Source of the DNA: Diplonema papillatum
Lineage: Eukaryota > Euglenozoa > Diplonemea > Diplonemida > Diplonemidae
Direction of reading: 5' to 3'
Assembly (NCBI GenBank): GCA_030068145.1
Contig: JAPJBO010000161.1
Coordinates: 248,001 to 312,000 of the forward strand
Length of the DNA stretch: 64,000 bases
The translations under genes and the position numbers were made by a program. Under the pieces are notes generated by a model. That model saw only the letters and a program-made list of their open reading frames with translations, ran no database searches and was not told the origin of the DNA. Below, piece after piece: positions 1 through 64,000 of the stretch; position 1 is the stretch's first letter, and every line of letters starts with the position of its first letter.

Positions 1-288
1 ACACACATCCGACGACTCGTATACGAGAATGATCCTCGCATTCTCGCATAAAATTTTCGCCTGCGAGGATGGTAGTACGAGTGAAACCGTTTCCTCTTGT
101 GTCCATGCATCTTGCACTGTGAGGTTTATCTCATTCTCGCATGTTCTCGCACATGCGACAATATGCGAGAATTTTGCGAGAAGTCGACCTCAAAACGAAG
201 ATACGCGAGGATACAAGTCGGATCGGATGCATGCCTCGGGGGGGGAGAATCTTAGTTTAATGTTTAGGCAGAACACTGCCATGCATAG

Positions 289-525
289 GGGGATTGCAAG
301 AACGTGCTTGGAATGGGTATGTGCTCAGGACTGGTCCCGTCTGCGCCGTGTTTCGGTCCTTTAAGCCACGGGCACATGAGGCGGATCATCATCAGCGGAA
401 CCTGAGTGTCTGCAGACAGGACAGCGGTGTGAGTCTGGTTTGTCAGGCGGCTGTTCGTAGCTCGTCACAGCCAGGATCACCCGTGCTACTAGAGCACAGG
501 CGAATCACACTGTCATGCATAGGGG
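289..525 (+). repeat. Dispersed repeat A (about 235 bp)
   Basis: Begins GATTGCAAGAACGTGCTTGG and ends near CCCGTGCTACTAGAG. Other copies: 13487-13560, 13590-13805, 36331-36358 (start only), 47817-47890, 55437-55620 and 58443-58670. Copies are usually preceded by a G-run. No coding capacity is shared between copies, since frames differ. Confidence 0.8.
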
Positions 526-1514
526 GAGGGGGAACTGGGTAAGCTCGCCAGCCAGCCGGTTTCGGAGGGTTCACCAATCCACACCAGCGTGGCCGAACAA
601 CGTATTCGTGGCCCGAATGTTGGACACCCCTCCGAGCTCTGGAAGGCAGGATTCTGGATAAATCAGTAGCGGTAGTTTGAATTTGATATGCAGCAACAAT
701 CTGTGATCATAGACTGCGCATGGTAGTAGTGATTTGAACCTGACTTACAGCAACAATCTGGCGAGACTGGCGATAGACTGCACTGCATAGCAGCAACTGT
801 CGAAGTGCCGAACAGCAGCCGGGAGACAGCAGGCGCAGAGGGCAGGCCGCTTGCCTTGCCTGTTTTATTTTATCCTCTCATGGGACCCGCCTCCGGCAAT
901 CCCGACTGTCCAACCACGGAAAGTCGCAAAGGGTTTTGTGGCAGTTTCTGTTTCCGTCCTGCGTGTTTCCGAGTTGGGGCTTGCTTGCTCGGATAATCGT
1001 CACACATAAGAACCTGCGAGGGAGAAAAGGAAGTGCGCCGAATCATCTGGCGATTCCTCGCCATCAAACTGCACATCTGACGTGAAGCGCGCACCGGAGA
1101 CAACCAGTAGTGCACAGAGGTAGTCTGCAGCGGCTTGTGCTGTCTATCGTCACAGATTCTTGCTGCGTAACAAGTTCAAACACATAAGACTACTGCCGAA
1201 GAAGACGCCAACCCCCGATTATCTGTGCCGTGTCAGGAGCGCGAGCCTGCGAAATACAGCCCCGAAAAATACAGTTTTTCGGAGGGGGTGGGGTCGCCGA
1301 CTGCTCCTGTGGTCTGCACGGTGAGACCCAGCATCGGAAGCTGGAGGTAAAGAGGGTGTGCCCGAGTCACACCCGAAAAGCCGGTGTGACACCCGCTTTT
1401 TCAACTCCAGCTTTAGCTCCAGATTCAGAGGATGGAATCCGCCGTGTGGCCAGTGCGGTTCGCATGGCCAGTGTGGTTCGCACTTGACCAACAGGTCCAG
1501 CCCCCGCACGCCAA

Positions 1515-1635
1515 GCCCTGGCTTAAGGTGTCCGAGTGATCGCTCATCAGATCCCACAACACAGGGTGTCGGTTCATCTTGACAGCAGGACGGTGGCCAT
1601 GGAAGTCGGCTTCCGATAATGAGTGTGTGTAGGGT
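1515..1635 (+). rRNA. LSU rRNA domain II-III fragment
   Basis: GATCGCTCATCAGATCCCAC, GGTTCATCTTGACAGCAGGA and CGGTGGCCATGGAAGTCGGC match conserved LSU sequence. One of five copies in the window. Confidence 0.8.
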
Positions 1636-2039
1636 ACGTGGTCCACCCCACGAAGTCGTTGCACTTTGGTGTTGATCATGTCACTCTTCCACCCAGTATT
1701 TGATAAGTTGCTTGGCTTTCAGTTGAAAAGGGTTTTCCTTTTCGTCTCTCTCGTTCGTGACTTGTGCATGTATCATTCTCTGCCCATGCTTTCATATGCT
1801 TTCAAGGCAGTGGGTGCCCATTTTCTTTAGAGTTGAAGCTACGAAAAAAAGCTAGGAACGAAATCGTCTTCTGGTGAAGGAAGAATGTTCCCCGCGGCGG
1901 CATTTTCTTTTTGCGTTTAGCGGGACGGGGGTTGAGCTCACTTCGCTGCGCCGCGCAGCGTGAATGATTGTCGGTTGCTTGGGTTTACGTCGCGTGCGGA
2001 CGACGTTTTCTTTTGGGTACAGACGGCGGCGAAGGCCCC

Positions 2040-2190
2040 TCTGCACAATACACGAAACAACAGGTCTCCTCAAGGCCCCCCTACACGAAACAACAGGTCT
2101 CCTCCTCAAGGCCACCCTACACGAAACGACAGGTCTCCTCCTCAAGGCCACCCTGCACGAAGCAACAGGTCTCCTCCTCCCCCTCAAAAA
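2040..2190 (+). repeat. Minisatellite, about 36-bp unit, four copies
   Basis: CACGAAACAACAGGTCTCCT with AAGGCCACCCTA recurs four times in order. Confidence 0.85.
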
Positions 2191-2209
2191 GATACCAGAG
2201 CCGATCCAC

Positions 2210-2540
2210 CCACATCCCCTGGAATGAATTGCCTGCTGCTGTGGGGCAGCAGGACACCTCGTCCAGGTGGGTAGCGTCACCTGCCCGATGCGAGCTGATT
2301 GCCGGCTGGATGCGGGCAACTGCACCTTCGTACCACCGACACCCTCTGGGTGCTTCCAGGTAACGCGCAATCGGGGGGTTTGAAACACGATGATTTCATA
2401 ACGCCCGCGCCCACGCGGCGTTGACTGTGGCTGGTCTCTGAAAGGGCTGCCTTGATGTCACCTTGATCAAACTCACACTAACCTGAAACTGCTGCTGTCG
2501 ATCACAGTCTACCAGCAGTCTATCACAGTCTGCCAGCGTG
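2210..2540 (+). repeat. Dispersed repeat B (SINE-like, about 300 bp)
   Basis: Contains GGAATGAATTGCCTGCTGCT, GGTAGCGTCACCTGCCCGAT, CACCGACACCCTCTGGGTGC and TTGATCAAACTCACACTAAC. Full or partial copies lie at 19690-19760, 27285-27440, 40595-40690, 42150-42530 and 61255-61550. CLASP intron copies were not seen. Confidence 0.75.
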
Positions 2541-2927
2541 GGCCGGCTCAAAAAAAAAGATACACTGAGGAGTCCAGCCTCAGAAGCCGGAGCTAAAGCT
2601 GGAGTTAAAAAAGCGGGAGTCGCATCCGCTGTTCGGATGTGGCTCGGACACACCCTCTTTAACTCCAGCTTTTGAGGATAGACTCCACGCACAATTACGT
2701 GGTGTCCATCCGTCGTGGGACGATTCCTTTCGGCTTTCTTTTTGTTGCCGACTCAATGTTGAGCCATAGACTATGGCCCATAGTAGCCAAGCAAAAAAAA
2801 AAAAAAAAAAAAAAACCTGGTCTAAGTCCGTCCTTTGCTGCGATCTGGCCCGTGGCTGCACGTGGGGTCTTCCTGGATCTTGCGGTGGCAAAAAAAGTGA
2901 GTTTTTAGCCGGAATTGGCAAGGCGGA

Positions 2928-3930
2928 AAAGGATGGAGTGCGGCGACAAAAAGCACCCGCGCAGTAGTAGGGACGAACTGTAGTTGGAATTCGTCCCAAA
3001 AGTTGGGTCGTCATGCCGGAGTGTGGGTACCTCGGTTGGTTTTTAGAGTTAAAGTTCGCTTGAAATACCGGGGTTTTAGGGTCTCCGTGTGACCGTTCAT
3101 GAATGGGTTCTCTTAGAGCAAGAAAGGGCTTTATGGTTACGGATTGTATATTTAGTGCATGCTTTCGTTATGGGTTATGGCTAGCCATATCCGGGACTGT
3201 TTGTGACCGACACCAAGTACTTTCCTTCGTGGAGTGTAATCTTGGGCCCCCCACGTTCTACAAGTAAAAGGATGGAGTGCGGCGACAAAAAGCACCCGCG
3301 CAGTAGTAGGGACGAACTGTAGTTGGAATTCATCCCAAAAGTTGGGTCGTCATGCCGGAGTGTGGGTCGGTTGGTTTTTAGCGTTTATTGTGGTTTAGAG
3401 GTTCGGTGTTTTAGGGTCTCCGGTTGACCATTGAGGCTGTGAGGCGGGTGGTATGTGGGTAGTAGGTATGCTTAAATACGGCTAGCCATGTTTGTAAGTG
3501 TTGCGACCGACACCAAGAAGGTTTTTAGAGTTATAGTTCGCTTGAGAATCCGGGATTTTAGAGTCTCCGGGTGACTTTCGTCGAATGGGTTCTTTTAAAG
3601 CTATTACGGGTGGGTTTGGGGGGGCATGCATGGCTTCTTTCGTGTACACCTTACTTGGTCGCTTTGGCGAGTCAGGTTCGAAACAACTTGTAGAGTCAAT
3701 TTTTAGAGTTAAAGTTCGCTTGAAATTCCGGGGGTTTACCGTCTCCGTGTGACCGTTCATGAATGGGTTCTCTTAGAGCAAGAAAGGGCTATATGGTTAC
3801 GGGTTGTATATTTGGTGCACGCTTTCGTTATGGGTTATGGCTAGCCATGTCCGGGACTGTTTATGACCGACACCAAGTACAATCCTTCGTGAGTGTAGTC
3901 TTGGGCCCACGTTTTTCTACAAGAGTGGAA
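2928..3930 (+). repeat. Dispersed repeat C cluster and 100-bp direct repeat
   Basis: AGAGTTAAAGTTCGCTTGAA with GTCTCCGTGTGACCG recurs at about 3041, 3520 and 3698, followed by TATGGCTAGCCATGTCCGGG. A 100-bp block with GGATGGAGTGCGGCGACAAA is repeated at 2928 and 3270. Single copies of repeat C lie near 7507, 7720 (inverted), 30013, 33774, 59230, 59410, 59600 and 61845. Confidence 0.75.
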
Positions 3931-5267
3931 AGCTTTCTTTTTGGACCGTGACACATGTGTGTCATGTTTTTGCAGCCCTTCTGGGTTGTGTGTTACCGTT
4001 GATCCCAAGGGGTGATCAGTTTCCTTTATTTTTGAGAGTATTTTGTGATCACGTGGGGGTTCGTTGTGTGAACGGTTCCTTCAATCCGTGTTCCTTTGGA
4101 GCAACACGTCGAGGATCCTTCTTGAACAAGAAACTCCGCCGCGGCCATCACCAGCCCGCCGTGCAACCGCTGTGTCGGTGCGCCACGTCCGCAGTAGTTG
4201 TCGCGGCCGACAGGAGAATCTTTGATTAGTGTTTAGGCAGAACGCTACCTCTATGCATGGTTGGATGCTAGCGCCAAGCCTGCTTCGGTAAAAAAAAAAA
4301 AAAACAGAAATCTCGCCACAATAACCACAATGTAATTGTAGGTGCAAGCTTGGCCCTTCAAAGAACGCCTTTCTCTAGCGGCGGGGGGGGAGAATAGTTG
4401 AGTTGCAGCTCTTGACAAAGATAGATGGAAAAAAGAAGGTGTTTTTATTCTTCGCTTTTTCTCACGAACGGGGGGGTCGGTCCTGCTTTTGGCTTTGCAG
4501 GTTCTCCCGACTCCCCTATTCGTGGTCAGCACAAACTCAAGAGGTCTAGTCAACTATTCCCTGCAGTATTGGCATACTTTCAAGAAAAAAAAGATCGCGC
4601 TGGTCACGGTTTTCCCTTTGTTTATTTTATTATATTTTTCGCTTTTTTTTTTTTTTTTTTTTTTGCCTCCTTGCGCCGAAATTGACAGCCAGGGGTATTA
4701 TGCTTCGCCCGCCCGCGTGCCGAATATTCGTGGGACTCCGGGTTGGGCTTGGGCTCGTGTCGGGGGGGTTTACGCATCGGTTCAGAGCGGCCCGTCCACT
4801 CAACTGCAACAGGGCCGGGATAGAGGGCGGGACTCGATTCGTGTTGTTTTCTCGCATCCCCCGGGCTTCGTTCTACTCTTCCCTTTCGTTTTTTTCTTGT
4901 TTTTGCAGACCGTGTTTGGGTGCCGTGAGTCGAAATGCTCTGTGTTCGGCGCGCTTCCTCCAGTCTCTCTTCCGGCATTGTGAAAAACGAAAGGGGGGAG
5001 AAACGTCCAAAAAAAAAATGCGCTGCCCAAGAGTGCCTGTCTGCGTGCTAACAGACGCAATACCTGCCGTTTCTTTGTGCCTCCCCGACTGGACGTTTCT
5101 GCACCTACCATAATCAGGTGCGTGACGCTTTGGAGGACGGCGTGCTTGCGCCTAATTCGCAGCACTCTGCCGGCCACGCCTTTATTTTGTGTGGCAAGCG
5201 ATCAAACAGCAAACCCGAAATTTGTCCCGCCACGCTTCGTGTGGCTGCTGCGTGCCGCCTCGATTCG
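3931..5267. other. No supported gene
   Basis: Low-complexity DNA with A- and T-runs (4290, 4640, 5010). The overlapping frames of 60-160 codons on both strands include homopolymer translations and are not credible genes. Confidence 0.5.
4210..4290 (+). repeat. Three-hairpin repeat, diverged copy
   Basis: GGAGAATCTTTGATTAGTGT, GGCAGAACGCTACC and TTGGATGCTAGCGCCAA correspond to the family, followed by an A-tract instead of the third hairpin. Confidence 0.5.
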
Positions 5268-5558
5268 TCTGTTCGGCGCTCAGGCAGGGCACTGCCTCTG
5301 GTTGGTGCCAGCATCAAGTCTTCTTCGAACCCCTTCGGGTGCCGACGCGACCCTTCGAGCCGGGTGCTCTGCATTCGCCCGAGCTCTACTGAGCTCGTGC
5401 CGGGAGAAGAAGCTCCGCTTAATGCTCAAGCAGGGCACTGCCTCTTCGATGCATGGTTGATGTCAGCATCAAGTCTTCTTCGAACCCCTTCGGGGAAAGG
5501 GGGGTGCCGACGCGACCCTTCGAGCCGGGTGCTCTGCATTCGCCCGAGCTCTACTGAC
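5268..5558 (+). repeat. Two three-hairpin copies within a tandem duplication
   Basis: GGCAGGGCACTGCC and TTGGTGCCAGCATCAA (5285-5325), then AGCAGGGCACTGCC and TTGATGTCAGCATCAA (5428-5475), each followed by AAGTCTTCTTCGAACCCCTT and by the same segment GGGTGCTCTGCATTCGCCCG. The duplication ends just before the LSU 5' fragment. Confidence 0.65.
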
Positions 5559-5602
5559 GCCTTGCTGTCCGAATTGCCGTGGCTGCGTGCGGGAGGCCCG
5601 CC

Positions 5603-5840
5603 AGCTGACCTCAGCTGTTGAAGATCTACGCGCGAAACTTAAGCATATCACTCAGCGCAGGAAGAGAAAGCAACAGCGATGCTCCTAGTAACGGCGAGTG
5701 AACAGGGCAGAGCCCAAGCCTGAACCGGTGTTCTACGGATATCCGGAATGTGGCGCAAGATACAACTGGCGTCGAGGTAAGTCTCCTGGAATGGGGTATC
5801 CACAGAGGGTGAGAGTCCCGTATTTCCTCGACGAGCCATC
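5603..5840 (+). rRNA. LSU rRNA 5' domain I fragment (likely pseudogene)
   Basis: The sequence contains TGACCTCAG, ACTTAAGCATATCA, the GGAAGAGAAAGC block and CTAGTAACGGCGAGTGAACA, followed by GAGAGTCCCGTATTTCCTCG. This is the start of nuclear large-subunit rRNA. It ends abruptly where the CLASP-derived repeats begin. Confidence 0.9.
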
Positions 5841-6272
5841 GTCAACGACTTCAGCTATCCAGCACCAAAACTTTGAATCGCGCGACCGGGGGATGCGATG
5901 CTCTGCTACTCACATGGAATGTGATCAACTTCAACTGCGACGTTGTCAACAGCTTCAGCAGTCCAACATCCTGTCGTATCGAGCTGTGAGTCATCCCAAA
6001 CCGTGAAGCCGGCGATCACGCGACCTGGGATGCGATGCTCTGCTACTCACATGAAATGTGATCAACTTCAACTGCGACGTTGTCAACAGCTTCAGCAGTC
6101 CAACATCCTGTCGTATCGAGCTGTGAGTCATCCCAAACCGTGAACACGCGACCTGGGATGCGATGCTCTGCTACTCACATGAAATGTGATCAACTTCAAC
6201 TGCGACGTTGTCAACAGCTTCAGCAGTCCAACATCCTGTCGTGTCGAGCTGTGAGTCATCCCAAACCGTGAA
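5840..6272 (-). repeat. Tandem partial copies of the CLASP last exon
   Basis: Three units of about 130 bp and a shorter fragment follow the CLASP stop codon. Each carries a diverged version of the last-exon segment around GTGATCAACTTCAACTGCGA and the stop-codon context GATCACGCGACCTGGGATGC, so they derive from the gene's 3' end. They are identical to each other over most of their length but differ from the gene, so the array was amplified after the first copy diverged. Confidence 0.8.
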
Positions 6273-6280
6273 GCCGGCGA

Positions 6281-9200
6281 TCACGCGACCTGGGATGCGA
6301 TGTCGATGTCCGATTTTCCGTGTCTTCTGTTCACATATATTGTGATCAACTTCAACTGCGAGGTCGTCAACGGCTTAAGCAACCCAACGCACCGCGATCC
6401 CAAAGCCAAATACAAGGCCACGAAGCAGAAGACGGTGGCCTGCGTTCGGGGTTTAAACGGTAAAGCGTGTGCGAAGAGCGAGCTCGTATCAGGTATGCGC
6501 GCTCCTAAGTCTTTGGGCCGCACGCGTTCTCACACTGACGCACTGCGTTTCCACGCTGCGGTGTCCTGCCTTAGAAGCTGGAGTGAAAAAAAAAGGGTAC
6601 GTTTACACGCGTTCTGGCTGTAGCAGACTCACTTCTCGAATGAGCTTCTGCAATGAGCCGCAGGTCTCCCGATTGAGCAAGGTATCAGGGTTCTACCTGA
6701 CTTCTCTCTTTTAGCGTACGCACGCCTGGCTTTGTGATACCAGTACGCGGCCAACTATGGGTGGATCGCTTGAGCATCATCCATTTTCGGGACCGGTGCA
6801 TTCGGCAGGTGAGTTGTTACACACTCATTCTCGGATGCCGACTTCCATGGCCACCGTCCTGCTGTCAAGATGAACCGACACCCTTTGTGGGATCTGATGA
6901 GCGATCACTCGGACACCTTAAGTCAGCTCTCGGTTCATCCCGCGTTTCTTGTGTCCTTCCTTCCCTTTCCGATGATGATTACTTCGGATGGATTGGCGAA
7001 CTCGATTACCCAAGCCAAGATCTGAGTACAATGCCGAAGACTCAAGCCGAGACCGAGTGCGACAGAAGCTAGCTGTCAATGCCATATCTACTCGTACGGT
7101 GGAAGTGCATGTAAGTGCATGAAAGCGCATGTTAGTGCATGTAAGTGCATGTTAGTGCACGTTAGTGCATGTAAGTGCATGTACCTACATAATACCTGCA
7201 TACCCTAGGTGTAGCCATCAGAGGTTATACCTAGGGTGTGTAGGTGTACCTCACGAATCAGGAGGATCACGAGGTGTACTGACACGACCGCGTGATCTGG
7301 GCACGCAAAACATTCACTTAAAAAGACAGACAGTCCCCTACAACGGCACCATACTGAGGAGGGCCTACCGTAAGTGAGGTAAACAACGAAGGGAGGGGGA
7401 AACAGTGTACAGATTTTTTTGGAGCATTCCTGGGTACTAAATGACTATATCGTGAGTCATTCCTGTCAGACAGTCTGACCGTTCTGCCGTCTTTTGTGGC
7501 TGTTTTTTTTTAGAGTTAAAGTTCGCTTGAAATTCCGGGGTTTTAGGGTCTCCGTGTGACCGTTCAAGAAAGGGCTATGTGGCTGCGTGTTGTTTATTTA
7601 GTGCACGCTTTCGTTATGGGCTATGGCTAGCCATGTCCGGGACTGTTTGTGACCGACACCAAGTACATTCCTTCGTGGAGTGTAGTCTTGGGCCCCCCAC
7701 GTTCTACAAGTTTTTGGTGTTTGGATGGAGACTTTAAAACCCCGGAGTTTCAAGCGAACTTTTGTTTGTTGTGCGTGCCGGTTGATCGTTTTCCCACTTG
7801 TATTTACCCTGTGCGTATTCAGGTAAGGAATTCTGATCAACCACCAAAACACGCTGCCTACGTCTTTTTAGCCTGCACAATACATGATGAAGGGCAACCC
7901 ACAAGATTGTTAGTACTAAAAAGAATAGCCACACACCTTGCGAACTTCGGCTCGGTTGGAGAGAAACCCGTCGTAGAGGGACTGCACGAAGCCCGTTGCG
8001 ATGGCGAGGAGGTCATCCCCGTTGGCGCCCATGCGCCCGACGACCTTCTCGAGCAGCTCGAAGAGGAACGGGATTTCCTCGTTCTCCGACGTGGGCCCGC
8101 GGTTGTGCAGCTCGCTGCCCACGACGTGCGCGCAGTCCTTTTCGTCGGCTTGCATCACCAGCGTCTCGAGCACGACACCGGCGTGGTCGCTGACCTGTGA
8201 GTGTGCGGGGCCCTGTTACGACGATCCCCCACGTTTGCGACGGCACGTTTTCGTGTTTCGATCGAGGTTTGAGTGAGTAGGTCCGCGCAGTGTGAGGGTC
8301 TTCCAGGGTCCTTTAAGGGTCCCGGCGGTTTGGCAACACATTTTGCGGGCGTTTTATCAACCCACACCGGTGTGGATCAACCTGGGGGTTCCAAATGTTT
8401 TTGGGTTCCCTGTGTAGTCGGGCTGTTTTTTGTGGCTGGCCCCGGGCTGGGAAGGGATCACCTGGGAGTTTCTGCTCTTCGCATTGTCTGACGAGAACTG
8501 CCTAGAAGAAAGGGAGAAGTAAGAACACGTCTTTGTAACTGATATCACGAGCGCAAGCGAATGTTGAATGACTGCCTTAACCCAGGGACACGAGCTTGGC
8601 GGGGTTAGGGAGGGTGGGAAAACTTGACTGTTTCTTTGAAGCAACCACACCCTGAAGGCTGTGTGCATCTTACTGTTTCTCGGAGTGCCATGCCTGCGAA
8701 GAGTATGTGAGAGTTACTCATTTACCAACGCCTGTTTCGTCCATGCGACACCCTTGTTCACGAAAATATCACGCCGTAGCAGAACGACCACACCCTACCC
8801 AATCCCAAGCACCCCCTAAACGCGTTAGGGGACTTCACAAGGTTTCACAACGGAGTGACACAACACCCGAAACGAGCTGCACCCGCTCACTTTTCTCAAC
8901 ACCCCGCCATACTCAAGCCTCTACGGTCAACCGGAGACTTCAAAATACCGACCTTCTAATCCACAAATAACGCTATAAAATATCTTTGTGTTGCTGTCAG
9001 GGTGTGCTGCGTGCAGTGTCGTGATTGGGTACACCACTGTGACACCACCGGAAGAAAACACAGCCAGGTGGGAGGCAGGTAGGGCCTACCTGAACCTTTC
9101 CGCATAATTACTCAGGTAGCCTACCTGGCGGCCCTGGCACGACAACACTGGGCCGACCGGCTGACCGAATGGTCATTGTTGACCCAATATCACTGGTCAG

Positions 9201-11595
9201 CCGTACATTTTTCGAGACTGGAGGTCCTATGAACATGCAATGTGAATAGCCTCTATTCGAGCCAACCCGGCTTTTCTTGCAACAATTATGAAACCGTATT
9301 GTTTTTGGACTGGATAATATTGCGGATATAACTTTTCTCCCGCCTGCCAGTAGGCAGGGGCGTGGCAGAGTGAGCGGGTGACGGCCTTCAGGCCAGTAAG
9401 CCCGGGTTCGAACCCCGCTCACCGCACTTTTCCGGCCGACTGTTGTTTTCGAGATTTCGTACGTGCGCTCGGCTAAGGCCGGCGCGTGGCGAGACTGGAG
9501 GCAGCAGGTAAAGTTCGGGGCGAAGCTAAGTTCGGGCAATGCTAAGTTCTGGTGAAGCTAAGTTCGAGTGATGCTAAGTTCGGGCGTTGCTAAGTTCTGG
9601 TGCTAAGCGCTCAGGCTGCGCTGGTACTGAAAAAAGTTCGGGCACGAAGCGAAGTTCGGCCAGGGTGGTAAAGTCCGGGTGAAGTCAAGGTCGGTGCTCG
9701 TGCCCGGGGGGGGACACCCCCCCCGGACCCCCCCGACCCACCGAGTACGGGAAAGGTTTGGCGCTGGTACCCGGGGGGGACACCCCTCGGACCCACCGAG
9801 CACGGGTAAAGTTTGGCGCTCGTACCCGGGAGGCCCCGCCGCACCCTTGCGGCAGCCTTTTCCCGCCCGTCCCCCCCCCGCCGGCCCTCTCCCGGGGCGA
9901 CGGGGTGACCCAAATACCGCGAGATACTGAGAAACTCCGCAAAAAACGCAAATTTCGGGCACATTAGACCCCGGAACGCAGCAAACCTCGAAAACAATCC
10001 CCGACCGGAAAAATGTCACGGGCGGGGTTCGAACCCGGGCCGACCGGCCTGAAGGCCGGCGCCCGCTCACTCTGCCACCCCTGTGCATTTTCCCAGAAGG
10101 GGAAAAAGCTTGCTCTGAACTATTATCCAGTCCAAAAACAATACGGTTTCATAATTGTTGCAAGAAAAGCCGGGTTGGCTCGAATAGAGGCTATTCACAT
10201 TGCATGTTCATAGGACCTCCAGTCTCGAACGAGCCAACCCGGCTTTTCTTGCAACAATTATGAAACCGTATTGTTTTTGGACTGGATAATATTGCGGATA
10301 TAACTTTTCTCCCGCCTGCCAGTAGGCAGGGGCGTGGCAGAGTGAGCGGGTGACGGCCTTCAGGCCAGTAAGCCCGGGTTCGAACCCCGCTCACCGCACT
10401 TTTCCGGCCGACTGTTGTTTTCGAGATTTCTTGTGTTCCGGGGTCTAATGTGCCCGAAATTTGCGTTTTTTGCGAAGTTTCTCAGTATCTCGCGGTATTT
10501 GGGTCACCCCGTCGCCCCGAGGCCGGCGGGGGGGGGACGGGCGGGAAAAGGCTGCCCCAGGCCCCGTGCCAGGGGTCCTGGCGCCCCACCCGGGTACGAG
10601 CGCCAAACTTTACCCGTGCTCGGTGGGTCCGAGGGGTGTCCCACCCGGGTACCAGCGCCAAACTTTTCCCGTGCTCGGTGGGTCCGAGGGGTGTCCCCCC
10701 GGGTACCAGCGCCAAACTTTTCCCGTACTCGGTGGGTCGGGGGGTGTCCCCCCCCCGGGCACGAGCACCGACCTTGGCTTCACCCGGACTTTACCACCCT
10801 GGCTGAACTTCGCTTACCAGCGCAGCCTGACTCGGCCCTGAGCGCTTAGCACCAGAACTTAGCAACGCCCGAACTTAGCATCACTCGAACTTAGCATTGC
10901 CCGAACTTTACTGTTCCCCGAACTTTAACTGCTGCCTCCAGTCTCGCCACGCGCCGGCCTTAGCCGAGCGCACGTACTTGTTGACCCAATATGACTGGTC
11001 AGCCGTACATTTTTGTTGACCCAATATGACTGGTCAGCCGTACATTTTTGTACCCAAAAATGACCAGTCATAAATGACAGGTCAGTGTTCAGCGATGGAT
11101 TTTTTTGTCGTAAATGACCGGTGTTTTTTACTTAGCGCGAGCACTGGATATTGCGACTTTGCGTATTTTGCAGAATATCGCGACCATGGTGCGTGCGGGT
11201 GCATAATACTCAGCTCGACCCTTAGATGCCGCTGTCGTCGAAGAGGGACGAGTTAGAGTGCAGGGACCATCTCCTCGGGGAGTTTCCGGTCTTCTCACTT
11301 CTCTTCGCGCTGCTACGGCGGGCGTAAGTCGCTCCGGAGGCGCGCTGCAGGTTGCGGCTCTGCTACAGGCACCGGAGTTGGTGCTGCAGCGGGCGCTCCC
11401 CCCCCAGGGTTTTACCCGGTCTGTCATTTTTCCAGGCCTTCTTGCATGTTGTGCCCGCAATGAAGTGTCAGCTTGGAACTGTTACGAACAAGAGGAATCC
11501 AACTGGTTAATTAACATTTCGCTTCATCACAGCGGTGGCGAGTGGAATGTGACTTCTGCCCAGTGCCCTGAATGTCAACGCTGAGAGAGTCAGGT

Positions 11596-11655
<60 letters not shown>

Positions 11656-14600
11656 TTCTAATTAAAGACGCGCATGACCCGTTCCAGCTTCAGTCCAGTT
11701 CAACCACATTATTCCAAATACGGTAATCTAAAGCCAGTAGTAGTAGTAGTAGTAGTTTGAACTTGTTATGCAGCAACAATCAATAGTAGTAGTATGTGTC
11801 GTCTGCCGAAGCCGCCGGAGACAGCAGGCGCAGGGGGCAGGCTCTAAAGCCAGAAGAAAAGCAAACCTTCGGATCGCTGTCGCAGTAAGCGGCGAGGACA
11901 GCTTTGAAGAGGTTGGTGGTGGCTTGGGTCGTGTTCGGGGTTGTTTTCTTCGATGCGAGCCGCGCAGCGATGCGGAGGCCGACGTCCATGGCCGAGAGCC
12001 TGAGCTCGGTCGGGTGGTCGTCGTCGGCGAAGAGGTGCAGGAGCGAGAAGGACGAGTGCGACGGCAGCGCGAAGCTCGACGGCGCCGCGAGGTATTTGTG
12101 CAGCTCGCCCGCCGGCGGCCACGGCGCAGTCTCCGCGAGGATCCTCCGACACGCCCCGATTTTGTCGGCCGCCGCGCTGCCAGCCGACGTCAGGGTCGCC
12201 CACGGGCCTGCCTGTGAACTGGACCCGTGGCTCAGCGACGAAACAACCCGCTTCACCCCAACCGCCTTCTTCTTCCCGTCCCCCGGCGCCGTCTTCACCT
12301 TCCCAGCGCCCGCCACCGCTCGTCCTCCCGACGCCACCCGCACGCAACTCGGGCTCTTCACGACCGTTCGCGCCGGCAGGTCCTTCAACCCGTCGGCGCT
12401 CAGCTGCTTCTCCGTGTTGTTCCGCCACTGCGCTACGGCCACCTCAACATCGCTCTTCACCTCGACGAACGCGGGCGTGCTCGTCCGCGTGACCGCCATC
12501 GCCGGCGACGGCTTCGCACGCACCCTCCCCTCCGCCGCCTTCAGCTCCCCGTTCAGTCCGGGCACCGTCTTCAGCAGGCACTGCTTGATGCTGGCCTGGT
12601 CGCTGAGAGACAAGGTGAGCACCTGCACGGAAATAAAGGAGGGGTTTTCCCTTTATCAGGCTTCAGAAATCAAAAGCAGAGGAGCGAAGAGATGAAAAGC
12701 TCTCGCTTTTTGTGGTTTCCCACAGGGCACAGGTTGGTGGCCTTCGATCATTTTACTAGTTTGTGAGGTCCAGCTTCCCCGTGTGGGGTGCGTGTTGGTT
12801 GCAAGGTGGCCCAGTTTGCTGGGCATCAGCGTACTGCTGGTATTCAGAAGGCTGGGATAAACCCCTCGCATCAAGACCTGTGCTCTATGAACGGGATGAT
12901 TAAATGTCGTACCCAATTCTATTTCGATTTTCGTCAGGTTTAGCCATCGGTTGGTCCGAAAATGCTTAGATTCGGAGGTTTTGAGGACGCGATTTGGTGG
13001 ATTGAACGCGCGAAATATGCAACGTCCAACGAAGAAGCGCTAATACTAGATGCGTGACTTCTTGTGAAAACACTATGGCCAGGCGGGTTGGGGTGCAGGG
13101 TGCAGGGTTCCCTATCCGGAACCGTGATTGTAAAGAGTTGCCGAAACGGCCCCTCCTGCTTACCGGCTCTTTTTCACGTGGGAGTACAAAAAAGGGGGCA
13201 AAACGGTGGGGTCTGCGTTTTGTCAGTTTTTGCTTCCCTCTCCAACCTCGCTTTTGGCGAGTGAAATCTGAGGTGTTCGCTCAGAAACGAAAGGATTCCA
13301 ATTTTACGCGCCGTAGGCGCTCAAGTAAGCTTGTTAGGTGTGTACGTGCGTGAACCATTCGCCCACGCGCTGCTACGGGATTTAGTGTGTTTAGGCAGCA
13401 ACTCTGCCTTTATTTTCGAGTCTAGGTTTCGAGATCTAGGTTTCGAGACGGAGAGAACGGAAGTGGGAGAGAGGTGGAGGGGTGGTGCAAGAACGTGCTT
13501 GGAATGGATATGTGCTCAACGCTGCACTGGTCCCGTCTGCGCCATGTTTCGGTCCTTTCAGCGAGAGGTGGAGGGAGGGGTGGAGGGGGGTGTTGCAAGA
13601 ACGTGCTTGGAATGGGTATGTGCTCAACACGTCACTGGTCCCATCTGCGCCGTGTTTCGGTCCTTTAAGCCACGGACACATACGGCCATCATCAGCGCGG
13701 AACCTGAGTGTCTGCAGACAGGACTGCGGTGTGAGTCTGGTTTGTCAGGCGGCTGTTCGTAGCTCGTCACAGCCAGGACCACCCGTGCTACTAGAGGAGA
13801 GGGGGGTGGAGGGGGGTGGAGGGGGGTGGGGGCGGGCGTCCGGACCACCCATCGAGATCGTCTGCATGCGGAAGAACGTAGAACGTCGGGCGGCGACAGA
13901 GCGAGCAAGGTAAAAGACGTGAAAGACGAGTAGAGTGTGCTTGCGTGCAACCCCCGGCACACAGACGCACGCACTCACGAAAGAGAGAGATAGTGAGAGA
14001 GAAGGCGAGTCAGAGTGCAGGGACCATCTCTCCGGGGAGTTTCCGGTCCGCCTCACTACCACCCCCAGCAGGGAAGTACATCGCTTTGCATCCCTGCCCC
14101 ACCAACGAGGAGGGGAGGCATACAGTCTCGGTGCTTTGTTGTTGATTGTGGTGGGCGGCGCTTCTACGGCGCGCTCCTTTATCCTGCGAATGATGGAGAA
14201 GACGGAAGGGGGGCGACAAGGGAAGAGCGTCGGGAGACGGGATGATGATGTAGACGTAAAACACAACGGGGCAAGTGTGCGGGGCGCATCCTTTTGGTTG
14301 TGCCAAAAAGAAGGAAGAGGAAGGGTTGGAGGGGGTGGGGGAGAAAAACGGGATCTGGTGAAGAAACGTGATTAGAATGGTATGTGCTCCCCTTTCGGTT
14401 GTCCACGGACACAAAGGGGGCGGACCTGTTGCGTGCGACCGTGCCGTACGAATAGGGCATTGCGAGTCTGGATATCAAAGCGGGAGGGGGGGTGGAGGAA
14501 GGGTGGAACGAAAGGGAAGGAGAACAAGAGTTGGGGGATGGGAAAGAAAACGGAGGCGTACCTCTTCACAGAATACGTTCGAGCTGGAGCCGTGGAGGAC

Positions 14601-17600
14601 TCCCAGACAGGTGATGGACGCGCCGCGGACATCGGAGTTGGCGCTGTTGACCAGCTTCAAGAACTTGACGATACCTTGCCTCATGTCTGTGTGTAGGGTT
14701 GTTGGGTGTGTTCTCCCGGAGCCCGTAGTGAGCCTGGACTGTGAGAAACTGTCATGGGCCTGTGACAGCCTGGGATAGGTTGAGGCGAGAATGCAATCTC
14801 GTCTCCTGGGATAGGTTGAAGCTAGAATGCAATCTCGTCTCCTGGGATAGGTTGAGGATCTCGTCTCCTGGGATAGGTTGAGGCTAAAATGCAATCTCGT
14901 CTCCTGGGATAGCCTGTGCGAGACTGCTGAAAGCAGGCAATTCGATGTGCTTCCGGGAAATAGGGGTGGACTGATGGGCGTACAGTTTGGTTGTCTCTAG
15001 ACCTTTTTGTGTTCCCGACGATGTGCGTCGGTCTGTCGTCTGTGTCCTTGGCTCGGCCGCGGATGCCGCATTTTCAAGCACTGCAAACACCCCTGACATG
15101 AACAGGGCGGAAGACGCGGGTTTTCTGTCCAGAAAACAAGAAATTGAACCATGACCACTTCTCGGGCACCCAACAAAGGATGGACAAGAGAAGCTCTCAA
15201 GACCGTATGCAACACGTGACAATTCTGGTTGGTGCGCGCTAGCGGAACTCACCTGCTCTGGTAGGTTTCACGTAGTACGCTGCGTCGTCACGATGAACGG
15301 CGGGCATTTTCACTTACGTCCCTTTTTGTTTGTGCGCACTTCCTTCAAACCTGTTTTGTTCATCTAACGGGAGTGAGGATAGTACGCTGCCATCGATCTG
15401 TTTTTGTTCTTGACAAATTGCATTTGGTAGACACAAGAAATTAGAGCCCAGTCCGGCTCATGTCAGTGAGGCAGCGTGGCAAGTGGAGTGGAGGCATACT
15501 TGAGCTCCTGCTGAGGTAGTCCTGCGAGAACTGCATGAGGTGGAGCAGGTATTCGAGGCACCCGAGCTGCACCTGCGAGTTGTTGCACTCGAGCACCTTG
15601 AGGAGGACCGGGAACAGGACGCGGGTCTGCCCGCACTCGAGGAGTTTTTCGAGGAGCGACACCGCGGCTTGGTGGACCGACGCGTTCGACCCGAGCTTCG
15701 TGAAGAGCGACAGGAAGATTTTCTCGAGGTGCGGCTCGAGCGCGGGGGTGTCCTGGAAGGCCTCGGCGACCGATCCGATGCAGACCATCGAAGTGGTCGA
15801 GATTTCGACGCTCGGGTCGCGGAGCATCGAGAGGTTCATGTGCATGACGTAAGGCAGCTTGCCGCGCAGGTGGCGGAGGGAGACCGCGGTGTGATTCCGT
15901 GTTACCCTCACGATGGTCTCGAGCCCTGTTATTTTGTCGGCCAGCTGCCCACCCTGCGCGAGGGTGATTGCGCGTTCTAACTGGACCACCCCTTCGTCAT
16001 CAGCGTCGGGCGCTTCAGATGAGGCACCACCTTCGGTGGAACCCAACGACGGCGAGTGGTGCTGGTTCGAGCTGGTGCTCGCAGAGCTTACCGTGTCTCG
16101 GACCGCCTGGCGCCCCCCGCCCTGCCGCAGGATTCCCGTCGCGCGCTTGCTGCCGGCCGACGGCACCCGCCGCACAAGCCGTGGCGACGACCCCGCCGGT
16201 TTCTCAACCCCGCCGGCCCCAGCGCTCGACGCCGCGGTGGTGGCGGCGGCGCTGCCGTTCGCATGGCCCACCGTCGCACTCCTCGATGACGCGCTCGACA
16301 CCGACTGCCGCTGGGCGGCCCCAACCCCAACGCCACCCCCATTCCCGCCGGAGGTAGTGCAGCTGCCGAGGCTCTGCCCCCGTTCGATGACCGGCGGGTC
16401 GGCTGGGGTGCGCGAGTCGCGGCCGTTAGATCCGGCGGGGGGCGACCCGTGCCCGGCGAGCGGACTGACGGCCCGGTCCCGATCGGAGGACGCGGTCGAA
16501 TTCCGGTACGGCCGTCCGCGCTCCTTCCCGCGCTGCGTGCTCTGGTTGATTTCCTGGATCGTCGGGATCTCCGGGTTGCTGCCGCCGAAGGCGGCGGCCA
16601 ACCCCGTCTTGGTCGGCAGCGGCGTCGTCGACCGCTGCGCGGAGCCCCGCTTCGCGGCAGCCGCCGCCGCCGCGGCCTTCGCCACGGCGCTCTGCTTCCT
16701 GTCGCCCGGCGTCGCGTGTGCCGACACCGAGCGCTGCGTCGCCTTCTTCGGCGACGCCGCTGACAGTAGCAGCTCCTGCTGCAGGGCTGTGGGTCCGGCG
16801 TTCGACGCCTTCCGCAGCCCGCTGCTGTGGAGGAGGAGCTCCCAGTCTGGGTCCAGCGGCGCGGTGATGGTGTTGAACAGCGTCTCGTCCTCGATGACCG
16901 ACCGGCGGACCGATGGATCCAAGGTGTCGAGCAGCATCTTCGCCGACGGCGAGTGAAGCGCGTGCAGCGCCCAGAAGATGAGCCGCGAAATTTTCCGGAC
17001 CTCGGAAACCGGGTCAACGACGCCCTGTTGGATGGCCGTGTTCAAGCAGTCGTGGTGGCGGGTGCCGAGGAAGTCGGCGGGGGCGATCTTGTGGAGGAGA
17101 GGCAGCATGGTTTGGTACACTGTCTGCCGGTAGGTCGCGTGCTTGTTCTCGAAGTGCGCGGGGGAGAGGATGACGGCGACCGCTCGCATCGAGAAGCGGC
17201 CGTTCTTCGCGAGGTACCGCAGGCACCGCGACCCACTTTGCGATATGATCGCGATAGTGGTCACCGAGACTTTGAAGAGGGCCACGAGGTACCAATCGGA
17301 CATCGCCTCCCACGTGTTCGCTGGGAGGACCCTGCATAGGTGCGCGACCGCCTGGCAGGCTTCCTTGCACACCGCCGATCGAAGGTCTTGCAGCGCCACG
17401 TTTAGCTGCTCTCGCATGTAGTCCCGCATGTACGGGATGAAGTGGGCGCAGTTGTACGACTCTCCAGCCAGCAGGCACCGGAACCTCTGGAGCGCCTTCA
17501 CACGCTTCATCCAATCAGGGTTTTTCGTGTCCCACGCCAAGGCCCCGATCGCGGAGAGCTCGTTCTTCAACTCGCTCTCCGACACCGTGACCGGCGACCC

Positions 17601-17687
17601 GACCAACTCAGACTCCTCGTCGGCCTTCCCCTCGAGCATTTTGCGGACCCGGGCCTTCCCCGGGCTGCATAGCCCACCCACGACCAT
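6281..17687 (-). CDS. CLASP-type TOG-repeat microtubule-associated protein, five exons
   Basis: Exons read on the minus strand are 17687-15500, 14686-14562, 12622-11867, 8194-7937 and 6439-6281. The joined frame stays open for about 1161 residues and every junction has a GT donor and CAG acceptor in matching phase. Residues about 30-280 form an N-terminal CLASP_N/TOG array of HEAT-like helices. Then follow a Ser/Arg/Pro-rich basic linker (about 290-560), a second TOG-like array that crosses the exon 1-2 junction, a Lys/Ala-rich linker in exon 3, and a C-terminal TOG that ends with QLKLITIYVNRR, the typical CLASP tail. CLASPs bind microtubules and promote rescue and kinetochore or cortical attachment. 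The ATG at 17685-17687 was chosen because the upstream in-frame stretch is low-complexity poly-A/purine. Family membership rests on motif recall. XMAP215/Stu2 is the main alternative, but the SLDPSVRR-type repeat end and C-terminus favour CLASP. Confidence 0.85.
6727..6940 (-). rRNA. LSU rRNA domain III fragment
   Basis: Reverse complement of the same LSU segment, here extended through the GAAAATGGATGATGCTCAAG region to the pieces around GTACTGGTATCACAAAG. It lies in CLASP intron 4, sense with that gene. Confidence 0.85.
7085..7190 (+). repeat. Minisatellite of GTAAGTGCAT units
   Basis: Ten-base units (GTAAGTGCAT / GTTAGTGCAT / GAAAGCGCAT) repeated about ten times in CLASP intron 4. Confidence 0.85.
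9359..9427 (+). ncRNA. tRNA-like element (Pol III A and B box)
   Basis: TGGCAGAGTGAGCGGG resembles an A box and GGTTCGAACCC is a perfect B box. Between them is a GGCCTTCAGGCC stem-loop, and CTTTT follows. The acceptor stem does not pair well, so a tRNA-derived SINE head is more likely than a working tRNA. Confidence 0.45.
10013..10082 (-). ncRNA. tRNA-like element, inverted copy
   Basis: Same boxes in reverse complement (GGTTCGAACCC and TGGCAGAGTGAGCGGG) around GGCCTTCAGGCC, in the left arm of the inverted repeat. Confidence 0.45.
10331..10399 (+). ncRNA. tRNA-like element, third copy
   Basis: Sequence-identical to the 9359 copy over its whole length, in the right arm of the inverted repeat, again followed by CTTTT. 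Confidence 0.45.
11455..11700 (+). rRNA. LSU rRNA domain IV fragment
   Basis: Contains TTCTGCCCAGTGCCCTGAAT, GCGGGTAAACGGCGGGAGTA and ACTCTCTTAAGGTAGCCAAA followed by ATGCCTCGTC, universally conserved LSU sequence that includes the R1/R2 target region. The CGTCTT/AAGACG stem is kept. It lies antisense within CLASP intron 3. A short piece of its left part is repeated inverted near 29640-29685. Confidence 0.93.
13480..13805 (+). repeat. Dispersed repeat A, two tandem copies in CLASP intron 2
   Basis: Two starts (GCAAGAACGTGCTTGGAATG) 100 bp apart, the first truncated, separated by a GGAGGGGTGGAGGGGGG stretch that recurs after the second copy. Confidence 0.75.
14765..14915 (+). repeat. Minisatellite, about 36-bp unit
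   Basis: GGGATAGGTTGAGGCGAGAA with TGCAATCTCGTCTCCT repeated four to five times in CLASP intron 1. Confidence 0.85.
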
Positions 17688-18039
17688 TTTTCCTCTTTTT
17701 CTACCTCTCTCACTCGCACTCTTTTGTTGCTGTTTTTTTCTTTTTTTTTTTTTTTTTTTTTTGCCCTCAGAAGCTCTCCTTCTCTCGCTCGCTCTCTCCC
17801 CCTCTCTCTCTCTCTTCCCTCCGTCCCTCTCTCGCCGGGGGGGAGAAAGACGATTCGGGGGGGGGGCAGGGTAAGGGGGGTGTGCCCGATAGCGGGGCGT
17901 TCTTTTTTTTTTTTTTTTTGCGGGTGTGTTCAAGTGTTGATGTTGGCTTCCTCTGTGTGGTGGTGCGTTTTGTTCGTGGAAGATACAGTTAAACGCAGCA
18001 GTTGCTGCTGCACTCGGTCCTGTCATCGTGAAGCAATGT

Positions 18040-18500
18040 GAAGCAACAATGCAGTCTACTGGAGCCATGGCCACGTGGTAGTCGGTCTGCGTTGTGAAGC
18101 GATCACGTGGCAGTCAAATGGAGGCAAGGCCACGTGACAGGCGGTCTTGAAGCTAATGAAGCCATGGCAACGTAGCAATCGGTCTTGTCATTTTGAAGCG
18201 CAGTCTAATGATGCCATGGCAGGCGGTCTTGAAGCTCATGGTGCCATGGCACGTGGCAGTCGGTCTTGTCATTGTGTGTGAAGCGATCATGTGGCAGTCC
18301 AATGGAGTCAAGGCAACGTGACAGGCGGTCTTCATTGTGAAGCGATCATGTGCAGTCTACTGGTGTCGTGGCCATGTGACAGGCGGTCTTGAAGCTGATG
18401 GTGCCATAGCCACATAGCAGTCAGTCTTGTCATTGTGAAGCGAACACGTGGCAGTCCAATGGAGTCATTGCCACATGACAGGCGGTCTTGAACCCGTTGG
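18040..18500 (+). repeat. Degenerate minisatellite upstream of CLASP
   Basis: GTCTTGTCATTGTGAAGCGA, CACGTGGCAGTC and GTGACAGGCGGTCTTGAAGC alternate six or more times with 55-75 bp spacing. Nothing else supported between 17688 and 19200. Confidence 0.75.
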
Positions 18501-19254
18501 CTTTTGGGTCGCTTGAGCATCACTCGCTTTAGCACTTCAAGAAGGGGGAAACGAGCTGCTGAATGCGAATTGAGATAAGCGTCCAACCGCCACACCCCCG
18601 GCAGGCGGTGGCGCTGGAGTTTCTTTCCGGTTTTATTTCGGTGCATCAGAGAGTGCGGGAGGTTGATGTGCACGGTGCCGTCGGGTGTGGAGACGAGTCA
18701 CCCACGACAATAACGGTCTGGGGGTCCTACTGACTTGTGCGGCCACTTCTGTCACAGGACAGCCCACATTCACCTACCGTAAGAACAGATGGGTATCGTG
18801 TGTCCTCATCTCTAACCTCGTCTGCTCTGGGCTCGCTTTTCTTCCACGGGTTCACGAGGCAGACTTTTCTCCGGCATATGGGAGCCAGATGCATGCAGAG
18901 CAAGCTATGTGCGTCTGGTCGCTGAGATACCGGCTGCAGCATTCCGAAGGCAAAGCTACATCAGCATGGACATTTGTCCGGAATAAGAACGCTTGCAATA
19001 GTATGGTTCTCTGTGGGAATTGGAGCAAAGCGCATGGCAGGATGAGCTCCCACCCAAACCAACACCAGAAGAGTTTGGGAGGAGGCGGGGTTACAAGTAG
19101 ACAGTCACTCTGGCGTTACCAAAAGACCAAACCCAGCAGGATCAAAGAATGTCAGTCTCACCTTCCTCTTTCTGCAGCTGATACAGGCCAATCGTCCGAG
19201 TTGGCGCACGTCCGCAAGCTTCGGCGGTAGTCTAGTGGACTACCGTGTACGGAA

Positions 19255-19340
19255 CGGGTAATGGGGAGTTAGGTTTCGATTCCGAAGAGGTGCCTGAGAA
19301 ACGGCTACCACGTCTAAGGATGACAGCTGCTGGGTATAAC
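19255..19340 (+). rRNA. SSU rRNA 5' domain fragment
   Basis: GGTTTCGATTCCGAAGAGGT followed by GCCTGAGAAACGGCTACCAC is the highly conserved 18S 5'-domain segment. The match stops shortly after the GGATGACAGC block. Confidence 0.85.
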
Positions 19341-19499
19341 GACTGGACGTTTCGAGCCCTCGCGAATGAGAGACAGCGATCACATCGCACCGTAACGAAA
19401 TCATTCCACGCAGCAGGAGACAGGGACGAGAACGACGTTTTCCAGCCCCGCGATTGAACGATCCGCTCCTGGCTGGCTCGTCCGTTCATCGCAAGTGGG

Positions 19500-19630
19500 C
19501 GAACACGCTGCGGCAATGACGCAGACGGTAAGCAGTCCGAGGGGCGAAGCACCAATGCCAGTACGAGAGGACGTCTTCCTGACAGGCAGCCGATGGCTAG
19601 TGTATCGCACTGTCTGGGTGGTGATGGCCA
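19500..19630 (+). rRNA. LSU rRNA domain VI fragment with sarcin-ricin loop
   Basis: AGTACGAGAGGAC marks the sarcin-ricin loop, with flanking sequence TTCCTGACAGGCAGCCGATG that fits the 3' part of LSU rRNA. It is joined directly to the SSU fragment, an arrangement not found in a normal rDNA unit. Confidence 0.8.
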
Positions 19631-19819
19631 GCATAAGCACTCGTGACCGGACACTGCTGCCGTAAGAGGGATGTTTGCAGGAAGTGATCAACCACCACCC
19701 CGACAGGACACCTTGTCCAGGTTGGTAGCGTCACCTCCCCGATGCGAGCTGATTGACGTGGCTGCGCCCGAAAGGATCGCAGGCTGAGAATAGGTTCGGC
19801 GTTCCCCGCGACCAGACTG

Positions 19820-21481
19820 CTACTTTTTGCCCTCGGAGCACGGCGTAGGGGTCTGCGGGGCCTGCGCTGGATCCCAGCGTGCCTCGTCATCGTCGTCAGC
19901 CTCTCGACTTCGGAGAGCTTCGATAGCACTCTTCGTTTTCACCGCTTCCCCTATCAAGAATATCTTCTGATCCTTCCTGGCATCCAGCGGCAACTTCGCG
20001 AGAGCGCCTGTGCGTGCGTGTTTGTTTGTGGGCTTGGACCCAAAGCTTGAACCCAAAGCTTGGACCTATTTTAGTTTTTGAAAAACACGGCAGCCCGGAG
20101 AGAATGGTCCCGGCACTCAGCTCCTGTCTCTCTCCCTCTTTTTCTTTTTTCTCCTTCCCTTTCGGGCCCAAGGTACCACGGAAAGCCTGCTACACGGGAG
20201 CCAAGCTTCACGTGTTCGGCGGTTCTGCAGAGCCACGGGCCTACGGGTCAAGTGGCTACCGATTTCCCAAACTGAAGCATGCACCTTGGGGCTTGGCGCT
20301 CGCGCTGAACACAAGCTCGTCTAGACGGTCAGCCGCGGACAGAGCGGACGGGGGTTGTGGCACTGAGCTGCCTCCGACTCAAGCTTTGCAAGCTGTGGTA
20401 GATCGTCACGTTCCTGGACCAGGAGCGTGAGAAAAAGACTGCGTGTTTATCCCACTCTCGCCCGCTGCACACGGGGATGCGTTTGCGACCATAAAACCTC
20501 AGAGGGAAAAAGACTGCATCCCACTCAAGAAAATACTCGACGTAGCTGCTTCGACTCCGAATGGAAGGGGGAAATATAGCTGCAAGGGGCAAATACAATA
20601 CAAACACAATCTGATTTGTTCTTCGCTTACACCCCCGTGTGTTTCTCACTCAGGACTTTTGACCTGTTGTGTTTGTGTGATTAGTCGTATAGCCGTAGAC
20701 CCGCATGACCGCACGTCCGTTCAACACGTGGTTCGGTAGGTACAGCACTTGGGATCCCTCCTGTTCTTTGTCGGGCAGCATCGTCGAGCATTTCCTTTCA
20801 AGCTGGCGCGTATGCAAAATAAAAGCGCAAACCGATGGTCGACACCGGCGAGACGGCCTGGTTCGGGCGGGCGGCGTTGGCGACGGATACGACGGGCGTG
20901 TCTGCGGGAGCACCCCGCTCCACAATCCTCTTGGCGAGGTCGTGCGCGGTGGCGGTGCCCATGTACAGGCACACCGTCCCGTGCTTCTTGCGGAGCACGT
21001 CGGCCACGAGGTCCGCGTCGGTGTTCTGCGCCGACGAAAACAGCAGATTCGGCGCCCTCGCCACCGTCAACGGCACGGAGGCGGCGGCGCTGGCTGCGGA
21101 GGCGGCGGTGACACCCGGGATAATCGTGTACGGGACGCTGTGCCGGGCGAGCTGCAGGAGCTGCTCGTGGAGGCGGCCGTAGACCGAAGGGTCGCCGGCT
21201 TGCAGGCGGACGACTCTTTTGCCGAGCATCGCGCCGCGGGCCACGAGGGCGTTGATCGCCCGCTGCGCGTCTTTGCCGGCGCGCCCGAAGTCCTTCCCGA
21301 CGTCGACGCGGGCCGCCGCCGCCGGCAGGTGGCCCAGCACGCTTTCGGGCACCATCCGGTCGTGGAAGCAGACATCCGCCTCCCGCAGCGCCTTGACTGC
21401 GTCCAGCGTCAGCAGCCCGGCTCCCCCGGGGCCCGCGCCCACAATCGCGACGCACCCACGAACCGCGGGTGTCGCCGCCAT
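19820..21481 (-). CDS. cobA: Uroporphyrinogen-III C-methyltransferase (SUMT), two exons
   Basis: Exons 21481-20833 and 20007-19820 join in phase 1 (donor GTTTGC, acceptor CGCACAG) to give 278 residues. The enzyme adds two S-adenosylmethionine-derived methyl groups to uroporphyrinogen III to give precorrin-2, the entry to siroheme and cobalamin. Three family blocks are clear: the N-terminal glycine-rich VGAGPGGAGLLTLDAVKAL, the central RLQAGDPSVYGR, and IIPGVTAASAASA. Exon 2 supplies the closing strand (KIFLIGEAV) and a short acidic tail. The length is normal for a stand-alone SUMT, with no fused oxidase/ferrochelatase domain. There is no obvious transit peptide, since the first block starts around residue 10. 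Directly upstream (21.5-23.3 kb) lie three truncated copies of this gene's 5' end. Confidence 0.93.
20170..20430 (-). repeat. Dispersed repeat D (about 270 bp)
   Basis: Contains GGCCTACGGGTCAAGTGGCT, CCAAACTGAAGCATG and GATCGTCACGTTCCTGGACC. Copies in the opposite direction lie at 26200-26550, 31120-31370 and 59770-60020. Sits in the SUMT intron. Confidence 0.75.
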
Positions 21482-21529
21482 AGTCCTCCCAACGACCTTT
21501 GCCTCTCCCTCCTCCCTCCCTGACTTTAT

Positions 21530-23345
21530 AAAAACTTAGTACGGCGCTTGCTTTCATTTGTGCGCACTAGCGGAACTCACAGGCTTTGGTACGTTTTAGT
21601 TTCTGTCGGCTGCCGACTACTAACTTTTAGAACCAATGCATTTTTAACGCGAAAAAATCAAGTTGTGCGAGGGTTTTCCGATTGCCTTGGCTATTCTTCT
21701 CCCTGGCAGGCTATTCGCCGAAGGATGATTGTGAGTGAAAGGAAGTTTCCTCCTCTCGCAGGCATTCGGGATGCTCGTGAGGCGGCTGTAGACCGAAGGG
21801 TCGCCGGCTTGCAGGCGGACAACTTTTTTGCCGAGCATCGCGCCGCGGGCCACGAGGGCGTTGATCGCCCGCTGCGCGTCTTTGCCGGCGCGCCCGAAGT
21901 CCTTCCCGACGTCGACGCGGGCCGCCGCCGCCGGCAGGTGGCCCAGCACGCTTTCGGGCGCCATCCGGTCGTGGAAGCAGACATCCGCCTCCCGCAGCGC
22001 CTTGACTGCGTCCAGCGTCAGCAGCCCGGCTCCCCCGGGGCCCGCGCCCACAATCGCGACGCATCCGCGAACCGCGGGTGTCGCCGCCATAGGCCCCCCC
22101 CCAACGACCTTTGCCTCTCCCTCCTCCCTCCCTGACTTTATAAAAACTTAGTATGGCGCTTGCTTTCATTTGTGCGCACTAGCGGAACTCACAGGCTTTG
22201 GTACGTTTTAGTTTCTGTCGGCTGCCGACTACTAACTTTTAGAACCAATGCATGTTTAACACGAAAAAATCAAGTTGTGCGAGGGTTTTCCGATTGCCTT
22301 GGCTATTCTTCTCCCTGGCAGGCTATTCGCCGAAGGATGATTGTGAGTGAAAGGAAGTTTCCTCCTCTCGCAGGCATTCGGGATGCTCGTGAGGCGGCTG
22401 TAGACCGAAGGGTCGCCGGCTTGCAGGCGGACAACTTTTTTGCCGAGCATCGCGCCGCGGGCCACGAGGGCGTTGATCGCCCGCTGCGCGTCTTTGCCGG
22501 CGCGCCCGAAGTCCTTCCCGACGTCGACGCGGGCCGCCGCCGCCGGCAGGTGGCCCAGCACGCTTTCGGGCACCATCCGGTCGTGGAAGCAGACATCCGC
22601 CTCCCGCAGCGCCTTGACTGCGTCCAGCGTCAGCAGCCCGGCTCCCCCGGGGCCCGCGCCCACAATCGCGACGCATCCGCGAACCGCGGGTGTCGCCGCC
22701 ATAGGCCCCCCCCCAACGACCTTTGCCTCTCCCTCCTCCCTCCCTGACTTTATAAAAACTTAGTATGGCGCTTGCTTTCATTTGTGCGCACTAGCGGAAC
22801 TCACAGGCTTTGGTACGTTTTAGTTTCTGTCGGCTGCCGACTACTAACTTTTAGAACCAATGCATTTTTAACACAAAAAAATCAAGTTGTGCGGGGATTT
22901 TCCGATTGCCTTGGCTATTCTTCTCTCTGGCAGGCTATTCGCCGAAGGATGCTTGTGAGTGAAAGGAAGTTTCCACCTCTCGCAGGCATGATTGTTGTGG
23001 TGACTCCTGTGATATGTGCCGGGCGAGCTGCAGGAGCTGCTCGTGGAGGCGGCCGTAGACCGAAGGATCGCCGGCTTGCAGGCGGACGACTATTTTTGCC
23101 GAGCATCGCGCCGCGGGCCACGAGGGCGTTGATCGCCCGCTGCGCGTCTTTGCCGGCGCGCCCGAAGTCCTTCCCGACGTCGACGCGGGCCGCCGCCTCC
23201 GGCAGGTGGCCCAGCAGCACCATCCGGTCGTGGAAGCAGACATCCGCCTCCCGCAGCGCCTTGACTGCGTCCAGCGTCAGCAGCCCGGCTCCCCCGGGGC
23301 CCGCGCCCACAATCGCGACGCATCAGCGAACAGCGGGTGTCACGG
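21530..23345 (-). repeat. Three tandem truncated copies of the SUMT gene 5' end
   Basis: Two units of exactly 612 bp (21548-22159 and 22160-22771) and a third shorter, diverged unit (22772 to about 23345) each hold the SUMT 5' flank, the ATG and about 115-130 codons, then switch to unrelated sequence after AGDPSVYSRL. Units one and two differ at only a few bases. The third is cut further downstream and lacks part of the N-terminal region. All keep the minus-strand orientation of the intact gene. The breakpoints lie inside the coding region, so none can encode a full enzyme. Confidence 0.93.
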
Positions 23346-23464
23346 CGGTCTAAACCCAGCTCACGTTTCCTGTTAGTGGGTGAACAATCCAACCCCCACG
23401 GAGATCCGCGTAGCTTGTGCGTATAAGTCGATCTTTGAGTGCTTGAGCCCCTCCGAAGAATGGT

Positions 23465-23715
23465 CCACCACACTAGTTCCAGGCTACTTAGCCCGGGTCT
23501 CCGGGCCGCGTCCCCCTCCTTCTCTTGGTCGCCTGGTCTTGCGTCTTGTTGTTCCGTCCGGGCTGGTCGCTTCGCGCTTCCCCTTCGTCTTGCATTACCT
23601 CGTCTTCACTCCCTGCCTCACGGGCTTCTTCGGTTTGGGCCACCTGCGACGCGGGCCACTTTGCTGTTCGTCTTCGCGTCGACTGCTCTGTACTCGTTGC
23701 CGTATCCGCGTAGCT
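23465..23715 (-). repeat. Dispersed repeat E carrying a conserved short ORF
   Basis: The minus strand encodes EVMQDEGEARSDQPGR with flanking STEQSTRRR and KTQDQATKRRRGTRPGDPG. The copy at 34575-34835 keeps the same frame with mostly conservative changes, and a fragment lies at 35100-35190. It may be an exon of a repeated gene or part of an element. Confidence 0.55.
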
Positions 23716-24267
23716 TGTGCATACATCTCTGTCCGGAGCAAAAAACAAAATGGCGTGAAGCAATCCCAAGTCCTTCCCGATTTATTCTTCTCCTTTTCCT
23801 TCATTCCGCTGGTCGACACGGACGGGGCCGAGCGGCGGGAGAAAAAGGGCGAAAGAAGACCCCCGCAGGGGGGAGGGGGGCGGAAGCGAAACAGGAGAGA
23901 AAATCGAGATGATCTGTAGAAGGGGCCGCCAGCCGCGCCGCAACCCCTCTTCCATGCCCTGCCACCCGTGGCGCGCTCAGGGTGCTCACAGAACTTTTTG
24001 CCCGCCCCCCGGGACACCTAGTGCGAAGGAGGCGGCAGACAGTCCGCGAAAGAGAAAAAACGAACTCGCGCGAGTCTGGCTCGGGACACCCTCAGTTGTT
24101 TCATCCTTGACGTCCCGGTTACAGTCACACGCTGAGGGCATGATCGTTTCCCAAACGGAGACCGAGCGGGTGCGCCGAGCCTCACGAATTGCTTCTTCAA
24201 ATAGCTGCATGATTACTACTGACGGGCGAGAGCCTCGCGGCGGGTGGGAAGTGTCGATTGATCGTGC

Positions 24268-27123
24268 TTAGTCGGTCTCTTCCTTGCGGACCTTGGCGGA
24301 TTCGTTGACAATCTTGATGTCCAGCTCCTTCGCACGGTTGATGATACAAATTCGGGTCTTCTTGCCGACCTTGCTGCCAATCACAGCGGCGTGCGTAGTG
24401 TTTCTCATGAGGAGAAGCTCGAGGTCCTGTGGGGGTTTTTTAGACTGTTTCTTGTGTTCAGAAAGTCAGCGTTTTCCGATGGACATGCGAGGCGGGGTGT
24501 GGTCCTTCCTAAGTAAAGCCAGAGCCTGGGGTTAGCAAGTTTGCAGTGCACTTGGGGGTTTTGTTGGGGTAGTTGGTGTGGTGTCGGCAGTTTTACGTTG
24601 CTTGATGCATTCGAGCCAAGACGCGGGGACACTACCCAGATGGCTACGACGGATCAGCACATACAAAGGCGACCGCCGCAAGCTAGAGGAGATGCCGGCC
24701 AGTAAGGAACGAGGACAAGGGGAGGCTGAAAGAAGCGCGGGACACCAAGCAAGCCTGCCGTCGGATCACAAGAGGAGGAAACAGGTGTTTCCAGTGATGG
24801 TTTGTTTGCTGCTCGAGTAGTCCACACACCCGGGTTACTGCCTGCGTTGTCATGTCCGATTCCCACAGCGTAACTGAGATAGACCACCGCATCACACAGG
24901 CAGAAAAGAAGGGGGTGAGTCCTTCAGAGGGACCCCCAAACGGATGCGGATTTTCCGGATCGCAGCCACGGACCATCCCGACACTCAGTATGAGTAAATG
25001 CACTGCAGATCTCCAAGAGTCATCAGAACCCGGACCATCCGGAACGGGCTATCCATCCGGATCACAGACAGATCCGTTCAAATCAACCCGATACCGATTG
25101 GACTGTCTCAACAGACCATCTGGATCTTAAACGGGCCGTCTATATATCATCCGGATGTTGAACGGGCCGTCCAGATCATTCCGATTTCAAACGGGTCATC
25201 AGATCGGTCCATCCGAACCACTACAAATTGATCTCCAACGGACCATCGGCATGCCGAACCTTCCGGATCCGGGCCGTCCCGGGATACGGATGATCAGGAT
25301 GACCCGGATGTGACGATCTGGACGGATGGTCCGTGAGAGATCAATCCGCAGATCCGACCTGATGGTCTGGAATCCTGCATGGAAGGAATATCTGGACGGC
25401 CCGTTATGATCTGATCTACGGATGATCCAGATGATGTGGTTCGGAACGCTGCGGCCGAAATGAATCAAGGCGTGGTTGAGGAAACGCGGGCGGCAGTAGG
25501 CTTGGAGGACGCTTCACCACCCTATGATTCATCCCATCCTGTCTCGAAGGTTAGGCACGCGGATGACCCGTCTGAGTTCAATCCGCACGCTCGCCGGATA
25601 GTCCGACTTGATGGTTTGAAATCCGGATTATCTGGGTGGCCCATGAAACTCAGCGCAGGAAACGAAAAAGACGGTTCCCAGGAAAGGGTGGAATCTCAAA
25701 CGGCCCACCAAACTTTTCTGATCACACAATAATCGCCACACGGGTGTACGTGACTGGATCAGGCCGATCCGAGTTTCGTGCAGCTCTTTGTTTTTTTTTT
25801 GTGTACGCACCTGCTTTGTAGGAAATACTTGAGGAGGCTGCCAGCTGCAAAAAATCAAAGGAGGTAAATGTGCTGTAGCCCACACGAAAAACAGGTGAAT
25901 CTGGGTTCAGTAGCGGGCGTAAGCGTTCAACAGAAATGCCGAAGCAACTCGACAGGTCGAGCGCGGTGAGTTGGGTGAAGGGTGGTCGGGACTGATGTCC
26001 CGTCCCTTTCATTCACCGCAAACAACCGCCGATGCGTAAGCGTTCAACAAAAAAGACCCACTTTGTAGTTGTATTGTTTCTCCCCCTTAGCCTCCTTCGA
26101 AGTAAGCACAAGGCAGACTCGCAATAACCGGAACCGCTAAGTATACTTAGATACGGCTGAACGAGCCCGATAGCTGTGGAATGCGGACGAAGACGACGAA
26201 AGGGAAAAAAGAAAAAGGCCGCTCCTGGTCCAGGAACGTGACGGTCAACCACAGCTTGCAAAGCTTTGAGTCGGAGCACAGTACCACAACCCCATCCGTT
26301 CTGCCCTGTGGCAGATCGTCTCGACGAATTTGCGTACAGCGCGAGCCGCCAAGCCCCAAGGTGCGCCACGCCTTGATGCTTCAGTTTGGGAAATCGGTAG
26401 CCACTTGACCCGTAGGCCTGTGGCTCTGCAGTACCGCCGGACACGTGAAGCTTGGCTCCCGTGTAGCATGCTTTCCCTGGTACCTGGGGCCCGAAAGGGA
26501 AGGAGAAAAAAGAAGAAGAGGGAGAGAGACAGGAGATAGTGCCGGGACCATTCTCTCCGGGCGCCGTATATCCGGTCGCCTCGGTCTCAATACTGCCCCG
26601 TACTACGGCGGTAAGTCGCTACGGCGCGGCGCAAGTCGCCTTTGTCACAGAGGATGATTAACTAAGGATAAAATGGGGGACCGAAGGTGAATGTCACCAG
26701 CACGGACTTTGCCTTTGCAATCACCGCAAGAAGAAGCGGTCGTGAGGAATGCAATTGCGATGAGAAAGCTCGATGACGGCACCAAGACGTGGAATGGGGT
26801 GAGGGTGAAGAAGGAGAGCAACCTGAGAGTAGGAGGGGTGGAAAAGATAAGGAGACCAGAAAAGGAGGGAAGAGGGTTGGGGAGCCTGCGGCGCATACCT
26901 TTTCGTTGTGCACGTTGAAGTGCTTCAGGCCGTCGGGGTGAACGTTCCTGGTGGCCTTCGCGTTTCCGTACCCGATGTTGGCCATTCTGATCTGACCCCT
27001 CCATTTTCTTCGAACGACGGAGTCGATACCCTTGGGTCTCCTCCAGCTCGCTCCGACGCGGTCGTAACGGTCGGAAAAGTGTCGGTTGAACCGAGTGGTC
27101 TTCTTCTTGATGATGTGCACCAT
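24268..27123 (-). CDS. RPL32: 60S ribosomal protein eL32, two exons
   Basis: Exon 1 (27123-26899, 75 codons) and exon 2 (24426-24268, 52 codons plus stop) join in phase 0 across a 2.5-kb intron with donor GTATGC and acceptor CCCACAG. The 127-residue product has the family core: [47 protein letters not shown] and the C-terminal RAKELDIK helix. It is a cytosolic large-subunit protein, near the usual length of about 130-135. Upstream of the ATG the minus strand has a pyrimidine tract ending in CCTCCAG around 27137-27153. That would suit a trans-splice acceptor, but this is only an inference. Confidence 0.97.
24940..25650. repeat. Degenerate array of CCGGAT/ATCCGG and ACGGGCC motifs
   Basis: ATCCGG, GGACCATC, AACGGGCCGTC and GATCATCCGGATG variants recur every 15-35 bases on both strands over 0.7 kb in the eL32 intron. 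No coding frame. Confidence 0.6.
26200..26550 (+). repeat. Dispersed repeat D copy in the eL32 intron
   Basis: GGTCCAGGAACGTGACGGTC to AGCTTGGCTCCCGTGTAGCA, reverse complement of the 20170 copy, followed by a polypurine run. Confidence 0.75.
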
Positions 27124-27539
27124 TTTTTCGGTGTTCTTTTAGCTGGAGGGAGAGAAGGGACGATGCCTCTGTGGGGGAAGACGGTTTTGTTTAAGACGGG
27201 CCTGGTGCTAATTGGGGTGCGCTTGCCTGTCTGCACGGTACCTGCACTTTAAAAAAAAGCTCAGGAGCCCGAGAGTCCTCGTATATGAGCCGGTCCGTCC
27301 CTATCTCTTGAAACTGCATCGAAGTGCCTGCCGCTGTTTTTCACAGTGAATCACGGTCCACCACAGTCTATCAGGTCCATCCCTAGTCCCTAGAACTGCA
27401 TCGAATTGCCCGGTGCTGTATTCTTCGGTCCATCACGGTCTATCAAGATCAGGATAGCAGTGAAAGCCGGTCGCTGTGAAACTCCAGTGACAATCAGTCG
27501 ACCTCGTCCAGTGGGAGGAGAATGGGGGAGAAAGCTTTT

Positions 27540-27842
27540 ACTGCGTCGGGCTAGACTTCAACTCATGCTTCAGCCAGGTTGCCCACTCTGCTGCCGTATC
27601 GCTAGGCTCCTGATATCGTACCCTTTCGCAAACACAGCGGCATTTGCGCTGTGAAGTCATCCAGGATTCGCCAGCGTGTCGCAGCCAGACCGTCCTGGCC
27701 ACCGACTCCGCAGGTCCGGTAGTAAGCAGCGACGACCTGTGCCTCTCGCAATATTTCACGGCGAAGCCGTCCCCTGCCGCGTGGTGCGTCTCGCAGCAGC
27801 GCGCTACCCACGGGGCCCGTGGCTGGGTCTTCTTCCGGTCCA
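27540..27842 (-). CDS. Hypothetical Cys/His/Trp-containing ORF or terminal exon
   Basis: From the ATG at 27842 a 100-codon frame runs to a TAA, with G or C in most third positions like the certain genes nearby. It contains CC-x2-HH, KYCERH and RKCRCVCERV patterns and ends LKHELKSSPTQ. A competing frame over the same bases is also open for 86 codons, so the frame choice is not firm. It lies between eL32 and the cyclophilin in the same orientation as both. No family recognised. Confidence 0.3.
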
Positions 27843-28539
27843 TAGCTTGCCTTCGTTGGCAACAGATCGCCCTCGGGGGTGAGAAGAGACGCGGAAAAAA
27901 AGGCAGGAAAAAAAATAGCGAAAGAGAGGATGTCCAGTTACGTGTGGCGGTGGTATGGCCATACCGAGAAGCACCGAGAGGCACCTTCGGGGAGAGGCGG
28001 AAGGACAGGGACGTGGTACTCGTGGGTGGCACGGCCCGGTGCTGGTCTTCATGGGTTGCCACTTCGCTTGGCCTCACAAAAGTCAGTAGGCCGACTACTC
28101 CTTTTGAAGCTAGCTGACGGGGGGGTGCTTTTCTTGAGATACACGAGCGCGATAACAGTCGAACGACGGTACCGCAGTCTCAGTGTGGGCCACACGCTGT
28201 ATCATCCGCGCCTGCCTCTGCACACGTGTCACGCACCAATATCCAGAGCAATGCGACGGCCAACAGCGCAGACCAGGAGATCAGCTTTCGAACTCACCCT
28301 GGCTTAACCCTGGACGGGGACATATGATTATGTCGAAAAAGTCAAAACCCGAGCTGGAGTTCGGACACTGGGTCTTCAGAGGAAAGACACGCCAAAAAGG
28401 ATCAACGTTTGCTGCTGCGAAGAGATGCCCTACGAAACGTTTCCAAGGAGCACCAGGCCATTTTTGGAGTCGTACCACTCTCGAGTTTGACCTGTAAATC
28501 CCCCAGAAGGCTTTCTGCGCGCTGACAACCTACCTCCCC

Positions 28540-28796
28540 TCGGTCCGATAGGGCCTTTGGCGGAGGCAGTGTAATGTCGCTTCCCTTTCCCCTTCTTGCC
28601 ACCGAGTGCAATAGCAGCTTTCGCGACTTCGTCTGTGGAAGACTGCTCCAACTTCAACTTGTCCAACAGTGCTCCTCGGTACACACGGTCTCGCAGGTTA
28701 AACCGCGCTTCGATTCGGTGCGACACCGTGTCACATCTCTTCTCATCCGTGTTTCCGGTAATTTCGGTACAACTACGACGAAGTCTCGCAGACTGG
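28540..28796 (-). CDS. Probable internal exon of an unidentified gene
   Basis: The minus strand is open in one frame between a likely acceptor (TTTGTCCAG near 28797) and a donor GTAGGT near 28537. The peptide is charged and helix-like, with EARFNLRDRVYRGALLDKLK, then a basic GGKKGKGKRHYTASAKGP segment. The lysine/glycine run is typical of ribosomal or RNA-binding proteins, but I cannot match a family. No partner exons were assigned. It may belong with the ORF at 27540-27842. Confidence 0.4.
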
Positions 28797-28884
28797 ACAA
28801 ACATGCTGGATGTCAGCAATGCCAACGGCGCCGCCGATAGGTTGGCAATACTCTGATTCGGCCCGATGTATGCTGGGAAGTACG

Positions 28885-29365
28885 CTCTTGGGTGGATCGT
28901 CCATTCAAGGGACAGGTGCATCCGGCATGCGTGAGTTGTTGCACTCGTTGTCGGATGCCGACCCCCCACCCTTCCATGGCCACTTACACCTTGCCTCAGG
29001 ACAGACTGACCCACGTCCAATTGCTGTTGACACGGAAACCTTCTCCACTTCGGCCTTCCATGTTCTCCATTGAATATTCGCTACTACAACCAAGATCTGC
29101 CCTCATCCACGCTCCATCGAGGCTCACGCCAACGACTTCGCGGTGTGGACCACGCACTCCTACGCATGGCTTTGTGATACCAGTACGCGGCCAGCTATGG
29201 AGCATCATCCATTTTCGGGACCGGTGCATCCGGCATGCGTGAGTTGTTACACACTCATTATCGGATGCCGACTTCCATGGCCACCGTCCTGCTGTCAAGA
29301 TGAACCGACGCCCTTTGTGGGATCTGATGAGCGATCAGTCGGACACCTCAAGTCAGCTCTCGGTT
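28885..29365 (-). rRNA. Two LSU rRNA domain III fragments in tandem
   Basis: 28885-29000 and 29165-29365 each carry, in reverse complement, the domain III block (CATGGAAGTCGG, AACAACTCACGCATGCCGGA, GAAAATGGATGATG). The second copy extends into the domain II side (GATCGCTCATCAGATCCCAC). They are separated by sequence with no recognised content. Confidence 0.8.
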
Positions 29366-29859
29366 CATCTCGCGTCGCAAGTCCTGCCTGCCAGAAGCCG
29401 CCCACTTAAAAGGAGGACGTTTGCGTCAGGGTTCGATGAACGGTTCGGTCCACGGGCCTCATCCCACGTCGGCGTGGGTCTGAACTCAAGGCAGGCGGCT
29501 GTCCGTAGCTCAGCAACGCCACACGACCATACTGCCAAAGCCCCGGGACAATCCCTTCTGCACCGCCCTCCTGCAGCCGTGTTGTCCGTGCGTGAGCGAT
29601 CGAGCACTAAACACTCGGGGCCGTCTCGACACACGTGTGCAGCAGCAGTTCCAAGCTGACACTTCATTGCGGGCACAACATGCAAGAAGGCCTTGAAGAA
29701 ATCAGGAGCCGCGGGTAGCACCCGAGAGCGCCACTCACAGCACCTTCAATCTGAGCCCAGACCTAAACCCGCACTCACAATCCCGCATGTGTCCTCAGAG
29801 CCAATCCTTTTACCGAAGTTACGGACCCAGTTCGCCTTGATCAACGCGCGACTGGGCGA

Positions 29860-32800
29860 TCACTTCTGGACGCCGCATTTGGTTATCTTCAGAGGCTGCG
29901 CGGGGGTGCCGTCCTTCTCCCCCGCGAACTTGGCCATCTTCTCGAGCGTCTCGAGGCCCTCCACGACTTTGCCGAAGACGACGTGCTTGCCGTCCAGTTT
30001 CGACTGCCGGTGGTTTTAGAGTTGAAGTCCGCTTGAGATTCCGGGAGGTTAGGGTCTTAGGGTCACCGGGTGACCTTTTTTGAATGGATTCTTATAGAAA
30101 CAAGTAAGGGCTATGTGGGTGCGGGTTGTTTCTTTGGTGTACACTTTTCTTGCATCCTTTTCGTAAGGAAAGAGATCGCTGGCAGCGTGATTGGGAGAAG
30201 AATGGCCTGACGATCATGTTCACCCACGATCAGACTAACTTCCCCCCGGCGACGTACAAACAGAAAGCATAGCACTTACGTGAACTGATGTTCTCACCTC
30301 TGAGGTAACAAACGCGTTTGCCATCATTTTAAAGAGACGGTTGGCAGTGTATCGTGTTGTACCTATCAAATAAGAACCACCAAAGCGGCTGTGCGCACTA
30401 CGTAGCCACGTCTCTTTTTAGGGCTTTTTCAAGAAAGTTCGCATGAGACTCCGGATACGGAACCATCTAGTAGCTGCTTCACTCCGAAGTTCCCCTCGGG
30501 ATAGCTAGAACCAAAACAGAAGTTACGCCACGTAAAGCGGATGATCGGAGGCATTGGGGAAGTCGCTTCCTTGACCTGTTCTCAAACTTTAAAAGGGCGT
30601 GTGCTCCATTCCACGGTTTCCCGGTGGTAGCCGTCGTGCAACCAGAAAAAAACAACAGGTGCATACCAAAGGCTCCTTAGCAAGGGCGATGTAGAACTGG
30701 CTGGAGTTCGAGTCTTTTCCGCCGTTGGCCATCCCGACGTCGCCGAATCCCGTGTGCTTGATCGCCAGCCCTTCTTTTTCGTCCTGCGCAGGGTTTGTTT
30801 CGAGCTTACTGTGCCACACTATTCGTAGAATTTCATGGGGTCACTGTCGCGGAATTTTTACGAAATCGTGGAAATCTGATTTTTCTGCAAAACTTGCACC
30901 GGGATGTGGTCCTATGCACAGAATCTGAAGAATTCTGATTTTTCTGATTTTTCTGGTTTTCTGAAGAAGAAGAAGAAGAAGAAGAAATGTGAAAACGGGT
31001 TTTTGCCTAGAGGCTTTTCGTGTTCTGCAGATGCTTTGAGCTATCTTTGTGTCTATGCTTTCAGTCGTCTTCTTAACCAGGTTAAGTGCGCAAATGGTGT
31101 CAGCTGAAGCTGGTGGTGGAAAGAAAAAGGCCGCTCCTGGTCCAGGAACGTGACGGTCAACCACAGCTTGCAAAGCTTTGAGTCGGAGGCAGCACTGTGC
31201 CGCAACCCCGTCCGCTCTGCCCTGCGGCTGACCGTCTCGACGAGCTTGTGTTCAGCGCGAGCGCCTAGCCCCAAGGTGCGCCAAGCATTGATGCTTTAGT
31301 TTGGGAAATCGGTAGCCACTTGACTGACCTGGCTCCCGTGTAGCAGGCTTTCCATGGTACCCAGGTTTCTGAAAAATCAGAAAAATACGTCGGGAATGAA
31401 AGCGTGCGAGGCTGAGGTAGGAGGTGGAAACAACTAGTGCTTGGGCAAAATTCGTCTCGCTGACCATGCTTGTTGCAGCAGGCCTTCTCCCGAGGAAACG
31501 CAGAATTTTGCTTTCTTTCTGATGCAAAATTGCAAAATCCTGCCTCTCTCAAATTATGTACGTTTGACGCCAGCGCCAAGTATTCTCTGCGGGAAAATGC
31601 GAAGGTTTGCTTTCTGTATCGGGGGCGGAGGCCGGGGCGGGAAATTAGCAGGCACTGTTAAGCAGCGGCTGCCGGCTTATGCCGTGGCACCTTTTTTGTG
31701 TACGTTTAGCGTTGGCACTCTTACAAAATCATGCAGCTCACACGGGAATGGGTCTAATACTAAAGCGAAACGAAATTGCAAATAATTTGCACGATCCAAG
31801 TAATCCAACGTTTCTGCTTTGCACCGCACAACCCGTGAGCTGCTGGGGTGGCATAAACCCATGGACTGAGTACTTATTGAACTTGGATGAGATGTGCTCG
31901 TGGTTCGGTCCTTTCATCGCGACCAGGCGGACCTTCGCGTGGAACCTGAGTGTTGCTGAGAAGCAACGTGAGTCCGGGTTGCAGGGTGGCTGTCCGTACG
32001 AGAGCACCAGGCAAAACCCTTTCAGGGAAGACAGATGCGTCGGGAATGAAACCGTGCGAGCTGAGGTGGGAGGAGGGAGCAACCAGTGCTTCGGAAATAC
32101 TCGACGTAGCTGCTTCGACTCCGAATGGAAGGGAGGAAATATAGAGGTAAGGGGCAAATACAATACAAACACAATCTGGTTTGTTCTTCGCTTACACCTT
32201 ATCATGTGTTTCTTTTCAAAGGCCGCGGAGGTCAGCGGACCGGAGCTACCGGAGAGGGTGTATGTGTGTTGTGTGGTAACCTGATACGTGTGTGTGCGAT
32301 GATGTGGGTTTGTGTGGCAGCCTGATCCGTGTGCGCTGGCTGTTACACGAGCTTGATGCTCCGCATAGATGCTTGGTGCCGTGTGCCGTGGGCACCGCCC
32401 GCTGCACACGGGGATTCGTTTGCGACAATAAAACCTCGGAGGAAAAACGACTGCGCGTTTATCCCACTCAAGAAAAAATCCTGTCTCTCTGACCATGCTT
32501 GTTGCAGCAAGCCTTCTCCCGAGGAAACGCAGAAGCTTGCTTTCTTTCTGATAGATAGGGGCGGGCAGAATCCTGCCTCTCTCATGTATGTACGTTTAAT
32601 GTCAGCGCCAAGTCTTCTCCGCGGGAAAATGCGGAGGTTTGCTTTTTTCGCCAGGGCGGAGGCCGGGGCGGAAAAGGGCGGGGGTCGGTGTGAATGGTGC
32701 TGGGTTTGTGGAATCAGGGAAATTCTTTTGGCGGTATCCGTCGGTTCGATAGCTTGCACTATCACCGCTTTTTAACCGCGCCGTCGACGATGCAGATTAT

Positions 32801-33702
32801 CGCCACAGATTCTTTGCATTCTAACTCAAACTATCACCGCTTTTTACACTCGTTCTCTTCTCTACTCACTACTGTGATTGTAAATTTGGTGCATTAGTGC
32901 GTGTGTGAACCTTTGAAGCGTGGATGATGCCTCTCGCGCTGCTCCCCTTGAGGGTCCTGGCTCATGTCAAAGCGCCGCCGCCCGGGTTACAGGGCTGCGG
33001 CATCAGGCGTGAGCCAGGGCCAGGGAGGCTGTTCGGAGGGGTCACCACCCACCGTTCGCGGGCTTCGCTACTTCACTGCCCCCGGCTCTTGATAAATGTT
33101 GTTGCACTAGTGTGTTTGCCAGGCACTGTGCATACTACGATACATACTATTTCACTCTACTCGCTTTGACCAGCCAAAAAAAAAAAAAGGACTCCTGCAT
33201 ACGCCACGAACACATTCGAAAGGGCGGGATGGCGTACCTTAAACTTCAGACCGTAGATCGACTCACCCGCGGCCCCCGTTCCCTTGACGAAGTCGCCGCC
33301 CTGCACGAGGGTGCCCGGTACCATGCGGTGGAAGACAGAGTTGAGGTAGTGCAGGGGCTTGCCCGACGCCTTTCCCTTTCCCTTCTCGCCGGTGCAAAGC
33401 GCTTTGAAGTTGGCGCACGTCTTCGGGCACTTCGCCTCGTACAACTCGATGACCAACGTCCCCAGCACAGGGTCCGGTGGGCAGTCCGTCCGCTTGGACG
33501 ACTCACTGAAGCTCGGATCTGCGGCCAGGATGTCGGCCAGGACCCCTCGGTCCTCTTCCGTCAACTCCGCCGCGTCGGCGGTGCTCAGGCCGTACTCGGC
33601 GCCCTTCTTCTCGACGAACTCCCGGACTTGCTTCCACTCGTCCTGTGCCTTCTGGTTCGCAGCTTCGTCGCCGACGGTCACTTCAACGAACGCGCGCGAC
33701 AT
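29860..33702 (-). CDS. Cyclophilin-type peptidyl-prolyl isomerase with N-terminal extension, three exons
   Basis: Exons 33702-33238, 30783-30667 and 30003-29860 join in phase 0 (donors GTACGC and GTATGC, acceptors TGCGCAG and CCGGCAG) into 241 residues. About 70 residues of charged sequence precede the cyclophilin barrel. The barrel is recognisable from [49 protein letters not shown] and [15 protein letters not shown]. The catalytic arginine of FHR and the QGGDF motif are kept. The phenylalanine normally after PG is threonine, and the usual tryptophan that contacts cyclosporin is replaced near KEPLSKLDGKH, so drug binding and activity may differ. The N-terminal part resembles no domain I recognise. 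A decayed copy of the first exon lies just upstream at 33.84-34.16 kb. Confidence 0.93.
31120..31370 (+). repeat. Dispersed repeat D copy in the cyclophilin intron
   Basis: Shares GGTCCAGGAACGTGACGGTC, the TTGATGCTTTAGTTTGGGAA block and the TAGCAGGCTTTCCATGGTAC end, with an internal deletion of the ACACGTGAAGC segment. Confidence 0.7.
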
Positions 33703-33837
33703 TTTGTCCCTCCGGGATTGTTTTGTGTTTCCGACGATCCCGTGTATGGGTGTACGGTATTTCGTACCTTTTTGGAGTTAAAGTTCGCTTGAAATCTGGC
33801 CTTTGTTAAATGGTTTCGCGTTGGGGGTGGTTTGCTA

Positions 33838-34155
33838 CATTGCGGTATGCGCACGTCGGCCAAGACCCCTCGGTCCTCTTCCGTCAGCTCCGCCGCGCCA
33901 GGCCTTACTCGGCGCCATTCTTCTCGACGAACTCCCGGACATGCTTCCACTCGTCCTGTGCCTTCATGAAAGCAAAGTTCGGCAGCAAAGTTCAGGCGAT
34001 GCTAAGTTCTGGTGAGCTAAGTTCGGCGAAGCTAAGCCAGCAGCAAAGTTCGGGTGAAGCTGAGTTCTGGGGAGGCTAAGTTCTGGTGAAAGCAAAGCTC
34101 GGGCGATGGTTCGCAGCTTCGCTGATGGTCGCTTCAACGAACGCGCCCGAGATTA
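33838..34155 (-). pseudogene. Decayed copy of cyclophilin exon 1 start, split by a minisatellite
   Basis: 33855-33966 matches the part of cyclophilin exon 1 that encodes KGAEYGLS...EEDRGVLAD, with deletions. 34103-34153 matches the very start of the exon (the region of SRAFVEVTV). Between them is an array of GCTAAGTTC-type units, the same as in the inverted repeat at 9.5-10.9 kb. The start codon position is changed. Confidence 0.75.
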
Positions 34156-34574
34156 TTTTTACATTAGCGCTGGAAGGAAATGCTCGATAGCTGCCAGACA
34201 AAGAACCGAAGGGATCCTAAGAGCTGCAACTACCGGACCACGTGTTTAACGGGCGTGAGGTCATGCGGGTCTACCCCAACAAGACAATCACACAAACACA
34301 ACAGGCCAAAGTCCTGAGTGAGAAAACAACATACGGTGGTGCAAGCGAAGAACAAACCAGATTGTGTTTGTATTGTATTTGCCCCTTACCTCTATATTTC
34401 CTCCCTTCCATTCGGAGTCGAAGCAGCTACGTCGAGTATTTTTGCGTTAAGTTATGCCAGCAGATAAGGTAGGACACTTTAGATGCTCTCACTCGCCCCC
34501 AGCTTCCCGAGATCGTCGCGTGCATCAGCGATCGGTGTGCGTACAAGTCGGACTTTGAGTGCGTGAGCCCGGAG

Positions 34575-34835
34575 AAAGGTCCACCACACTAGTTCCAGGC
34601 TGCTTAGCCCGGGTCTCTGGGTCGCGTCCCCCTCCTTCTCTTGGTCGCCTGGTCTTGCGTCTTGCTGGTCCGTCCGGGCTGGTCGCTTCGCGCTTCCCCT
34701 TCGTCTTGCATCACCTCGTCTCCGCTCCCTGCCGCACGGGCTTCTTCGGTGTGTGCCACCTGCGACGCGGGCCGCTTCACTGCTCGTCTGCGCGTCGACT
34801 GCTCTGTACTCGTTGCCTTATCCACGATTGCCGCT
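34575..34835 (-). repeat. Dispersed repeat E, second copy
   Basis: Encodes the same frame (AGSGDEVMQDEGEARSDQPG) without stops over about 85 codons, next to the SFGC-like 5' context AGTTCCAGGCTGCTTAGCCC that is shared with the 23.5-kb copy. Confidence 0.55.
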
Positions 34836-34954
34836 TCTCGTACCCCCTTGGGACCTCTACAAGGCCCCCTCAACCCGAAAAACAAAAACTCACTACAGTG
34901 GGTTTTCCCCAATTTCTCCCACTTTGACCAGTGAGAGAACGTATCTTCTGGATT

Positions 34955-35050
34955 TAGGGGGGGGGGGGGGGGGTAACAAATAACTCCGGGAATAACGTTA
35001 TAATAATATATATATATAGATTATAACGTTATATAACGTTATATAACGGC
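34955..35050. repeat. G-run followed by AT-rich palindromic repeats
   Basis: A run of at least 15 G is followed by TATAATAATATATATATATA and three ATAACGTTAT units, each self-complementary. Confidence 0.75.
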
Positions 35051-35711
35051 CATCTATGCAGAATTTTTTTTTTTGGCCATTTCCAAAAAAGATACAACGA
35101 CCGCGCCTGCCTTTCTTTACTGCTCGTCTGCGCTTCGACTGCGCTCTGTACTCGTTGCCTCATCCACGATTGCCGCTTCTCGTACCTACCATCGTAGCGA
35201 TCGGTGCGCGATCCTAGCACTGGGCGCGCCGGGTGCCGGTTTGTCACAAACAAAGAAAGGGCAAGACGTCATATTTTTCGGACCTGGTGGGGCCCGTTCG
35301 TAGTTAAGCACAAATTGAAACCGAAGGGGGGGATAGGAGATCCAAACAAAAGAAGAAAAGAAAGCAAAAAAAAAAAAGAACTGGAAAGAAAAGAAAACAA
35401 AGGAGCAGACGAAGAAGAGTACGCTTAAGGGGCAGGTGCCGAGCCCCGGATGGACGACAAAGCAAGACAAAGAAGGAAAGAGAAAAAAACGGGGTGGGAG
35501 GAAGAGGGGGGGGCCAAAAAAAGAAGAAAGAAGAAGATTTAGAATAAGAACGGGCAAGAAGGAGTTTTGGCACCGCTTTTGCCAGACCTGGCGCACGCTG
35601 GGGCTGCCCGCACCGCACAATCCCTCTCACTTCAGATCAGGGCAAGAGATGCTACCCAGGCGTGCTGCGCTTCGGGTTTGCTGGCGTAGCGGGTAAGGGT
35701 TGGGCTGTGGA

Positions 35712-36055
35712 GGAAGGTGTCCGAGTGATCGCTCATCAGATCCCACAAAGGGTGTCGGTTCATCTTGACAGCGGGACTGGCAACGCGGGATTAACCGAGA
35801 GCTGACTTAAGGTGTCCGAGTGATCGCTCATCAGATCCCACAAAGGTGCCGGTTCATCTTGACAGCAGGACTGGCGACGCGGGATTAACCGAGAGCTGAC
35901 TTAACAAAGGGTGTCGGTTCATCTTGACAGCAGGACGGTGGCCAAGTCGGCATCCGATAACAAGAGTGCAACTCACCTGCCGAAAGCACCGGTCCCGAAA
36001 ATGGATGATGCCTAAGCGATCCACCCATGGTCGCGTACTGGTATCACAAAGCCAT
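35712..36055 (+). rRNA. LSU rRNA domain II-III fragment with internal triplication
   Basis: The block GTGTCCGAGTGATCGCTCAT to GCGGGATTAACCGAGAGCTG is present in repeated form, then the domain III part (AACTCACCTGCCGAAAGCAC, GAAAATGGATGATGC). Local tandem duplication inside an rRNA piece argues for decay rather than function. Confidence 0.85.
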
Positions 36056-36070
36056 GCGCGTACGGGACCC

Positions 36071-38197
36071 GAACCATGCCGACGAATGCCGTCGCGCGGC
36101 GTGTTTGTGGGGCGGCCGGGCCGTGTGGCGCTGCGGACGGCCGATTGTTTTGGTCGCCTTCAACCCTTTTCACCGAAGAGTCCAAGGGCGAAGGTGTGTG
36201 AGACCGCTCACGCGTAGCGCTGCCGATCCAGTGCTTGTGTTGTGGTCGGCACGTTGCTTGGCACGCCTTCCAGACGACCGCCACATTGAAATATGCTCCA
36301 ACATGAAGGCCGGTGGGGGGGGACTGGGGGGATTGCAAGAACGTGCTTGGAATGGTACTATCTGATCCAGCTGTCGCTCGGCGCGAGCTGCCGAGGCTGG
36401 GAATGAAGTGACTCCCGAAGGTGTCCAGCGGCACCGCAGTGGGCTTCCCCCGGGCGGCACGGGGTTCTTGATTCTGGTCTTGGGTGGTGGCAGTCAGAAC
36501 GTAGATGCGCGCTGAAAACACCACTCCCGGAAGTCACGACACGCAACAGGTCAAATTTGAGCCCTGGTTGTCAGCTCGGGACGCCGTTCGCGTAATATTC
36601 GAAAAGAAAACTGGTCTGTACGCGTACGCGGTACCATAGCGACCCACTTGTTCTGCGGGTTCCACGTGTTGTGTACAACATGTGGAAACCCATATATTTC
36701 ATGAAAAGTGGCGCATAGAGTGAAAAGGCACACCGGGTACGAGCGAAATCACTCGTGCTTTTGCCAGACGCCAGCTGGATTGTTTGGCCCCAGTGTACCG
36801 CGGGAACTGGCAAGAGACCAGTGAACAAACACCCCGCTGACCAAAAACGCTGCCGGCACGCCACGCCGGACTAGAGGTGCCAAAAGCCATCGCCAGGGGG
36901 CGCGCCCTTCCATTTTTCTTCTTTCCGTCTCTATTCCCTCTGACTTCCCTCAGAAGTTAGCTCAACGGGGGGGGTGGCGAAGAGGTTCCTCGCGCCCCCT
37001 TGTTCCCGGCTAGTCGAACAAACACACAGAAGACAAAAGGAAAATCTCTAGAAAACCCTTGGCCCCTCCCTTCGCGAAAACGGAGAAGTTTTTAGAAGCT
37101 AGTGTGCGTGTGGGGGGGGGTGTCCATGTGCGGGCGCGTGTATTGGGCGGAGATTTTGCCCCCAGAAAAGGCCCAGGGGTCACCACCATTGTGCCAGCAC
37201 CGACTGAATTTTGTACCGTAGTGTAAGGGCGGACAACCGTGACGGCAAAGTTCCTTACTGGAAAGCCCGGAGGACCCCCGCGATAGTTTAAGGCTAGAAC
37301 GCAAAGAGGTCTTGTGGCTTGTGGGGGGGTGACGTCGCCTTGTTTTCGCATTCTGCGGCCGCTATTTCAGCCTGAACGAGCGTCCGACCACATTTCTCGC
37401 ATTTTTACAGTCTCACTGCGGGAATGCTGCTGCGCAGTCGTCAAGCCAAAGAACCAGGTGGTTGGGGGGGGTGTCGTTGGACGGGAAGAAACCCACCCTC
37501 CCTTCCCCCTGTGACCTTGTCCAGACAAGCTTATTTCCGTAAGTCCCCTGGACGGGTATTTTCATCTTGCCCCTACGCAATGTAAGTGATAGGTTTACCC
37601 TGGATGGTTTGATTCCTCTTCGTTCTTTCTTGCAGTCATGTCATCAAGAAGTATCCCGCAGACTTTACGTCAGCGAACACAAAAGGCGCAGACAGACCAG
37701 TAAGCAGAATTCCCGGAGTGTTTTATGGCCACCTGAGTGGCAGGTTTCGAGTTTCAGTTTCTGGTAGCGCCTGGTAGTTTGGGTTTCTGATGATTTTCCC
37801 CAGAGCCTGCTTAAGTCGCTCCGGCTACTACCGAGTCGTGATACCGGCGCGATTGCGTGCTTTTTGCATCCAAGCGGCCGCTTTGCGGCAGCTGCGAAGG
37901 ACCCGAGCCCCTTCGGGTGTCCACCCCGTTAGCACCGGTTCCGATGGCACACACACGGTCTGCGGGAACCGGTTGTTTTCCGTAGACTGCTTCTCGTATG
38001 AAGCGGTCAGTTTTTTTTTTTTTTTTTATCTCTCTTCCCCTCTCTCTTCCGCTCTCGCGGTCCTTCTCCTTTGTTTCGGCGCGCTCCCGTATCTGCCTTT
38101 GGCCCGCTTCGTTCCGCGTGCCGCCGTCTGCCGGGTGGACGCGAAGGGCTTTCCGGAGAGACAATTTCGGCATTCCGGCAACAAGCCACTTGTTCCT
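36071..38197. other. No supported gene
   Basis: Short overlapping frames only, a fragment of repeat A near 36331, and homopolymer runs (T-run at 38010). Nothing with a consistent frame or family match was seen. Confidence 0.5.
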
Positions 38198-41100
38198 CTA
38201 CGCGTAGTAGTTCAGCTGCTGCTTCTTCGTCGATTGCACCTGTGTTTTTTGTGTTACCGTCGATCCCGAAGGACGATTTCTTTCTAGCGTTATTGGATAT
38301 CTTTTTTTTCGTAACAACAATTCAGGCTGCTAGCTTCATTTTGCCTCAGTTTTCCAAATTCCGTCTCAATAGCCAATTTGCTTTTCCCGCTCTGAAACTG
38401 ATAAGCTTTTGTTTGGGCCACCCGAACCTTCCAAAAGAGGGGGCCCGGGGGGCTCCGCCCCCCGGCAAACGGTACAGTACATTCAGGTGGAGAAAGAGTT
38501 TGTACTTCTCAGTCCGTTTGTCGCGTTAAACATACCCACCAACGTACTGGTGGCACTGTTTGCCACCTGTGTGACCCCAGCTCCCCCGGGTGCACATTCC
38601 TGAAGAATGAACAACAGCCCATTTCAAATTCATCCACAACTCAGATACTGTGTGCTGGTAAATCATTGGCACGAGTAGATGCAGACCGGATATCACACGG
38701 AACAAGGCACTTGTGTCAACTCGGAAAGAATCTGTCACGAACTCCGGGCTACTTCTGAGCCTCGACTCTCTCACTCGGCTCAGCTCCCGCGGCAGCCCCA
38801 GTTCTGCCAGCCAGCCCACCATCCCCAGCGGCGACCCACCGATGCCCAGCCCCTGACCGCCAGCCCAGCCCTTGATCGCCAGCCAGCTTCGTGGCACAGC
38901 GGCCTAACCCACGCCTCCACCGGACCCCCACGACTTTTTTCATCGAAGGTCGTTTTTTGCACTTCTTTTTTATTTTTTGAGCCGCCATGACGGCCCCGGG
39001 GGCAAGGTTCCGGACGACGACAGAAGACGACAACAACAGCTGCTGCAAGAAGACAACGACGCATTCTGGCCCTTCGCTACATCGATGAACTGGTCTGCTC
39101 GGCGCCGCGGTGCCATGTCAAAGCCTGCGCAGAACACTGCATCAATTGTCATTTTCCGCTGACAGCCCATAATCCGCTGTACCCCACACTGAGATGCCAC
39201 CTTTGCGAAAGGTACACCTCATCTGAATGCTGTCACGGCTTGACAGTTTCTGCTGCCGCCGCACTTGAATCGTTTGAATGCAAACACTGCTCCGTTTTAC
39301 TCCCGTATCTGCGGGGGTGAGACGACAACTACTACTACTACTACTGAGCCGCCATGATTTCCAAATTCCGTCAGCTGACGGAATTTGGAATGGGAAGCTA
39401 ATGCCCTAAAATAATTGCAAACACGAAAGAGAACGCTGGCAGCGTGTTTGGGAGAAGATTAGCCTACCGATCATATTCACTCACGATCACTCACTAACAG
39501 ACTAATCTTGATGAACCCCCTTGGCAGATTGGAACCCGAGGATCCAAACGTGGCCATGAAGGAAATCGAATCCCCCGAACATTCGGAAAAGCCAAACAAA
39601 GCTCCCGTCGGTCCAGCTGATCGAGGGTGACATTGTACCTTCTCGGTGGATGCGTACGATAAAGACCGCGATCAGACGCGACCGAACCAAAAGCGAGTTC
39701 TTTCAAAACTGGAGTTCGCCGTGATCAAGCGAGAAACAGCAAAGGGTCGGTTGTCTCAACTAGCAACCCATACAACCCATACCTGTGAAATTCCTTCCAT
39801 GAAATCTTCGTGTGTCAGCTGAGTAGCATCGCGCCTGTGGGATTGGTTTGCTGTCGGGGCCCGATTTGCGGATTTGTCGCTGAACGTACACACCGGAGGG
39901 CATGGGATAGAGGCCTGCGAAAGAAGTGCGTAGTTTTGTTTTATTCTTTTACTTGTTTGTTGTCGACAACATATTGTGGTTGAGGTGTCATTCAGATGAA
40001 GATCTAAAGCCGCCCACGTCAAATTTTGTTAAGCATTGAGTTCTTTTAAGTACATGAACCACATGGATTAGCATGCACTGTAAGTGTTAAGCAGCGGCTG
40101 CCAAAACTTGCCGTGACACCTATTTGATGCAAGGTAAAGGAGAAAGTTGGAAGTAATTGGGAAGTTGATATTTTGTTGGGACCCTCGTAGCTCGCTGGGT
40201 CAGGCGCGCCAGGTAAGTGCTGGGCTAGTTCCTGTCTGGGCTCGGACTGTGAAGTCCTCTTGGGTTTCCGTCGCAAGAAGAATCCTTCTCGAGTCAGCAA
40301 GGTCGCTTAGCTTCAGGTATTTTGAGAGAATGGGAGAATTCATACCGCATCGCGAGCATTCCGGCTTCCACGCACACTGCCTTCAACTGCGCACCGTTCA
40401 TGTCGTCGGTACACCTCGACAACTCCTCAAAATTGACTGTGGGAGCAAAATTGGTTGCGTGTTTTATAGGGAGTGTTCGCTTGCGAATACGGGATCCTAA
40501 AGTGACCGGGACTACACACTGAAGTGTTCGGGTGACGGGGGAAACAGTTTGGTGTGTGGTAAGAACACTGCCTCTACATTGCGTGCATCAAATCTTTGAG
40601 CCAGTCCACCCCTATTTCCTGGAACTGCATCGAATTGCCTGCTGCTGTCTATCAGCAGTCTAACAGCAGTCTATCACCAGTAAGCTGAAGGTTATCAAAG
40701 GCGATCACCGTCAAGACGAGCTGTGGAGGCGAAAGCATGACACATCACGTGCGACGAGATAACCGCGACGCCGATGATGCGGGTTAGAAGAAGATGGACG
40801 GCAGCCCATAGATCTTCACAGGCCGACCAAAAAGAAAACGGGGGCCGCACACCTCCCTCGGCGACGTTCATCTTCCTGCTGTGGATGCGGAGGATGCGGG
40901 CCCGGGACTCTTCGTCCGGCATCGGGAACTCGACCTTCCGATCGAGTCGACCGGAACGGAGAAGCGCGGGGTCGAGGACGTCGATTCTGTTGGTGGCCGC
41001 GATGACTTTGATGTCGTCGCCCGTGTCGAACCCGTCCAGTTGGTTGAGCAGCTCGAGCATCGTCCGCTGCACTTCCCTGTCGCCGGTCTTTTCTCCCCCT

Positions 41101-41984
41101 CGCTTCGTGCCGACCGCGTCGATCTCGTCGATGAAGATGATGCTCGGCGCCTTCTCCTTCGCGAGCGCGAAGGCGTCCCGCACGATCTTCGCGCCGTCCC
41201 CGATGAACATCTGCACCAGCTGCGGCCCCGCCAGCTTCAAGAACGTGCTCCCGCACTGCGCCGCGCACGCCCGGGCCAGCAGCGTCTTGCCGGTGCCCGG
41301 CGGCCCGTAGAGGATGACCCCCTTCGGCGGCGTGATCCCGATCGCTTTAAACCGGTCGCGGTGAGTGAACGGCAGCACGCACGCCTCGGCCATCTCCTGG
41401 ATCTGCTTGTCGAGCCCGCCGATGTCGGTGTACTTCTCCTTTGGCTTCTCGTCGACCTCCATCGCCTTGACACGGGCGTCATACTCTGGGGGAAGCGAGT
41501 CGAGGATGAGGTACGAGTCCTTGTTCACGCCGACCAGGTCGTTCGGCTTCAGCTTCTCCGCGGGGACTAGTCCGATGACTGGGAGGTAGATGGTTTGCCT
41601 GGTCGTCGTCTTGATGACGGCTGACTTGCCCTTGCGGTGGTCGTCGACGTCGACGGTTTCGTCCTCCGGTTCGTCGTTCTCGTCTTCGGACAGGATTTCG
41701 ACCAAGTTCGACACGAGGTGGGGAAGCTGGCTGTTCAGCTTGATCCGCTCGGTGTTGTCCTTGATCTTGTCTTGCATCTTTTTCGTGTCGTTGCTTGCCT
41801 TCGTCCGCTCCGACGCGAGCACTCTCAGCTCGTTGTCGAGCATCCTCGTTCGGATTTGAATGTCCTCCACGCTCATCGTGGCGAGCTCCGCATCCAGAGC
41901 GGCATCCTCTTCAGCTGTGGAGTCCTTCTCCTTCTCCTCGTTGAAGGTCACCACCTTCTTCTGTTCCGCCTCTTTCGAAGTCAT
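38198..41984 (-). CDS. RPT5: 26S proteasome regulatory ATPase Rpt5 (PSMC3), four exons
   Basis: Exons 41984-40853, 40436-40346, 39834-39783 and 38239-38198 give 438 residues, matching the usual length of about 439. Junction phases are consistent, with donors GTGTGC, GTATGA and GTATGG and acceptors all CACAG. Visible in order are an N-terminal coiled coil (about 45-95), the OB segment with [27 protein letters not shown], Walker A GPPGTGKT, Walker [13 protein letters not shown], the arginine fingers in the [10 protein letters not shown] region, and the last exon encoding the HbYX-type tail NYYA that docks into the 20S alpha ring. Rpt5 belongs to the heterohexameric ATPase ring that unfolds substrates. 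The final exon has only 13 codons and is separated by a 1.5-kb intron that carries a LINE fragment. Confidence 0.97.
38991..39344 (+). mobile_element. 5'-truncated LINE insertion with 13-bp target duplication and (TAC)n tail
   Basis: The 13-mer TGAGCCGCCATGA occurs at 38978-38990 and again at 39345-39357. Between them is 354 bp with an open frame of 109 codons that encodes [18 protein letters not shown], then CxxxxxC/HxxxC-type zinc ligands ending [27 protein letters not shown] and a (TAC)n run follow. The frame aligns over its whole length with the end of the LINE at 45.6-46.3 kb. It sits in Rpt5 intron 3, antisense to Rpt5. Confidence 0.85.
39359..39390. repeat. Perfect 32-bp palindrome
   Basis: The left half TTCCAAATTCCGTCAG is followed at once by its reverse complement, two bases after the LINE target duplication. 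A related unpaired half (TTTTCCAAATTCCGTC) occurs near 38351. Confidence 0.9.
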
Positions 41985-42149
41985 CGTTCTCTCGTGAGTG
42001 CTGGGTGCGCGTGGGTGTGTTTTTTTTTTGGTGGTGTCTCCTGTTGCTGAGAGAGCAACGCCCCCCGCCGCCGCCTGGCAACGCTCCCTCCCCTCCCCCC
42101 TCGCCCTTTTGTTTTTCCTCTGCTGCGTGTGCGAGTGGGTTGACCGTTG

Positions 42150-42540
42150 GTTGTGTTCTTGAGGCAGTCCACCCTATCTGGAGCTGCATCAAATTGCCTG
42201 CCGCTGTCTATCAGGTCCATTCCTATCCCCTGAACTGAAGCTTCATAGAATTGCTTAGAGCCAAGCACGACACGGTACGATCGAAGAGGTTGGCCTGCAA
42301 TAGTTACCCAGTGACGAATGCAGGCCATCGCTACTGATATTCTGCATTCTGACCTCAACGATGCAGATTGTCGCCACAGGTTCTGTGCATTCTGACCCGA
42401 ACTATCCTCAACGATCACGCGCAATCGGGAGTTTGAAACATATATCAAAAGCCCGCAACCACGCGGCGTTACTGGCTGCCTTGATGTTACTTTGATCAAA
42501 TTCACACTAAGCTGAAACTAACCTCGACGATCACGGTACA
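42150..42540 (+). repeat. Dispersed repeat B copy in the Rpt5 / lysine-rich spacer
   Basis: Shares GCATCAAATTGCCTGCCGCT and the CACGCGGCGTT...TTGATCAAATTCACAC end. The rest of 41985-43104 shows nothing I can support. Confidence 0.65.
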
Positions 42541-43104
42541 CCATGGTCTATCACACCATGGTCTATCGGAAAGGGAGTACCGGCTTCGGTGCCACGCGGA
42601 AGTGGTCGCATTCAACACGAAGAGTAAGGGATAAGTTTCAGAAAGAAGACTGTCGGCAGACGCCGGGCTAGAAGGGCGATGCGTCGCGAGGCCGCCGATG
42701 ATGGAAAGCAAAGGGCCAACGGAGCTCGCGACCGAGAGACAACGGCTCTCGTGGAACGCACACGCGTGTGTGTGACCCACAGGGACAAGGGGCCGCCCAA
42801 ACCTGGCCACCGCCCGGAGACCCGGCTACGGAAAGACGACTCCGTGGTGAAGGCGCCCCCCGTAGCGAAAATGGCTGACCCAAGACGCCAAGCGAGGACC
42901 CACCGAGAACACTCGCGCGAGCGTCTGCAAAAAAGGGGTGGCACCGACGGGGCGGTGAGTCTGAAACGAAAGAGATTCGGGACGGCGTGTGCGCAAGACA
43001 ACCCGTTCCGCCCAATAGCCCTATCCTCATGCATATCGAGGGATGTAAAACTTGGCTTCGACGACCCTTTTCCTCTTCTTCTGTCGAAGTTCATCCTACG
43101 GCTT

Positions 43105-44458
43105 TTACAAGTCTGCCTTCATCTCGTCGAGTACCGTCGTAAAAGCAAACTGCGCTTCATTCCTGACACCCGGCTAAGCGATTTCTCAGCTCCACCGCTG
43201 GGCAACAGAATCGGCAAACTTGTGCTGCTGCTGCGAAACTCGCAAGACCCACCCTGCCTGATTTGGTTGCCGGTTTCCTGTCTTTCTTCTCCTTTGGAGA
43301 GAAAGCCGTCGGCGTTGCTGGTTTCAACTTCGCTGCATTCTTCTGTCTATCACAGTCTATCAGGGGGGGAACGGACCGGCTTACCATTAGCAACACTGCT
43401 GAGGCAGCGAAGAGAAATAGCCTCGGCACGTACTTAGGACGTGCCGGAATGGATGCTATCCGAACTTGTTAATGAACAAAGAAGGTAGCGTGAGCTCACC
43501 ACTTCAAGTCAGGCTCCGCTTCTCCGCCAGCATCCTTGCTTGCTTCTCCGCCAGCATCCCTGCTTGCTTCTTCGCCAGCATCCCTGCTTGCTTCTTCGCC
43601 AGCATCCCTGCTTGCTTCTCCGCCAGCATCCCTGCTTGCTTCTCCGCCAGCATCCCTGCTTGCTTCTCCGCCAGCATCTTTGCTCGCTTCTTCGCCAGCG
43701 TCTTCGCTTTCCTTCTTCACCTTCGGAGGGGAAGCCTTCTTGGCCTTGGCTTTGCTGGCTTTGCCTTTCGCCTTCGGTTTTGGCTTTGCCTCGGATTTTC
43801 CCTTCCGCGGCGCCGTTTTCTTCTTCGGCGGCGTCGTCCCCGACGACTCGCCGTCTCCGCTTTCGTCGGTTGATTCGTCTTTTTTCTTCGTGCGCTTGCT
43901 GGCCGACTTCTTCTTGCTGGCCTTCTTGGCCGATTTTTCCTCTTTCTTGTCTTTTTTGTCCTGCTTGTTCTTCTTGTCCTTCTTGTCCAGTTTGTCCTCT
44001 TTCTCTGATTTGCCCTTCTTCGCCTTCTTGTCTTTCTTCTCCTTTTTGGCCTTCTTCGCGCGCTTGGAGACTTTTTTTTCTCCGTCCTCCGACGACGTTG
44101 TCGCGTCGAAGTCTGAATCCACAGAGTCCGACGCTTCTTCGACCGGCGCCATGACCACGTCGGCCTCCGCAGCCCTGCCGACGTTGCCGAAGTCCTCGAA
44201 ATCAAGCGTCGGCTGCCACGGCTTCTCCTCCTGCGCTTCGTCGAGCAGCATCTTCTCGTCCGGCCCCGCCTCCGCCAGCCGCTGCCGGCGCGCCTCTTGG
44301 ACCTCGCCCCTCTCCTTTATCCTCAGCATCAGCTCGGTGCGTTCTGCCAGGCGCGCTGAGGCCCGGTCCGCCTTGGCGGAGTCCTCGTCAGACGATGTTA
44401 TATAGATGCCCTTCTCCCCTTCATCACTGTCGGGGTCGATGATGAGGAACTGCTTGAC
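43105..44458 (-). CDS. Lysine-rich, acidic-patch protein with C-terminal octapeptide-like repeats (partial)
   Basis: The large exon starts at acceptor CACAG|GTC at 44458 and stays open to 43496. It encodes an acidic start (FLIIDPDSDEGEKG), a helical charged region with RTELMLRIKERGEVQEARRQR, a Ser/Asp segment, a dense Lys run (about 80 residues of KK-D/E mixtures) and eight tandem DAGGEAS(K/R)-type repeats. No start codon lies in this exon, so at least one upstream exon is missing. Two downstream segments, 43342-43253 (30 codons, Lys-rich) and 43149-43105 (14 codons plus stop, ending DEMKADL), join each other in phase 0 and are likely the 3' end. The junction from the large exon to them could not be made in phase. 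Composition suggests a nuclear or nucleolar protein, but the family is unknown. Confidence 0.6.
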
Positions 44459-45240
44459 CTGTGATCGTGGAAGAAGAAGTGTGAAAACCGGGTGGTTAAC
44501 ATGTTATGCTGCAGATGGTTTGAGCTATACTAGTCTGAGTTTTCGTAAGTAGTGACGATGGTTGAGTGCGCGTGAAAACGGGGTGGTATTCTGCAGATGC
44601 TCTGAGCTATTTTAGTCTAAGTTTTCGTAAGTAGTGACGATGGTTGAGTGCGCGTGAAAACGGGGTGGTATTCTGCAGATGCTTTGAGCTATTTTAGTCT
44701 AAGTTTTCCTAAGTAGTGACCATGGTTGAGTGCGCGTGAACAGTGGGCTGCCACGGCTTCTCCTCCTGCGCTTCGTCAATCAGCATCTTCTCGTCCGGCC
44801 CCGCCTCCGCCAGCCGCTGCCAGCGCGCCTCTTGGACCTCGCCCCTCTCCTTTATTCTCAGCATCAGCTCGGTGCGTTCTGCCAGGCGCGCTGAGGCCCG
44901 GCCCGCCTTGGCGGAGTCCTCGTCAGACGATGTTATATAGATGCCCTTCTCCCCTTCATCACTGTCGGGGTCGATGATGAGGAACTGCTTGACCTGTGGT
45001 CGTGGAAGAAGAAGTGTGAAACCCGGGTGGTTAACATGTTATGCTGCAGATGGTTTGAGCTATTTTAGTCTAAGTTTTCGTAAGTAGTGACCATGGTTGA
45101 GTGCGCGTGAAAAGTGGGCTGCCACGGCTTCTCCTCCCGCGCTTCGTCAAGCAGCATCTTCTCGTCCCCGGTCCCCGGCCGCCGGCGCGCCTCGTGGAGC
45201 TCACCCCTCTCCTTTACCCGCAGCATTCGCCGGGCTCGCA
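44459..45240 (-). repeat. Tandem partial copies of the lysine-rich gene exon
   Basis: 44744-44998 repeats the first 80-odd codons of the large exon almost exactly, including its acceptor CACAG. 45115-45233 is a shorter third copy. Between the copies are about 90-bp units containing GGTTGAGTGCGCGTGAAAA and TTTGAGCTATTTTAGTCTAA, repeated three to four times. All lie in the intron upstream of the real exon. Confidence 0.85.
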
Positions 45241-45560
45241 AGAAAGCGTCTCAGCGAAAGCTATTCGTGTTTCCGACGATCCCGTGGGACGCACAGACAG
45301 GAAGAAATACTCGACGTAGCTGCTTTGACTCCGAATGGAAGGGAGGAAATATAGAGGTTGAGGGGAACAATACAAAACACAATCTGAGTTGTTAATCGCT
45401 TACACCACCGCGTGCTGTTTTTCCACTCAGGACTTTGACCCCCTGTGTTTGTGTGATTTGTCGCGTTGGGGTAGACCCGCATGACCTCACGTCCGTTCAA
45501 CACGTGGTTCGGTAGTTACAGCACTTGGGATCTCTTCGGTTCAGCATCGAGAATTTCCTA

Positions 45561-46313
45561 CTAGTAGTAGTAGTAGTATGTGTCATCCTAATCCGGGAAC
45601 AAGTCAGGGAGAAGAACGGAGCAATCTTTACAAACGAACGAGTGACATAAGGTGGCCGCTTGAGCGGCGCCAATCCGAGCGCACACAGCAGCAGTGACGC
45701 GTCGGCAGTATTTGCACTTCAGGATGGGGCTGCCGCCATGAGCGTCGACGGCTAGCGAGTGTCGGCAGAGGGTGCAGTGGTCGGAGCAAGCTTGAACGTG
45801 GCAGGTCGGTGCCGCACAAATGAGTTGGTCGATGTACTTCAGCGCATTAACCTTGCGCATGCGCCGCGCAGCCTGCGAGATCACGCGCTTCCGGGGGTCG
45901 TCCGGATCCGGTCCCACGTGCCTTCATGCCTTTCCGCGTCTTCCGCGGCGGCCGCACGGTTCTCTGCCTGGTGGCCTCCACCACCCGCTGGACCTTCGCG
46001 TCCCATGCTACCCTGTCTGCCATCAGCTCCCGGATCTCCTCAGTGTTCGACATGCCGAGGTCGCGTTGGAGCACATCGAGATAAGAAAGCGGAGGTCGAC
46101 CGCGTTACTTCTTTCGACGTGTCGTTGCAAGAAGCACGCTCGATGCTGGTCCGCCCTCAGGCAGTGCCCAGCGAAGCGGAGCCGCTTTCTCTGCAACTCA
46201 ACTTCGATCCTCGGGAACTGATCCGCAAAAAGGTCATTATTGCTACAGCGCGTTTCGCGACTGTAGACCTTAATGCCTCGAACAAACCGAACCAGGCAAG
46301 TGTATGCTCCCGT
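45561..46313 (-). mobile_element. 5'-truncated LINE, reverse transcriptase C-terminus plus zinc-finger tail
   Basis: On the minus strand three frame segments give a typical LINE C-terminal region: LVRFVRGIKVYSRETRCS, LQRKRLRFAGHCLRADQ, RGRPPLSYLDVLQRDLGM, EIRELMADRVAWDAKVQ. The zinc-ligand domain follows (CAAPTCHVQACSDHCTLC to CKDCSVLLPDLFPD, stop at 45588). Two frameshifts separate the segments, so the copy is dead. A (TAC)n tail ends at 45561. GAATTTCCTA at 45551-45560 and 46314-46323 is a likely target duplication. Confidence 0.85.
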
Positions 46314-46323
46314 GAATTTCCTA

Positions 46324-46440
46324 CTACAAAAAACAAACAAACGAGAGACGTTAAGGTGGCCGCTTTGGCGGCGCAGATCCGAGCGCACACAGCAGTGACG
46401 CGTCGGCAGTATTTGCATTTCACGGGATGGTGCTCATACG
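46324..46440 (-). mobile_element. Second LINE 3' fragment abutting the first
   Basis: The minus strand repeats the zinc-domain segment CKYCRRVTAVCARICAAKAA of the neighbouring LINE with frameshifts, then diverges. It begins exactly where the neighbour's target duplication ends, suggesting nested or repeated insertion. Confidence 0.6.
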
Positions 46441-46682
46441 AAAATACTCTGAGGGACTGCCTTGTGCTCATTTCTTGTTCAACGCTTACGCCCGCCACTA
46501 AACCCAGATTTGCCTGTGTTTCGTGTGGGCTGCAACACTTTTACCTCCTTTGGGATTGGAATATTGTTGCGATAGTGGGGAGTCATCGGCATAAGTACCA
46601 CACTATGCCTTGAGATTTCGCAACTGGCAGTGTCCTCAAGTATTTCCTACAAAGCAGGTTCGTATAAATTTACAATATACCT

Positions 46683-47000
46683 ACCACCCCCCGTGTTTAA
46701 GATCGCGCCCTCCCCCCCCGTGTATAAGATCGTTTTTTTTGAGAAATGAGGGCGATCTTATACACGGGGGGGGAGTGGGGTGGGGTCCCGCGCAGCGGGA
46801 AAAGTTTTTTTTTTGGGCGTTTTTACTGTGGGGGGGGGTTCAGGGCCCCGCGCAGCGGAAAAAAAATTTGGGGTGTTTTTTGTCCCCCCCCGTGTTTAAG
46901 ATCGTCCCCCCCCGTGTATAAGATCGGTTTTTTTGGGGGGCGATCTTAAACACGGAAAAACGCGATCTTAAACACGGGGGGGGGGGGGGGGGGGTAGGTA
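46683..47000. repeat. G/C-run module with repeated GATCTTAWACACGGGGG
   Basis: CCCCCCGTGTTTAAGATCG or its complement appears seven times in both orientations, along with two CCCGCGCAGCGG blocks followed by A/T runs. No gene; strong foldback potential. Confidence 0.75.
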
Positions 47001-47149
47001 CTCTACTTTACCGCCAATCGACTTTTTCGCCTAATCCACTTTGTCGCCCTGTATGGGGCAGTTGTGGGGGGTCCTTTGGGTACCTCAGGGGCCTTCCGAG
47101 GGGGTCGTTGGAGGGTCAGGGAGACCATAAGGAGGCTGTACATGCGAGT

Positions 47150-47500
47150 CTATACGAAATACTCGAGGGGCTGCCTTGTGCTTACTTCGAAGGAGGCTAG
47201 AGGGGAGAAATGTGAAAACGGGTTTTTGCCTAGACGCTTTTCGTGTTATTTTGCAAATGCTTTGAGCTATCTTCGTGTCTGTGCTTTCAGTCGTCTTCTT
47301 AACCATGGTTGAGTGCGCAAATGGTGTCAGCCAGAAACAATACAACTACAAAGTGGGTCTTTTTTGTTGAAAGCTTACGCCCGCCACTGAACCCAGATTC
47401 ACCTGTGTTTCGTGTGGGCTACAGCACATTTACCTCCTTTGTTTTTTTTTGCAGCTGGCAGCATCCTCAAAGTGTTTCCTACAAAGCAGGTGCATATAAA
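47150..47500 (+). repeat. Dispersed repeat F
   Basis: Contains AAATACTCGAGGGGCTGCCT, ACAACTACAAAGTGGGTCTT, GCTTACGCCCGCCACTGAAC and TTTCCTACAAAGCAGGTGC. Copies: 46430-46670, 56970-57190 and, inverted, 25800-26110. Confidence 0.75.
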
Positions 47501-47974
47501 GGGGGGGGGCAGCGCTCTTGTTAAGGATCAGCCACTTTGGCCGGATGGCCGGATAAACCAGACCCCCCCCTCCCCCCCCCTCTACAGTGCAGTTGCCTTG
47601 GAGGCTGGGTGGTCAAATTCTCTAAGGTGAAATGGTCAAAATTCCCTGCCAAAAGTGGGCCCACAAAAATTTTCCAAAGTGTGGTATTTGGGGTATTTGG
47701 GGCAAAAAAAAAATTTTTTTTTCTGACCGCCCACCGTGGTGACCACCTTAGAGTGTGACAGGTAGCGTCTCCCCCCTCCACAGTGAAAATAGCCTATGAG
47801 GGGGGGGGGGGGGGGGGGATTGCAAGAACGTGCTTGGAATGGGTATGTGCTCAACACCGCCTGGTCCCGTCCGCGCCGTGTTTCGGTCCTTTAAGCACGG
47901 ACGGGGGGGGGGGGGGGGGGGGGGTCCTGCCGGCTGATGGATGGGGGACTGGTTCTTAACAACATGCCCTGGGG

Positions 47975-48052
47975 GGGAAAATCTTAGTTTCGTGTTCAGG
48001 CGCTACTTGCCTCTAAGTGTTTGATGCTAGCATCAAGTCTTCTTCGCGGAAT
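47975..48052 (+). repeat. Three-hairpin repeat at the 3' end of the Penelope-like element
   Basis: GGGGGGGAAAATCTTAGTTT, a GGCGC...GCC-type first hairpin and TTGATGCTAGCATCAA precede AAGTCTTCTTCGCGGAA. It lies between the ORF stop and the left terminal repeat of the element, in reverse orientation to the ORF. Confidence 0.6.
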
Positions 48053-48469
48053 GCAGAGTCTTTTTTCTTCTTTTTTTCTTTTTTTCCGTTTTCTGTTTTT
48101 TCTGTTCTTTCTTTCGTTGTCGCCAATTTCTTTTTTCTCCTTTTACTTCTAATTTTAACTTTAATTTTCTTTACCATGGTATTTTTGGACTTTCTGGTGC
48201 CGTAGAGTAGTTCTTCTTTCTCTATGCCGCCCACGTCGATGTTCGTTTAGCAGCGGCTGCCGAATCATGCCGTGGCACCGTCCTTTTGTGCGTCTGCCTT
48301 GCTGAAGAAGTGTGGGAAAGGAGTCCAGGACTCCGTGGTTTGAAACCATGTGCTATGGCTTCACTTCCTCCTCCCTTCGTCCGTTTTTCTTTAAAAAAAG
48401 GGGTTTACAAATTGGGTTGTGGCTCGTAACCAACCGCCACGGGGCACTACTTCCACCAGGTGAAAGTGT

Positions 48470-51400
48470 TTACGCTTTCTCGAGAGAGATGACGTAGCCA
48501 TTGGTTGTGAATCTCCTGGCACATTCCTCCCATGAGAGTACGGATACTTGCTGGTCGTCGTAGCATACCCATTCATCGTCTTCCTTTAACACGGTATAGT
48601 AATGACCTGCCGTTGCTCTTCCGGTGTGGATAATGAAGCCTTTTACCGTGTAGGAGTCTTCACCGATCAGTATGGTTTGTCGGATCGGGGTGCGGGCTGG
48701 TATTTTTATTTCTTCGCGTGTTTTTTTCGATAGCTGTGCTCGTTGCAGTGTTACATCCATTTGCTTTGGAAATGTGTAATCTTCCTTCGTGGATCCAACG
48801 GTCTTTTTGTTACAGGTGCTACAGGGGAAGTCGTCCACTTTGGTTGCTCTCTTGTTTTGCACTTTCTTTATCAGATCCTCAACTGACTCGGTGTAGGGCT
48901 TCTCCCTGTTTTTGAGTTCAAGCATCAGGAACGGTTCTGACGCCGGCGATGCTCGTGAAGACTCTTTGCATATTGTGCACGTTGTCAAACGGGAGTATGT
49001 CACCGTAGCTTGGTCGTCGTCGTCGCCCGTCACGCAGGAGCGTATCCACGTCAGCAGTTCGTGCACGTCCCGATGCGCGGAGTCGTCTGCCGTCGTGTTG
49101 AACACGAGGCTCCGGAGTGTGGCCATTGTACCGTGGATGTTTTGGCCTGCGTCGAAATCCGTGAACAGCCTCTGCACCATCTGCTGGTTGGTGTCCAGGT
49201 GCGTTAGGTTTGCGAGTTGTAGTCGGAAGGACGTCCTTCGCGCCAGGAACTGCACGCTGGCGGCGAAGAAACATGAGTTGCGAATGTTCGTTATGCCGTT
49301 GCGTCCAGGTGGGTTTGTTGGTTTCGTCGCAGGGTGCGTAGTGCTGGTGGGTTCGGATTTGTGCGGCGACGTAGACTGCGGCGAGGTTCTCCCGGGTGGA
49401 TGTTTCGGTGAGCCGTCGGGCGGTTGCGGCGTGCGGATGCTGATGTACGGTTTTTCCTCGTTGGTCGGGCGACCTTCGTCATAGGCCTTTCCGACGAAGT
49501 GGTGAAACCGTGACAGCACTCGCGCATCTAATTCGTACTTTCCGTACGTTTGTGCCACGAACGTGTCGAACGTGCGCCGGAGTTCCCGTCCAGAGAATCC
49601 TCGGTTCCGAAGTCTGTAGTACACCTTCATGACCTCGACCTTCAGATCTGGCATGTTGTTGCAGATGCGCGCTGCTCGGATCAGTGCGCCTTTGAAGATC
49701 GAGGTTCCGGTGTTTCGTGGTACCGTGGATTCGACGTGGGTGTACTTTATCGGATTCCAGGGGAATTCCTCACCCTTGTCCAGGACAGACATCCGAATGA
49801 AGTCCGTCTTGTCATTCCTCTCCATCCGGATCCGCATCCCCAAAAAGACTACGTCGTCGACACCTTTCGACGTTTCACCATACTCCATGCCGTAGATATC
49901 TTCCGGCGGTGGTCGAACACCCCAGGTCAGGAAGTCGTCAATGAATCTGACGCTGTCGGCGTGATTCCTGGCCTCTTCTTGCAATCCTTTCGCGACCAGG
50001 CCGTCGATGTACTGCTTTTCGCACCAGTAGCAGTATAAGTTGGCGAGGTCTGGGCTTGCATTGCCGCCCATGGGGATTCCGGATACCTGCTGGTAGCATG
50101 TTCCACCGTTGGTGACGAAGGTGTTACCAACAATGAAGCTGACCAGTGCTCGAATCTCTTCGACATTGTAGGAGGTCGTGTTCGATTCGTCTGGTTTCCC
50201 AAATTCGAAACGGTGTTTGGCGCGCTGGGCTTCTACGTTCGCTCCTTTTTCGGACTTCATGTACTCGAAAGCCTCTGCAACCGCAGACATAACATAGTCA
50301 ACAATCTGCTTCTGCGGAATCTTCGTGTACATCTCTTTGAAGTCGAAGGTTCGTGGCGCTTTTTTGCGCAGTCGAGCGTAGTTCGTCTTTATGTGTACTG
50401 CTACGTCATCGACCGACTCCACGACGAAGAAACGACGTATCCCCGTTTGCGAAAACGCCGCTTCGTCCTTGCTTCGGAGCGTTGCTAGCACCAGCTTCAG
50501 CAAACCGGAGGCTTCTTGGTGTGCAGGGGTTGTGGATGCACGTGTCTTCATTCGTTTCTTGTCGCGGCCTTTTTCGTCTCGGTCCTTCTGTTCGTCTTTC
50601 TTCTCAACGTTTCCTTTCTCCGACACGCCGGCAATGTACCGCATCCGTGGTTCGGGTTTGTGGAGCTTCGGGATGCCGTAAAGGTACGGTAGGTTGTCGG
50701 CGTGTACGAACTTGTGTGACTTGTTGAAGTCACGGTGTCGTTCGAGCACGTCATCAATCGACTCGCCAACTTCCTGGTACGTTGAGCTCTGTTGTAATTC
50801 GTCCCGTAAGAGCTCCTTGTATTTTTCCTTGCAGATAAACCCGAAGTCATGGGACGTCTTATCTACAGGGAGAAACACGAGGTGCTCCTGGAGCTTCTTC
50901 AGGGTGCGTAAGGCGTCTCGGAGTTGAGGTTCGTCGGTGTGCGCGTTGAGAGTTCCAAGGACGGCGTCGAACTCTTCGACCAGAGTTGTTGAAAATCTGG
51001 TCTTCTCGTCCTCGCTCGCCTTCGGGAAATTCGAGTTCACGAATTCTTCGACGTCGTGTCTTATCGAGTCGTACATAGTCATCGGACTACTCGCGACCCG
51101 GTATTTTCGTCCTTTTCGAAAAAGTGAAAGGAGGGCTTCGTCAGTCTTCAGATCCGTTGCAAGTCCTAAAGCGTGTCCACCAAGATCCGGGCGGTGTGGT
51201 GTCATATGCTGCATGCATGGGCAAACCGAACCTGAGCTAGTCGGTTGATTCGCTTCGTAACTTACTTCGGTGACGTTGCTGACGAGGGTTACCAAAGGTG
51301 GCTTCAGGCGGTTGCTCACCATGAGGTTTTTGAGGACGGCCGGGTTGGGGCACGTTTCGCGAACCCGTGCGCGTGACAGGACGCCGGCAATTGCTGTCCG

Positions 51401-52981
51401 GTCTTGTGCCGGGTGATGATGCGTCAGCTTGAAATACCGTCGTGGGGGGGCCGCCGGTTTCTCGGTTCTGTTGCGGATGCGCGCACTGAGGAGTCGTTCA
51501 AGGATTCGTACTTTGTCTGTGACGTCTTTTCCTTGAACGAAGGTTCTCAGCCACGTGCGTAGGCGGAGGGCGCGATTGGGATGCCATGTTGACATGTCGT
51601 AGGTTCCCAGTCGGTCCTGTGGGAGTGTCAACAGGTGGTCCAACTGTTTCCTCAACCCAGAACAGAAGCCCGGGGAGGTGTCAATGTGGAGTTCGTCGTT
51701 TTCCATGCGGTGCCAGACGCTGCCGTCGGTGCGTCGTTTGCGGAGGCGTTGCGGTGGACGTTGCCTCCTCTTCTTCTTTGCAGCCTTGTTGTTGACCCTC
51801 TCTCCCTGTCGCCGATTCGTCATGTTCAATGGCGGGTTTAGCCATTTGATCCAAAACTCTTCGATTGGGAGAGCCACGCGCGCGAAGTCAGCGGGCTGTG
51901 CGTACAGCCGTTCCGGAACATTCTGTATCGGACACGCGTAGAGCTTCCGGCCTCGCTTTCGTAATTGTTGCGATACACGGTTGCCCTTTGAGTTCCGATT
52001 TTCCCAGTGCTTGCTGTTTCGCACCTCGGCCGTCTTCGACGTCTGACCCACGTAGAGGACGGTGCCCCCTTCGTTCAGAAGTACGTAGATCACTCCCGTC
52101 GTGCTGTCGGCGACGTCGCTTCGGTCGGTTCCGCATTTGTTCCGCCCATTCGACACTTTTGTGCCGTATCGCTTCCAGAAGATTTCGATCGCGCTTTTTC
52201 TTCGGCTTCCGTGATCGTCGTCGTCGTCGTCAGGGTGGCGGCGCGTGTGGACAAAAGCGGCGAGGAAACGAGTGTCAGATTTGGGCCGGTTTGTTTTTTG
52301 TTTTCGCCGTTCTTTTCTGTTGGCGCGTGCACTTTTATTGTTTTTTTGGTTTTTTTGGTTTTTTTCGTTTTGTTTTTTTGCCTCAGAGTCACGTGGTCGT
52401 TCTTCCGATTTTTCTTGGCGGCGTTTTCGTGCTTGTGCTCTGGGTTTTTCTTTTTGCGGCCTCTTTTGTTCGCGCTCCTTTTGTCGATCGTTGTGAACCG
52501 GGTGGCTAGTCGTTCCACGGTTCCTCTGTTCTGGGGCTGCTTGGGGTCTGGAAAGACCTTTCTCGCAGGGCTTCTTTGTTTTGGGGGCCGCTTGGGGTCT
52601 GGGGTGACCTTTGTCGCAGCGTTTCTCTTCCTTTCCCTCTCTCCGTGTCGCTGGGAAACGACCAACAAGTTCAGGTCCTTCCTGGGAGTGGCGCTGTCGG
52701 AAAATAAGGCATTCGTCATCTGTCCGAATCGGATATCCGACGACTACCTTAGCGTCTGTTCCGTCGAGTTCATCATCAAAGTAGTTAACTTTCATGTTAT
52801 CGGACTCGGTGGTGGTAGACGACGCAGCACTCCGCCTCGAATGGTTATGCTTCCTAGGCACTTTCAATGGCGATTTAGAGACGGGTGTGGGATTTTTTAT
52901 TTTGGATCTATCAACGTGTCGGGCTGACAGGTCCAAAAGCGGTCCTGCGGCGTTTTTTAGGGCCACACGGCAAGGGGCCAT
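48470..52981 (-). CDS. Penelope-like retroelement protein: GIY-YIG nuclease + reverse transcriptase + ubiquitin-specific protease
   Basis: A single 1503-codon ORF without introns. Residues 1-290 are basic and low-complexity (KKxxE-type). Residues about 293-385 hold a GIY-YIG nuclease: GVIYVL, LYVGQT, an arginine, and the late EEFWIKWLNPPLN with the family Glu and Asn. Around 585 is a CPC motif followed by LFRKGRKYR, as in PLEs with an N-terminal GIY-YIG (Naiad/Chlamys group). The reverse transcriptase (about 695-1060) shows LPVDKTSHDFG, YLYGIPKLHKPEPRMRYIAG, motif A FDFKEMYTKIP, SGIPMGGNASPDLANLY and the catalytic FIDD. After a Pro/Thr linker, residues about 1228-1500 form a C19 ubiquitin protease: Cys box GITNIRNSCFFAASVQFL, two CxxC zinc ligands, His box GHYYTVLKEDDEWVCYDD. 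All catalytic positions seem present. Nuclease and RT act in target-primed integration; the protease role is unknown. Confidence 0.92.
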   Translation of the reverse strand: MAPCRVALKNAAGPLLDLSARHVDRSKIKNPTPVSKSPLKVPRKHNHSRRSAASSTTTESDNMKVNYFDDELDGTDAKVVVGYPIRTDDECLIFRQRHSQEGPELVGRFPATRREGKEEKRCDKGHPRPQAAPKTKKPCEKGLSRPQAAPEQRNRGTTSHPVHNDRQKEREQKRPQKEKPRAQARKRRQEKSEERPRDSEAKKQNEKNQKNQKNNKSARANRKERRKQKTNRPKSDTRFLAAFVHTRRHPDDDDDDHGSRRKSAIEIFWKRYGTKVSNGRNKCGTDRSDVADSTTGVIYVLLNEGGTVLYVGQTSKTAEVRNSKHWENRNSKGNRVSQQLRKRGRKLYACPIQNVPERLYAQPADFARVALPIEEFWIKWLNPPLNMTNRRQGERVNNKAAKKKRRQRPPQRLRKRRTDGSVWHRMENDELHIDTSPGFCSGLRKQLDHLLTLPQDRLGTYDMSTWHPNRALRLRTWLRTFVQGKDVTDKVRILERLLSARIRNRTEKPAAPPRRYFKLTHHHPAQDRTAIAGVLSRARVRETCPNPAVLKNLMVSNRLKPPLVTLVSNVTEVSYEANQPTSSGSVCPCMQHMTPHRPDLGGHALGLATDLKTDEALLSLFRKGRKYRVASSPMTMYDSIRHDVEEFVNSNFPKASEDEKTRFSTTLVEEFDAVLGTLNAHTDEPQLRDALRTLKKLQEHLVFLPVDKTSHDFGFICKEKYKELLRDELQQSSTYQEVGESIDDVLERHRDFNKSHKFVHADNLPYLYGIPKLHKPEPRMRYIAGVSEKGNVEKKDEQKDRDEKGRDKKRMKTRASTTPAHQEASGLLKLVLATLRSKDEAAFSQTGIRRFFVVESVDDVAVHIKTNYARLRKKAPRTFDFKEMYTKIPQKQIVDYVMSAVAEAFEYMKSEKGANVEAQRAKHRFEFGKPDESNTTSYNVEEIRALVSFIVGNTFVTNGGTCYQQVSGIPMGGNASPDLANLYCYWCEKQYIDGLVAKGLQEEARNHADSVRFIDDFLTWGVRPPPEDIYGMEYGETSKGVDDVVFLGMRIRMERNDKTDFIRMSVLDKGEEFPWNPIKYTHVESTVPRNTGTSIFKGALIRAARICNNMPDLKVEVMKVYYRLRNRGFSGRELRRTFDTFVAQTYGKYELDARVLSRFHHFVGKAYDEGRPTNEEKPYISIRTPQPPDGSPKHPPGRTSPQSTSPHKSEPTSTTHPATKPTNPPGRNGITNIRNSCFFAASVQFLARRTSFRLQLANLTHLDTNQQMVQRLFTDFDAGQNIHGTMATLRSLVFNTTADDSAHRDVHELLTWIRSCVTGDDDDQATVTYSRLTTCTICKESSRASPASEPFLMLELKNREKPYTESVEDLIKKVQNKRATKVDDFPCSTCNKKTVGSTKEDYTFPKQMDVTLQRAQLSKKTREEIKIPARTPIRQTILIGEDSYTVKGFIIHTGRATAGHYYTVLKEDDEWVCYDDQQVSVLSWEECARRFTTNGYVISLEKA

Positions 52982-53196
52982 CGTGTGGTTACAACATCCT
53001 TAACAAGATGCCTGGGGGGGGGGGGGGTCGAATAATAACAGTTATTTGACACACGTCTGGTTGTCTAAAAACACTGCCACTATTTGATCCTGCTACTGTT
53101 CGGCTACCCGGAACTTTTTTTAGTATTCGACAAACCGAATAAGAACACAGGTGTTACTATTCAAACCCCTCCCTTTACAAAAACAAAAGTACGTAC

Positions 53197-53592
53197 CAAG
53201 TCGATGACCCCGTCCTTGAACTCATCTTCGGTGTCGTGGGCGATGCGTTCTTCGGTTGCAAGGCCTTCGACGAGTAGCTCGAGAGAAAGCCGGTCGCACG
53301 GCTTGGTGTTCAGGATCTGGATCTTTTCGGCAGGGGTCAGGTACAGCTCGTCGCCCGCCGGCGTGCGGTACGCCTTGCACGCGACGTCGAGGGCCGTGAG
53401 GAAGTTGTGCACGTCCTGCCGCCGCGTGAACTTCTCGGGCAGCAGCACGCTGCGGAGCAGCCCCTTCTCGAACTCGAAAACGCTCTCGCTCGGCAGGATC
53501 TGCTCGCAGCGGCGCGCCTCGCGCCAGTGGGCCAGCGCTTCGTGCACCTCGAAGTTGCTCAACTGGCACGAGCTGGCCTCGAGAACCTGCAT
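53197..53592 (-). CDS. RPC9: RNA polymerase III subunit RPC9 (CRCP/Rpc17), first exon
   Basis: The exon begins at ATG 53592 and ends in phase 0 at 53197 before donor GTACGT, giving 132 residues. It has the RPC9 pattern: start MQVLEASSCQLSNFEV, a helical middle with DVHNFLTALD, the motif LTPAEKIQILNTKP, then the LELLVEGLATEERI helix. RPC9 pairs with RPC8 to form the Pol III stalk (Rpb4/7-like). The family is about 140-150 residues, so only a short C-terminal exon is missing. It was not found, and the Penelope-like element lies immediately downstream where it would be expected. The 1.2 kb upstream is a tandem array made of pieces of this exon. Confidence 0.9.
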
Positions 53593-53689
53593 CGTGGCAA
53601 CACTCCACCCCCCACCTCAACCACCACCTCCCTTGGCTCGTGGGCCCCTCTCGGTACCTGCAGCGTGGAAGGTTCGGATACTCAGGATT

Positions 53690-54910
53690 TGACACGGCTT
53701 GCTTCAAGACTGGACAGGGATAGCCCCTAACTTAACACAATTAGCCCCACAGGATATGGCATCGCTGACTTCGTGCACCTCGAGGTTGCACGAGCTAACC
53801 TGTATCGTGCCAACACTCCCCCCTCGGCTCGGTACCTGCAGCGGGGAAGGTTCTCAGGTTTTAGCACGACAAGATTTGACATGGCTGGCTTCATTGGACA
53901 CACGGCTTGGTGTTCAGGATATGGATCCGTTCGGCGGGGTCAGGTAAAGCTCGTCACCCGCCGGCGTGGTACGCCTTGCACGCGCCTCGAGAACCTGCAT
54001 CGTGGCAACACACCACCCCCGCGGCCCCTCCTGCAGCGGGGAAGGTTCTCAGGTTTTAGCACGACAAGATTTGACATGGCTGGCTTCATTTGACACACGG
54101 CTTGGTGTTCAGGATATGGATCCGTTCGGCGGGGTCAGGTAAAGCTCGTCACCCGCCGGCGTGGTACGCCTTGCACGCGCCTCGAGAACCTGCATCGTGG
54201 CAACACACCACCCCCGCGGCCCCTCGGCTCGGTACCTGCAGCGGGGAAGGTTCTCAGGTTTTAACACGCCGACATTTGACATGGCTGGCTTCATTTGACA
54301 CACGGCTTGGTGTTCAGGATATGGATCCGTTCGGCGGGGTCAGGTACAGCTCGTCACCCGCCGGCGTGGTACGCCTTGCACGCGCCTCGAGAACCTGCAT
54401 CGTGGCAACACACCACCCCCGCGGCCCCTCCTGCAGCGGGGAAGGTTCTCAGGTTTTAACACGCCGACATTTGACATGGCTGGCTTCATTTGACACACGG
54501 CTTGGTGTTCAGGATATGGATCCGTTCGGCGGGGTCAGGTAAAGCTCGTCACCCGCCGGCGTGGTACGCCTTGCACGCGCCTCGAGAACCTGCATCGTGG
54601 CAACACACCACCCCCGCGGCCCCTCCTGCAGCGGGGAAGGTTCTCAGGTTTTAACACGCCGACATTTGACATGGCTGGCTTCAATTGTCACGGCTTGCCT
54701 CAAGACTGGCCCCCCCAAACTTGACACGATTAGCCTCGGGATATGGCATGGCTGACCTCGTGCGCCTCGAAGTTGTTTAACAACTGGCACGAGCTGGCTT
54801 CGAGAACCCAGCAAGATTTGACATGGCTGGCTTCCATTGACCCGGCCTGCCTCAGAATTGAACGCGGCTGGCCTCAAGATTCGACGAGGTTGGCACACCC
54901 GCACGTTCTG
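53690..54910 (-). repeat. Tandem array of internally deleted RPC9 exon copies
   Basis: At least four units spaced 195-206 bp apart (landmark GTCAGGTAAAGCTCGTCACC at 53939, 54134, 54340 and 54535) fuse the middle of RPC9 exon 1 directly to its start codon region, deleting what lies between. Unit ends carry GACATTTGACATGGCTGGCT. A further diverged piece near 54755-54815 keeps the segment encoding the LSNFEV start. Confidence 0.85.
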
Positions 54911-55436
54911 GAGGGTTTGGCAGCATCCATCATTTGTACCATTCGTTTGTTGTCCGCCCATCATCATAACACACTATTAATTACGCTGTGTGCAAACACA
55001 CTTCCACCAACCAACGATGGACTTGCTTCGACGGACTGCAGACGCACTTCACTGTGACGCAAAACTACGCCGACAACGAGGTTTCCCTCTGCATCTACCA
55101 GCTCAAAGACTACGCTTCAGTCCCCCGGACGTGCTTCTCTTATGGGCGGGTTGCGCCTAGTTGGCGTCTTGTCCTCTCTACATCTGTACCCTCAGCTCGA
55201 AGCTCAAGAGCAAGTCAGGAGGCTGCTAGCTGAGGTCCAAGTGAAATGAACAATGAAAGCCCAAATGAGGAAGTGGGGGGTCGGAATATGAGGGGTTACG
55301 GGGGTGGGGGGGAATTGCAAAAAAAGGGGGGTGGGTTGGGAGAAGAAAGAACTACGAATGCCAGGACAATAAAAAAGAAAACCGAAGAGAAACCGGGGGG
55401 AGAGAGGGGGGAACAAAGGAAAAGAAAGAGTGTTGG

Positions 55437-55620
55437 GGGCTTGCAAGAACGTGCTTGGAATGGGTATGTGCTCAACACCGCACTGGTCCCGTCTGCGCCG
55501 TGTTTCGGTCCTTTAAGCCACGGACACAGAAGGACCATCATCAGCACGGAACCTGAGTGTCTGCAGACAGGACAGCGGCGTGAGTCTGGTTTGTCAGGCG
55601 GCTGTTCGTAGCTCGTCACA
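55437..55620 (+). repeat. Dispersed repeat A copy
   Basis: Near-identical to 289-475, cut at GCTCGTCACA. The flanks 54911-57470 contain no gene I can support. Confidence 0.75.
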
Positions 55621-56009
55621 AACACAAAGAGTGGTGGGGGCGGGGTGCGGTGCACATGCTTGCAAGAAAGCCTAAGACAGGGGTGGGGGGAGGTATGCGA
55701 AAAGAGGTCCCTTCTTTTCGCTGCATACCTTTCGTCCGCCGCGCTGAGAGAGTGCGAGAGAGTGACGGAGAGCTGAGGGCTGGTGCTCCAGCACGGGTTG
55801 ACGGGTGTGCCTTCTGCCATGTCGGCTCCCGCGGCGTTTAGTTGTGTTTTCTTTCGTGAAACCTTCAGAGAACAAGCAAGGGGACTGCATCCGACGAGCG
55901 AGCAAAGCAACAAAGCACGAGCAGTAGCAGTGCAAGTGCGCGTGTGTGCGCGTTCCTGACTGTTGCTTTGTGTGGTCCCGCTTTACTCTCATCTGCGAGG
56001 AGATTTTCG

Positions 56010-56100
56010 GGGGCAGAAAATCGTAGTTAAATATGCAGGCAGAACCTCGCCTCGCATGCTTGTTTTGACGCTCTTGCATCAAGTCTTCTTCAAAGCAAAA
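56010..56100 (+). repeat. Three-hairpin repeat, diverged copy
   Basis: GGCAGAAAATCGTAGTTAAA, GGCAGAACCTCGCC, then a TTTGACGCTCTTGCATCAA hairpin and AAGTCTTCTTC. Pairing is weaker than in the 62245 copy. Confidence 0.45.
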
Positions 56101-56492
56101 GAGGGGGGGGTGGGTGTTAATTCGTCGTTATCTTCTTCTTCCTGTTTCTTTTCGCTGTGTGTGAGCTGGAGGCGGGACAGTCTTCCGAGAAAGAATTATA
56201 CAGAGATGCGTTGGCTCCCACGAGAGCCAAGTACACACGATCACAGAGCACTGGTGCGGGGAAGGGTGAGGGAGGGGGGGGGTGTGGGGAGTGAGAAAGC
56301 TTTTGGAAGTACTGGGGGGCAGGGGCGGGGTCGAGTGTCTGATTAAGTTGTCTCCCGCAGGATTGGATAACTCGGCGCGGGAGAAGACTCCGGCTAAGTG
56401 TGTCCTGCAAGGAGCGGCAGTACCGAGGCGGGGAAGTGGGTGGGTGGGGGGTTTGTGCCGTGTGGTGGACCCGTTCAGCGCCTGACAACTGA

Positions 56493-56870
56493 TGCGGCCT
56501 ACCCTACACGGTGAAGTCCAGCCCCAGAAGCTGGGGCTAAAGAGGGCCGTGTGTTCATACAGGATTTGTTTTTAGCGACCACTTTGCATTTTGTTAACAC
56601 ACCGTCGTAAGATCCCATGAAGACGAAGGCCCACCGTTTTCAGACGAACAACGCGTAGGGGACGCCGCACTGGTGCGGCCTGCCTTACACGGTGAAGTGG
56701 AGCCAAAGAGGTGTGCCCGCGTCGCACCCGAAAAGCGGGTGTGTGTTCACAGGATTTTTTTTTTTAGTAACACCAACGACGCATTTGTTAACACGCAAAC
56801 GTCGCGAGATCCCATGAAGACAAAGCCCGCCGTTTTCAGACGACCACGGCATAGGGACGCCGCAGCAACC
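56493..56870 (+). repeat. 190-bp tandem duplication
   Basis: CTACACGGTGAAGTCCAGCC...GAAGACGAAGGCCCACCG is repeated with changes at about 56680-56870. A related block (GGTGTGCCCGAGTCACACCC) occurs at 1310-1425 and, inverted, at 2570-2690. Confidence 0.65.
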
Positions 56871-56969
56871 GCAGACGCCCCCGGGGTAGGGGGCACTCGG
56901 CATCGCTCGATGGACTGCACCAAACCCACTGAAAGAAGAACGGAAAGATTAAAAGTTGCCGCCGCGGCG

Positions 56970-57190
56970 CTTGAAATACTCGAGGGGCTGCCTTGTGCTC
57001 ATTTCGAAGGAGGCTAGAGGGGGAGAAAACAATACAACTACAAAGTGGGTCTTTTTTGTTGAACGCTTACGCCCGCCACTGAACCCACATTTACCTGTGT
57101 TTCGTGTGGGCTACAGCACATTTACCTCCTTTGATCTATCGCAACTGGCAGTCTCCTCAAGCATTTCCTACAAAGCAGGTGCTCATACAA
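56970..57190 (+). repeat. Dispersed repeat F copy
   Basis: Same blocks in the same order as at 47150, without the extra insert that follows GAGGCTAGAGG there. Confidence 0.75.
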
Positions 57191-57472
57191 AAAAGTTTTT
57201 AGCGGACGGAAAACTGCGATGGCCCCGCCCATCTCCTGAGACTCAGGTCAGGACGAGGGACTGTTGACCTGAGTCCTTGTTTTTCCAACGAGAAGACAGG
57301 GGAGTGTGTGGGGGCTTCCGCAGCACGTGCGGGGGAAAAACTTAGTTCAGCAGTAGCGAGCGGGGTGACCAGGCAGGAGATGAGAGCCGCACGCATCGAG
57401 CCGTGACATGAAGAGGTAGCCCGTTTGCTGCGTTTCTTTCTTTCATTTGCGACCGGCAAAAAGAAAAGAGAC

Positions 57473-57530
57473 TGGATGGAATACGGCTGAACGCCTCTAA
57501 GCCAGAACCCATTCTAGAGAAATGCGTGAG
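57473..57530 (+). rRNA. LSU rRNA 3'-terminal fragment
   Basis: TGGATGGAATACGGCTGAAC followed by GCCTCTAAGCCAGAACCC is the conserved last domain of LSU rRNA. Confidence 0.85.
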
Positions 57531-58442
57531 TTACTCGGGGCACATCGGATTTATCGGGCCACGACTAGCTTCGGCGAACGGCAACTTCCAAATTCACATC
57601 CAGATCCCGTGTCCAGGGACCAAACAGCAGTTCGTGTCTTCGCCACACAGCCTCATAAGCGGACTATTGTCAAGTGCACTCTTCCACGTGCTAATTCTGA
57701 CTTCGCTCGATGACACCGCTTTTGCAGGGCTGCATGGTCGGATGCATGTATGTACGGTGGGCACAAAAAGAAAAGACAAGTACAGATGGGCGTGTTGTTG
57801 CTCTCTCCACCCAGCGCAGGAAAAAAAGATGAAATAGAAAGAGACGGGGTGACTTATTCTTGGCGGAATGAAGAAAAAGAAGAAGCGGTGGGATGGTGTG
57901 GGGGAGGCGTCGGTGCGCCTGAGGTTAAAAATGGGGGGGTAAAGGGGGGGTGTTTGTGTATGGCATTGTGCAGCTCATTGGCGAGATGAGCCGAGAAGGG
58001 GGGGGTGGCCAAACGTCAGGGGAAGGGCTGGAGGACGTGTGGCCACGGGGGGTATTTTGAAGAGATGTACTATGGTTAAAGATAAAACAGTGGTGTCGCC
58101 TGAGGGGTAATCTCAGGGCCGCCCACGTGATCAAGCCGTTAAGCACTTGGGAACTTTTAAGTACACGGACCATGCACTCACTGCCGTTCAGCGTGGGTTG
58201 ACGTGGGTTTTCGATGTGTCGCTGCTTAGCAAGAGGGGGGCGAAGGGTGAGGGGGGAAAGGGTTGTGAAACTGAACATCTGGGGGAGGGGGGGTGCTGAC
58301 ATACGGCACAAGTAGAACGACAAGGGGGTGTGTGTGTGGGGGGTTTTCCGCTGAGTGGGGGTGGGAGGAGTTGGGGGTGGGGGTTTAACAAAAAGAGAAA
58401 AGGTGAAGAAGAAGAAAAAAAGGTGAGCTTGGCAGCGTGGGG

Positions 58443-58670
58443 GATTGCAAGAAAACGTGCTTGGAATGGACATGTGCTGGACACCGCACTGGTCCTATCC
58501 GCGCCGTGTTTCGGTCCTGTGAGCCACGGACACACGAGGCGGATCCATCATCAGCGCAGAACCTGCGTGCCTGCAGACAGCACAGCGGTGTGAGTCTGGT
58601 TTGTCAGGCGGCTGTTCGCAGCTCGTCACAGCCATGGCAACCTGTGCTACTAGAGCGCAGGCTAATCCGT
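58443..58670 (+). repeat. Dispersed repeat A copy
   Basis: Full-length copy (GATTGCAAGAAAACGTGCTT to GTGCTACTAGAGCGCAGG) about 250 bp downstream of the membrane-protein stop codon. Confidence 0.75.
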
Positions 58671-58921
58671 CACGGGGAGAAGGTACGTGTTGCGTAACTC
58701 CCTCTGCCCAGTCTCGTGCTCGCTTCCCTCGCTCTCTTTCACTCTCTCACGGCGCGTATGTGTGTGTGTGTGTATGCGTGTATGCTACCTTCCATGCACT
58801 CTCTCAAACGCTCCTTTTTTTCGGCTTCTCAATTCCCCTCCTTTTCTGCCGGTCTGCCTTTTGCGCAGAAGGATGCGGGTATTTTGGGGGAAGGAGGGAA
58901 GGGGCGGGTTGGGGGGCCCGC

Positions 58922-60704
58922 TTATTCCACCTGGAGCGACTTCGCGAACTGCTTCTGCCTCTTTCGCTCGGCCCACTCTCCGAAGCACCACCAGCCGTAA
59001 TCGCGGCTCTCCATCGTGTTAACCGGGGACCGGGCCTGCGCGAGGAAGCGGAAGAGGTTGAAGACGGAGAAGATGAGGAGCGGGAAGCCGCAGAGCGCGT
59101 CGAAGATGACGAGGGCCATGTACTTCTTGTACTCGCATCGGTGCCCGTTGGATTCCTGGTACGCGCAGCCAGCGTCTCTCACCTGATTGGGGTTCGTGGT
59201 TGGTTGATACGGGCTACGTTATTCCCTGGTTTTTAGAGTGCAGGGTTTTTGTAGTATCCGGGTGACCATTGCCGTATAGGTTCCTTTAAGGTATCGTATT
59301 TTAGAGTGCGTATCGTATCTCCGGACGTGTGCTTGTGCGTGTGTCTTTGTTGCCTATTGCCGACTATTCGACTTTGATTTAGGGCGCAGTGGTTGATGCA
59401 AGCCCTGTTTTTCAGAGTGCAAGTTCACTTATAGATCCGGAGTTTTATAGTCTCCGGGTGACCTTTGTCGTATAGGTTCCTTTAAGGTGTCGTCTATTAG
59501 AGTGCGTATCGTATCTCCGGAAGTGTGCTTGTGCGTGTGTCTTTGCCTATTGCCGACTACTCGACTTAATTTAGAGCGGAGTGATTGATGCAAGCCCTGG
59601 TTTTCAGAGTGCAAGTTCACTTCGAGATCCGGGGGTTTTATAGTCTCCGGGTGACCATTGTCGTCAAGATTTTCCTTTGAGGTATCGTACACTAGAGTGC
59701 GTATCGTATCTGCGGGGTAGTAGCAGTACGTGTGCTTGTGCGTGTGTTCAAACAAGACGAGAAGAAGAAGAAGAAGGCCGCTTCTAGCCCAGGAACGTGC
59801 TTCCACACGCTTGCAAAGCTTGAGTCGGAGGCAGCGCAGTGCTACAACCCCGTCCGCTCTGCCCTGTGGCAGACCGTCTAGACGAAATTGTATTCAGCGC
59901 GAGCGCCAAGCCCCAAGGTGCGCCACGCCTTGATGCTTTAGTTTGGCGTAATTAGGAAAGCCACTTGACCCGTAGGCCCGTGGCTCTGCAGTACCACCGA
60001 ACACGTGAAGCTTGGCCCGTGTGGCTGGTAGCCTGGTGGGGAATCGGCGACCGCAACTCAATTAAGGTGCGGTCAACAGAGTCGCCTCGTGAGAAGGCCC
60101 CCCCATGACACCGAAGTGCTTAGGTGTTCAAACAAACGAGTACAAAAGAAGAGAGAGAGAGAGACGAGTTAGAGTGCAGGGACCATCTCTCCGGGGAGTT
60201 TCCGGTTTCCTCACTTCTCTTCGCACTGCTACGGCGGGCGTAAGTCGCTCCGGAGGCGCGCTGCAGGTTGCGGCTCTGCTACAGTGAGTGGCGGCACCGG
60301 AGTTGGTGATGCAGCGGGCGCTCTGGCCGGCGGGTGAGCTCGTCTCGCGGGGGATCGCCGCCTTGTAACGCTGCGGGCCCTCTTCTTCCTCACGACTGCG
60401 CGGCCTACGGCGGCGGCTAACACCTTGATGGGAAACTTCAGCTTCCATTGAGCGAAGGCTACGTCCTGAGGGTACACGGGGTGTTCAAACAAACGAATAC
60501 AAAAGAAGACACATACGTCCTTGAACTCGTAGTAGTCGAACGCGAACGCGACGAGGTAGATGATAGAGGAGCAGAAGAGGAGGGAGAGCACGTAGATCTG
60601 GGCCGTGCGACCGTCGTTTCTCCACTGGATAAGGAACGACAGCACAACGATGGCCAGGGCGTTGACTGCAAGTCTGAGGTCGAAGTTAACCTTCGGCCAG
60701 CCTC
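58922..60704 (-). CDS. Small multi-pass membrane protein (tetraspan-like), 3' two exons
   Basis: Exons 60704-60517 and 59182-58922 join in phase 0 (donor GTATGT, acceptor CAATCAG) and end in a TAA. The encoded part has three clear hydrophobic helices: LAVNALAIVVLSFLI, then IYVLSLLFCSSIIYLVAFAF, and after a Cys-containing loop (AGCAYQESNGHRCEYKKY) ALVIFDALCGFPLLIFSVF. The tail is charged (ERKRQKQFAKSLQVE). A further exon must lie upstream because exon 60704 starts with a split codon. A segment near 61560-61640 encoding CATIGAIIICVGL could supply helix one. The overall plan resembles MARVEL/tetraspan proteins, but no family signature is certain. Confidence 0.7.
59230..59720 (+). repeat. Dispersed repeat C, three tandem diverged units
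   Basis: Units of about 185 bp contain AGTGCAAGTTCACTT, ATAGTCTCCGGGTGACC and GAGTGCGTATCGTATCT. They lie in the intron region and flank just beside exon 59182. Confidence 0.7.
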
Positions 60705-60796
60705 CTGCGTTCGTTTGTTTTTTTTTTTACATGAGCACGTGTCGAACGGACATGCGGGTCATGTGGGGAGTTTGGCTGGGGCGGCACATCTGCTTC

Positions 60797-61085
60797 ACAT
60801 AACCGCAGGTGTCCTAAGGCAAGCTCAGCGGGAACAGAAATCTCGCGTAGAGCATAAGGGTAAAAGCTTGCTCGATACACGATCTTCAGTACCGATCCTC
60901 GGTGTGAAAGCATGGCCTAACGATCCTTTGGTCTCGCTTCATGTTCAAGGGGCGAAGCCGGATAACTGGCTTGTGGCAGCCAAGCGTTCATAGCGACGTT
61001 GCTTTTTAATCATTCGTTGTCAGCTCTTCCTAAATTAGACAAGCAGATGTTCACCCACTAACAGGGAACGTGAGCTGGGTCTACC
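60797..61085 (+). rRNA. LSU rRNA domain V (peptidyl-transferase centre) fragment, altered
   Basis: It starts at GCAGGTGTCCTAAGG and runs through AACTGGCTTGTGGCAGCCAA, GCGTTCATAGCGACGTTGCT and TTCACCCACTAACAGGGAAC to GTGAGCTGGGT. The near-invariant ACAGGGATAACTGG is changed to AGCCGGATAACTGG and the following loop has several substitutions, so this copy is probably not functional. Confidence 0.9.
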
Positions 61086-61254
61086 TCTGCACGACAAATC
61101 ACACAAACACAACAGGTCAAAGTGCGAGTCCACTGTGGTACACTGAGCCAGCCACCGAAACTGCAGCTCGATACCATCTGAGCCTGCTGTCTGGCATCTT
61201 GGTCACAGTCCTACTTGTATATCTCGATTAGTCTTCCGATGGGGTGGCCATCAG

Positions 61255-61550
61255 TTTGGCTGCACCCTATTGAGCCGGTCTTTATTTCCCGGTGCATCGA
61301 ACTGTCTGATGCTATGGGGGGGCAGCAGGACACCTTGCCCAGGTAGGTAGCGTCACCTCCCCGATGCGAGCTGATTGCCGGCTGGATGCGGGCAACTGCA
61401 CCTTCGTACCACCGACACCCTCTGGGTGCTTCAGGTAACGCGAAATCGGGGGGTGCAGACTAATATTTAAAGGTTGCACCCACGCGGCGTTGACTGGCTG
61501 GCTGCTTTGATGTTGCTTTGATCAAAACTCACACTAACCCGAAACTTTAC
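61255..61550 (+). repeat. Dispersed repeat B, long copy
   Basis: Matches 2210-2500 over the GATGCGAGCTGATTGCCGGC and CACCGACACCCTCTGGGTGC blocks and ends in the TTGATCAAAACTCACACTAA block. It lies just downstream of the LSU domain V fragment. Confidence 0.75.
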
Positions 61551-62061
61551 AGGCCGACACAGATGATGATTGCACCGATGGTGGCGCAGCCGGGGGCGTT
61601 CTGACTGACGGGCGAGACCGCCTGGCAGGCGTGTGCGGGCACGTTGCGTCGTGGGCTCTCAGAAAGATAGAAAGAGAAGCAGTGGCATTACTAGCGATGG
61701 GGTAAACCCCGCAGAGCCTTAGAGAGTGAGAGAAGAAGGCTACGGCGAGGTCACCACCGAAAGCAAATTGATTTGCCGAAACAACCCGAGTACCCTGAAC
61801 GTTTAGGTGCCTCAAGCAGTCTCTACGGGCCTCCGAGTTTTAGAATGTAAGTTCGCTTAGAGATCCGAGATTAAGAGTCTCCGGGTGACCATGTCGTGAA
61901 GGATCGTTCAAGGTATCGTATAGTAGTGTGCAGATCGTGGGGCCATCTCAGGGCCGCCCACGTGGTGAAGCCGTTAAGCTTTGGGAACTTTTAAGTACAT
62001 CGTTAAGCAGCGGCTGCCGGCTTATTCCCGTGACATGTTTTATATGATAAGATGCCAAACC

Positions 62062-62447
62062 CCCCTCCCCTTTGCACGAATAAAACATTTTTTGACGTCA
62101 TCCCGTACTGTATGCCGGCCCCGAAACACTGTCTGTGCGTCCCAAAACGGGCCGTAAACGGTTTTTGGCGGGTTAAGGTCGAAGGCCCACAAGCGGGTTT
62201 CGGGGCCAGTAAGGGGTGCCGTCGAAAAGTATTTTATTAGTGCAAAGGGGAGAATCTTAGTTTAATGTTTAGGCAGAGCACTGCCTCTCATGCATGGTTG
62301 ATGTTAGCATCAAGTCTTCTTCGAGGAAGATCGCTGGTCGGTAAGGGGCTAAGTGAAGGTAAAGGGGCCGCAGAAGGCCCACAAGCGGGTTTCGGGGCCA
62401 GTAAGGGGTGACGTCGAAAAGTATTTTATTAGTGCAAAGGGGAGAAT
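62062..62447. repeat. Inverted and direct repeat of a 65-70 bp module
   Basis: CACAAGCGGGTTTCGGGGCC to TTTATTAGTGCAAAGGGGAG occurs at about 62188 and 62380 and, inverted, at 62062-62130. The three-hairpin repeat lies between the direct copies. Confidence 0.8.
62245..62330 (+). repeat. Three-hairpin repeat, best-conserved copy
   Basis: After GGGGAGAATCTTAGTTTAAT come three adjacent perfect hairpins: GGCAGAGCACTGCC, TTGATGTTAGCATCAA and TCTTCTTCGAGGAAGA. Related copies lie at about 236-300, 4210-4290, 5268-5330, 5420-5490, 47975-48052 and 56010-56100. The function is unknown; a structured RNA or the end of a mobile element are both possible. Confidence 0.7.
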
Positions 62448-62561
62448 TGGGGTGATCCACCTATTTTTTAGCACAAAAAATCACAACTTTTCATAATTAG
62501 GTTTGACACATTGTTCTGCAGAGCTCTGCAAAGGTCTGCAAAGTTGTGAAAAGTTGTTAGT

Positions 62562-63032
62562 GTGGTACTCATTTGCTTGCAAATGACTCCCCACTAACGC
62601 AACAAGACGACGAAAAGTTGTGCGACGACGGCACTGGCCTCGCCGGCCCGAACACACCGCGCCCACCCGGCCCCGCCCGGCCCTCTTCGATGGCAGGCCC
62701 TGACTCGGGCTCTTTTTCTGATTCTGGTTCCGACCCTCCACGGGTCACACAACGAACGCGCCCTCCCGCCGTCTCTTCCCGGCTACTCACGTCCTCCGCA
62801 TCGCGGCGTGCCTATCGGCGCAAACGAGAAAGCGAGGACTCCGATTCCTTTTCGGATTATGAGATCGTGAGCAACTGCCAACAACAGTTGCAACCGACTA
62901 GAGTTGCGCCGCGCCGAAAGCGCGGAAAAAGTGACCCTTCTGGAGTCACGTAGCGAAAAGCTGGCATAGTGTGGTACTCATTTGCTTGCAAATGACTCCC
63001 CACTAACGCAACAAGACGACGAAAAGTTGTGA
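62562..63032 (+). repeat. Direct repeats of about 60 bp flanking a short ORF
   Basis: GTGGTACTCATTTGCTTGCA to GACGACGAAAAGTTGTG is present at 62562-62622 and 62970-63031. The spacing and the ORF between suggest a small element or a duplication. Confidence 0.8.
62573..62953 (+). CDS. Hypothetical disordered basic/acidic protein
   Basis: A 126-residue frame with Pro-rich, Ser/Asp-rich (DSGSFSDSGSDPP, EDSDSFSDYE) and basic (RRAYRRKRE, RVAPRRKRGK) segments, composition typical of a nuclear disordered protein or a retroelement ORF1. The ATG lies in the flanking direct repeat. GC-rich third positions support coding. It is on the plus strand, unlike all certain genes here. Confidence 0.4.
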   Translation: MLANDSPLTQQDDEKLCDDGTGLAGPNTPRPPGPARPSSMAGPDSGSFSDSGSDPPRVTQRTRPPAVSSRLLTSSASRRAYRRKRESEDSDSFSDYEIVSNCQQQLQPTRVAPRRKRGKSDPSGVT

Positions 63033-63605
63033 AAAGTTGTGAATTGAGTTTGTTTTCCTGGAGTTTTTTCGTGCCCCTATCCCCCTACACGACACTAGCC
63101 CCACAGCCACCGTCCACGGCGGTCCCCAGGGGTGGGTCAAGGAAAAAAAAAATTTTTTTTGGGCCGCAATACCTCAAAACTCGCACTTTAGGGGTTTTTT
63201 TTGGGCCGCAGTTTTCCCGGGGATTTTGACCTTTTCACCTTAGAGAATTCTTCCGCCCAGCCTCCAGTGGTACCCAGGAAAAGGATGATGAGTCCCGAGT
63301 GAGCAGCCTTTCGCTTGATTCCGGAAGGGTTACTCGGCGCTGTTGACGTGGTGCAACTCGTGACGGTCGCAATGCCACATTCTCCCTCGCTCGTCGATGA
63401 CACTTCGTCGACGATTTACCACACCCCACCGTCGATCCTCCTGTGAATCATTTTTCCTGGGATTCACTTTCTTCGCCGAGGCACCGACTGACACGCCTTT
63501 TGTTTCTAGACCATTGTCAGCATGGACCCTGTGTTTCTGGGCTCGTCAACGCCGTGCGTTCTGTCCGGCACGGTTACTTCCTCGCATCGAGTAAGTGGCG
63601 TGTAG

Positions 63606-64000
63606 GCGTCTGTTGTCCTTCTTGTTGCGAAGGCGCACTTGTGCGATCCGGCATGCGCCTCCGGGTACAGCTCACTCCGCACCGCCGCGAAGCAATACCA
63701 GAAGGAGAGGTTTCGGCTGCGAATGGATGCCCTCCTTGTATCCGGGGCTGACGCCTCCTTAAAGGGCCCCGTCGGGCTGCTATCCAATCTCCTTCGGGAG
63801 ATACGTTTCTTGCCGGCGAAGCGGCACAGTTTCGAGTTGCTATCGTTCGAAGGTGCGACCGTGCCTTTTTCCGGGAAGGAGGCACTGCACTTCGTCCGTG
63901 AGGGCCTGCGTCTTCGAGCGTGGCGCTACCTGACGACACAAAGGCAAGGCTACTCGGGTATCGAGAGGAGGGTGGGTGTGCGCCTGCTGAACAGACTGTG
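63606..64000 (+). CDS. Open frame running off the right end, possible mobile-element protein
   Basis: The frame is open from just after a TAG at 63603 to the window end (131 codons). It encodes charged helical sequence such as TAAKQYQKERFRLRMDALLV, LLREIRFLPAKRHSFELL and LRAWRYLTTQRQGYSGIERR. The latter resembles the Trp/Arg-rich end segments of LINE proteins, but I cannot assign it. Upstream sequence 63033-63605 has frames with Cys pairs (CCPSC) but no clear gene. Confidence 0.35.

Follow-up and report, generated by a model that had tools for sequence, protein, structure and literature searches.

Does a retroelement of Diplonema papillatum carry a ubiquitin-specific protease (USP) of its own, and what might such an enzyme do there? 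The locus that raises this question lies in the window, the 64,000-nucleotide stretch of DNA analysed here (contig JAPJBO010000161.1 of assembly GCA_030068145.1, positions 248,001 to 312,000). Ubiquitin or SUMO proteases occur on mobile elements of several classes. A single open frame of 1503 codons occupies positions 48470-52981 of the minus strand. It has zero internal stops, as claimed in a sequence-only reading of the window, and the motifs named there (NSCFF, GHYYTVL, YDD, CxxC and FIDD) are all present in the translation. That reading proposed a Penelope-like retroelement protein fusing a GIY-YIG nuclease, a reverse transcriptase (RT) and a USP.

Domains of the open frame

Profile searches bore out the two outer domains of this proposal, whereas the RT fell short of its Pfam cut-off. 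The GIY-YIG endonuclease domain (residues 296-383; 51833-52096, minus strand, as for all window features below) matched Pfam PF01541 at E 8.3e-6, or 1.1e-7 with residues 286-600 alone, and the window family scored 26.5 bits against a cut-off of 22.6. The USP domain (C19/UCH; residues 1229-1497; 48491-49297) matched PF00443 at E 9.4e-16, with 58.6 bits against a cut-off of 23.9 and coverage of profile positions 2-251 of 254; scanned alone, it gave E 8.6e-17. For the RT region (residues 601-1190; 49412-51181), RVT_1 matched residues 874-1018 at E 0.043 and 14 bits, below the cut-off of 29.6, and TIGR04416 (E 0.001) was far below its own. The RT motifs FDFKEMYTKIP, GIPMGGNASPDLANLYCY and RFIDDFL are present, the last including the FIDD of motif C (49934-49945) with its Asp pair, and the catalytic Asp of motifs A and C were invariant in an alignment of eight related families. 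Despite the weak Pfam score, the predicted RT identity is clear from these motifs. A CxC motif (CPC; 51215-51223) lies in the linker before the RT, and a Pro/Thr-rich linker (49301-49411) joins the RT to the USP. As judged from its sequence, the frame encodes a protein of putative endonuclease, CxC linker, RT and USP.

The USP has the Cys box NIRNSCFFAASVQFL, the His box AGHYYTVL, YDD and two CxxC pairs. Sequence and copy comparison gave Cys1237 (codon 49271-49273), His1460 (48602-48604) and Asp1475 (48557-48559) as the predicted catalytic residues. A four-row USP profile matched 79 PDB sequences at E <= 0.01, with USP21 at the top (7.6e-9) and USP15, USP36 and USP18 also included; the best 60 of these 79 are without exception (60/60) named ubiquitin or ubiquitin-like (Ubl) hydrolases. 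Cys and His boxes, zinc CxxC pairs and a predicted catalytic Asp are shared with cellular C19 USPs (USP21, USP15, USP36), whereas fusion to GIY-YIG and RT sets the window USP apart from them. A single-sequence AlphaFold2 model of the domain (mean pLDDT 36.8) was unusable for the fold. Profiles built from the window group for the RT and for the GIY-YIG domain matched nothing in the PDB at E <= 10, and a wider profile gave at best BstEII (E 0.32) and an intron-associated endonuclease (0.83), neither significant.

Copies, anatomy and placement of the element

A search of the 271-Mb genome assembly (2910 contigs) with the window protein gave at least 31 matches (31 of 9549 first-look candidates were scored and all 31 matched), 20 of them 99-100% identical to the query. 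Fifteen of these 20, the window copy and 14 others, run the full length (residues 1-1503) without a stop; the remaining matches are less similar, broken or partial. Thirty loci were fetched for copy comparison. The USP is spanned in 28, and the other two (L025 and L026) stop at contig ends. Copies that lack the USP and show a clean junction inside the linker, which the sequence-only reading had named as the mark of a chance fusion, were absent among these 30 loci. The other copies in the same domain order that it had proposed to look for were found, and its view of the USP as a genuine part of the element stood. The predicted catalytic Cys and Asp, like the four zinc Cys, are intact in 28/28 USP-spanning copies, and the predicted catalytic His in 27/28; the exception, L016, has Arg instead and also two stops. 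The open match of L017 stops at residue 1461, although its DNA continues beyond.

Rates of substitution were compared in six pairs among L010, L019, L027 and L028, and the resulting dN/dS ratios are rough, with many dS >1: 0.060-0.106 for the RT, 0.045-0.165 for the GIY-YIG domain and, for the USP, 0.242 in the closest pair (L010/L019) and 0.095-0.148 in the other five, which are more diverged. The RT-USP linker is weakly constrained (0.306-0.969 in the four pairs where a ratio was computable), and residues 1-62 gave 0.556-1.363 in the six pairs. A ratio of 0.119 was obtained for the USP of U5/U6. A dN/dS of about 0.1 between diverged subfamilies indicates purifying selection on the USP. Translation probably starts at the methionine at residue 63 (window 52795), which would give a coding part of 48470-52795 and a protein of 1441 amino acids. 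This start is favoured because stops occur at codons 1 to 25 in the diverged copies L019, L021, L027 and L028 and because residues 1-62 are little constrained.

By homology to other copies, the element copy in the window spans 47972-52999 and is 5'-truncated relative to full elements. Its 3' pseudo-LTR, recognised by copy comparison, measures about 432 bp (47972-48403) and ends in ATTTTCCCCCC; a poly-C tract (53014-53027) lies in the 5' flank. The full copy L010 has a total element size of 6287 bp, and its 5' (437 bp; 229-665) and 3' (6079-6515) pseudo-LTRs are 99.3% identical. A second subfamily (L028, L029, L030 and L032) has pseudo-LTRs of 388 bp, those of L032 being 99.7% identical; its copies are 99.7-99.95% identical, and L028 and L029 show 71% identity to the window protein. 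The copies are young, and the element is multi-copy and recently active. On C2819 and C61 copies are arranged head to tail in tandems with a 5850-bp period, and on C510 GIY-YIG matches that agree with the second subfamily in score and frame length are lined up three times, 5726 bp apart. A repeated partial copy without the USP, L053, has its break inside the RT, outside the linker.

The 3' ends of copies read ATTTTCCCCC(C) and more, i.e. C5 or longer, and the flanks beyond them are mostly different between copies, with L010 and L012 sharing theirs. In L006, L010, L013 and L015 a run of about 10 C precedes the 5' end, in L014 C5 and in L021 a G run. For the second subfamily the preceding stretch is a C run in L032 and L033 (L033 lies at the place of L028), C5 close to a long C run in L029 and a G run in L030. 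Inside tandems the element has its own CCCCC at that point, which leaves a margin of about 5 C on the element boundary. These junctions indicate a retroelement that inserts at poly-C tracts.

Penelope-like elements (PLEs) have an RT related to that of telomerase, an insertion bias towards microsatellites, pseudo-LTRs and tandems, and those with an N-terminal endonuclease (Chlamys and Naiad) have an insertion in the fingers domain (IFD) of the RT and are not known to contain a canonical hammerhead ribozyme. In these N-terminal-endonuclease PLEs a CxC motif reportedly lies between endonuclease and RT. The Chlamys GIY-YIG, unlike that of Naiad, is not known to have a CCHH motif, and some Chlamys elements carry PHD fingers. 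The window element shares with Chlamys/Naiad PLEs the N-terminal GIY-YIG, CxC linker, RT and single ORF, together with pseudo-LTRs, tandems, a microsatellite-like target and the lack of a hammerhead match (none in L004, L010, L021, L027 or L028; Rfam, E <= 1). DK and PKLHK stretches in its RT are PLE-like by eye, and the GIY-YIG of the window group lacks CCHH: in a 115-column alignment of four copies, Cys is invariant at one position and His at one. By anatomy and motifs it is a probable Chlamys-like Penelope element. What separates the window elements from Chlamys/Naiad PLEs is a predicted C-terminal deubiquitinase domain, either USP or, in the relatives described below, OTU. Chlamys PLEs are also reported from Ectocarpus (PMC12477816); the words ubiquitin, USP and OTU do not occur in the main text of that paper.

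USP and OTU domains in related families

The genome search with PF01541 found at least 127 GIY-YIG places in several long-frame classes (150 of 225 candidates scored), and that with UCH at least 149 scored rows (149 of 935 candidates). One member was read per long-frame class from the GIY-YIG and UCH matches listed. This added families with frames of 1457 (L034), 2210 (L035), 1562 (L036), 1544 (L037) and 1585 amino acids (L038, which came in through the UCH matches). The eight families form four groups: the window family with L027 and L028; L035; L036 with L038; and L034 with L037. RT identity between groups is 34-41% (seven families, L038 left out), and L038 is 66.6% identical to L036 over nearly the entire protein. 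GIY-YIG, CxC and RT are present in all eight families. The endonuclease lies above the Pfam cut-off in L028, L034, L035, L036 and L037 as well as in the window family and was recognised by alignment in L038; in L027 it scored 21.5 bits (E 3e-4), just below the cut-off of 22.6. The CxC motif is CPC in seven of the eight and CAC in L035.

A predicted deubiquitinase domain follows the RT in 8/8 families read, a USP in six and an OTU in two. UCH was found by Pfam in the window family, L027, L028, L035 and L036; the L038 USP was assigned by the UCH genome search and by 60% identity to the USP of L036. The Cys and His boxes are kept in the other USP families too. The OTU families counted are the two read, L034 (E 1.7e-5, 25.8 bits) and L037 (E 1e-8, 36.2 bits), both above the Pfam cut-off of 23.3. 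L034 has the motifs GDGNCLF and QWHF, and L037 has GNGNCLF and QVHY, with Asn at the expected Asp. DGNC and HY-like motifs are the usual OTU catalytic motifs, and the NGNC of L037 departs from DGNC. Between the two OTUs pN is 0.393 and pS 0.846 (saturated). A terminal zinc finger, C-x2-C-x19-H-x3-C, comes after the USP in L035, L036 and L038 and after the OTU in L034 and L037; the window group proteins end at the USP, without this finger. By these assignments, different predicted deubiquitinases occupy one slot between the same neighbour domains.

The source of the USPs was sought among USP-like sequences of the same genome, about 36 of the at least 149 scored UCH rows falling outside the element classes by eye. 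Before C3:546019 there are 34 rows, among which a single one, on C9 and read as L051, is element-like by eye. From C3:546019 on there are 115; 112 of these resemble the elements in span, at about 774-801 bases, and in score, at 76.5-85.9 bits, and the other three do not; the reference for element-like rows was families L036 and L038, and few of these rows were read. Fourteen USP-like sequences were fetched, and L051 (element-like) and L052 (long) were dropped before tree building. Element USPs are about 21-30% identical to the 12 compared (matches shown >85 residues) and about equally distant from these and from the USPs of other element groups; no close relative that might be the host donor appeared among the 12. 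A single clade of element USPs was not rejected (p-AU 0.544), and in the unconstrained tree they fall apart, with low support. In an unrooted RT tree of eight rows (seven families and L019), without outgroup and with long branches, one branch separates OTU families from USP families without giving an order of appearance. In the non-eukaryote collections scanned, four queries of viral contigs (one scan each) gave no relatives, nor did two scans of genome contigs with the RT alignments.

Possible roles of the deubiquitinase

Ubiquitin and SUMO proteases are known on transposons; what is unusual here is the exchange of USP and OTU in one slot. Ginger1 DNA transposons have a transposase with C-terminal OTU or ULP1 and so likewise show alternative proteases at a single position within one superfamily (PMC2836005), but they are cut-and-paste elements with OTU or ULP1 rather than USP. 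The Trichomonas protein XP_001314237.1, named in the same paper, resembles the window protein in carrying a Peptidase C19 domain on a mobile-element enzyme; that enzyme is a DNA transposase (transposase_11), and the paper names no RT or GIY-YIG there. An N-terminal ULP1-like protease is found in the non-LTR elements NeSL and Utopia-1_TSP (PMC4640811), an OTU-like protease in Helentrons (PMC6431247) and deubiquitinase-like domains in the Helinoto Helitron2 (according to a title cited in PMC7599744). These four share with the window element a ubiquitin or SUMO protease on a mobile element, but belong to other replication classes, with other protease folds or positions. Mutator is a further transposon with ULP1. 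A literature search covering titles and the starts of abstracts found no USP named on a Penelope-like element; Craig et al. 2021 lay outside its scope, and priority is uncertain.

That one slot holds two non-homologous folds suggests selection for deubiquitination itself, and that ubiquitin removal may contribute to the mobility or survival of these elements. Ubiquitin removal is the most economical function to propose, since the two folds share little else and are kept by selection in the same slot. In the mechanism we favour, the nuclease would nick target DNA and the RT would copy element RNA at the nick, while the tethered deubiquitinase would strip ubiquitin from the protein or RNP of the element itself, and perhaps also from neighbours of the complex at the nick. 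The complex might thereby escape unloading or degradation by the ubiquitin-proteasome system before copying ends, and selection would keep ubiquitin removal as such rather than one protease fold. We give an even chance to this explanation as a whole, namely a Chlamys-like, poly-C-inserting retroelement with a USP or OTU after the RT whose deubiquitinase protects the element's own protein or RNP. More tentatively, and with slightly less than even probability, deubiquitination may be obligate for retrotransposition throughout one PLE lineage. Every family would then keep a catalytic deubiquitinase after the RT, the slot having been refilled with USP or OTU between the shared RT and, in 5/8 families, a shared terminal zinc finger, in an arms race with the host over ubiquitin-dependent control of reverse transcription. 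If so, we know of no earlier retroelement shown to have a USP of its own. These domains also widen the cargo of PLEs, retroelements that are related to telomerase and have a poorly understood mechanism. One genome with eight related families, young intact copies and two folds in one slot also makes the role of deubiquitination testable.

Tethering of a USP to a DNA nuclease and an RT would equally suit an action on host proteins at the integration site, such as ubiquitinated histones, PCNA or other repair factors, by which the enzyme might open chromatin or steer repair of the nick. An effect of transposase OTU and ULP1 domains on ubiquitin and SUMO control of DNA repair is proposed in PMC2836005, and USP21, USP15 and USP36 are among the PDB matches of the USP profile. 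That similarity, however, reflects the common USP core and is no guide to substrate, and no histone-binding domain was found by Pfam in the proteins scanned. We regard this action on host proteins, which accords with the same data as self-protection, as the less likely of the two. Self-protection is our preference, as it needs the cis tether alone and would explain why the folds are exchangeable. Removal of another modifier (SUMO, NEDD8 or ISG15-like), or a role mainly as a ubiquitin-binding targeting module, seems improbable. In its favour, USP18, a named Ubl hydrolase, is among the PDB matches, and the L037 OTU has Asn at the expected Asp. Two folds whose usual substrate is ubiquitin nevertheless point to ubiquitin, and pure binding needs none of the residues that are kept: Cys and Asp in 28/28 copies, His in 27/28, and the boxes of the other USP families.

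Proteases in retroelement polyproteins often process the polyprotein, and the domain could in principle cut the element's own product. USPs and OTUs, however, cut after ubiquitin or a Ubl, and no ubiquitin-like domain was found by Pfam in the frames scanned; we consider this processing role very improbable and rejected it. We find it hardly credible that the USP arose by chance fusion or by read-through into a USP gene of the host, or that it is a passively acquired domain without function. The genome does contain other USP-like sequences (about 36 of the at least 149 scored rows), but the USP is spanned in 28 of the 30 loci, the other two lying at contig ends, and its dN/dS is about 0.1. The domain also sits inside the element, before the 3' pseudo-LTR and 3' end, and other families carry a USP too. 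Against an assembly artefact, the copies lie on many contigs with mostly different flanks.

Element-borne USP copies and partial elements

Searching the 271-Mb D. papillatum assembly (G000) with the ubiquitin-specific protease profile UCH (PF00443) gave at least 149 scored matches. Sorting of the listed matches by eye, on span, score or sequence, assigned about 113 as seemingly element-borne and about 36 as not. Judged among these matches, the majority of detectable USP copies in the genome may be element-owned. The 2210-aa frame class is represented by L054 and L035 (G000:C1:770250-779800). Tyr/Pro-rich repeated stretches, recognized by eye, open this frame upstream of the GIY-YIG domain.

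L053 (G000:C667:44300-49800) retains the N-terminal part of an element of the type at L027, a locus of a related USP-bearing family. The break falls within the RT, near residue 668; beyond it lies different sequence with its own 549-aa frame. The 609-aa frame of L053 was found at at least eight places among the GIY-YIG matches listed for this genome, with sequence reading covering L053 among the eight. Because the same frame recurs at these listed places, the L053-type fragment may ride on another repeat.

Flanks of the window and L027 insertions

The flanks of the window element (47930-47977 and 52999-53027) resemble the 5' flank of L027: a poly-C run and then AGGCATCTTGTTAAG or a close version of it. 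Such a stretch is present on both sides of the window copy. This similarity could reflect either a repeat that serves as a preferred target or a target-site duplication that is imperfect. Within L027 (7273-7356), plant microRNA-precursor models matched both strands with scores under the gathering threshold, a pattern expected of a palindromic repeat.

Other repeats in the window

The frame at 53161-53592 has an Rpb4 match. Next to it lies a tandem array with a 195-bp unit (53797-54691), in which stretches of that frame's sequence recur. Six fragments, with both strands represented, matched large-subunit rRNA models (5585-5886, 6721-6927, 11312-11689, 29189-29347, 35712-36063 and 60711-61094). 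These would be either dispersed rRNA-derived repeats or pieces of rRNA pseudogenes; model positions overlap among three of the six.
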